Virus record (IMG/VR): IMGVR_UViG_3300006028_000026
Coordinates: 1-32,219 of that record
Direction: 5' to 3' (one strand)
Length of the DNA: 32,219 bases
DNA from: a virus
Positions 1-32,219 of this stretch are shown in pieces. The notes beneath the pieces are model-generated. The model was not told the DNA's origin and did no database searches. It saw nothing but the letters and a program-made list of their open reading frames with translations. Every line of letters begins with the position of its first letter. Positions within the stretch are counted from its first letter, which is position 1. Made by a program: the position numbers and the translations under genes.

Positions 1-2
1 CC

Positions 3-1322
3 GAGCCGGGCGAGGACGACCTGGCGTGGCAGGAGACCCTCATCCAGGAGCACCAGGACCTGGACCTGATCGCCGCGCCGATCCGCCGCCGCGCCGAGCA
101 GATGCTGGCCATCGCCAAGGCGCACGACAACCCGGCGAACCGCGAGGGCCCGGAGCCGAAGCGCACCCCGGACCTGCAGACGCGCAACGCCGCCGGGCAG
201 GACCCGTTCCGCGAGCTGGACCGGGTGCGGCACGGCCTGGTGGAGCCGCGGGAGGTCCGCGGCCGGGCCCTCGACGCGATCGAGGTGTACTCGCAGCGCG
301 GCGACCTGCGGGACGAGTTCGCGGAGAACGCGACCGGCCTGGCGCAGTCGCAGTACCTGGGGCAGTCCAACATCGCCCGGCACATCCTGGAGACCGGCTC
401 GCAGGAGTACTACGACACGTTCCGCGAGTACCTCGCCGACCCGGCGCGGGTGTCCGGCCGTGCGTCGCTGACCCTGACCAGCGCCAACGGCGGGTATTTG
501 CTTCCCTTCGTGCTCGACCCGACGATCATCCTGACCAACGCCGGCTCGGCGAACCCGTGGCGGCGGATCTCCAACGTCAAGCAGACCACGAGCTCGACGT
601 GGAACGGCGTCAACAGCGCCGGCGTCACCGCGGCGTGGCTCGCTGAGGCGACGATCGTCGTGGACCAGGCGCTGACCGTCGGCAACGTGGTGGTCACCCC
701 GTCGAAGGCCGCCGCGTGGGTGTACGGGTCCTATGAAGTGCTCGAGGACACCGACTTCGGCCTGCAGCTGCCCCGGCTCCTGGCAGACGCGAAGGACCGG
801 CTGGAGGAGGCCGCGTTCGCGGTGAACACCACCGCGGGCATCCCCCTCGGCGTGGTCCCCGCCGCGACGACCGTGGTCACCACCGCGACCACCACCGTGA
901 TCGCCCTCGCCGACATCTACGCCGTCCAGGCCGCCCTGCCGGCCCGGTTCCGCAACTCGCCGTCCGCCGCGTGGGTCGCGAACGTGTCCATCATCAACCG
1001 CATCCGCCAGCTCGACACCGCCGGCGGCTCCTCGTTCTGGACGAACCTGGGCAAGGGGCAGCCGGAGACGCTGCTCGGCGCGCCGATCTACGAGTCGACG
1101 TCGATGGTCGGCACCGCGGCCACGACCACCCTGGAAGCGATCTTCGGGGACTTCAGCCAGTACCTCATAGTGGACAGAGTGGGCGTAAGTATGATTTACG
1201 ACCCATTGGTGCAGGGGTCGGGCGGCATACTCCCATCTGGACAAGCTGGCTGGTTCATGTTCTGGCGCGTAGGTGCGAATCTTACGACCGTCAACGCGTT
1301 TCGCGTAATGAAAGGCGCGTAA
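3..1322 (+). CDS. HK97-type major capsid protein (5' end outside the window)
   Basis: The frame is open from the window edge, so the gene begins upstream; 439 codons are visible. The Met codon at 102 is probably internal, because charged helical sequence continues in front of it. The first ~140 residues are acidic/basic and helical, like the scaffolding delta domain or protease junction of HK97-fold capsid precursors. A capsid core follows, with [16 protein letters not shown], then [20 protein letters not shown] and a long helix ([15 protein letters not shown]), and near the end [16 protein letters not shown] and [20 protein letters not shown], the usual order in this family. The product would form the icosahedral shell. 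From about 1160 to the stop, codon use changes abruptly: ATA, AGA, GTA, AGT, TTG, CCA, TCT, CTT and AAA appear where the upstream gene uses G/C-ending codons. An HNH endonuclease gene follows directly. Family call is firm; the exact start is unknown. Confidence 0.92.
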
Positions 1323-1330
1323 CGACCTGG

Positions 1331-1450
1331 GGTTTCTTGTGCTCGGTTGGTTTATGTTTTAGACTGAGAGCAAGAAGCCTGGCCAGCAAGAAGCCCCGGC
1401 GGATGATTAGGCATCCCCGGGGCGCGGCCGGGCACTCGCAGAGGAGTGCC
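1331..1450 (+). promoter_or_regulatory. Structured leader of the HNH gene, with its ribosome binding site in a hairpin
   Basis: Three helices can be drawn between the capsid stop and the HNH start. First, 1331-1344 pairs with 1368-1379 (9 bp, a 2-nt bulge, 3 bp). Second, 1393-1405 pairs with 1412-1423 (7 bp, one bulged C, 5 bp; loop ATTAGG). Third, GGCACTC at 1431-1437 pairs with GAGTGCC at 1444-1450. The Shine-Dalgarno GAGGAG (1441-1446) sits in the loop and 3' arm of the third helix, three bases before the ATG at 1454. The 11-mer AGCAAGAAGCC occurs twice (1369-1379 and 1385-1395). The first helix could therefore form with either copy, and use of the second copy would compete with the second helix. 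The second helix may also end capsid transcription. The pairings are read directly; regulation is inferred. Confidence 0.5.
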
Positions 1451-1453
1451 GAC

Positions 1454-2059
1454 ATGGCGGATCGTACGTGTTCAGAAGAAGGCTGCACCACCAAGGTTCA
1501 GGCCCGCGGACTGTGCGGCAGGCATTACCAGATCGACCGCGCCATCCGGAACGGCTCAAAGCAGTGCTCTCGTAAGGGCTGCACACTGCTCGCCGTGCTG
1601 GATGGCCTGTGCCGCAATCACTACATGATCCGCAGGAACCGGGAAGACCGCGGCCGCCGCCAGTGCAAAGTCGAAGACTGCCCGAACCCGCACGACGCAC
1701 TGGGCTACTGCGAGATGCATTACCAGCGAGTGCGGAGGGACGGCGAACCCGGACCTGCGGTTCCTCTCCGGGCAGCGCGGGGAGCCGGCCATCTGCATAA
1801 GACCGGCTACCGCACCATCCGGCGAGGCCCAAGGCGCGTATTCGAGCACCGGGCCGTCATGGAAGAGGCTCGCGGGCGCCCGCTGGAGCCATGGGAGAAC
1901 GTCCACCACAAGAACGGCATGAGGGCCGACAACCGCATCGAGAACCTAGAGCTCTGGGTGAAGGTGCAGCCCGCCGGCCAGCGTCTCGAAGACCTGATCG
2001 CGTTCGTGGTGGAGCACTACCCGGATGAGGTCCGGGAAGCGCTAGCCGCTAGGTCATGA
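1454..2059 (+). CDS. HNH homing-type endonuclease with three Cys/His zinc-binding repeats
   Basis: This is a 201-residue protein starting at ATG 1454 behind GAGGAG. The N-terminal half has three repeats of the form Cx4C...GxCxxHY: CSEEGC...GLCGRHY, CSRKGC...GLCRNHY and CKVEDC...GYCEMHY. They probably bind zinc and contact DNA or hold the fold. The C-terminal half has an HNH core: [15 protein letters not shown], then [20 protein letters not shown] (catalytic His pair, DNR, ENLEL). Family knowledge: such free-standing phage HNH proteins nick or cut a target near their own gene and spread by copying themselves in. It lies directly after the capsid gene and converges on the minus-strand cassette, overlapping it by 6 nt at 2054-2059. 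Base composition is less G+C-rich than the capsid gene, consistent with transfer. Endonuclease identity is strong; the target site is unknown. Confidence 0.85.
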
Positions 2060-2263
2060 AACTCGGATCTCTATGGCGCCACCCTCGCCAAGCGTGAGGC
2101 GCGCGGTCGGCTGGATGCCGGTGTCGCGTTCGACGACGCGGAAGGCGTCATTGAGGTAGAGGCGAAGGCCGTCCGCGGGGAAGTTCCCGTAGGCGGTGAC
2201 GATCACTTCGCCGGGCCTGGGGTGCCATTGCGTGACCCCGTTCGCCGGGTGCGCGGCGGTCAT
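2054..2263 (-). CDS. Small protein of unknown function, third gene of the RHH cassette
   Basis: A 69-residue protein beginning [13 protein letters not shown]; its ATG overlaps the upstream stop in an ATGA (2260-2263), which decides the start. It reads as a compact beta-rich domain ([15 protein letters not shown], then [16 protein letters not shown]) with no membrane segment, Cys pair or motif I recognise. The gene is last in a three-gene minus-strand cassette and ends convergently against the HNH gene. The 4-nt overlaps indicate translational coupling, so it probably acts with the two genes upstream. No function assigned. Confidence 0.6.
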
Positions 2264-2481
2264 GGCATGTCCCAGTGCTCGCGGATGCCGAGGAACCGGC
2301 GCAGTCGCCGCCATGCGGACGGCGGCGGGATGTGCCGGATGGCCATCGCTGGGCTGGCTAGCCATTCGTCGTACTCGGCCTGAAGTTCGGCCATCTCGGC
2401 GTCGTACTCGGGTGTGTGCGGGATGCCCCGGTAGACCTCGCTGTTGTAGACGGCGAGCGCCTCGAACTTCGCAGGCATCAT
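2260..2481 (-). CDS. Small acidic protein of unknown function, second gene of the RHH cassette
   Basis: A 73-residue protein with two adjacent Met codons at its start. The first overlaps the stop of the RHH gene (2478-2481). The middle is acidic and helical (TPEYDAEMAELQAEYDEWL); the end is basic and Trp-rich (SAWRRLRRFLGI). There is no signal peptide or catalytic motif. In a cassette led by an RHH protein, a toxin-like or partner role is possible, but nothing in the sequence proves it. Tight overlaps on both sides make it a real gene. Confidence 0.6.
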   Translation of the reverse strand: MMPAKFEALAVYNSEVYRGIPHTPEYDAEMAELQAEYDEWLASPAMAIRHIPPPSAWRRLRRFLGIREHWDMP

Positions 2482-2771
2482 GACGTGCCCACCTCCAGGC
2501 CGAGGATCTCAATGATCCGGTTGGTGGCGCGACGGGCTTCATTGCTGGTGTGCATGAAGCCGCTGTCATCCGGGTCATCCGGTTTGGGCGGCAGGCGCAG
2601 CCCGATGCGTTCCACAACATCGCAGATGTCGCCGTACTGCTCAGCGGTCACGTACCGGGCGCTGAGGGACTCGCTGACTAGCTCGTTCATAGGGCGCCGC
2701 GTCTTGAATGCTTCGCGCCGCAGGTTCTCGTGGACGTCGTCTGGGAGCCGGACTGTCATCGCTTTACTCAT
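2478..2771 (-). CDS. Ribbon-helix-helix DNA-binding protein, probable autoregulator
   Basis: A 97-residue protein starting MSKAMTVRLPDDVHENLR at ATG 2771. The N-terminal ~45 residues have the RHH pattern: a beta strand (MTVRLPDDV), helix A (HENLRREAFKT), a turn (RRP) and helix B (MNELVSESLSARY). Dimers of this fold bind short repeated DNA sites, very often in their own promoter. The C-terminal half is polar and includes RRATNRIIEILGLEVG. A Met codon further out at 2813 is in frame, but it would extend into the ribosome binding site of the divergent gene at 2812. The ATG at 2771 is preferred because the RHH strand normally begins within the first residues. Two 8-bp direct repeats lie just in front of this start. 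It could be an antitoxin-like regulator; no toxin family is recognised next to it. Confidence 0.75.
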   Translation of the reverse strand: MSKAMTVRLPDDVHENLRREAFKTRRPMNELVSESLSARYVTAEQYGDICDVVERIGLRLPPKPDDPDDSGFMHTSNEARRATNRIIEILGLEVGTS

Positions 2772-2774
2772 GTA

Positions 2775-2790
2775 ACCACGATACCACGGT
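2775..2790 (-). promoter_or_regulatory. Direct-repeat operator overlapping an extended -10 (leaderless start)
   Basis: On the + strand, ACCACGAT (2775-2782) is followed at once by ACCACGGT (2783-2790). Read on the minus strand the same bases give TGGTATCGT, a TGN-extended -10 (TATCGT, 2783-2778), placed so that transcription would start at or next to the A of the RHH ATG (2771). No Shine-Dalgarno precedes that ATG, which fits a leaderless mRNA. Tandem short repeats over the -10 are where an RHH autorepressor would be expected to bind. The repeats and -10 are seen; binding is inferred. Confidence 0.45.
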
Positions 2791-2811
2791 TGCATGGTGA
2801 TTGGAGAACTC

Positions 2812-3024
2812 ATGGCCGCCCGTTACGCGATCAACCCGGGGTCCTACACCCTCGCCTCCGGTGCGGTGGTCTCGGTGGAGCCGGGAGACACCCGCGACTC
2901 GGTGACCGACTCGGTGGAGATCCTTATCTGGGCGGCGAACTGGACGGCGACGGTGCCGTCGGCGGCGGCGATAGGGCACCGCCGCATGGGCTGGCTGGCT
3001 GTTTACCCGAGAGGGCAAGTGTGA
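2812..3024 (+). CDS. Small protein of unknown function, probably virion-associated
   Basis: A 70-residue protein starting at ATG 2812 behind GGAG (2803-2806). An earlier ATG at 2794 has no ribosome binding site. The sequence is beta-rich (YTLASGAVVSVEPGDTRDSV, then EILIWAANWTATVPSAAA), like small capsid accessory proteins, but no family is recognised. It is the first plus-strand gene after the inserted cassette, and its stop overlaps the next ATG as TGATG (3022-3026). Without the insertion it would follow the capsid gene, which favours a head role. Confidence 0.65.
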   Translation: MAARYAINPGSYTLASGAVVSVEPGDTRDSVTDSVEILIWAANWTATVPSAAAIGHRRMGWLAVYPRGQV

Positions 3025-3251
3025 TGGCGTATCAGGCGCAGGACAATTTCACGGCGTCGCCGGACGGGGTACCGTTCGCGGTGGAGCGGGGCCAGGTGTT
3101 CCCGGACAACCACCCTTTGGTGAAGCTGGACGCGGGCCGGGGGCTGCTGTTCAAGCCGCTGGACCTGGACGAGCCGCCGCCGGGTGACAAGGCGCCGAAG
3201 ACGGGCCCGGCGGCCAAGGCTGCGCCGGCGGCCAAGACGGCGAGGGCGTGA
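3024..3251 (+). CDS. Small protein with an Ala/Lys-rich tail, unknown function
   Basis: A 75-residue protein from ATG 3024, sharing one base with the previous stop. The N-terminal ~50 residues form a compact segment (FTASPDGVPFAVERGQVFPD, then HPLVKLDAGRGLLFKPLDLD). The end is a basic low-complexity tail with two copies of a PAAKA-type motif. A short beta fold followed by a Lys/Ala tail is common among small head proteins of actinobacteriophages. Function is not established. Confidence 0.65.
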   Translation: MAYQAQDNFTASPDGVPFAVERGQVFPDNHPLVKLDAGRGLLFKPLDLDEPPPGDKAPKTGPAAKAAPAAKTARA

Positions 3252-3778
3252 TGGGTTTCACCGAGCCGGACTCGCCGCCGCCGCCGCTGGGTGTCCCGCA
3301 GATGCCGCAGGCGTCCATGCCGGGGATCGCACCGGCACCGTACACGGGGCCGGACCAGCGGCCGGAGCCGCCCACGTACGCGGCGGCGGCGGTGACGTGG
3401 AATCTTCCCGGGCCGGATGTGATGGCGTTTCCCGGCGGCACCGGTGCCAACGCGGTGCAGGAGTCCGGTTACGCGCATGACGTGAACGCGGGGCTGGTCA
3501 GCCCGTTCTACGCGGGCGCGATCTCCCCGGTGCAGATGCCGGGGCCCGGGGATGCGGGCGGGCGGGACGATGTCGCCGGGACTGTGGCCGGTGCGGTGGC
3601 GAATGCGACCGGCCGCTACCTGGAGCATGAGGGCGACACGCACGGCATCGGCTCGACGATCGGGGACGTGATGACATTCCCGCCGTCGCCGCTTGATGTG
3701 CCGGCGGGCCCGGGGCTGACGGACCCGGCCGGCCACTACTATGACCCGCCGCGCAACTACGGAGATGAGCCAGCATGA
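3251..3778 (+). CDS. Pro/Gly/Ala-rich protein of unknown function
   Basis: A 175-residue protein. The start is ATG 3251 (TGATG with the upstream stop); an in-frame GTG at 3248 is the alternative. The N-terminus is proline-rich (EPDSPPPPLGVPQMPQASMP) and the whole protein is rich in Pro, Gly and Ala with few charges. There is no membrane segment or catalytic motif. Low-complexity proteins of this kind often sit in head gene clusters of high-GC phages, but I cannot name a family. It overlaps the next gene by 4 nt (3775-3778). Confidence 0.6.
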   Translation: MGFTEPDSPPPPLGVPQMPQASMPGIAPAPYTGPDQRPEPPTYAAAAVTWNLPGPDVMAFPGGTGANAVQESGYAHDVNAGLVSPFYAGAISPVQMPGPGDAGGRDDVAGTVAGAVANATGRYLEHEGDTHGIGSTIGDVMTFPPSPLDVPAGPGLTDPAGHYYDPPRNYGDEPA

Positions 3779-4098
3779 TCACCCCAACTGACGGCCCGTC
3801 GAGCCCGGAGAACTATGCGATGGTGACGCCGCATGGCCGTGGCCCGGCGGCGTACGACATTGCGGCGCCGCTGGGCGAAGCGGGGATCACCTCGGCGTTT
3901 GACCAGTCGAACGCCGACGCCGGTGCGGGGGTGCTGTATGAGCAGTCGGAGCGGCAGCATCAGGCGGCGTCGGTGCTGGAGTCGCCGGCAGGTTTCGGCG
4001 CGGATGGTTTTACGGTGGATGGTGGCACGACGGCGGGCTGGCCGCGTGACGTCAAGCCGTCACCGTCGTTCTGGAACGGCGGAGACGGCGGCGCGTGA
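3775..4098 (+). CDS. Small protein of unknown function in the head cluster
   Basis: A 107-residue protein beginning MITPTDGPSSPENYAM. Its ATG overlaps the upstream stop as ATGA, and its own stop overlaps the GTG of the methyltransferase gene (4095-4098). It is mostly soluble and loop-rich, with Asp/Ser/Gly turns (AFDQSNADAGAGVLYEQSER) and the ending KPSPSFWNGGDGGA. It shares a loose Pro/Gly style with the preceding protein, so the two may work together, but no function can be assigned. Confidence 0.6.
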   Translation: MITPTDGPSSPENYAMVTPHGRGPAAYDIAAPLGEAGITSAFDQSNADAGAGVLYEQSERQHQAASVLESPAGFGADGFTVDGGTTAGWPRDVKPSPSFWNGGDGGA

Positions 4099-4724
4099 CC
4101 GCTGACACGGCCCCGCCGGCGCTGGCGAACCACCGCCGCGCGGCGACCGGGGTGCGGCTGAACCTGGGCTGCGGCGCCGACGTCCGCCCCGGCTGGGTGA
4201 ACGTGGACCGCGCCGTGCAGCCGGGCGTCGAGGTGGTCACCGACTTCGACCACGAGCCGCACCTGCCGTTCACCGACGGCCAGGTCGGCTACTCGGAGGG
4301 CTCGCACGTCATCGAGCACCTGCGTGACCCGCTGCCGTTCATGGCCGAGCTGTGGCGGGTGACCCGCTCCGGCGGCCACGTCGTGTTCCGCTGCCCGTAC
4401 GGCAGCAGCGACGACGCTGACGAGGACCCGACGCACGTGCGCAGGATGTTCCCCGGGTCGTGGGGGTTCTTCTCCCAGCCGTACTACCACCGGGTCACCG
4501 GGTCCTACGGGTACCGGGGCGACTGGCAGCTGACCGACCTGACGCTGTCGGTGTTCCCGGAGTTCTCCGGGTGCACCGACTCCGAGTTGTGGTCGATGAT
4601 CCGGTTCCAGCGGAACGTCGTGCAAGAGCAGACGGCGCGGCTGCGGTGCGTGAAGCCGGCCCGCAAGCCCCTCGCGGAGCTGCAGGAGAAGTTCGCCCTG
4701 AACCTGGAACGCCCCAGTGCCTGA
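4095..4724 (+). CDS. Class I SAM-dependent methyltransferase
   Basis: A 209-residue protein with GTG start in a GTGA overlap. Motif I is LNLGCGADVRPGWVNVD (about residues 22-38), the glycine-rich SAM-binding loop with Asp38 placed to bind the ribose. SHVIEHL (70-76) matches the SxxIEHL segment of methyltransferases that act on small molecules, sugars or exopolysaccharide-type substrates. A MAELWRVTRSGGHVVF-type helix and strand follow. It lacks the DPPY/NPPY motif of adenine or N4-cytosine DNA methylases and the Pro-Cys motif of C5 enzymes, so DNA methylation is unlikely. It overlaps the glycosyltransferase gene by 8 nt. The pair suggests methylation of a sugar placed on a phage protein or host surface glycan. 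Enzyme class is firm; substrate is inferred. Confidence 0.85.
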   Translation: MTADTAPPALANHRRAATGVRLNLGCGADVRPGWVNVDRAVQPGVEVVTDFDHEPHLPFTDGQVGYSEGSHVIEHLRDPLPFMAELWRVTRSGGHVVFRCPYGSSDDADEDPTHVRRMFPGSWGFFSQPYYHRVTGSYGYRGDWQLTDLTLSVFPEFSGCTDSELWSMIRFQRNVVQEQTARLRCVKPARKPLAELQEKFALNLERPSA

Positions 4725-5358
4725 CCTGGTCGCCGGGTACGTGCACGGCGGCAGCGTCCGCGCGGAGTTCTGCGCGTCGCTGCTGGACCTGGTCACCAAG
4801 GGCCCCGCCACGGTGGAGACGGTGCTGGCCTACCAGTCGGGGCCGAACATCGCCACCGGCCGCAACCAGCTGGTGAACACGTTCCTGACGGAGTACACGG
4901 CGCCGTGGCTGCTGATGCTGGACACGGACATGGTGTTCGGCGAGGACACCGCGGCCCGGCTCATCGAGGCCGCGGACCCGGGCGACCGCCCGGTGGTGGG
5001 CGCGCTGTGCTTCTCGCAGAACCATGAGGGGCCGCCGTTCAGCACGATGTACGACCTGACGGAGCCGGAGCCGGGCCGGCTGGCGTTCGCCCGGCGCAGC
5101 GAGTGGCCGGAGGGCGAGTGCGTGCCGGTGAGCGCGACGGGGGCGGCGTGCCTGCTGATGCACCGCGACGCCCTGGAGCTGGTGGGCAAGGCGTCGCGGC
5201 GTCCCTCGTCGCCGTGGTTTGAGGAGGTGCCCGTCGGGGCGCCTTTGGCGCTGATGGGTGAGGACATGACGTTCTGCCTGCGGTGCCAGGCCGCCGGCGT
5301 CCCGGTCCACGTGGCGACCGGGATCAGGGTGGGGCACATGAAGGTGCAGATGCTCTGA
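4717..5358 (+). CDS. GT-A fold (family 2-like) glycosyltransferase
   Basis: A 213-residue protein; GTG start inside the methyltransferase gene (8-nt overlap). GRNQLVNTFL (from residue 48) precedes LLMLDTDMVFGED, whose Asp69-Thr-Asp71 is the DxD motif that holds metal and nucleotide-sugar. TGAACLLMHRDALEL and GEDMTFCLRCQAAGVPV give the acceptor-side elements and the ED-type catalytic motif of GT-A enzymes. No membrane segment is present, so it should act in the cytoplasm on a soluble acceptor. Located among virion genes and coupled to a methyltransferase, it plausibly decorates a capsid or fibre protein; the Thr/Ser-rich repeat protein at 9611 is a candidate. The donor sugar cannot be read from sequence. 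Confidence 0.85.
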   Translation: MPDLVAGYVHGGSVRAEFCASLLDLVTKGPATVETVLAYQSGPNIATGRNQLVNTFLTEYTAPWLLMLDTDMVFGEDTAARLIEAADPGDRPVVGALCFSQNHEGPPFSTMYDLTEPEPGRLAFARRSEWPEGECVPVSATGAACLLMHRDALELVGKASRRPSSPWFEEVPVGAPLALMGEDMTFCLRCQAAGVPVHVATGIRVGHMKVQML

Positions 5359-5522
5359 TGGCCGAGGTGACGCTGGCCGGGGACGGCGCCCTGCGGGTGT
5401 ACCTGGCGCCGCCGGCGTTCCTGGTGGTCACCGAGGCGGAGGTCACCTTGTTCGACGGCGGCGACGCCGGCCGCGTCCTGTGGCGCAAGTCCCGAAACGA
5501 TCTGGAGGCAAGCCGTGAGTGA
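5358..5522 (+). CDS. Small protein of unknown function
   Basis: A 54-residue protein from ATG 5358 (TGATG with the glycosyltransferase stop). It is beta-rich (MAEVTLAGDGALRVYLAP, then VVTEAEVTLFDGGDAGRVLW) and ends in a charged stretch. No family is recognised. Its end overlaps the GTG of the next gene by 8 nt, so it belongs to the same transcription unit. Confidence 0.55.
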   Translation: MAEVTLAGDGALRVYLAPPAFLVVTEAEVTLFDGGDAGRVLWRKSRNDLEASRE

Positions 5523-5769
5523 CGACCTGGGCAAGATCCGCGAGGACGCCGCCGCTGAGGTGGCGCAGGAGCAGGCGGACATGCAGGCCGCGCAGCTGGC
5601 CTCGGCCGCGGAGCAGGCGACGGCGGCGCGGGAGGCGGCCGAGGAGGAGCTCCGCAAGGTGGCGAGGACGGACGCGGTGGCGGAGGCGAAGGCGCAGCAG
5701 GCCGTCGACGCTGCCCGCGAGGCGGAGCAGGCCGCGAAGAAGGCGGCCGGGAGCGCCGGCTCGAAGTGA
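5515..5769 (+). CDS. Alanine-rich coiled-coil protein
   Basis: An 84-residue protein starting at GTG 5515. Almost the whole chain is Ala/Glu/Gln/Lys with heptad-like spacing (EEELRKVARTDAVAEAKAQQ), predicting one long helix or coiled coil, and it ends AAKKAAGSAGSK. There is no membrane segment. It might be a scaffold-like or fibre-linking protein, or low-complexity filler. Function is not assigned. Confidence 0.55.
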   Translation: MSDDLGKIREDAAAEVAQEQADMQAAQLASAAEQATAAREAAEEELRKVARTDAVAEAKAQQAVDAAREAEQAAKKAAGSAGSK

Positions 5770-5789
5770 CCTGACCCGCGCCCTCCAGA

Positions 5790-5814
5790 CCCCGGGGCAC
5801 CGACAGCCCTGGGG
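5790..5814 (+). terminator. Hairpin between the coiled-coil gene and the next gene
   Basis: CCCCGGGGC (5790-5798) pairs with GCCCTGGGG (5806-5814), a 9-bp stem with one G-U pair and a 7-nt loop, in the only intergenic gap of this operon stretch. No T-run follows. It may be an attenuator, or it may hide the G-rich ribosome binding site of the following gene. Confidence 0.35.
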
Positions 5815-5820
5815 GTGGAA

Positions 5821-6024
5821 GTGTCTCCGATCACGATCGAGCACCACCGGTCCGCGTCGGCGCGGTGCCAGGGCTGCGACACGTCCTGGCACGCGGGGGA
5901 CGCGCTGTCGGTGCTGGCGGTGCTCACTGAGGCGGCGGAGCACGCGATGGAGTCCGGGCACACGGTGGACGAGCACGTCGCCGACGACGCAGTGGTGCAC
6001 CCCCTGACGACGAGGGAGACCTGA
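5821..6024 (+). CDS. Small protein with a CxxC pair, unknown function
   Basis: A 67-residue protein if it starts at GTG 5821 (MSPITIEHHR); an in-frame GTG at 5815 is the alternative, but it leaves no room for the G-rich ribosome binding site at 5811-5815. It carries RCQGCDTSW near the N-terminus and several His residues (EHAMESGHTVDEHVADD), so metal binding is possible. It is soluble and acidic. It ends one base before the ATG of the secreted protein gene. Confidence 0.55.
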   Translation: MSPITIEHHRSASARCQGCDTSWHAGDALSVLAVLTEAAEHAMESGHTVDEHVADDAVVHPLTTRET

Positions 6025-6025
6025 C

Positions 6026-6430
6026 ATGAAGCGCATCCTGTTCCTGCTCGCGCCCCTGGCGGCCGTGGCGTTCGCCGCGCCCGCGCTGGCGGGCAGCGCC
6101 CACTTCGTCGGCGCGCCGCTCGTCACGGTGTCCGGGGCGACGGTGACGGTGTCGGCGAAGGAGGCCGGGCTGGGTGACCTGGCGCAGGTCCACGTGGTGC
6201 TGTCGGGGACGGCGTCGTGTGTCAACGGCGGCGGGAACAACCCGCAGGCGGTGAACAAGACCTCGTTCGCCCAGGCGGCGGCCGAGCCGGTGCAGAACGG
6301 GCACACGGACTACACGCTGTCCGCCACGGCCGCGTTCCAGCCGCCGTGCGCGCCGCCGATGACGGTCGAGTTCTCCGGCGTGACGCTGACCGACACGACG
6401 TCCGGGATCAGCGAGCCCGTGCTGCCGTGA
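6026..6430 (+). CDS. Secreted protein with Sec signal peptide, unknown function
   Basis: A 134-residue protein starting MKRILFLLAPLAAVAFAA at ATG 6026 behind GAGGGAGA. The N-terminus is a classical signal peptide: two basic residues, a ~16-residue hydrophobic core and an APALAG cleavage region near residue 23. The mature part is beta-rich and Thr/Ser/Val-rich (VTVSGATVTVSAKEAGLGDL), with two Cys residues (TASCVNGGGNNP and QPPCAPP) that could form a disulfide after export. Secreted proteins are unusual in the middle of a virion gene series. It could be a lysogenic-conversion factor, an envelope-modifying protein or an exclusion protein. Similar Cys-containing NGGGNNP segments occur in actinobacterial secreted proteins, so host origin is plausible. 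Confidence 0.7.
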   Translation: MKRILFLLAPLAAVAFAAPALAGSAHFVGAPLVTVSGATVTVSAKEAGLGDLAQVHVVLSGTASCVNGGGNNPQAVNKTSFAQAAAEPVQNGHTDYTLSATAAFQPPCAPPMTVEFSGVTLTDTTSGISEPVLP

Positions 6431-6687
6431 GCGGGGAGACCCCGGAGGAGTTCCGGGACCGGATGCGCTCGATCCAGCACATCAGGGGCGGCCGGACCCG
6501 GCCGCTGGAGAAGGTCATCACCCGCCCTGACCGTGACCCGGCGGGGAACCAGATCGACGCGGGCCGCCGGGCGAAGGTGGTCATCAACGAGGAGCGGGAC
6601 ATCATCCTGACCACGTCGGACAACCGGCAGGACGCGAACATCATCGGCACGCCGGCGATAGCGGGCGGCGCCGGAGAGGAAGGCTGA
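6427..6687 (+). CDS. Small charged protein of unknown function
   Basis: An 86-residue protein with GTG start overlapping the previous stop (GTGA). It is hydrophilic and strongly charged (ETPEEFRDRMRSIQHIRGGR, then RRAKVVINEERDIILTTSD), with no membrane segment or Cys. It ends four bases before the next gene. Possibly a small virion assembly protein; no family recognised. Confidence 0.55.
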   Translation: MSGETPEEFRDRMRSIQHIRGGRTRPLEKVITRPDRDPAGNQIDAGRRAKVVINEERDIILTTSDNRQDANIIGTPAIAGGAGEEG

Positions 6688-6690
6688 ACC

Positions 6691-7200
6691 GTGGCCGTGA
6701 CCAGCCATGTGCTACCAAAGGCCATCGTCGCGATGGTGGGCGCGACCGCGGTGAACCTGACCACGGACACGTTCACCGCCGGGCTGTGCACGGGCGACTC
6801 GTCGGCGTGGACGACGGGCACCGTGTGGGGCCGCCAGTTCGCCTCCGACATCACCACCGCGTACACGGAGATCGCCACGGTGGGCACGTACACCGCCGGG
6901 TACGCGGGCCGGGTCGCGCTGACCACTTTGACGTTCACCCAGCAGGCGGCGACGAACGACAACATCGTCTCGTGGACGTGCACGGCCCCGTCTCCGATCG
7001 CGTTCGGCGGCGGCGCGGCGTCGATCAGCGCGCGGACGATGTTCATCAACGACAAGACGGCGAAGTCGTCGGCGGCGGACACCAGCTCGATCGTCATCGT
7101 GACGGTCGACTTCGGCGTGACGGTGTCGTCGACGGCGGGGGCGTACACGTACACGGTGGCTGGCACGCCCAACGGCCTGGCGTTCTTCACGATGAGCTAG
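6691..7200 (+). CDS. Beta-rich virion protein (decoration or fibre type)
   Basis: A 169-residue protein from GTG 6691 with AGAGGAAGG upstream. It has alternating hydrophobic strands and Thr/Ser/Ala loops (VLPKAIVAMVGATAVNLTTD, VALTTLTFTQQAATND, SISARTMFINDKTAKSS), the look of a jelly-roll or Ig-like phage surface protein. There is no signal peptide or catalytic motif. It is the first of a run of similar beta-rich proteins up to the 999-residue protein. Similar actinophage proteins are usually labelled structural; whether it is on the head or the tail cannot be told. Confidence 0.65.
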   Translation: MAVTSHVLPKAIVAMVGATAVNLTTDTFTAGLCTGDSSAWTTGTVWGRQFASDITTAYTEIATVGTYTAGYAGRVALTTLTFTQQAATNDNIVSWTCTAPSPIAFGGGAASISARTMFINDKTAKSSAADTSSIVIVTVDFGVTVSSTAGAYTYTVAGTPNGLAFFTMS

Positions 7201-7209
7201 GAGTAAGGC

Positions 7210-7803
7210 GTGAGCGGCTACAAGCCGATTGGGACGGAAGTTCTCTACTCCTACGCGTCCCCGGCGACGATCAGCGTCGTGTCCGCGAGCGCGGTGACGA
7301 TCACTGCGGGGTGGCCGGCGATCCGCATCCCGGCGGGGTTCTTCGCCAACACCGGCGACTGGTCAAGCGCGCTGCGGTGGAAGATGGGCGGCTTCGTCAC
7401 GACGACCGCGACGGTGCCGACGTTCGCGTGGGGCCTGGCGGTGACCGTCGTCGCGACGCCGCCGGCGTTCGCCGCGACGCCGTCGCTGGGTGTCACGGCG
7501 GCGGTGATCCCGGCGGCGACGGGCGTCACCGGCGCGTCGTGGTTCATGGACGTGGACATCACGCTGAAGACCCTGACCGGCTCGAACACGTCGGTGCTGG
7601 TGACGATGGGGGAGGTGCGGATGCCGGGGGTGACGGCGGCGCCGTTCCTGGGCCGCACCATCCCGGCCGCCGGCGCGGCGAACACGATGTCGACCTATGA
7701 CACGTCGCAGATGTACTTCCTGTGGCCGTACCTGACGCTGGGCGCGGCGACGGCGGGCAACCAGGTGACCGCCCAGTACGGCAAGCTCTACGGCGAGAAC
7801 TGA
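7210..7803 (+). CDS. Beta-rich virion protein
   Basis: A 197-residue protein from GTG 7210 behind GGAG (the preceding stop codon is part of this spacer). It is rich in Thr, Ala and Val with regular strand patterns (ATISVVSASAVTITAGWPAI, MDVDITLKTLTGSNTSVLVT, QMYFLWPYLTLGAATAG). The aromatic strand near the C-terminus and lack of charge fit an oligomeric surface domain. It probably forms part of the same appendage or coat as its neighbours. No enzymatic motif. Confidence 0.65.
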   Translation: MSGYKPIGTEVLYSYASPATISVVSASAVTITAGWPAIRIPAGFFANTGDWSSALRWKMGGFVTTTATVPTFAWGLAVTVVATPPAFAATPSLGVTAAVIPAATGVTGASWFMDVDITLKTLTGSNTSVLVTMGEVRMPGVTAAPFLGRTIPAAGAANTMSTYDTSQMYFLWPYLTLGAATAGNQVTAQYGKLYGEN

Positions 7804-7812
7804 GGGGGACCG

Positions 7813-9108
7813 GTGGCTCGGCTGGCCTGCTGCGGCTTCGAGTGGAACAGCCTGGGTGCCGCCAGCCCCGATTTCGCTGTCCTGCAGTCGGGAACTTTCC
7901 CGTCGCTGGCCCCCGGCGGGGTGGCGTTCGTGTCGGCGAAGGTGCGGTCCGGGTTCGCCGCGGTGCGCGCCCAGGCTGACGTGAACGGGGGGGCGGCGGT
8001 CAGTGTCGGCGGCACCTGGTCGTGGACGGCCAGCACCACCTACTACTTCCGGGGCTGCTACTGCTTCGCCGGCCTCCCGGGCGGTGCTCCCGAACGCCGG
8101 ATCATGGTGCCGGCGCCCAATCCCAGTTTCGGGCCGGCGAGCGCCCGGGTGAGCGCGGCCGGCAAGCTGCAGCTGTGGGATGACACGTTCGGCAGCACTG
8201 GCGTCCAGATCGGCTCCGACTGGTCCGGCACTGTCGCCGCCGACGGCGCCACCTGGTACGTGGTCGAGATGAGCATGACCCTCGACGCCTCGGGGCTGGC
8301 GACCACGGCCGCGCTGCAAGTCAACGGCAGTGCCGTCGCTTCCGGCGGCCTCACGAACCACAACGCGCCCGTGGGTGCGACGGTGGTCTGCGGCTGGCAA
8401 GCCGCCGACTCGTCGAACCCGGTCATGTTCGTTGACGACGTCGCGGTCAACGACTCCACCGGCGCCTCCCAGAACTCCTGGTGCGGCTCGGGGCAGATCG
8501 TCACCTTGTTCCCCGCGTCCGACAGCGCCCGGGGGGCGAACTGGACCGGCGGCGCGGGCGGCACCACGAACCTGTGGCAGGCGGTGCGCAACACGCCGCC
8601 CGGGGGCCTGGCGCTGGCGTCGGCGACGAACCTGACCGAGGTCGTGAACGCGGTCAGCGACTCCACCGGCAACTATGACGCCGCCCTGGTGCCTTACAGC
8701 GCGATGGGCGTCCCGGCGGCCGAGACGGTGCTGCTGGTGATGGGCACGTGGGTGACGGCGTGCTCGGTGACCAACGGCGTCAGTGGCGCGGTGCGGCTGG
8801 CGTCCAACCCCGCTGCGGCTGCGGAGACGGCGATCACCGCGAACACGGTCGCCGCCACCTACCCCACTGGGTGGGTGCGCTACCCGGCCACGGCGGCGCA
8901 GGTGGCCTCCCAGGTCGTGTACGGCGACATTTCCGCCGCGAACCGGTCCGTCGCGCCGGTGGTCCGGATCGGCAAGCGGCAGAACTCCTCCCGGGTCCTG
9001 GCGTGCTGCGCGATGGGCGCCCACGTGGAGGTCACCGCATTAGCGCAGCGGCTGGTGGGGTTCAACACCACGGCCGGGCAGGCCGTGCAGTTCGCGGCAG
9101 TCTGGTGA
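7813..9108 (+). CDS. Virion protein with concanavalin A/LamG-like domain
   Basis: A 431-residue protein with GTG start behind GAGGGGGAC. The N-terminal ~215 residues resemble a lectin-type beta sandwich: AFVSAKVRSGFAAVRAQADV, WYVVEMSMTLDASG, and the end signature SNPVMFVDDVAVNDSTG. This is the pattern of concanavalin A-like/LamG domains in phage fibres. The C-terminal half is a second beta-rich domain (NLTEVVNAVSDSTGNYDAAL, then APVVRIGKRQNSSRVLACCA). Such domains commonly bind polysaccharide, so surface attachment or capsid decoration is likely. It lies in the run of fibre-like genes before the connector gene. Confidence 0.7.
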   Translation: MARLACCGFEWNSLGAASPDFAVLQSGTFPSLAPGGVAFVSAKVRSGFAAVRAQADVNGGAAVSVGGTWSWTASTTYYFRGCYCFAGLPGGAPERRIMVPAPNPSFGPASARVSAAGKLQLWDDTFGSTGVQIGSDWSGTVAADGATWYVVEMSMTLDASGLATTAALQVNGSAVASGGLTNHNAPVGATVVCGWQAADSSNPVMFVDDVAVNDSTGASQNSWCGSGQIVTLFPASDSARGANWTGGAGGTTNLWQAVRNTPPGGLALASATNLTEVVNAVSDSTGNYDAALVPYSAMGVPAAETVLLVMGTWVTACSVTNGVSGAVRLASNPAAAAETAITANTVAATYPTGWVRYPATAAQVASQVVYGDISAANRSVAPVVRIGKRQNSSRVLACCAMGAHVEVTALAQRLVGFNTTAGQAVQFAAVW

Positions 9109-9121
9109 CAGGAGGGGACCG

Positions 9122-9586
9122 GTGGGCTCACCCCGGCTGTACGTGGTGCAGACGACCGGCACGACCGGCACGACCGGCACGACGATCCCGTGGTGTGTGA
9201 AGCAGAACACCCGGTCCCTGGTGATCGCCCAGTTCGGCTTCTCGCTGGGCGCGGCGGCGCCGGGCGCGGGGATGACGGCGCAGCTGCAGGGCGTCGCAGG
9301 GGCGCTCCCCGGGTCGGGAAGCACGCAGACGCCGGGGAAGCTGGGGGACCAGTCCCTGCCGGCGGCGACGGCTACCGCCGAGGTCGGCGGCACGACGATC
9401 GGCACCGTCGCCGTTGCCGGCCCCGTCTGGTACGTGCAGCCGTTCGGCGGCATCATCGACATCGAGTACCCGCTGAAACGTGAGCCCGGCCTTGAGGGCG
9501 GCACCGCCGGGTACTGGGCGCTGCAGGTCACGAACCTGGCCGTCGCCTACCCCTACGCCTCTTATGTGATCTTCGAAGAGACCTGA
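9122..9586 (+). CDS. Beta-rich virion protein with Thr-Thr-Gly repeat
   Basis: A 154-residue protein from GTG 9122 behind AGGAGGGG. Residues ~11-19 are a repeat of Thr-Thr-Gly, encoded by a 9-bp tandem unit (ACGACCGGC) in 9150-9183. The rest has strand-rich segments (RSLVIAQFGFSLGAAAPG, TIGTVAVAGPVWYVQPFG, then IDIEYPLKREPG). It has no enzymatic motif. The repeat may act as a flexible linker and could vary in length by slippage. Probably another component of the surface appendage. Confidence 0.6.
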   Translation: MGSPRLYVVQTTGTTGTTGTTIPWCVKQNTRSLVIAQFGFSLGAAAPGAGMTAQLQGVAGALPGSGSTQTPGKLGDQSLPAATATAEVGGTTIGTVAVAGPVWYVQPFGGIIDIEYPLKREPGLEGGTAGYWALQVTNLAVAYPYASYVIFEET

Positions 9587-9610
9587 GCCGCCGTGGCCGG
9601 AGGGTAGCCC

Positions 9611-12610
9611 ATGCCGGTCCTCGGCCGCTCCCAGCCGGTACAGAACACGGTCAAGTCCGGCGCCCCCCTGGCCCCTGTCGCGCCCCCTCCCGCGTCGCTG
9701 CACAGCCGGTCGCTGCGCCGGTCGCGGCGCCCCCGGCAGCAGATGCTGCCGCCGGCGCCGCCGCCGGTGGTGGCGGGGCCGGGGATAGCTGAGGACGCCT
9801 CCGCGCCGGCGCCGGTGCACACCGCGTCGGGCTCGGGTGTCACGTTCGTCACGACGGCCAGCTTCACCCCGGCGGCGAACTCGCTCATCGTCGCGATCGC
9901 GGAGTCCGGCAGCAACACCGGGGCCCTGGCGACCTGCCCGGTCACCGACTCGCTGGGTTCGGTGTGGACGCTGCTGAAGCGGGCCAACGCGCCGGCGGGC
10001 AACGGCGGCAGCGCCGAGGTGTGGGCGCTGGACGCCGGGGCGTCCCCGGCGGCGCGGACGGTCACCGCGACTGGCACCGGCGGCACGTTCGCCACCGGCG
10101 TGTCGCTGACCGTCAAGGTGCTGACCGGCGCCAAGCCGGCGGCGTCGTGCCTGGGCGCGTCCGCGGCGGCGCTGAACACCACCGCGTACGGCATCGCGAT
10201 CACGCCGACGGTGCTCGGCTCGCTGCTCGCCGGCGGCCTGGTCGACGTGATCACCGGGACCGGGGCGCTGACGGTCAACGGGGTCACGACCGCCTACCAG
10301 TCGTTCCTGGACACCGGCAGCACGGAGAAGTACGCCGAGTTCCGGGCGACCGCGCTGACCGCGGCCACCGGGTCGCCGGTGACGATCGGGTTCTCCACCA
10401 CCGCGGGTGACGGGCAGAACCTGGTCGCGGTGGAGATCCTCCCCGCCGCCGGCGGCGGGGACGCGAACACCACCGGCACCGCCGCCCCGGGCACCGTGGC
10501 CTCCCCCGCCGGGACGCCGTCCGCCGACGCGAGCGTCACCGGTGTGGCGGCCACTGTCACGGCGGCGGCCCCGGCTGGTGTGGCCGCGGGCAGCACCCCC
10601 GCGAACGTCACGGGTGTGGGTGCCCCGGTGACCGCCCAGGGCGGCACGGGCACGGCCGCCGGTGCCGGTGGCCTGGCCCTGGTCCAGTCCGCCGGGGGCG
10701 CCACGGCCGGGGCGACGGCCACGGTCACGGCGACGTTCGGCGCCGGCACGACGGCGGGGAACTGCGTCGTCGCTGTCGTGGGAACCCGGTCGGCTACCGC
10801 GCTGAGTGGCGTGACACTGGGCGGCGCGGCCGGCAACTTCTCGCAGCTTCTCAGCAACACCGCCCAGAGCCTCGCTACCATCCGCATCTGGGCCGACCCT
10901 AACTGCGCAGGCGGGCAGACCGCGGTAGTCGCCAGTCTCTCCGCCGGCTCCGCCGCGATGGCCATGGTCATCTACGAGTTCTCCGGGCTGGCGGCGTCGT
11001 CGGTGCTGGACCTGAGCAGTTCCGGTAGCAGTGCGTCGAGTGCCACGTTCACCTCCGGTGCGACCGCGACTACGTCACAGGCGGCGGAGGTGTGGGTCGG
11101 CGGGGCGGACATCGCCGTTGCCGGCACCCTGACCGGGCCGGCGTCCCCGTGGGTCAACGAACCGCAGCAGACCTCCACCACCACCATCCTCGGGCTGCTG
11201 TCCGGGTACCAGGTCACGTCCTCCGCCGCGGCGGCGACGTACTCGGGGTCGATCAGCACCACCACGGTGTACGGCGCCGGGGTGGTCACGCTGCTGCCCG
11301 CGGGCAGCAGCCCCGCGAACGTCACCGGCGTGGCCGCCGCGGTCACGGCAGCCTCCCCGGCGGGGGCGCCGTCCGCCGCGGGCAGCGTCACCGGGCTGGG
11401 CGCCCCGGTCACGGTGGCGTCTCCCGCTGGGGCGGCCTCGGCCGCCGCGAACGTCACGGGCGTGGCCGCGCACGTCACGGCCGCCGCACCCGCTGGAACC
11501 CCGGCCAGTGCCGCTGCGGTCACCGGTATTGCCGCCCCGGTCACCGCAGCTTCCCCAGCCGGGACGGTCACCGGCGCCGCGAACGTCACGGGTGCCGCTG
11601 CGGCGGCGCCGGCCGCGGCGCCCGCTGGTGCCGCCGCCAGTGCCGCCGCCGTCACGGGCGCCGCAGCCGCGGTCACCGCCGCCGCCCCGGCTGGGACGTT
11701 CGCGGGCAGTGCGAGCACCACCGGCGCAGCGGCTGCGGTAACCGTCGCGGCGCCCGCTGGTGTGGCCGCGGGCACCGGCAGCGGCGCGGCGAACGTCACC
11801 GGCGCCGGCGCCGCAGTCACAGCCGCCAGCCCCGCCGGGACGCCGTCCGCCGCCGCGAGCGCCACAGGCGTGGCCGCCCCGGCCACGGTGGCCGCGCCGG
11901 CGGGGACTGCGGCGGGCTCGGCCACGGTCACTGGGCTCGCCGCCCCGGCGACCGTGGCCAGCCCGGCGGGCAGCCCGTCCGCCGGCGGCAACATCACCGG
12001 TGCAGCCGCGCACGCCACCGTGGCCGCGACCGCTGGAACCCCGGCCAGTGCCGCGAGCACCACCGGCACGGCGGCACCGGTCGCGGTGGCGGCCCCCGCC
12101 GGGGTGGCCGCCGGGGCGTCGCCGAACGCGAACGTCACCGGCGTGGCCGCCGCGGTCACCGCAGCCGCCCCGGCGGGGGTGCCGAACAGCGGCGCCGCGG
12201 TCGCCGGCGTGGCCGCCCCGGTCACCGCCGCCGGGGGGCAGGGGACCGCCAGCGCCCCCGCCGCCGTCGCCGGCGCCGCCGCCCACGTCACCGCGGCCAG
12301 CCCCGCAGGCACCACCGCCGCGGCGGCCGCCGTCGCCGGCGCCAGCGCACCGGTCCTCGCCGCCGCCCCCGCGGGCGCCCTGGCCGCCGCCGCCCGCACC
12401 ACCGGGCTCGCCGCCCTCGCCACCGCGCTCGGCGGGACCGGCGCCCCAGCCGGGGCGCTGCCGTTCACCATCGGCGCCCTGAGCGGCTCCGCGGCGCCGG
12501 CCTCGGTGCTTACCGGGGGGACCGCCAGCAGCGCCCTGGCAGCCGCCGTGGCGCCGCAGAGCACCATCACAGCCGGAACAGTCCAGGCGACGGGAGGACC
12601 GAGTGGCTAG
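9611..12610 (+). CDS. Giant repeat protein: two beta-sandwich domains and twenty 22-residue repeats
   Basis: A 999-residue protein from ATG 9611. Residues ~1-65 are a basic, Pro-rich leader (SLHSRSLRRSRRPRQQM). Two related beta-sandwich domains of about 200 residues follow, at ~66-285 and ~354-568; the N-terminal domain of the tail protein at 20758 is of the same kind. Three repeats separate the two domains, and 17 more (569-949) follow the second. The repeat consensus is roughly NVTGVAAPVTAASPAGTPSA plus two small residues, made almost only of Ala, Gly, Thr, Val, Ser and Pro. The C-terminus is Ala/Ser/Thr-rich. This predicts a long stiff or mucin-like stalk bearing adhesion domains. Ser/Thr density makes it a plausible substrate of the phage glycosyltransferase. 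It overlaps the connector gene by 8 nt. Capsid fibre is favoured by position; tail fibre is possible. Confidence 0.75.
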   Translation: MPVLGRSQPVQNTVKSGAPLAPVAPPPASLHSRSLRRSRRPRQQMLPPAPPPVVAGPGIAEDASAPAPVHTASGSGVTFVTTASFTPAANSLIVAIAESGSNTGALATCPVTDSLGSVWTLLKRANAPAGNGGSAEVWALDAGASPAARTVTATGTGGTFATGVSLTVKVLTGAKPAASCLGASAAALNTTAYGIAITPTVLGSLLAGGLVDVITGTGALTVNGVTTAYQSFLDTGSTEKYAEFRATALTAATGSPVTIGFSTTAGDGQNLVAVEILPAAGGGDANTTGTAAPGTVASPAGTPSADASVTGVAATVTAAAPAGVAAGSTPANVTGVGAPVTAQGGTGTAAGAGGLALVQSAGGATAGATATVTATFGAGTTAGNCVVAVVGTRSATALSGVTLGGAAGNFSQLLSNTAQSLATIRIWADPNCAGGQTAVVASLSAGSAAMAMVIYEFSGLAASSVLDLSSSGSSASSATFTSGATATTSQAAEVWVGGADIAVAGTLTGPASPWVNEPQQTSTTTILGLLSGYQVTSSAAAATYSGSISTTTVYGAGVVTLLPAGSSPANVTGVAAAVTAASPAGAPSAAGSVTGLGAPVTVASPAGAASAAANVTGVAAHVTAAAPAGTPASAAAVTGIAAPVTAASPAGTVTGAANVTGAAAAAPAAAPAGAAASAAAVTGAAAAVTAAAPAGTFAGSASTTGAAAAVTVAAPAGVAAGTGSGAANVTGAGAAVTAASPAGTPSAAASATGVAAPATVAAPAGTAAGSATVTGLAAPATVASPAGSPSAGGNITGAAAHATVAATAGTPASAASTTGTAAPVAVAAPAGVAAGASPNANVTGVAAAVTAAAPAGVPNSGAAVAGVAAPVTAAGGQGTASAPAAVAGAAAHVTAASPAGTTAAAAAVAGASAPVLAAAPAGALAAAARTTGLAALATALGGTGAPAGALPFTIGALSGSAAPASVLTGGTASSALAAAVAPQSTITAGTVQATGGPSG
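10466..10669 (+). repeat. Three 66-72 bp coding repeats (first block)
   Basis: Three tandem units encode NTTGTAAPGTVASPAG..., SVTGVAATVTAAAPAG... and NVTGVGAPVTAQGGTG..., of 22, 24 and 22 residues. They are the same family as the larger block at 11318 and lie between the two beta-sandwich domains. The DNA copies are diverged at third positions, so the array is old or under protein-level selection. Confidence 0.8.
11318..12460 (+). repeat. Seventeen 66-bp coding repeats (main block)
   Basis: Seventeen consecutive units encode 22 residues each, with two longer units (25-26 residues, where extra Gly/Ser/Asn precede the next NVTG). Invariant features are a Thr/Ala-Gly at unit positions 3-4, a run of Ala/Val, and Pro-Ala-Gly or an equivalent at positions 14-16. 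Some unit pairs are nearly identical in DNA and could recombine, changing stalk length. Confidence 0.85.
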
Positions 12611-13496
12611 GTTCCCCCTCGGCCAGCCCGTCACCATCGGCCCCATCACCGTCCGGGACCGGACCGGCGCCCTGGTCGACGCCGGGGCGCTGACCATCGT
12701 GGTCAAGCTCGCCGCCGCCGACGGCACCCAGACGACCACCGGCACCTACGCCACGCCCACCCGCGACTCCCTCGGCACCTACCACCAGGACGTCCCGGTC
12801 ACCGACCTGGCGGTGGCCGGGCACTACCAGTGGGTGGCGACGTCCACCGGCACGGGCGCCGGGGTGACGTACGGCGAGTTCGACATTTTTGACCCCTACG
12901 AGACCAGTGTCTTGCCGCTCGCCGACGCGAAGGACCAGCTGAACATCGCCCAGTCGAACACCGCCTACGACGCCGAGATCGCCTCCTGGATCGCCACTAT
13001 CGAGTCGAACCTGGAGCGCGCCACCGGCGGCCCGGTCACCAACCGCACCGTCACCGCCGAGCGCGCCGAAATGATGTCCAGCCAGACGGTGATCGTGGTC
13101 CGCCAGCGGCCCCTGGTGTCGGTCACGTCGATCACCGGCGCGGGTGGCAGCCCGATAGACATCTCCGGCGGCCTGAAGCTGGACACCAACGCGGGCGTGA
13201 TCCGCAAGCCGCTGGGGCTGCCGTTCTACGGGCCGTTCTTCTCCTGGCTGCCCGAGGTGTACGTCACCTACGTCGCCGGGTGGGGCACAAGTGTCCCGGC
13301 GGCGTTCAACAGCTTCGGCCGGATCGTGCTGCAGCACCTGTGGGACTCCCAGCACGGCCCCAGCGTGCGGCCGTCGATGGGCGGCAGCGAACTGGTGACC
13401 ATCCCGGGGTTCGGGTTCGCGATCCCGAACATGGCCGCCGAGCTGCTGAACGGCTCGGTGAACGGCGTCCCGTTCCTGCAGGAAGCCTTCATCTAG
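12603..13496 (+). CDS. Head-tail connector (gp6-like adaptor) with N-terminal Ig-like domain
   Basis: A 297-residue protein; GTG start overlaps the repeat gene by 8 nt. Residues ~1-98 form a beta domain (PITVRDRTGALVDAGALTIV, then GHYQWVATSTGTGAG) like Ig-type add-ons of virion proteins. From ~100 comes the connector fold: LADAKDQLNIAQSNTAYDAE, then IASWIATIESNLERATGGPV, the helix pair that in gp6-type adaptors packs on the portal ring. The beta segment VYVTYVAGWGTSVPAAF and the helix RIVLQHLWDSQHG follow. This order is standard for adaptor proteins of long-tailed phages. It would close the head and dock the tail. Family assignment is good; the N-terminal domain is an extension beyond the usual ~100-200 residue core. 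Confidence 0.82.
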   Translation: MARFPLGQPVTIGPITVRDRTGALVDAGALTIVVKLAAADGTQTTTGTYATPTRDSLGTYHQDVPVTDLAVAGHYQWVATSTGTGAGVTYGEFDIFDPYETSVLPLADAKDQLNIAQSNTAYDAEIASWIATIESNLERATGGPVTNRTVTAERAEMMSSQTVIVVRQRPLVSVTSITGAGGSPIDISGGLKLDTNAGVIRKPLGLPFYGPFFSWLPEVYVTYVAGWGTSVPAAFNSFGRIVLQHLWDSQHGPSVRPSMGGSELVTIPGFGFAIPNMAAELLNGSVNGVPFLQEAFI

Positions 13497-13975
13497 TGGT
13501 CACGTCCCGCGTCCCGGCCCTGATCGACTACCTCGTGGCCACGTTCACCGCCGCGTCCACCCTCGGCGCCGCCGTCCCGCCGGTGGCCGTGTACGACGGG
13601 CCGCAGACCACGCTCGCCCCCGCCCAGCTGGTCCTGTGGGTCGGCCTCGACGACCCCGACACCGACCAGGTCGCCCCGTCGGCCGCCGCGTTCGAGCAGG
13701 AATGGGCCGGCCTGGGCAAACAGGCCCGCAACGAGGTCTCCACCATCCACTGCGTCGCCGAAGCCTGGACCGGCGCCGACGACATCAAAGGCACCCGCGC
13801 GGCGGCGTTCGCGATCCTCGCCGCGGTGGAGGACGTCGTCCGCACCGACCCGTTCTCGGGCCTGGCGCTGTTCCCGGACCCGGGGGTGACCGGGGGTGAG
13901 CTGCGGCAGAACAACACCGAGCGGGGGTCGCAGGCCCGGGTGAGTTTCCAGATCGCATTCAAGTCCCGGCTATAG
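13496..13975 (+). CDS. Neck / tail terminator-type protein
   Basis: A 159-residue protein with GTG start sharing one base with the connector stop. It opens with a helix (SRVPALIDYLVATFTAAS), then strands and a long loop (AQLVLWVGLDDPDTDQVAPS), NEVSTIHCVAEAWTGAD, and a helix AAAFAILAAVEDVVRTDPF, ending in a strand (GSQARVSFQIAFKSRL). The size, alpha/beta order and place between connector and major tail protein match tail terminator or head-closure proteins of siphophages. Which of the two cannot be decided by eye. Confidence 0.7.
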   Translation: MVTSRVPALIDYLVATFTAASTLGAAVPPVAVYDGPQTTLAPAQLVLWVGLDDPDTDQVAPSAAAFEQEWAGLGKQARNEVSTIHCVAEAWTGADDIKGTRAAAFAILAAVEDVVRTDPFSGLALFPDPGVTGGELRQNNTERGSQARVSFQIAFKSRL

Positions 13976-13991
13976 CAACAGGAGGGCACCC

Positions 13992-14195
13992 GTGTCCCGT
14001 GTGAAAAACATCAGCGGAGGCGCGCTGGACGTGCCGCTGCTGGACCGGGTCGTGGAGGCGGACGAGGTCGTCGAGGTCCCGGACGTGCAGGCCGACGGGG
14101 TGTCGCCGATCGTGTGGCCGGGCAACCGGTGGGAACCCGTCGCGGAACCCAAGGCGAAGGCCAAGGCTGACACGAGCGGGAAGGCGGCCGACTGA
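13992..14195 (+). CDS. Small protein before the major tail gene
   Basis: A 67-residue protein with GTG start behind AGGAGGG. The short beta domain (VKNISGGALDVPLLDRVVEA, then VVEVPDVQADGVSPIVWPGN) is followed by a Lys/Ala tail (EPKAKAKADTSGKAAD). It has the same small-beta-domain-plus-basic-tail design as the protein at 3024. It is coupled to the major tail gene by TGATG. Probably a neck or tail accessory protein. Confidence 0.6.
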   Translation: MSRVKNISGGALDVPLLDRVVEADEVVEVPDVQADGVSPIVWPGNRWEPVAEPKAKAKADTSGKAAD

Positions 14196-15286
14196 TGCCC
14201 GTATACGCGAGCGGTCTTTCCGGCCAGGTCGGCACCGTGGCCGAGGTCACCTACGGCACGCCGGTCACTGTGACCCGGTTTTACGAGTTCCTGTCGGAGA
14301 ACTTCCAGTACAACCCCGCATGGCTGGACGGCGCCGGGCTGAAGGCCGGGCAGGCGTACAACCGGGCCTCCCGGACGGTCGTGTCGCAGGCCGACGTCAA
14401 CGGCGACCTCACCATGGAGCACACCTCCGGCGAGGCCGCCACCGCCATCGCGGACAGCATGGGCTTCTGGTGGAAGTACGCCCTCGGGTCGGCGTTCACC
14501 ACCCCGGTGGTGGTGCTGGGGACCGCGTTCTCCCAGACGCACGTCAACGGGTCCAAGGCGGGGCAGTTCCTCACCGTCCAGGTCGGCCGCCCGCAGATCT
14601 CCGGCGTCACCGTGCAGCCGTTCACCTACACCGGGGTCAAGATCACCGACTGGGAGTTCAGCGTAAACGACAACCAGATCGCCCAGCTCAAGGTGACCTG
14701 CGACGGGCAGACCGAACTGACCTCCACGGGCCTGGCCGCCGCGTCGTACCCGACACCGAACGGCCTGTTCTCCTTCGCCAACGCGACGGTCATGACGATC
14801 GGCGGCACCGCGTCCACCAGCGCCGGGGTGACCACCGTCGCTGGCGGGTCCACCCTCGGCTCCCGGGTCAACGGGATCGTCCTCACTGGGTCGACGCCGA
14901 TGAAGATCGACCGGTACGGCCTCGGCAACGCTGGGCTGAAGGCCGAGCCGATTGAGAACGCGATCCCCACCATCACCGGGACGCTCTCGACGGAGTTCTT
15001 CTCGCGGACTGAGCTGTACGACGTGTTCAAGACCGCCGGCACGACGCCGCTGCAGGTCGACTTCACCAAGTTCGATTCAGCGGGGAACGACGCCAACGGG
15101 GTCGCCGCCGGGCCGAACCCCTACCGCCTGTCGATCATCCTGCCGGCGGTGAAGTTTAAGACGGGCTCGGTGAACATCGGCGGGCCGGACGTGATCCCCC
15201 AGAGCATCGGCTTCCAGGCTTATGACGACGGCACGACCAACCCGGTCATCCAGGTGCGGATCGTGTCCAAGGAGCAGACGATCTAG
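14195..15286 (+). CDS. Major tail (tube) protein
   Basis: A 363-residue protein from ATG 14195. It begins MPVYASGLSGQVGTVAEVTY, continues FYEFLSENFQYNPAWLDGAG and SQADVNGDLTMEHTSGEAA, and later has VKITDWEFSVNDNQIAQLKV and TGTLSTEFFSRTELYDVF. This is the series of strands and the E-F-S-V-x-x-N-Q-I-A signature seen in tail tube proteins of siphophages. Subunits would stack as rings around the tape measure. The length is typical. It lies between the neck genes and the chaperones, the expected place. No frameshifted C-terminal extension is evident. Confidence 0.85.
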   Translation: MPVYASGLSGQVGTVAEVTYGTPVTVTRFYEFLSENFQYNPAWLDGAGLKAGQAYNRASRTVVSQADVNGDLTMEHTSGEAATAIADSMGFWWKYALGSAFTTPVVVLGTAFSQTHVNGSKAGQFLTVQVGRPQISGVTVQPFTYTGVKITDWEFSVNDNQIAQLKVTCDGQTELTSTGLAAASYPTPNGLFSFANATVMTIGGTASTSAGVTTVAGGSTLGSRVNGIVLTGSTPMKIDRYGLGNAGLKAEPIENAIPTITGTLSTEFFSRTELYDVFKTAGTTPLQVDFTKFDSAGNDANGVAAGPNPYRLSIILPAVKFKTGSVNIGGPDVIPQSIGFQAYDDGTTNPVIQVRIVSKEQTI

Positions 15287-15288
15287 CC

Positions 15289-15816
15289 ATGCCGCGCGCT
15301 GACATCCGGGTGGGCCTGGGCTCACGCGGCGCGTCCCTGCGGGTCATCGCCCGTGAGCTGCGGGGCATGGACGGCCGGAAGGTGAAGGGGATCTTCAAGG
15401 ACGCCCTCGAAGGCGCCGCCCGGCCCTACCCGGCGCGGGTCCGGGCGTCGGTGCTGGCGATCCCGGTGAAGGAAGGCGGCAAGCACACGGGGCTGCGCGC
15501 CCGGATCGCCCAGTGCGTGGAGCTTTCCTCTGGCACGGACGCCAAGGGCGCGTATGCGTCGGTGTGGGTGAACCCGTTCCGGATGCTGCCCGACTACGTC
15601 ACCCTGCCGTTGTACATGCAGGGCGTGAGCGAGGGGCGGCTGCGCCGTTATGACCGGTGGCGGCACCCGGTGTACCAGACTGCCCGGAACCCGGACACGT
15701 GGCGGCAGCAGTCCTCCCACCCGTACTTCTACCAGGCCGCCGAGCCACTCGGCCGCGCTGCCGGGGAGGCGCTGAAGGCGGCGCTGGAGGACATCACGAG
15801 GAAACTTAACGGGTGA
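15289..15816 (+). CDS. Neck or minor tail component (HK97 gp10-like candidate)
   Basis: A 175-residue basic protein starting MPRADIRVGLGSRGASLRV, with ATG two bases after the tail protein stop. It has a helix (KVKGIFKDALEGAARPYPAR), a strand region (AYASVWVNPFRMLPDYVTLP) and RRYDRWRHPVYQTARNPDTW with an aromatic HPYFYQAAEPL. Basic R-W-R-H-P elements near the end resemble gp10-type neck proteins, but the similarity is weak. The last codons before TGA are AGG AAA CTT AAC GGG, unlike the G/C-ending codons before them, and the endonuclease VII-like gene on the other strand overlaps this end by 11 nt. Confidence 0.6.
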   Translation: MPRADIRVGLGSRGASLRVIARELRGMDGRKVKGIFKDALEGAARPYPARVRASVLAIPVKEGGKHTGLRARIAQCVELSSGTDAKGAYASVWVNPFRMLPDYVTLPLYMQGVSEGRLRRYDRWRHPVYQTARNPDTWRQQSSHPYFYQAAEPLGRAAGEALKAALEDITRKLNG

Positions 15817-16297
15817 TCTGAAACAAGGGCACCTGCAGGGCGGCGATCTTGCGCCGCTCAACTTCTGCCTGTGCGGTCTCCAGTGCGTCGGCCATGCGGC
15901 GCAACAGGGCTGGATCATCACCGGCGAACCCGATCGCCGCATTGCAGAGGTTATGAGCGATGCCCCGGCGGCAGATTGCACATGACTTGTTCTGGGGGCA
16001 GCAATCATGGTCATGATCCATGGTTACGTCGCCGGACAGAGCCTCTCCGCAGAGGTAGCACCGTCCACCTTGGGCATTCCACAGGGTCGCCAAGTCCTCT
16101 GGTTGCATCCCATGGCGACGGCGGGCGTTGTCAGCAGCGATCTTGGATCGGCTGCGGCTTTCCCGCTTCTTTTCGATGATCTTCGTGCGGTTCTGCCTGT
16201 AGTGCGCACTTTTCTTGGCAAGAGTCTCCGCCCGGTTGGCCGCATAGTACTCACGGTTGTATTCGCGTTTCCGGGTCTGCGCATCCTCAGATGTCAA
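15806..16297 (-). CDS. Endonuclease VII-like HNH protein (copy 1)
   Basis: A 163-residue protein. The start is TTG 16297, chosen because TTGA overlaps the upstream stop and because the length then equals that of the paralogue at 20247. The N-terminus is a basic helix (KREYNREYYAANRAETLAKK), followed by the metal-binding nuclease core: GGRCYLCGEAL, DHDHDCCPQNKSCAICRRGI and AHNLCNAAIGFAGDDPALLR. The DHDH and the paired CxxC / CxxCN ligands are the marks of the T4 gp49-type endonuclease VII family, which cuts branched DNA. Free-standing copies scattered among phage genes behave like homing elements. It is last in a four-gene overlapping minus-strand cassette. Family is firm; whether it resolves junctions or homes is inferred. 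Confidence 0.85.
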   Translation of the reverse strand: MTSEDAQTRKREYNREYYAANRAETLAKKSAHYRQNRTKIIEKKRESRSRSKIAADNARRRHGMQPEDLATLWNAQGGRCYLCGEALSGDVTMDHDHDCCPQNKSCAICRRGIAHNLCNAAIGFAGDDPALLRRMADALETAQAEVERRKIAALQVPLFQITR

Positions 16298-16500
16298 CGG
16301 CTGACCGGCTCCCCCACGGCGGGGCGGCTGCGGCAGGCCATTACCAGGGCCCAGATCCACGGCACGATCAGGAACGCGAACAGGTTGATGACGGTCACCC
16401 GGCCGCGGTGGGGGGCTGGCCGTGCCCACGCGATGATCGCCGGGGTGAAGTAGACGGCGAACGCGGCGAGCCAGATGAGTGCGTGAATGGGGCTGTTCAT
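16294..16500 (-). CDS. Superinfection-immunity-like membrane protein (T4 Imm type)
   Basis: A 68-residue protein with ATG in an ATGA overlap with the RHH gene. It has two membrane segments (about 6-25, WLAAFAVYFTPAIIAWA; and 36-56, VTVINLFAFLIVPWIWALVM) joined by a short basic loop (RPAPHRGR). The pattern YFxPxIIA...basic...xxNLF...WIWALV is that of the superinfection immunity family named after T4 Imm, whose members block DNA entry of related phages at the cell membrane. The size matches the family. Here it is flanked by an RHH protein and an endonuclease in one overlapping unit, which suggests a phage-versus-phage competition cassette. Family match is by pattern only. Confidence 0.75.
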   Translation of the reverse strand: MNSPIHALIWLAAFAVYFTPAIIAWARPAPHRGRVTVINLFAFLIVPWIWALVMACRSRPAVGEPVSR

Positions 16501-16664
16501 GACCGCTCCCTTGCCGCAGCCAGCGCGCTGCTGCGGATGAACTCGGAGAGGCTGCTGATGTTCCGGGCGCGGGCGGCGGCCTCTAGCGTGGCCCGTTCCT
16601 CGGGCAGCAGCCGCAGGGCGATGAGCACCGTGCGCTGCCGCGACTCGGAATGCTTTCTAGGCAA
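16497..16664 (-). CDS. Small ribbon-helix-helix protein
   Basis: A 55-residue protein from TTG 16664, the only usable start, since a stop (TGA) lies three codons upstream in frame. The basic N-terminus (PRKHSESRQR) is followed by the strand TVLIALRLL, helix PEERATLEAAARARN and helix SLSEFIRSSALAAARER, the RHH/MobC-like arrangement. It overlaps the previous gene by 8 nt and the Imm-like gene by 4. Such proteins usually bind paired short sites. Two GGTTATACC copies 21 bp apart lie over the cassette promoter, so autorepression is a reasonable inference. Confidence 0.7.
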   Translation of the reverse strand: MPRKHSESRQRTVLIALRLLPEERATLEAAARARNISSLSEFIRSSALAAARERS

Positions 16665-16824
16665 GGTCGTTCAGCACTTCGGGCACGCGCCGGACAGCCT
16701 GCCAGAATCCCGAGTGGCATGGGCAGTCGCACGACTGGTCACAGCACCCGCCAGGGCTTTCCTCGTGCTTGCCCTCGTCGCAGGGTGTCCGGTGGTCGGT
16801 CTCACGCCCAAGGCTGTCTTTCAT
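16657..16824 (-). CDS. Cys-rich small protein, first gene of the Imm/endonuclease cassette
   Basis: A 55-residue protein from ATG 16824, behind a GA-rich ribosome binding site (GAGAGAGAGAG). The first half is charged (MKDSLGRETDHRTPCDEGKH). The middle has a dense Cys/His cluster (CCDQSCDCPCHSGFW) able to bind zinc or iron, and the end is a helix (AVRRVPEVLNDLA). No family recognised. It opens the cassette and overlaps the RHH gene by 8 nt (TTGCCTAG). Confidence 0.6.
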   Translation of the reverse strand: MKDSLGRETDHRTPCDEGKHEESPGGCCDQSCDCPCHSGFWQAVRRVPEVLNDLA

Positions 16825-16846
16825 CTCGCGTCTCTCTCTCTCTTGT

Positions 16847-16876
16847 GGTTATACCGTCAGCTTACGCGGTTATACC
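16847..16876. promoter_or_regulatory. Paired operator sites GGTTATACC over the cassette promoter
   Basis: The 9-mer GGTTATACC occurs at 16847-16855 and 16868-16876, 21 bp apart (two helical turns). Each is a near palindrome (GGT-3 nt-ACC), and the second extends to GCGGT-3 nt-ACCGC. One copy lies between the -35 and -10 of the minus-strand promoter, the other at the expected transcription start. This is a typical layout for repression by a dimeric regulator such as the RHH protein encoded just downstream. The sites are seen; the binding protein is inferred. Confidence 0.6.
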
Positions 16877-16886
16877 GCGCTGTCAA
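16859..16886 (-). promoter_or_regulatory. Promoter of the minus-strand Imm/RHH/endonuclease cassette
   Basis: On the minus strand, TTGACA (16886-16881), a 16-bp spacer and TAAGCT (16864-16859) form a recognisable sigma-70/HrdB-type promoter facing the gene at 16824. The start point would fall near 16852. The -35 end lies only a few bases before the Shine-Dalgarno of the plus-strand chaperone gene. Confidence 0.55.
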
Positions 16887-16897
16887 CCGGAGACTTC

Positions 16898-17329
16898 ATG
16901 CGCCTGTCCAAGGAAGACATCCTCAAGGCCGAAGACCTCGGCACCGAAGAGGTTGAGTGCCCGGAATGGGGCGGCTCGGTCCTGGTGCGCGGCATGACGG
17001 GCCGGGAGCGGGACGCGTTCGAGGTGTCGCTGATGCAGCCCGGCCGCGGTGGCCGGCGGGAGATGAACCCGGCGAACGTCCGCGCCAAGGTCGTGGTCCG
17101 GTGCGTGGTCGACGACGACGGGAACCGGCTGTTCACCGACGCGGACGCCACCGAGCTCGGGGCGAAGTCGGCGGCGGCGGTGGACCGGGTGTACGAGGTC
17201 GCGGCGCGGCTGTCGGGGATGTCGGACGATGACCAGGCGGAGCTGGTGCGGGATTTCGCGCTGGCGGATGGCGGCGGTTCACCTACGGCCTCGCCGCCCG
17301 CCTCGGCAAGACGGTCGAAGAGCTCCTGA
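16898..17329 (+). CDS. Tail assembly chaperone (gpG-like)
   Basis: A 143-residue protein from ATG 16898 behind CCGGAGAC. It begins MRLSKEDILKAEDLGTEEVE, then WGGSVLVRGMTGRERDAFEV and VVVRCVVDDDGNRLFTDADA, ending in the helix MSDDDQAELVRDFAL, which is standard for the first of two chaperones that coat the tape measure protein during tail assembly. It lies directly upstream of the tape measure gene. Its last ~20 codons overlap a second frame that continues with chaperone-like sequence, so a longer fused product is expected. The call rests on sequence pattern and gene order together. Confidence 0.8.
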   Translation: MRLSKEDILKAEDLGTEEVECPEWGGSVLVRGMTGRERDAFEVSLMQPGRGGRREMNPANVRAKVVVRCVVDDDGNRLFTDADATELGAKSAAAVDRVYEVAARLSGMSDDDQAELVRDFALADGGGSPTASPPASARRSKSS

Positions 17330-17436
17330 GCGAGGTGTCCAGCGCGGAGCTGACCGGGTGGCTGGCCTTGTACCAGGCAGAAGCGGCCGAGCGCGCAGAA
17401 GCCGAGGCTAAGCGGCAGCGGCCGGGGGCGGCCTGA
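17233..17436 (+). CDS. Frameshifted extension of the tail chaperone (gpT-like part of gpGT)
   Basis: In the -1 frame relative to the chaperone, sequence is open from after a stop at 17230-17232 to TGA 17434-17436. It encodes FTYGLAARLGKTVEELLSEV and then SSAELTGWLALYQAEAAERA with a basic tail. The GxTxxELxxxxSxxELxxWxAxY pattern is typical of the second chaperone (gpT) of siphophages. No plausible start codon opens this frame before the conserved part, so it should be made by -1 ribosomal slippage within 17233-17329, giving a fused product of about 179 residues. No canonical slippery heptamer is visible. The stop overlaps the tape measure ATG (TGATG). Confidence 0.75.
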   Translation, partial: PGGAGAGFRAGGWRRFTYGLAARLGKTVEELLSEVSSAELTGWLALYQAEAAERAEAEAKRQRPGAA

Positions 17437-20171
17437 TGGCATCCATCCAGTACGTGGTCAACGCGGTTGACAGCGCGTCCGGGGTGTTCGCGAAGATCGC
17501 CCTGTCCGCCGACAGCCTCGACAAGCAGCTCGCCGACCTGTCGCGGCGGGTCGCCACGCCCGAGGTCGACCTGAAGGACGCCAAGTTCACCCTCGGCATG
17601 GTGAACGCAGCCAAGCGGCTCGACGCGCTGTCGGCGAAGATGGCGGAGCCGGGGGTCGACCTTAAGGACCCGAAGTTCCAGACGGAGATCCTGCGGATCA
17701 ACGCGCAGCTGGACCGGCTGGACAAGCGGCACGTCACCACCACGGTCACGGTCAAGGAGCGGCTCGACAAGGTCGCCGGGGCCGGTGCCCTCGCGCCGTC
17801 AGGGATGGGGGTAGCGGCCGGGCTGTCCCCCGCGCTGATCCCGTTGTCAGCAGGCATCGCGGCGGGTGTCGCCGCGATCGCCGTCTCCTTCGGTGCTGCC
17901 GTGGCCGGGGCGGGCGCGTTCGGGCTGCTGGCCAAGTCGGCGCTGACCACGGCCGGGACCGCGGCCACTGCCGTGGAGAAGGCGCAGAACCAGTACAAGG
18001 CGTCTCTGGTCGCGATCCACCAGCAGTACGCGGTGAACTCCGCCGCCGCCACAACCCACGCACAGAAGGCCGCCGCACTCGCCACTGAGCAGAAAGCGCT
18101 CACCGCAGCGGGCATCGCGCAGACCAAGGCCATCAACCTGGCCTATGCGCAGATGACCCCGAAGCAGATCGCCCTGTCCAAGGCGATCGGGAACATGCAA
18201 GACGCCTGGGACAACGTCCAGCACAGCCTCGCCCCCATCGTCTCGGGTGCGCTGGTGCCGTGGCTGCACGCCGTCACGGGCGCCATGCAGCTCATCAAGC
18301 CGTTTGTGACCCCGATCGCGGCCGTGTTCAAGGACTGGGGGCAATCCCTTAACCGGTACTTCTCCAACACGATCGTGGCTGAGCAACTGCGCCAGATCGC
18401 CGTCTCGTTCGGGAAGTTCTCGGCCAGCCAGCTCCGCGACATCGGGCACTTCCTGGTGGACATCGGCGCGGCGATCTTCCACCTGGGCAGCGACCTGACG
18501 GCTGGCGGCGTCAACTGGGGTGCCTTCGGGGATCACCTCAAGGCGTGGGGCAAGGCATTCGACACCTGGTCCAAGTCGGCGCAGGCCCGCGCGGACGTAC
18601 AAGGGTTCCTGCGTTACCTGCACCAGAACGGGGCCACCGTCAAAGGCATCCTGTCGGACCTGGGGAAGGTGCTGCCGGGCATCCTCAAAGGCGTGTCCAC
18701 CACGGGGACACTGGAACTGCAGGCCATCGCCGGGTTCCTGGGGCTGATCGCGAACCTGCCGAAAGGCTGGCAGGCGCCGCTGACCGAAGCGGCCGGGGCG
18801 ATGCTGCTGCTGTCCAAAACGGGTGTGCTGAAGGTGGGGCTGAAGCTCACCGGGCAACTGGCAGAGCACCCCACGGCGTTCGGTTTCAGTATCGGCACGC
18901 TGCTGGCCGCTGGCATCATCGAGGCGGTCAACCGGCACGATCCTGGCAAGAAAAGCATCTGGCAGCAGTTCAGCCCGCCGCCCAAGGGGCAGGCGGACAC
19001 GTGGCTGAACTCCTGGTCCGGGCTCGGTGACCGCATCGTCCAGATCGCTGACGACACCCGTCATGGTGTTTCGCAAGCCTGGGACTTCCTGTGGAACCAC
19101 ACCCTGGCCAGCACCAAGCAGGGCAACCACGACATATCTGTCGCCTTTGATCATTTCCGTCACAGCACCGCGTCTACCTTTGATGACCTGCGACACGGCA
19201 TCGCCACGGCGTGGGACACGATCTGGAGCAACACCAAGGCGATCGTCAGCGCCGGCATCAGCGCCGTGGTGGGTTTCTTCAAGGGCCTGCCCGGCAAAGC
19301 CCTCGGCGCCTTGCGCGGCTTCGGGCACTCGCTGTACGCGTTCGCCCACGCCGCGCTGGACGACTTCCTGTCCGGCTTGAAGTCCGTCGGCGGGACGGTT
19401 CTGTCCTGGCTGAAGAACTTCATCGGCGGCATCCCGGGCGCCATCATGCGCTTCCTGCACATGTCCCCGCCGCACACCGGCAGCGTGTTCTACGACCTCG
19501 GCGCGAACCTGATGCACCACCTTGAGGCCGGCATCAAGGCGACCGCGCACAAGGCCGTCGCCGCCGCGCAGGCCGTGTCACGCCGGGTGGCGAACGTGGG
19601 CGCCGGGGTGCAGCGATGGGCGCCGCTGGTGCGCCGCGCGCTGGCCATGGAGGGCCTGTCCCCGTCGCTGCTGGGCAACGTGCTGTTCCAGATGCAGACC
19701 GAGTCCGGCGGGAACCCGAACGCGATCAACCTGACCGACTCCAACGCCGCCCACGGCGACCCGTCCCGCGGGCTGATGCAGACGATCATGGGCACGTTCC
19801 GCGCGTACCACTGGCCCGGCACGTCGAACAACATCTACGACCCGCTGGCCAACATCGCCGCCGCGCTGAACTACGCCCGGCACGTGTACGGGCCCACGCT
19901 GATGTCCGGCGGAATGGGCATCGGCTCCGGCCACGGGTACGCGGCCGGGTCATGGAGCGTCCCGTACACGGGCCCGGCCATGGTGCACCAGGGGGAGATG
20001 ATCATCCCGGCGGCAGCAGCAGCGGCGGTCCGCGCCGGGAGCGGCGGCGGCAACACCTACAACATCAACGTGCACGTGCCCCCGTCGGCGGACAAGGCCA
20101 GCGTGGGCCGCCAGGTCGTTGAGGTGATCCGCGAGTTCGAGCGCAGAAGTGGAAGTTCTTGGAGAAACTGA
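17436..20171 (+). CDS. Tape measure protein with lytic transglycosylase domain
   Basis: A 911-residue protein from ATG 17436. The N-terminal ~130 residues are helical, with two copies of a VDLKDxKF motif. A hydrophobic Ala/Gly-rich segment (~135-170), long amphipathic helices and further hydrophobic patches follow, as expected of a protein that spans the tail lumen. Residues ~735-830 form an SLT-type muramidase domain: LGNVLFQMQTESGGNPNAIN with Glu756 as catalytic acid, then RGLMQTIMGTFRAYHWPG and NIAAALNYARHVYG. This would cut peptidoglycan during DNA entry. The C-terminus has a Gly-rich stretch and NTYNINVHVPPSADKASV. The last codons (AGA AGT GGA AGT TCT TGG AGA AAC) are abruptly A/T-rich compared with the rest, next to an endonuclease insertion. 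Confidence 0.9.
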   Translation: MASIQYVVNAVDSASGVFAKIALSADSLDKQLADLSRRVATPEVDLKDAKFTLGMVNAAKRLDALSAKMAEPGVDLKDPKFQTEILRINAQLDRLDKRHVTTTVTVKERLDKVAGAGALAPSGMGVAAGLSPALIPLSAGIAAGVAAIAVSFGAAVAGAGAFGLLAKSALTTAGTAATAVEKAQNQYKASLVAIHQQYAVNSAAATTHAQKAAALATEQKALTAAGIAQTKAINLAYAQMTPKQIALSKAIGNMQDAWDNVQHSLAPIVSGALVPWLHAVTGAMQLIKPFVTPIAAVFKDWGQSLNRYFSNTIVAEQLRQIAVSFGKFSASQLRDIGHFLVDIGAAIFHLGSDLTAGGVNWGAFGDHLKAWGKAFDTWSKSAQARADVQGFLRYLHQNGATVKGILSDLGKVLPGILKGVSTTGTLELQAIAGFLGLIANLPKGWQAPLTEAAGAMLLLSKTGVLKVGLKLTGQLAEHPTAFGFSIGTLLAAGIIEAVNRHDPGKKSIWQQFSPPPKGQADTWLNSWSGLGDRIVQIADDTRHGVSQAWDFLWNHTLASTKQGNHDISVAFDHFRHSTASTFDDLRHGIATAWDTIWSNTKAIVSAGISAVVGFFKGLPGKALGALRGFGHSLYAFAHAALDDFLSGLKSVGGTVLSWLKNFIGGIPGAIMRFLHMSPPHTGSVFYDLGANLMHHLEAGIKATAHKAVAAAQAVSRRVANVGAGVQRWAPLVRRALAMEGLSPSLLGNVLFQMQTESGGNPNAINLTDSNAAHGDPSRGLMQTIMGTFRAYHWPGTSNNIYDPLANIAAALNYARHVYGPTLMSGGMGIGSGHGYAAGSWSVPYTGPAMVHQGEMIIPAAAAAAVRAGSGGGNTYNINVHVPPSADKASVGRQVVEVIREFERRSGSSWRN

Positions 20172-20184
20172 GAACCTGAAGACT

Positions 20185-20239
20185 GGGAACCTTCCGTCTG
20201 CCTCCCCAGGGAGCGGAAGGTTCCCTCATCCCTGGGGAG
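20185..20239 (+). promoter_or_regulatory. Predicted H-type RNA pseudoknot covering the endonuclease ribosome binding site
   Basis: GGGAACCTTCCG (20185-20196) pairs perfectly with CGGAAGGTTCCC (20214-20225), 12 bp. The 17-nt loop contains CTCCCCAGGG (20202-20211), which pairs perfectly with CCCTGGGGAG (20230-20239), 10 bp, just downstream. Together these form a pseudoknot whose second stem includes the GGGGAGAG Shine-Dalgarno of the GTG start at 20247. It may hold translation of the endonuclease down, or act as a transcription stop after the tape measure gene. Complementarity is exact; the RNA fold and its role are inferred. Confidence 0.6.
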
Positions 20240-20246
20240 AGATGAA

Positions 20247-20738
20247 GTGTCACGCAAGGATCGGCGTGAATATTACCGCCAGTACTACGCGGCCAACGTT
20301 GAACGTAAGCGGGAGTATGCCCGCAAGCGCCGCCAAGAACACCCGGGTCTCTATCGCGAAAAACAGGTGGCAGTCAATAAACGCGCGAAGATACGGGCGC
20401 GGGCGCGGGGCTACAAGGAGCCGTGCGTTCTTGAGCGTGAGCAGGTAATAGCCGCCTACTGGCATGCGCAGGGCGGCTGCTGCTACCTCTGCGCCGAGCC
20501 CCTGCTGCTCGAAGAGGCGATCCTAGAGCACGATCATCGCTGCTGCCCGAACCGCAAGTGGTGCTCACGCTGCGTCCGTGGGGCCGCCCATTCCTCATGC
20601 AACGCTGCGATCGGCTACGTCCTAGACGATCCAGATCGGCTGGAAACTATCGCGCGTAACCTGCGCGCCAAGCTCGCCGAGATGGATGACCGCCTGGCGG
20701 CGAAGTCTCAGCAGCTCACCTTGGATGACGTGGCCTAG
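20247..20738 (+). CDS. Endonuclease VII-like HNH protein (copy 2)
   Basis: A 163-residue protein from GTG 20247, the same length as the minus-strand copy at 15806. The basic N-terminal helix (SRKDRREYYRQYYAANVERK) is followed by the core: GGCCYLCAEPL, EHDHRCCPNRKWCSRCVRGA and AHSSCNAAIGYVLDDPDRLE. The first Asp of the DHDH motif is Glu here, while His-Asp-His and all paired cysteines remain. The Cys ligands should bind a structural zinc and the His/Asp cluster the catalytic metal. It sits between the tape measure and minor tail genes, in their direction, with more A/T than either. It is probably a free-standing homing-type nuclease derived from, or sharing origin with, copy 1. Confidence 0.85.
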   Translation: MSRKDRREYYRQYYAANVERKREYARKRRQEHPGLYREKQVAVNKRAKIRARARGYKEPCVLEREQVIAAYWHAQGGCCYLCAEPLLLEEAILEHDHRCCPNRKWCSRCVRGAAHSSCNAAIGYVLDDPDRLETIARNLRAKLAEMDDRLAAKSQQLTLDDVA

Positions 20739-20757
20739 GAAGGGACGGCGGTCGTAG

Positions 20758-23700
20758 GTGGCGTTCACCCTGGTGCAGAAGTCCGCGGCGGTCGGCACCG
20801 GCACCGGCGGCACCGTCACCGGCACCCTCCCCGCCGGCTCCACCGCGGGCAACACCCTGGTCGCGTGCCTGGGCGGCAACGTCGGCGCCACCCAGTTCGC
20901 CGGCGCGGCGGGATGGGTGCAGGCCGCCCAGGCCGGCAACGGCACCCTGTCCCGCTGCGAGGTCTGGTACCTGCCGTCGTGCCCGGCCGGGGTCACCACG
21001 GCCGTGTTCACCAGCGGCTCCGGGGCCCTGCGGGCGGCCCTCGCCGAGTTCCACTCATCCGTCGCCGGCGCGACCGTCACCGTCGACGTGGCGGGCACCG
21101 GCACCGCGGGCGCGGTCACCACCTGTGTGGCCACCGGGTCCGGCACCGCCGGGGACCTGCTGGTCACCGCGTTCACCGAGCACCTCCCCGCCGCCGCCGT
21201 GGTCACCTGGACCGACCCGGCCGGCTACACCCTGCTGGGCTCGGTCACCGCCTCCAACCAGAACCCCGTGTACTCCGCGTACAAGCTGTCCGCCGCCGGC
21301 GGCGCGATCAGCGTCACCGGCACGTCGAACCAGACGGCGGCGGCCAGCGGGTGGACCGGCTGCATCGTGTCGTTCAAGGAGGTGGCCGGGAGCACCCTGG
21401 CGGTCACCACCACGTCCCCGATGCCCGGCGGCCAGGTCGGGATCCCCTACAACCAGTCCCTGTCCGCCACGGGGGGCGCACCGCCGTACACGTGGGCCGT
21501 CACCGCGGGCTCGCTCCCGGCAGGCACGTCGCTGGCGGCCTCCGGGGGGCGGGGCGGGCTGTCCGGGGTCACCATGGCAGCGGCCGAGAAGCCGTCGCCG
21601 ACTGTCGCGACCGCCAACTGGGAGGCGCTCACCGGGATCAACTGCACCGGCCGCAAGTGCTACTTCCAGACGAACGCGGACGGGTCCGGGATCTTCCCCC
21701 TCGTGCCGGAGAACACGATCCAGGACTGCCTCAACAACAACCTGGTCCTCTACCTGTGCGTCAAGCCCGCGCTGAACCCGCCGACCGTCCGCGACTTCAA
21801 CGCCCTCCAGGCGTCGGTGCAGGCGATGACCGACCTCGGCCTGACCGTCAAGGTCCTCCTCTGGCAGGAGGTGGAGGACCAGGTCAGCAACCCTGTGCTG
21901 TACAAGGCCGGGCTGGTCTACTACGCCCCGGCCATCCACGCCGTCCCCGGCGCCCTGCTGGTCCACGACTCGGCCGGGAGCAAGCACCTGCTGTGGTCGT
22001 CCTTCTTCCCGACCGGCCCGTCGCTCGCGGTCGTGGACGAGTACATGATCGACTTTTATGCGAACACCTACTCCGCCGGCGCGCGGATCGACCCGTGGAT
22101 GGCCATGGCCGCCGCCACCGGCAAACGCGTCGGCGTCGGGGAGATGGGGTCCTCCCTCGGCAGCTCCGCCGTCCCGCCGGACACCGGCCCCGGCAGCGTC
22201 ACCGAGTACCTGCACTACGTCAACGGGTTCGCCGCCGCGCTGCCGCCCGGCCTCTACGCCTGGTACCAGCAGACGAACAAGAACGTCAACAACATCATCA
22301 GCGACCCGTCGGACTTCCGCATCCCGCTGCTGCAGGCCATCGACGCGACCATCGCCGGGACGGGCGCCGGGGCCGGGGCGATCACCGGCACCCCCACGGC
22401 GGCGGCCACGTCGTCGTTCACCGTCCGGGCCACCGACACCAACGCGGCCACCGCCACCGCCGCCCTGTCGATCACCGTCACCGGCAGCGCCGGGCCGCCG
22501 GCGGTCACCACCACCGCGCTCCCGGCAGCCACCGTCGGCGTCGCCTACCCGCTCACCGCCCTGACCGAAGCCGGCGGCACCGCCCCGTTCACCTGGGCGG
22601 TCACCACGGGTGCCCTCCCCGACGGGCTCACCCTCGGCCCGCTGGGGTTCGTCTTCGGCACCCCCACCGCCGGGGCCGCCACAAGCGGGTTCACCGTCAC
22701 CGTCACCGACGCCAACAACCTCACCGGCACCCAGGCCCTGTTCATCACCGTCGTCGCCTCCCTGACCCCGCCGCCGTCCCCCGCCACGCCGCGGCCCGGG
22801 TTCCCGCAGGTCGTCATCGAAGCCGGGCTGACCGCCGCCGCCCCGCAGGTCCCCGCCGGGACGTTCATCCTCGACGACCCGGTGTACGGGAAACTCGACT
22901 CCGGCAACCAGCTCGCCGACTCCACCACCTGGACCGACATCGCCGGCCTGTTCGTGCGCGGCTCGATCAGCCGCCCCTCCACCCGCGTCCAGGGCCCCCT
23001 GGCCACCTACCAGGGCGGCACCGCCACCGGCACGTTCGACAACGCCACCGGCACCCTCGACCCGGACAACCCGTCGTCGGTGTACGCGGGCGCGCTGCGG
23101 CCCATGGTCCCGTTCCGGGTCCGCGCCGTCTACGGGTCGGTCAGCTACCCCATGTGGGCCGGGTTCACCGCCTCCTTCGCGGGGTCGGACCTCACCTACG
23201 ACATGGGCTACGACGAGGTCACCATCACCGCCGACGACGGGTTCAAAGTCCTCGCCGGGATCACCATCCCCGCCGGCGGCGGCACCGACGGCGACGGCGA
23301 CGGCGAAGACTCCGGCTCCCGGGTCACCCGCATCCTCAACGCGGCCCAGTGGTACACCGACCACCGCCGCGTCTCCGCCGGCGACTCCCCCGTCCAGGGC
23401 ACCTTCTGGGGCGACACCGCCCTGAACCTTTTGCAGCTCACCGCGGACTCCGAGATCGGCGAGCTGTACATGGACGGCGCCGGGAACGTGGTGTTCCGCA
23501 ACCGGCAGGCCGTCCTCGAGGACACCCGCTCGAGCCAGGTGCAGGCCGTGTTCGGGGACCTGCCCGGCACCGTCCACGGGGCGTTCACCGAGCTGGCGTG
23601 CGTCCCGCACCGCCGCGCCACCGACGACACCACCCTGGCCAACGACGTCCAGGCCACCAGCGTGGGCGGCACCCCGCAGGAGGCGCAGAGCCTGGCGTCG

Positions 23701-24105
23701 CAGCGGGCGTACCTGTTCCCCCGCACCTACGCGAGGAGTGACCTGCTCCTCACCGACGACCCCACCACCCTCGCCTGGGCGCAGTGGGTGCTCGCGGTGT
23801 CCCTCACCGGCGACGACCGGTTCGACGCGATCACCATCGACCCCGTCGCCGACCCCGACAGCCTGTTCCCCCAGGTGCTCGCCCGGGAGATCGGCGACCG
23901 GATCCAGGTGTGGCGCCGCCCGCAGAACTCCGGCACCACGATCGTCCAGGACTGCTTCATCCGCGGCATCCAGCACGACTTGGACGCCGTCGCCGGCACC
24001 TGGTCCACCACGTGGACCCTGCAGTCCGCGCTGCGCTACACCGGGTTCCTCATCCTCGACGACCCCACCTACGGGCTGCTGAACACCGGCAAGCTCGCAT
24101 TCTGA
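20758..24105 (+). CDS. Minor tail protein with glycoside-hydrolase-like domain nested in an Ig-like domain
   Basis: A 1115-residue protein from GTG 20758. Residues ~1-216 are a beta-sandwich of the type found twice in the protein at 9611. At ~220-265 a He_PIG-like Ig domain begins (GIPYNQSLSATGGAPPYTWA, then GSLPAGTSLAASG). It breaks off and resumes at ~540 with ITGTPTAAATSSFTVRATDT. The insert (~266-538) looks like a TIM-barrel glycosidase: KVLLWQEVEDQ (Glu371) and RVGVGEMGSS (Glu462) stand where acid/base and nucleophile are expected. A second, uninterrupted Ig domain covers ~581-667. The rest (~690-1115) is a tail protein domain with FRVRAVYGSVSYPMWAGF. It follows the chaperone/tape measure block, so it is a distal tail or receptor-engaging protein that may cut a surface glycan. 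Confidence 0.8.
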   Translation: MAFTLVQKSAAVGTGTGGTVTGTLPAGSTAGNTLVACLGGNVGATQFAGAAGWVQAAQAGNGTLSRCEVWYLPSCPAGVTTAVFTSGSGALRAALAEFHSSVAGATVTVDVAGTGTAGAVTTCVATGSGTAGDLLVTAFTEHLPAAAVVTWTDPAGYTLLGSVTASNQNPVYSAYKLSAAGGAISVTGTSNQTAAASGWTGCIVSFKEVAGSTLAVTTTSPMPGGQVGIPYNQSLSATGGAPPYTWAVTAGSLPAGTSLAASGGRGGLSGVTMAAAEKPSPTVATANWEALTGINCTGRKCYFQTNADGSGIFPLVPENTIQDCLNNNLVLYLCVKPALNPPTVRDFNALQASVQAMTDLGLTVKVLLWQEVEDQVSNPVLYKAGLVYYAPAIHAVPGALLVHDSAGSKHLLWSSFFPTGPSLAVVDEYMIDFYANTYSAGARIDPWMAMAAATGKRVGVGEMGSSLGSSAVPPDTGPGSVTEYLHYVNGFAAALPPGLYAWYQQTNKNVNNIISDPSDFRIPLLQAIDATIAGTGAGAGAITGTPTAAATSSFTVRATDTNAATATAALSITVTGSAGPPAVTTTALPAATVGVAYPLTALTEAGGTAPFTWAVTTGALPDGLTLGPLGFVFGTPTAGAATSGFTVTVTDANNLTGTQALFITVVASLTPPPSPATPRPGFPQVVIEAGLTAAAPQVPAGTFILDDPVYGKLDSGNQLADSTTWTDIAGLFVRGSISRPSTRVQGPLATYQGGTATGTFDNATGTLDPDNPSSVYAGALRPMVPFRVRAVYGSVSYPMWAGFTASFAGSDLTYDMGYDEVTITADDGFKVLAGITIPAGGGTDGDGDGEDSGSRVTRILNAAQWYTDHRRVSAGDSPVQGTFWGDTALNLLQLTADSEIGELYMDGAGNVVFRNRQAVLEDTRSSQVQAVFGDLPGTVHGAFTELACVPHRRATDDTTLANDVQATSVGGTPQEAQSLASQRAYLFPRTYARSDLLLTDDPTTLAWAQWVLAVSLTGDDRFDAITIDPVADPDSLFPQVLAREIGDRIQVWRRPQNSGTTIVQDCFIRGIQHDLDAVAGTWSTTWTLQSALRYTGFLILDDPTYGLLNTGKLAF

Positions 24106-24124
24106 CCGAAGGGAACCGCGTTCA

Positions 24125-24622
24125 ATGCCCGTAAAAGTGTGGAACGTCGGAGACGTGCTTGCCGCGAATGACGTGAACGTGTGGCTGGCGCCGATCGTCG
24201 GGGTGAAGTCCGCCGACCAGGTCACCAGCTCGCACACCACGCTCATCAACGACGCGGACATGCGGTTTGCCGTCGCCGCCAACAGCCTGTACGAGTTCCA
24301 CGCGTACGTGCGGTTCGCCTCCCCCACCGGCGGCGACTGGAAGTCGTCGTTCACCGTCCCCGCCGGGGCCTCGGCCCACTTCCAGCGGCTCGGCCGCGAC
24401 ATCTCCGGCAACTTCGCCGGTGACTCGGAGTGGCTGGACACCGACTCCGTCACCAGCCAGGGCAGAGGCGCCGGCACCCCCACGAACGCCCAGTTCATGG
24501 GCGTGCTGATCACCGGCGGCACCGCCGGGAACCTCATCTTCCAGTGGGCTCAGCAGACGTCCAACGCGGGGAACACGACCCTGTACGCGAACTCGTACCT
24601 GACCGGGCGCAGGATCGGCTAG
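24125..24622 (+). CDS. Minor tail / fibre accessory protein
   Basis: A 165-residue protein from ATG 24125 behind GAAGGGAA. It opens VWNVGDVLAANDVNVWLAPI, a start typical of small actinophage tail proteins that follow the large minor tail gene. A beta domain comes next (SLYEFHAYVRFASPTGGDW, then SSFTVPAGASAHF) and ends NTTLYANSYLTGRRIG. No enzyme motif. It probably caps or trimerises with the tail tip. Assignment is by pattern and place. Confidence 0.65.
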   Translation: MPVKVWNVGDVLAANDVNVWLAPIVGVKSADQVTSSHTTLINDADMRFAVAANSLYEFHAYVRFASPTGGDWKSSFTVPAGASAHFQRLGRDISGNFAGDSEWLDTDSVTSQGRGAGTPTNAQFMGVLITGGTAGNLIFQWAQQTSNAGNTTLYANSYLTGRRIG

Positions 24623-24762
24623 GAGGCGCACGTCAGAGGCGCAGGCCCGCGTCGTTGCGACTACTCGCGAGCTTGCCCAGGATGGCATTCGAGCGGCACT
24701 GTCTGGGCGACGGAGGCTAGCACGCTGCGCCTTAGCTCACCCTACTCACGAAGGGACCAGCC
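24623..24762. other. 140-bp gap with an orphan Shine-Dalgarno, no confident gene
   Basis: A perfect AGGAGG (24621-24626) overlaps the end of the tail gene, but there is no ATG, GTG or TTG at a usable distance (GTC stands at 24632-24634). One frame here reads as helical sequence (ARVVATTRELAQDGIRAAL), suggesting a decayed small gene that lost its start. GAAGGGA near the right end serves the holin gene at 24763. No clear terminator or promoter. Confidence 0.3.
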
Positions 24763-25086
24763 ATGGCTCCCGTCACTCCACGCGCGCCGGTCGAGGCGAA
24801 AACGCAGGCCGCCGGGACGGCCGGCATCGTCGCCGGCGCCATCATCTGGCTGTTGCAGGAGTACGTGTTCAAGGGCACCGTCAACCCGGGCGTCGTGTCC
24901 CTGGTGTACGCCGCCGTCCCCGGTGTCCTCGCGTTCGCTGCCGCCTACGTGGCGCCGCACACTCCCCGGCCGGTGGCCGCCCCGCCGGCCGGGGTGCCGC
25001 CCACCGGCACCGTCACCGTCACCCGGCCGTCGGTGACCACCACCACCCCGGCGCCGCTGCCGCCACCCACCGGGGACCAGCTGTGA
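24763..25086 (+). CDS. Holin-like membrane protein
   Basis: A 107-residue protein from ATG 24763. Two membrane segments, about 17-33 (AGTAGIVAGAIIWLLQE) and 42-62 (GVVSLVYAAVPGVLAFAAAY), are joined by a short loop. The tail is Pro/Thr-rich and soluble (TRPSVTTTTPAPLPPPTG). Size, topology and place just before the lysin region match class II holins, which make the membrane lesion that starts lysis. Holins share little sequence, so the call rests on topology and context. Confidence 0.65.
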   Translation: MAPVTPRAPVEAKTQAAGTAGIVAGAIIWLLQEYVFKGTVNPGVVSLVYAAVPGVLAFAAAYVAPHTPRPVAAPPAGVPPTGTVTVTRPSVTTTTPAPLPPPTGDQL

Positions 25087-25349
25087 GGCTGCGCTGGGCG
25101 GCGGCGGCCGTCCCCGCGGCGGCAGCCGTGGCCGCAGTGGCTCTCGCGTTCACTCCCGCAGCCGCCAGCGAGCCGGTGCCGCACTGCCAGCCGGTGCTCA
25201 TCCAGACCCCCTGGCGCACGTTCACCGTCAAGGCGTGCGACTCCGGGCTCCGTACCCCCGCGCCCGGGAAGGAGTGGGCGTGGACGGTCGACGGGTCCGC
25301 GCTCAAAGGCGGCGCGGTCATCATCGGCTCCCAGATCCCCCGGCAGTGA
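25083..25349 (+). CDS. Small exported protein of the lysis region
   Basis: An 88-residue protein with GTG start in a GTGA overlap with the holin gene. The N-terminus is a signal peptide (two Arg, then AAAAVPAAAAVAAVALAF, with cleavage likely near AAAS). The mature part is ~60 residues with two Cys residues (PHCQPVL and VKACDSG), likely a disulfide, and a C-terminal strand (SALKGGAVIIGSQI). Coupled to the holin, it may help lysis outside the membrane, or alter the host envelope. Its last 29 nt overlap an opposing gene. Confidence 0.6.
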   Translation: MRLRWAAAAVPAAAAVAAVALAFTPAAASEPVPHCQPVLIQTPWRTFTVKACDSGLRTPAPGKEWAWTVDGSALKGGAVIIGSQIPRQ

Positions 25350-25545
25350 TCTTGAACGGGTGACACTGGCAACTGCCGATCGGGAAGCACGTCGTCTTGA
25401 CGTCGGTGCAGATGTGCTGAGCAAGCGTTCGCAGCCCGGCGGCCCAGCCGCTCCAGAAGCCTTCAACATCTTCGGCGTATGCGTCCTTCTCTGCTAGTTC
25501 GGCCATCTTCTCGGCCATGGCCAGCGTGTCTTCGGCGCTCAGCAT
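25321..25545 (-). CDS. Antisense small gene inside the lysis region, unknown function
   Basis: A 74-residue protein from ATG 25545. The N-terminal half is an acidic helix (MLSAEDTLAMAEKMAELAEK) with an aromatic segment (VEGFWSGWAAGLRTLA); the C-terminal half carries a Cys group (HICTDVKTTCFPIGSCQCHP). Its codons are less G/C-biased than those of the flanking plus-strand genes, and the opposing frames give no sensible protein, which supports a real gene. It lies alone on the minus strand between two lysis genes, like the other inserted minus-strand cassettes. Function unknown. Confidence 0.55.
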   Translation of the reverse strand: MLSAEDTLAMAEKMAELAEKDAYAEDVEGFWSGWAAGLRTLAQHICTDVKTTCFPIGSCQCHPFKITAGGSGSR

Positions 25546-25574
25546 GGCCTCATCATCCCCCAGGAAGGACGCCC

Positions 25575-26315
25575 ATGGCCGTAGTCGTCGGGCACGATGC
25601 CATCCACCTCAACATCGGCCATCTGCCGCCAGGCCAGCAGGCTGGTTACACCACCGGCAGCGCGGACATCCGCTGGACCAGCGGCGACTGGAAGGCCCAC
25701 CCTGGCGCGGTCCGCATCTGCCAGGACAGCGGCTCCGACCACACCGCCGACGCCCTCGACGTGGAGCGCGGCGCCGGCACCAACAGCCAGGCCGCACCCT
25801 GGTTCAGGGCCGCGCTGGCCGCCTACCACGCCGCCGCCCGCCCCGGGCAAAGGTCACCCGCCGTCTACACCAGCGCGTCGAACGTGACCCCCCTGGTCAA
25901 CGCCCTCCTCGCCGGGGGTGTCACGTCCGGCGTGAGCCTGTGGGTGGCGAACTGGAACCTGTCCCTGCCGCAGGCGTACGCCGACGTCACCGCCGCCGCC
26001 GGGCCGTACCCCATCGTCGGCGTCCAGTGGTCCTCCGGGCAGTACTACGACACCAACGTGTTCTCCGGCACCTGGCTCGCCCGCGTGTCCGCCGAGCCCG
26101 TCATGTGGCGGGAACTGGTCACCGGCGGCACGCTGTCGCTGGAGCAGGTCGCCGAAGAGGTGGGCATGCTGCCGTCGAGCGTGCTGCGGCACACCGCCAC
26201 CCACTACGGCGCGTTCGACGCCACCACCAGCGACTACCTCAACGGGCTCGCCGCCGGGACCATCGCCCCCGACGCGCCCATACCGCCGGGCGCGAGACTG
26301 TGGGTGCGGCTGTGA
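25575..26315 (+). CDS. Endolysin-type glycoside hydrolase (GH25-like) with C-terminal extension
   Basis: A 246-residue protein from ATG 25575 behind AGGAAGGA; in-frame codons upstream lie inside the antisense gene and have no such site. The alpha/beta barrel elements include ADALDVERGAGTN (Asp62 and Glu64, the DxE pair of GH25 muramidases), SPAVYTSASNVTPLVNALL, VSLWVANWNLSLPQAY and YPIVGVQWSSGQYYDTNVFS with WL following, all in GH25 order. It would cut the glycan backbone of peptidoglycan. The last ~60 residues (GGTLSLEQVAEEVGMLPSSV, then HYGAFDATTSDYLNGL) look like a small helical or LysM-like module, as attached to secreted actinobacterial proteins. No signal peptide, so export would need the holin. 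Confidence 0.75.
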   Translation: MAVVVGHDAIHLNIGHLPPGQQAGYTTGSADIRWTSGDWKAHPGAVRICQDSGSDHTADALDVERGAGTNSQAAPWFRAALAAYHAAARPGQRSPAVYTSASNVTPLVNALLAGGVTSGVSLWVANWNLSLPQAYADVTAAAGPYPIVGVQWSSGQYYDTNVFSGTWLARVSAEPVMWRELVTGGTLSLEQVAEEVGMLPSSVLRHTATHYGAFDATTSDYLNGLAAGTIAPDAPIPPGARLWVRL

Positions 26316-26575
26316 GGTGGCTGTGGGCGCCGGCGCACTACTGGCCCATCTGGCTCGGCGCCACCGTCGGCACGTTCCTGCTCCGCGAGATATGGGCCCT
26401 TGCCAGCCACCGCACCGCTGACACGCTGTCCGACTGGGTGTGGAACCAGCTGCACATCGTCACCCGCGAGTCCATCACCCAGTGGTCCGCCGCCGACCTG
26501 CTGCTGTTCTTCGTCTACCTGGCCGTGTTCGTCGGCTGGCTCCCCTGGCACTTCTGGTTCCGCAAGTTCACTTAA
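26312..26575 (+). CDS. Second small membrane protein of the lysis region
   Basis: An 87-residue protein with GTG start in a GTGA overlap with the lysin gene. It has a hydrophobic segment near residues 10-30 (WPIWLGATVGTFLLREIWAL) and another near 64-82 (AADLLLFFVYLAVFVGWLPW), with a polar stretch between, ending HFWFRKFT. Two-segment membrane proteins next to lysins are commonly second holins or antiholins. Function is inferred from context only. Confidence 0.6.
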   Translation: MRWLWAPAHYWPIWLGATVGTFLLREIWALASHRTADTLSDWVWNQLHIVTRESITQWSAADLLLFFVYLAVFVGWLPWHFWFRKFT

Positions 26576-26596
26576 CGGAGGCAAGGAGCGGGGGCG

Positions 26597-27091
26597 GTGA
26601 GCGGCGAAACCGAAGCGTCGGTGTCCGGCTGGACGACCGACACCCTCCACCAGCACATGTCCCGCCGCCTCGACGACCTCGACCGGGCCCTGTCCCGGCG
26701 CATGGACGACGCCGACAAGGCCATCCAGGCCGCCCTCGTCTCCGCCGAGAAGGCCGTCGCCAAGGCCGAAGCCGCCTCCGAGCGCAGGTTCGAAGGGGTC
26801 AACGAGTTCCGGCAGACCCTCTCCGACCAGGCCGCCACGTTCCCCACCCGCAACGAGGTCGCCGCGCAGATCGAGCGGGTCAACAGCGACACCGCCCGCA
26901 ACGCCGACCGGATCGCCGAGATGGAACTGCGGCTCACCTCCCGCCTCGACCGCGGCGAGGGCACCACCGCCGGCGCCGCCGGGCAGCGCACCGAGCGGCG
27001 CCTCGACGCCGGCCTCAACTACACCGCCGCTTCGGTGCTGCTCGGGTTCCTCGTCCTCGCCCTCGCCCTGTACGCCGCGCTGCACCATTAG
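26597..27091 (+). CDS. Coiled-coil protein with C-terminal membrane anchor
   Basis: A 164-residue protein from GTG 26597 behind GGAGGCAAGGAGCGGGGG. Residues ~18-140 form a long charged helix (HMSRRLDDLDRALSRRMDDA, then AVAKAEAASERRFEGVNEFR), and the last ~22 are one membrane segment (AASVLLGFLVLALALYAALH). The soluble coiled coil would face the cytoplasm. Proteins of this plan sit at the end of lysis clusters in many actinophages; a holin partner role is possible. It is the last plus-strand gene before the hairpin at 27096. Confidence 0.65.
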   Translation: MSGETEASVSGWTTDTLHQHMSRRLDDLDRALSRRMDDADKAIQAALVSAEKAVAKAEAASERRFEGVNEFRQTLSDQAATFPTRNEVAAQIERVNSDTARNADRIAEMELRLTSRLDRGEGTTAGAAGQRTERRLDAGLNYTAASVLLGFLVLALALYAALHH

Positions 27092-27095
27092 ACCG

Positions 27096-27131
27096 CCCCC
27101 GCTCCCGGGTCAGCACAGCCGGGAGCGGGGG
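27096..27131 (+). terminator. Strong hairpin terminator after the virion/lysis operon
   Basis: CCCCCGCTCCCGG (27096-27108) and CCGGGAGCGGGGG (27119-27131) form a perfect 13-bp stem with a 10-nt loop, starting five bases after the last plus-strand stop and followed by T-rich TCCTTCTTG. The symmetric stem could also stop transcription from the opposite side. Confidence 0.8.
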
Positions 27132-27141
27132 TCCTTCTTGC

Positions 27142-27177
27142 GTTCGGGGATGTTCGCGGGTGTTCGGAAACGTTTCG
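27142..27177. repeat. Four GTTCG motifs in exact 10-bp phase
   Basis: GTTCG begins at 27142, 27152 and 27162, and GTTTCG at 27172, in units reading CGTTCGGGGA, TGTTCGCGGG, TGTTCGGAAA and CGTTTCGCCT. They lie in the short gap between the ends of two convergent operons. One motif per helical turn puts all on one face of the DNA, as in iterons and regulator or transfer-protein binding arrays. No protein can be named from sequence. Confidence 0.55.
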
Positions 27178-27210
27178 CCTGCGCCATTGCGCTTGCCAGT
27201 GGGCGCCGGG

Positions 27211-27226
27211 CCCCGGATCATCGGGG
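27211..27226. other. Short hairpin CCCCG / CGGGG between the convergent operons
   Basis: CCCCG (27211-27215) and CGGGG (27222-27226) flank GATCAT. It is a weak extra hairpin in the 27132-27242 gap. It may add to termination of the minus-strand operon; no further evidence. Confidence 0.25.
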
Positions 27227-27242
27227 TACTTGGGTTGTGCGC

Positions 27243-27680
27243 TTAGCCCGGACGGCCCGGTGGCGAAATTGCGGGGGCACCCGGTGGAGCGGGTGCCCCC
27301 GGTTCGCCCGCCCACGCCGGGTCGTAGTCCGGGTGGCAGCTGTAGACAGCGGCGAGGTGGCGCACGTCAGCGCATGGCCAGGGTGCAGAGGACAACTCAT
27401 CGGCGGAGAACTCGAAGCACTCCACGGTGCAGCAGGCGCCGCAGACTTGCCACTGGCCTAGTGGGCGCGGCTGATGCCGGGCCAGGATCGCCCGCTTGGC
27501 CGCGACCTCGGTAACCATCCGGTATGAAGCGAAGTGCTGCCAGAACGCCGAAGCTGCCGGCCCGCCCTGGCCGGTGAAGTCCGGCTCGCCGCCCATGAAG
27601 CGGGTTGCTCCCATGAGCCCCTTGGCGATGCGGTCGTCCTCATCCAGCCGCGCGGCCAGGAACGCCGCCAAGTCGCTCAC
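27243..27680 (-). CDS. DUF6221-like protein
   Basis: A 145-residue protein from GTG 27680 (GTGA overlap with the upstream gene). It begins VSDLAAFLAARLDEDDRIAK, then VTEVAAKRAILARHQPRP, a Cys group (QVCGACCTVECFEF), and ends PCADVRHLAAVYSCHPDYDP and AW. This order (LAxFLxARLDED, EVxAKRAIxxxH, a C-rich loop, PCxxxRxLAAVYxxHPDYDPAW) is that of the DUF6221 family, common in streptomycete genomes and their mobile elements; its function is unknown. The codons before the stop overlap the hairpin 27272-27301. It is the last gene of the minus-strand operon. Confidence 0.75.
   Translation of the reverse strand: MSDLAAFLAARLDEDDRIAKGLMGATRFMGGEPDFTGQGGPAASAFWQHFASYRMVTEVAAKRAILARHQPRPLGQWQVCGACCTVECFEFSADELSSAPWPCADVRHLAAVYSCHPDYDPAWAGEPGAPAPPGAPAISPPGRPG
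27272..27301 (-). terminator. Hairpin at the end of the minus-strand operon
   Basis: CGGGGGCACCCG (27272-27283) pairs with CGGGTGCCCCCG (27290-27301), 12 bp with a 6-nt loop. It lies within the last codons of the DUF6221-like gene; on the minus strand it is followed by CAATTTCG. It is likely the stop for the conjugation-like operon, facing the terminator at 27096. Confidence 0.6.
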
Positions 27681-27886
27681 GACGCGACCTCCAGGACCGG
27701 CTCCCCCGGCCCGGGGTCGTCCGGGGGCGCCCGCAGCAGTTCCGGCCCGTTCCGCGCCTGCCCGGCGTGCCACATCTCGTGCCGGGGCATCAGCCACGAC
27801 GGCCACAGCGGCGACCTCGACGGGTCGCCGTGGAGGCAGTCCGTGCACACCACGATGGACCCGTGCAGCATCGGCTCGTACGGCAA
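27677..27886 (-). CDS. Small CxxC protein, unknown function
   Basis: A 69-residue protein. TTG 27886 is chosen because GAGGGAG stands five bases before it; an in-frame TTG at 27913 lacks a site. It carries SIVVCTDCLHGDPSRSPLWP and MPRHEMWHAGQARNGPELL, with one CxxC and several His residues, so zinc binding is possible. Its stop overlaps the GTG of the DUF6221-like gene. Similar small CxxC/His proteins are frequent in actinophage early regions, but I recognise no family. Confidence 0.55.
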   Translation of the reverse strand: MPYEPMLHGSIVVCTDCLHGDPSRSPLWPSWLMPRHEMWHAGQARNGPELLRAPPDDPGPGEPVLEVAS

Positions 27887-27960
27887 CGCAACTCCCTCGC
27901 GGGGTCTGGACAAGGGAACAGGCCACCATCTTCCCAGCAGTCACGAGAGTAACGCGGCGG

Positions 27961-28347
27961 TCACCGTGCCTGCCTTTCGTTGCCTGCCAGCACCGCAACC
28001 TTCATGCGCTCAACCTCTGCGGGATTCTCGCTGCGCCACTGCGCCCAGGACTCGTCGGTCAGTTTCCACTCCAGCCACTCCGGAACGTCGGGGCTCAGGT
28101 GCTTGTACGGCGCCCGGTACCGGAGGCAGCGGTTGCACAGCGGAATCATGTCCTTGCGGCCGTAGGTCAGGTGCTCGCCGCAGAAGAACAGTCCGCAGCC
28201 GTGCTCGCCGCCGTACGGGTCACCACCGCACACATAGCCGAGCCCGCGATCAATCTTCTCCTCGCAGCGGGGGAAGTCACAGGTGGCCGGGACGCCGTAA
28301 CCGATGTCCCGGTTCCACCGGGTGTCGAAACCTATTGACCAGCCCAT
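27961..28347 (-). CDS. Zinc-binding conserved phage protein
   Basis: A 128-residue protein from ATG 28347, overlapping the end of the upstream gene by 16 nt. It begins MGWSIGFDTRWNRDIGYGVP and has Cys/His ligands in order: ATCDFPRCEEKI, GYVCGGD, HGCGLFFCGEHL, IPLCNRCLRY. This suggests two zinc sites in a treble-clef or RING-like arrangement. The C-terminal third is helical (DVPEWLEWKLTDESWAQWRS). I recall related sequences in actinobacteriophages and mobile elements, without known function. About 74 bp without clear signals separate it from the next gene. Confidence 0.65.
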   Translation of the reverse strand: MGWSIGFDTRWNRDIGYGVPATCDFPRCEEKIDRGLGYVCGGDPYGGEHGCGLFFCGEHLTYGRKDMIPLCNRCLRYRAPYKHLSPDVPEWLEWKLTDESWAQWRSENPAEVERMKVAVLAGNERQAR

Positions 28348-28691
28348 TGCTTCCTCTCCTCAGCCGCAGGCACCGTCACCGGCACCACCTTCGCCGCCTC
28401 CAGCGCCAGCGGCGGCGCGGCCACCGCACGCGGCTCCGGCGCCCGTGCAGCGTCACGTGCACATGCACGCCACACCCGCAGGGCCAGCCGCGCCGCGCCG
28501 TACGCCACCCCCAGGCCCACCGCGCACCCCACCACGGCGGCGGCCACCTCCAGGCCCGTCAGGATCGCCCGCCACGCGGCAGCGACCACGACAGCGCAGA
28601 CGACGACGACGGCCGCCGCCCACCCGCCGCCGCCGCTCCCGCTACTGCTGCCGCCCTTGCACGGCGTCCAGTGGTAGCCATAGTTGCCCAT
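28332..28691 (-). CDS. Small membrane protein of the transfer-type operon
   Basis: A 119-residue protein from ATG 28691 behind a strong AGGGAGGAACAG. A Gly/Ser-rich start (MGNYGYHWTPCKGGSSSGSG) is followed by two membrane segments (about 23-40, GWAAAVVVVCAVVVAAAW; and 46-67, LEVAAAVVGCAVGLGVAYGA), then a basic, Ala/Pro-rich tail (RVWRACARDAARAPEPRA). A Gly-rich head and paired helices recall the small Spd-type membrane proteins of actinobacterial conjugative plasmids, but this is only a resemblance. It starts afresh after the hairpin at 28714. Confidence 0.6.
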   Translation of the reverse strand: MGNYGYHWTPCKGGSSSGSGGGGWAAAVVVVCAVVVAAAWRAILTGLEVAAAVVGCAVGLGVAYGAARLALRVWRACARDAARAPEPRAVAAPPLALEAAKVVPVTVPAAEERKQWAGQ

Positions 28692-28713
28692 CTGTTCCTC
28701 CCTGGTTGGATGG

Positions 28714-28752
28714 AGCGGGGCTGCGGCAAGGTAGGGGTGCCGCAGCCCCGCT
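28714..28752 (-). terminator. Perfect 14-bp hairpin inside the minus-strand operon
   Basis: AGCGGGGCTGCGGC (28714-28727) pairs with GCCGCAGCCCCGCT (28739-28752) around an 11-nt loop, three bases after the stop of the 34-residue gene. No T-run follows. It probably ends or attenuates the upstream part of the operon, giving lower expression of the genes from 28691 on, or protects the mRNA end. Confidence 0.65.
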
Positions 28753-28755
28753 GTC

Positions 28756-28860
28756 CTACGGTCGCTGGTCCAGCCGCATGCCGACGTACTGCCAGCGCAG
28801 GACGAAGCACTCAGCGCAACGGCCGTGCGCCCACGGGTTACGGTGCCAGCGATGAAACAT
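28756..28860 (-). CDS. Tiny CxxC protein (34 residues)
   Basis: ATG 28860 shares one base with the stop of the gene upstream (TGATG). It encodes MFHRWHRNPWAHGRCAECFV and then LRWQYVGMRLDQRP, with a single CxxC pair and many aromatic and basic residues, like half a zinc ribbon. It is flanked by a coupled start and a hairpin after its stop, which supports translation. Unknown function; a chance reading frame remains possible. Confidence 0.5.
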   Translation of the reverse strand: MFHRWHRNPWAHGRCAECFVLRWQYVGMRLDQRP

Positions 28861-29021
28861 CACCCTGCGTCCCGCCGCCACGCCGCGTGCGACCGCTTCT
28901 CCTCGCGCCGGGCCTCCGCAGGTTTGCCCTGCGCCTTCAGCCGGTCAGCGTTCTGCTGGTGGCGCCGGCCCTGTGGGCTGTCCACCTTCTTCGGCAGCCC
29001 GACCCCCTTGAACGGTCCCAT
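28860..29021 (-). CDS. Small basic protein (53 residues)
   Basis: ATG 29021 lies five bases after the previous stop. The protein begins MGPFKGVGLPKKVDSPQGRR and continues as a highly basic and polar helix (HQQNADRLKAQGKPAEARRE), suggesting nucleic acid binding or an intrinsically disordered partner. No motif recognised. Coupled downstream to the 34-residue gene. Confidence 0.55.
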   Translation of the reverse strand: MGPFKGVGLPKKVDSPQGRRHQQNADRLKAQGKPAEARREEKRSHAAWRRDAG

Positions 29022-29026
29022 CGCGG

Positions 29027-29221
29027 TTACCTCCAGATCCCCCGGCGGCTGCCGGTGTTGATAACGCCGTTCTGGCCGTCGCGGCGCACCACGCCACGCT
29101 GTGCGCCCTTCGGCCGCGGGTCGCGCGCCTGCGGCGGGACATGCCTGCCGCCCAGCCAGCCGCCGGAACCGTCGGTCTTCTTGTGCCAGCCCTCCGGCTG
29201 ATACTTGGGCATCGCGATCAC
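29027..29221 (-). CDS. Small basic protein (64 residues)
   Basis: GTG 29221 overlaps the upstream stop (GTGA); an ATG three codons later (29212, MPKYQPEGWHKKTDGSGGWL) is the alternative start. It is rich in Gly, Arg and Lys, with RHVPPQARDPRPKGAQRGVV and the ending NTGSRRGIWR. There is no Cys and no membrane segment. Unknown function; real by its tight coupling on both sides. Confidence 0.55.
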   Translation of the reverse strand: MIAMPKYQPEGWHKKTDGSGGWLGGRHVPPQARDPRPKGAQRGVVRRDGQNGVINTGSRRGIWR

Positions 29222-29451
29222 TTCCTCCTTGCTAGGTCAGGGCGAACGATCTGCGCGCCCCACCGCAACTGGCGCGGCTTCTTGCCGCCGTCGCACGCCC
29301 GGCAGTCCCCGTACACCCGGCCGTGCGACCACCGGCCCTTCCCGTCGCCGCCGCACGACCGGCACTTCCGCCACGGGTTCACCGCCAGGTCCACCACCCG
29401 GTATGCGACCGCGATGAGCACGACCGCCGCGAGCACCGTGGCCCCGTTCAC
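29218..29451 (-). CDS. Membrane-anchored DnaJ-type zinc-finger protein
   Basis: A 77-residue protein with GTG start in a GTGA overlap with the translocase stop. One N-terminal membrane helix (ATVLAAVVLIAVAYRVVDLA) is followed by two CxxC pairs, CRSCGGDGKGRW and YGDCRACDGGKK. The first is the CxxCxGxG motif of DnaJ-type zinc fingers. The basic tail ends QIVRPDLARRK. Coupling to the TraB/FtsK-like gene suggests a partner of the translocase at the membrane. Function otherwise unknown. Confidence 0.65.
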   Translation of the reverse strand: MNGATVLAAVVLIAVAYRVVDLAVNPWRKCRSCGGDGKGRWSHGRVYGDCRACDGGKKPRQLRWGAQIVRPDLARRK

Positions 29452-31280
29452 CGGCGGCTCGCGTCGAACGCCGCGATCTCGTCCGCCAGGAACAAGTCCG
29501 CGTTCCCGTCCCGGGCCACAGGAAGCGGAGACATCCGCTCGCCCTCCGGCCGCTGCCGGTCCCGCCACATCGCCATCTTCAGCCCCGCCCACGTCGTCCC
29601 CGGGCCCACGTAGCCGCGCTCCACCGCCTGCTTCAGCGTCACCATCACCCGCGGCCCGGCCGTAACCGGAAGGGGGGGTGTAACAGTTACATCCGCTGGT
29701 GAGGGGCCACTGTCAAGACCCGGGATTCCGGTAACAAGCGAGCGGGGGACCGTCGACGGCAGTCGCCCGATGTTCCCCGCAAGCACCAGCGCCCGCGCCA
29801 TCACCGGGTCAAGCTGCGGCGTCTGGACCTCGCGGACACCGCCAGAAGTCACCAGCTGGAAGCGGCCGACCTGTGTCGGCGACGGCGGCATCGGGGTGTC
29901 GCCGCACATCATCTTCCACGTCGGCGCCTCGTACCGGGTCAGCAGCTTGATCCCGCACTGCGACCGCACACTGGAGTCCTTGCTGCCCGTCACCTCGGCG
30001 GTCAGGGCCTGCCCGATCAGCACCAGGTGCTTGCGGACCTGCCGCCCGGCGAAAGCATCCTCGCCGAGCCCGGTCAGCGCGGGGGACTTCGCCGGGTCGT
30101 CCGGGCCCTTGTTCTTCCCCCAGTACTGCTTCAGCCGGGGCACCGCCAGGTTCAGCTCCTCCGCCAGGGTGAACTGCCGCGCGCCGACGTTCGCGTGCAC
30201 CCTGCCCGTGGTGTCCATCCCCGCGAACGCCACGTCGCCGCGCCGGTCCAGCTCCTCCGACAGCCAGCACATCCCGTCGTGCAGCTGCTCCGTCGTCCAG
30301 GCGTAGGCGACGTTCGGCAGCTGCACGAGGTTGCGGTCCATGTCCTTCAGGATCCACGGGTAGGACAGCCGCCGCTTCGCGTCCAGGACCAGGCCGATAC
30401 CACCCCTGAGCAGCACTTGCAGCAGCAGCCACCCGCCTATGTTGCTCTTCGTCCCGCCCGTGCCCGCGGCGATGGCGACGTGTGGGCTGTCGGTGTCCAG
30501 GGACGCCGTGACGAGCTCCTCGCCCTTCCCGACCCCGGCCAGCAGCTCGTGCTCCTTGCACTTGCGCATCTCGTCGAGCAGGTCGGCCATCCTCACGTGC
30601 CCCGGCGGCGGCGGGGAGTGCCGCAGCACCAGCAGCGGCACCGGGCCGTCCTTGCGCCACGTCACCTTCGGCGACTCGATGGCCGCCTTCGCGCCGACGA
30701 TCGCCGCCAGGCGCTGCTCGTCCCGGGCGTCCGACGGCCACCCCGCGGGCAGGCACAGGGTCACGCCGAGGATGCCGCCGCCGGCGTCGAGCTCGGGCTT
30801 GATCCACGACTCCGCCCGGGTCGCGCGGGGGATGCCGGCCACCTGGTGGGCGGCCAGGTGCAGCGGGAACAGCACCGACCGGCGCATCCCGCGGCCCTGC
30901 AGCCGCCGCCACGCCAGGAACGCCAGGAACCCAGCCGAAACGAACAATAGACATACAACTACCAGCACCGTGACCTGCGCGTTCACCAGGAACGCCACGA
31001 CCACGACCAGGAACCCCAGTGTGCCGCCCGTCCGGTGCACCGTCCGCTTCCACCGGGGCAAGTGCTGCCAGCGGGTCGCGTGGCCGGTCGGCGTCAGGGC
31101 CCGCTGGCCGTGGCGGAGCCAGCCCGCGTCGGTGACGTGGTGGCCGTGCAAAGGGTGGCCGGTCAGGAACCGCCAGCCGAAGATAAGGAACTTCTGGCCG
31201 AGGAACCAGCCGCGGATGCGGTGCACGCTGTAACCGGTGACCGTAACGATCACCAGCGCGGCGGTTACAGGGCCGATCAT
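29448..31280 (-). CDS. TraB/FtsK-like DNA translocase
   Basis: A 610-residue protein from ATG 31280 (ATGA overlap with the gene upstream; a longer frame to 31391 lies inside that gene). Residues ~1-16 and ~83-121 hold hydrophobic segments (VTAALVIVTVTG; LGFLVVVVAFLVNAQVTVLV), so the N-terminus is membrane-bound. The ATPase core has HVAIAAGTGGTKSNIGGWLL near 271 (P-loop), LVLDAKRRLSYPW, and KHLVLIGQALTAEVTGSKDS (~415-434), the strand-and-sensor region of the TraB/FtsK group, then APTWKMMCGD. The P-loop is AGTGGTKSN, where most relatives have G-x-x-G-x-G-K-S; Lys-Ser is kept. In actinobacterial conjugative elements such proteins pump double-stranded DNA between cells. Here it may serve transfer, or segregation of a phage-plasmid. 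Confidence 0.85.
   Translation of the reverse strand: MIGPVTAALVIVTVTGYSVHRIRGWFLGQKFLIFGWRFLTGHPLHGHHVTDAGWLRHGQRALTPTGHATRWQHLPRWKRTVHRTGGTLGFLVVVVAFLVNAQVTVLVVVCLLFVSAGFLAFLAWRRLQGRGMRRSVLFPLHLAAHQVAGIPRATRAESWIKPELDAGGGILGVTLCLPAGWPSDARDEQRLAAIVGAKAAIESPKVTWRKDGPVPLLVLRHSPPPPGHVRMADLLDEMRKCKEHELLAGVGKGEELVTASLDTDSPHVAIAAGTGGTKSNIGGWLLLQVLLRGGIGLVLDAKRRLSYPWILKDMDRNLVQLPNVAYAWTTEQLHDGMCWLSEELDRRGDVAFAGMDTTGRVHANVGARQFTLAEELNLAVPRLKQYWGKNKGPDDPAKSPALTGLGEDAFAGRQVRKHLVLIGQALTAEVTGSKDSSVRSQCGIKLLTRYEAPTWKMMCGDTPMPPSPTQVGRFQLVTSGGVREVQTPQLDPVMARALVLAGNIGRLPSTVPRSLVTGIPGLDSGPSPADVTVTPPLPVTAGPRVMVTLKQAVERGYVGPGTTWAGLKMAMWRDRQRPEGERMSPLPVARDGNADLFLADEIAAFDASRR
29662..29735. repeat. GTAAC/GTTAC cluster near the 3' end of the translocase gene
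   Basis: GTAAC or GTTAC occurs at 29662-29666, 29680-29684, 29686-29690 and 29731-29735. The middle two form a perfect palindrome, TGTAACAGTTACA (29679-29691). The motifs use codons rare in this DNA, which suggests selection on the DNA itself. Confidence 0.5.
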
Positions 31281-31329
31281 CCTGCCAGGCCGCCTGTTAC
31301 CGCTGTTACGGCCGGGACGGGAGGGTAAC
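31230..31329. repeat. GTAAC/GTTAC cluster across the start of the translocase gene
   Basis: Six copies in 100 bp: 31230-31234, 31243-31247, 31264-31268, 31296-31300, 31305-31309 and 31325-31329. They span the end of the HNH-like gene and the first codons of the translocase gene. Same motif as the cluster at 29662. Confidence 0.5.
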
Positions 31330-31651
31330 CTCTGCTTCTCTCTTCCTTCTTCTCTCCCTTGTCCCTCTCGTTCTGTCTCTTCGACCCCCAACAGACCCTG
31401 TCGGGTCTGTTATCGGTGACTCCGTCACCGAGGTGACGGACCTGCGGTGCTCCGTGCCAGGCCATGCACACGATCTCGGCGTGGCTGTACCACTGGCCGC
31501 GGTGCTTCGACCGCAGGTAGCCGTCCTTGTCCGGCGTCCCCTCGCGCACCTTGCCCTCGATGCGGACCCGGCCGAGCGACGACCCCTCGAACACGCCGCC
31601 CGGGTAGCCCATCCGCCGCGACGCGCGCACCTTCCGCCACGCCTCAGCCAT
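31277..31651 (-). CDS. NUMOD4/HNH-like protein between DUF2637 and translocase genes
   Basis: A 124-residue protein from ATG 31651, overlapping the upstream gene by 8 nt (ATGGCTGA) and the translocase by 4. The N-terminus AEAWRKVRASRRMGYPGGVF and SSLGRVRIEGKVREG resemble a NUMOD4 motif (WxxI...SxLGRVRS). GYLRSKHRGQWYSHAEIVCM and AWHGAPQVRHLGDGVTDNRP follow, then CWGSKRQNERDK, an HNH_3-like core. The usual N-L before W-G is R-V-C-W-G here, so activity is uncertain. The C-terminus is a purine-rich coded run (EKKEERSR). Either a homing-type nuclease captured in the operon, or a DNA-binding relative that works with the translocase. The Cys/His spacing differs from the endonuclease VII-like copies. 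Confidence 0.65.
   Translation of the reverse strand: MAEAWRKVRASRRMGYPGGVFEGSSLGRVRIEGKVREGTPDKDGYLRSKHRGQWYSHAEIVCMAWHGAPQVRHLGDGVTDNRPDRVCWGSKRQNERDKGEKKEERSRGYPPVPAVTAVTGGLAG
31390..31439. repeat. Tandem perfect palindromes inside the HNH-like gene
   Basis: AACAGACCC (31390-31398) and GGGTCTGTT (31403-31411) flank TGTC. TCGGTGAC (31413-31420) and GTCACCGA (31424-31431) flank TCC. CCGTCACC (31422-31429) also pairs with GGTGACGG (31432-31439). The second and third compete for the middle segment. They fall in the codons for the H...DNR part of the HNH core. Confidence 0.5.
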
Positions 31652-32219
31652 GGGCGGCCTGGCCGTTCGCGGACAGGGCGGCCCCGGCCGGGGCACCTTG
31701 GGGGGCGGGGACCAGCGCCCCGGCCGGGACCTGGGCAGCCGGGGCAGTCCCCGTGTGGGTCCTGGGGAAAGGACCGCCCCGGCTGCGCTCAGGGACTGCT
31801 TCCGTGGCAGCCGGGGCGGCGCCGCGGTGCCATCCAGGGACACCGCCCCGGCTGCGCTCTGCGGCGGCCTCCTTGCGCGCTTTCGCCGCCTCCGCGCGGG
31901 TGAGGCCAAAGTCGGCGCGGGCCTCGTTGTCGCTGTACCGGAAACGGCGGTCCATCGCCTCGCGCATGCGCGCTTTCGCCGCCTCAAAACTGGACGACGG
32001 AACCGTGCCGCCCTGGGTGGCCGGGGGCCCTGCCGGCCCATCGGTCAGGATTTCCCCGGCCACGTCTCCAGCGGGCGCGCTGCGGGCGCGGCGCACGTGC
32101 CACAGCACGACCTCGGCGGCGATGAAGAACACCACCGGCACGAAGCCGTCGATGATGGCGTCGAGCACCGAGTGGACCACGCCCGCGTACACGTTCATCG
32201 CCAGCGTCAGCGCGATCCC
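31644..32219 (-). CDS. DUF2637-like (Spd-type) membrane protein, 5' end outside the window
   Basis: 191 codons are visible; the frame is open at the window edge (GIALTLAMNVYAGVVHSVLD), so the Met at 32198 is probably internal. Two hydrophobic stretches (the part above, and FVPVVFFIAAEVVLW near 27-41 of the visible part) match the membrane half of DUF2637 proteins, which accompany TraB in actinobacterial conjugative elements and are thought to help spread within mycelium. A cytoplasmic part follows with a helical DNA-binding-like segment (AAKARMREAMDRRFRYSDNE, then DFGLTRAEAAKARKEAA), then Pro/Ala-rich sequence with ERSRGG twice. It is the first visible gene of the operon. Family call rests on the membrane segment pattern and neighbours. 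Confidence 0.7.
   Translation of the reverse strand, partial: GIALTLAMNVYAGVVHSVLDAIIDGFVPVVFFIAAEVVLWHVRRARSAPAGDVAGEILTDGPAGPPATQGGTVPSSSFEAAKARMREAMDRRFRYSDNEARADFGLTRAEAAKARKEAAAERSRGGVPGWHRGAAPAATEAVPERSRGGPFPRTHTGTAPAAQVPAGALVPAPQGAPAGAALSANGQAAHG
31773..31859. repeat. 18-bp direct repeat with an inverted 13-bp copy between
   Basis: ACCGCCCCGGCTGCGCTC occurs at 31773-31790 and 31842-31859. Its core CCGCCCCGGCTGC is present inverted (GCAGCCGGGGCGG) at 31807-31819, so the inverted copy can pair with either. It encodes the ERSRGG-type repeats of the DUF2637-like protein. Confidence 0.6.

Follow-up and report, generated by a model that had tools for sequence, protein, structure and literature searches.

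The window, as we here call the whole analyzed stretch of 32,219 nucleotides of viral DNA, carries a slot bordered by a tail-module gene and a tail assembly chaperone gene, both on the plus strand, with four open reading frames (ORFs) on the minus strand between them. The features of this island, ordered by position, were as follows.

15289..15816, plus strand: tail-module gene bordering the slot (phrog_11991)
15806..15816, minus strand: live 3' end of the tail gene, reading TCACCCGTTAA on this strand and overlapped by the stop of the nuclease gene (motif comparison)
15806..16297, minus strand: endonuclease VII (EndoVII) homologue, 163 aa, TTG start (PF02945, 5e-13; atypical codon usage)
16294..16304, minus strand: fossil copy of the 3' end of the tail gene, TCAGCCGTTGA, located where imm ends (motif comparison)
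16294..16500, minus strand: 68-aa protein of the Imm family with two predicted membrane segments (PF14373, 8e-8; hydropathy)
16497..16664, minus strand: RHH-A regulator, 55 aa, TTG start (PF21983, 1.1e-7; PF08681, 2.5e-5; dN/dS 0.08–0.29)
16657..16824, minus strand: Cys-rich ORF, 55 aa, possibly not coding (ORF reading; no relatives; codon usage does not set it apart from non-coding frames)
16847..16855, minus strand: second operator-like box, GGTATAACC, directly following the -10 hexamer, where transcription is expected to start; perfect in four phages
16859..16864, minus strand: -10 hexamer TAAGCT (sequence; TANNNT across the four RHH-A phages)
16868..16876, minus strand: first operator-like box, GGTATAACC, lying within the spacer of the promoter; perfect in four phages
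16881..16886, minus strand: -35 hexamer TTGACA (sequence; conserved in L003, L004 and L005)
16898..17329, plus strand: tail assembly chaperone bordering the slot (phrog_344)

A first-pass annotation of the window had described four overlapping minus-strand genes among tail genes, and this layout was confirmed, with overlaps of 8, 4 and 4 nt in the order cys, rhh, imm and EndoVII and with the 3' end of EndoVII overlapping the convergent end of the tail gene (15816) by 11 nt. The TTG start of rhh is the same codon as an ATG in three siblings, and that of EndoVII, at 16297, aligns with the M of MTSEDAR in the L015 homologue. No island protein had an NCBIfam match above cut-off, PADLOC gave no match for the RHH or Imm protein and linked the nuclease only weakly to HNH effectors, and an Rfam scan of the island and its siblings returned no family. 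The Cys-rich ORF had no relatives among the viral contigs or phages and no Pfam or PHROG match, its CopL-like NCBIfam match (E 0.1) being below cut-off, and its codon usage scored no better in its own frame (-0.277 per codon) than in an antisense frame (-0.285), such that it may be non-coding.

The third ORF had been proposed to encode an Imm-type membrane protein, and profile searches supported this proposal. It matched columns 1–42 of the 42 in PF14373 at 32.5 bits, above the cut-off of 27.9, while T4 Imm as positive control matched the same columns at 7e-16 and none of 14 control genomes gave any match. Identity to T4 Imm was 19%, with Y17, P20, R27 and W48 common to both. The two proteins are thereby alike in matching the whole family model and in being small membrane proteins with two segments, whereas imm of T4 lies beside the polymerase and gene 42 in a lytic phage, with neither an RHH partner nor a slot in the tail module.

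For comparison with relatives, a scan with a chaperone alignment gave 42 viral contigs, and the interval was read in those that also had the upstream tail gene or the gene next to it. Reverse-strand genes occupied the slot in 16 distinct phages, the window included, and in all 16 they included a membrane protein, drawn from six unrelated groups. The Imm family was found in five (the window, L012, L014 (= L006), L019 and L021, with L014 counted by 84% identity), a small DUF4234-like protein termed g2 (matched weakly and under the cut-off) in L011, L013, L018 (= L005) and L020, a longer membrane protein termed memX in L015, L016 and L025, a DUF4190 protein in L010 (= L003), a lipoprotein-like cargo in L009 (= L004) and a membrane protein of 39–47 aa in L026 and L027. 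The lipoprotein-like cargo had no convincing match among PDB chains or PHROGs. Each representative cargo had a hydrophobic segment above 1.6, whereas outside the islands this was true of 12% of 319 comparably sized minus-strand ORFs; the L027 cargo, close to that of L026, was classed by reading, outside the hydropathy run. The membrane class is hence conserved at the slot while the cargo sequences change, and a characterized exclusion relative exists for only one of the six groups, with DUF4190 and DUF4234-like proteins having no known function. An architecture of RHH and membrane protein, with or without nuclease, recurred in many relatives, showing that the gene order is not unique to this phage.

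The isolated phages Dubu, phiSASD1, Jflix2, Shagrat and Madraxi, with chaperones about 50% identical, had no annotated reverse genes at the slot. In P1312, an annotated minus-strand ORF overlaps the preceding tail gene. In L012 (3961–5943), the bordering tail gene was not found before the island and a partial match lay downstream of the chaperone, which suggests a rearrangement; with the tail gene out of its normal position, the right border of that island is not comparable.

The RHH protein matched the NikA-like PF21983 and the TacA1 model PF08681 above their curated cut-offs, and RHH_1 and the RelB antitoxin model below theirs, profiles that support an RHH fold of the autorepressor (CopG/Arc) kind. 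The dN/dS of RHH-A, a rough estimate since the genes are short, points to purifying selection. Upstream lies a promoter of the form TTGACA-N16-TAAGCT, the -10 of which matches only three of the six consensus positions, explaining why a promoter scanner was silent on it, together with two operator-like boxes, read as GGTTATACC at 16847 and 16868, 21 bp apart and the sole exact copies in the window. The promoter and both boxes recurred exactly in three other phages sharing RHH-A, and are therefore more than a chance occurrence; neither promoter nor box was found elsewhere in these four records, and seven other records had no box. Across the four phages the inner -10 letters drift (TAAGCT, TATGGT, TACGGT, TAGTGT) with TANNNT kept and the promoter spacer constant at 16–17. 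The promoter and paired operators of the first-pass annotation consequently stand for the window, whereas the distance of 21 bp is not fixed in the siblings. Spacings of 21, 21, 23 and 24 led us to reject a fixed helical phasing of the operators.

An RHH-type protein, being one of four types, starts ten of the 16 islands. RHH-A (window, L009, L010 and L018) is paired with the two perfect GGTATAACC boxes, while RHH-B (L012, L015, L016 and L020), with only weak RHH profile matches, accompanies GGTACC repeats in a spacer of 37–50 nt (one to three exact copies; in L020 one plus AGTACC), RHH-C (L014) two TCATGA, and the Arc-like RHH-D (L025) an inverted TAGC/GCTA that was read by eye. The boxes, which are predicted operators, follow the RHH type in sequence, in keeping with the earlier assignment of an RHH gene with paired operator-like boxes, and two per promoter in the four RHH-A phages is the arrangement that would be expected of a CopG/Arc-like autorepressor acting on its own promoter. 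RHH-A was found with four different membrane proteins, and Imm with RHH-A, -B, -C or none, from which it follows that regulators and cargoes have been exchanged as modules within a constant plan.

The nuclease exceeded the PF02945 cut-off of 23.6 with 49.2 bits, and nucleases were present in three of the 16 islands (window, L015 and L016), that of L016 falling below the Pfam EndoVII model and matching EndoVII/HNH PHROGs. Where an island has no nuclease, the end of its membrane gene coincides with the 3' end of the tail gene or lies within a few nt of it, the minus-strand motif there being (TC/CT)A(G/C)CCGTTGA. All three islands with a nuclease have a copy of this motif at the end of the membrane gene, although the real tail-gene end is now found beyond the nuclease. 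The edit distances of the copies were 0 for TCAGCCGTTGA in the window, 2 for CTAGCCGCCGA in L015 and 2 for CTAAGCCGTTTGA in L016, as compared with random 22-nt stretches giving a distance of at most 2 in 1.4% and of 0 or 1 in none of 3000. The motif copy that precedes the nuclease in each of these three islands therefore shows that the nuclease arrived later than the membrane gene, at one and the same junction, and that it does not belong to the core of the locus. The junction without nuclease, in L014/L006 and others, identifies the empty site, as for a free-standing homing endonuclease, and insertion at one junction in three islands lends some support to the earlier view of the endonuclease as a selfish element. 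The proposal of a fixed four-gene unit, on the other hand, was not supported, as the Cys-rich ORF is private and possibly non-coding, the nuclease is a later arrival in a minority of islands and the membrane protein is exchangeable.

Similar genes were found at other positions. A second EndoVII (20247–20738, plus strand), 40% identical to that of the island and lying between the tape measure and the next gene, is likewise an insertion; L003 and L004 lack it and the flanking genes there abut or overlap by a few nt. Both copies are atypical in codon usage for the phage. A plus-strand EndoVII homologue in L013 (1892–2332), 42% identical to that of the island, marks another insertion point in the tail module, downstream of the chaperone. 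A third nuclease-like ORF in the window (31277–32041, minus strand) is an HNH endonuclease by PHROGs with a weak NUMOD4 match.

With regards to lifestyle, ORFs of about 480–540 aa with an N-terminal resolvase domain, which we read as putative large serine integrases, occurred in eight of the 16 records, seven of them above cut-off, and in all records above 37 kb except G014. The window itself had no integrase, which is uninformative because it ends 15.3 kb downstream of the chaperone start, before the expected position (in G001, about 15.9 kb downstream). A chaperone search in 84,980 genomes found no prophage. The phages of this family are uncultured and probably temperate, and the lineage is probably actinobacterial.

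The reading that we prefer, to which we assign a probability of roughly 0.6, is that we see in this island one allele of a modular moron slot for superinfection exclusion, autoregulated by RHH proteins and expressed from the prophage. This reading is based on the integrase in most relatives with long records together with the pattern of slot, RHH and membrane protein; that other phages are the ones excluded is suggested by the protein family, the slot and the probable temperate lifestyle, and by analogy with T4 Imm (PMC11436027), HK97 gp15, TP-J34 Ltp and Tuc2009 Sie2009 (PMC10883804) and Tab (PMC10884400). In a lysogen, the late genes would be silent and the reverse promoter of the island would fire, with the RHH protein binding the two boxes over promoter spacer and start site and holding its own operon low. 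The Imm protein, presumably in the cytoplasmic membrane, would stop DNA entry of an incoming related phage, as T4 Imm, HK97 gp15 and Ltp do. Once the prophage is induced, the island would be silenced by late transcription converging on it. As for the nuclease, it would be a free-standing mobile gene that settled at the 3' end of the tail gene, and by cutting that end in a co-infecting phage lacking the nuclease it could carry the neighbouring exclusion genes along. Counting against this model are the 19% identity to T4 Imm, the single cargo group of six with a characterized exclusion relative, the lack of an integrase in the window and of a prophage in the genomes searched, and the fact that T4 Imm works in a lytic phage and not from a prophage.

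Several known systems share parts of this plan. According to PMC10883804, HK97 gp15 is a small predicted inner-membrane protein of a temperate siphophage, encoded as a moron and blocking DNA injection. The island resembles it in encoding a small predicted membrane protein and, as would be expected of such a moron, has its own conserved promoter among late genes, is variably present and differs in cargo between relatives; unlike the island, gp15 is not described there with an RHH or exchangeable regulators, and we saw no sequence relation. In Gram-positive siphophages, the prophage-encoded Ltp and Sie2009 are anchored in the membrane and stop DNA from being injected, with escape from Ltp mapping to the tape measure (PMC10883804). 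The lipoprotein-like cargo of the sibling island L009 recalls them, although no sequence match was found for it. The Ltp and Sie2009 genes lie in the lysogeny module, not between tail genes. In the manner of free-standing phage endonucleases of the EndoVII/HNH kind, PF02945 homologues have inserted between genes at several points in these phages; the island nuclease differs in being co-operonic with a membrane-protein gene and overlapping it, in the same slot of three islands.

A more ambitious version, in which the incoming DNA is stalled by Imm and destroyed by the co-translated nuclease, and/or cleavage of the tail-gene 3' end of co-infecting relatives leads to the island being copied into them as a self-spreading exclusion unit, we hold to be unlikely. 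Its first part would make the island a split counterpart of SNIPE, which combines a place in the membrane with a nuclease to act on DNA as it is injected (PMC13190303); membrane protein and nuclease do share one operon in the island, but as separate proteins with no DUF4041 match and with the nuclease apparently inserted later. Alternatively, the cargoes could alter the host envelope or physiology and be unrelated to other phages, as the scarcity of characterized exclusion relatives and the functionally unassigned DUF4190 and DUF4234-like groups would allow. We see this as a minor possibility, as PF14373 is found in five of 16 islands and the membrane class is kept where sequences are not.

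Less probable still are two further explanations, both of which rank below the exclusion slot. The RHH protein could serve as the antitoxin to a toxin in the form of the small membrane protein, the pair stabilizing the prophage. The two-gene order with its 4-nt overlap, the small hydrophobic partner and the matches to TacA1 (above cut-off) and RelB (below) fit such a pair, but the RHH domain almost fills the 55-aa protein, leaving little tail for a toxin, and a specific antitoxin would not permit the free change of partners seen here, with one RHH beside unrelated partners and one partner beside several RHH types or none. Neither the toxin-binding tail nor the constant cognate toxin of a type II system was found, nor did PADLOC match either protein, and we consider this explanation distinctly improbable. 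Equally doubtful is defence at virion assembly, with the cargo blocking tail assembly of the superinfecting phage and its target next door (chaperone or tape measure). In Pseudomonas phage JBD26, the moron Tab lies on the minus strand within the late operon and is transcribed in the prophage from a promoter of its own; its action on assembly maps to the tape measure protein (PMC10884400). The island shares the strand and the own promoter among late genes, and the slot adjoins the chaperone gene. Tab, however, lies between terminase genes and has an anti-Tab gene, whereas no such partner is visible at the slot, which lies between tail gene and chaperone, and cargoes that are membrane proteins suit entry better than assembly.

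Each part of the proposed exclusion slot is of a known kind, while its constant plan with changing parts appears new; we found no description in the open-access literature of an exclusion slot with exchangeable cargo that is reverse-oriented and under RHH control. Morons for exclusion usually come to light singly, and one fixed address here gives candidates from six unrelated groups. As the candidates are many, and many come with a small regulator and a matching operator, one comparative cloning experiment can test many of them. The slot is also a natural set of RHH–operator pairs, and mobile nucleases beside the membrane-protein gene in three separate islands make a link between homing and superinfection exclusion testable.

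A final observation concerns the position of the Cys-rich ORF. In the window, the leader folded no better than shuffles (z -0.62), and a hidden RNA at this position is accordingly unsupported as well. Three siblings have a leader of about 155–210 nt there, between the RHH-A promoter and the RHH gene (L003:3826–3981, L004:3772–3978 and L005:3473–3653), which is a predicted structured RNA and an undescribed one, with no Rfam family and no occurrence in the isolated phages; its exact core 25-mer was found in these three contigs only. The middle segment differs in each of the three, with no convincing match for any of these variable parts, while two nearly invariant halves pair in a long closing stem. 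In the consensus fold, for which three sequences are thin evidence, the conserved part shows one clean compensatory pair and a few G–U changes, and the single-sequence folds beat shuffles with z of -5.9, -2.7 and -3.8.
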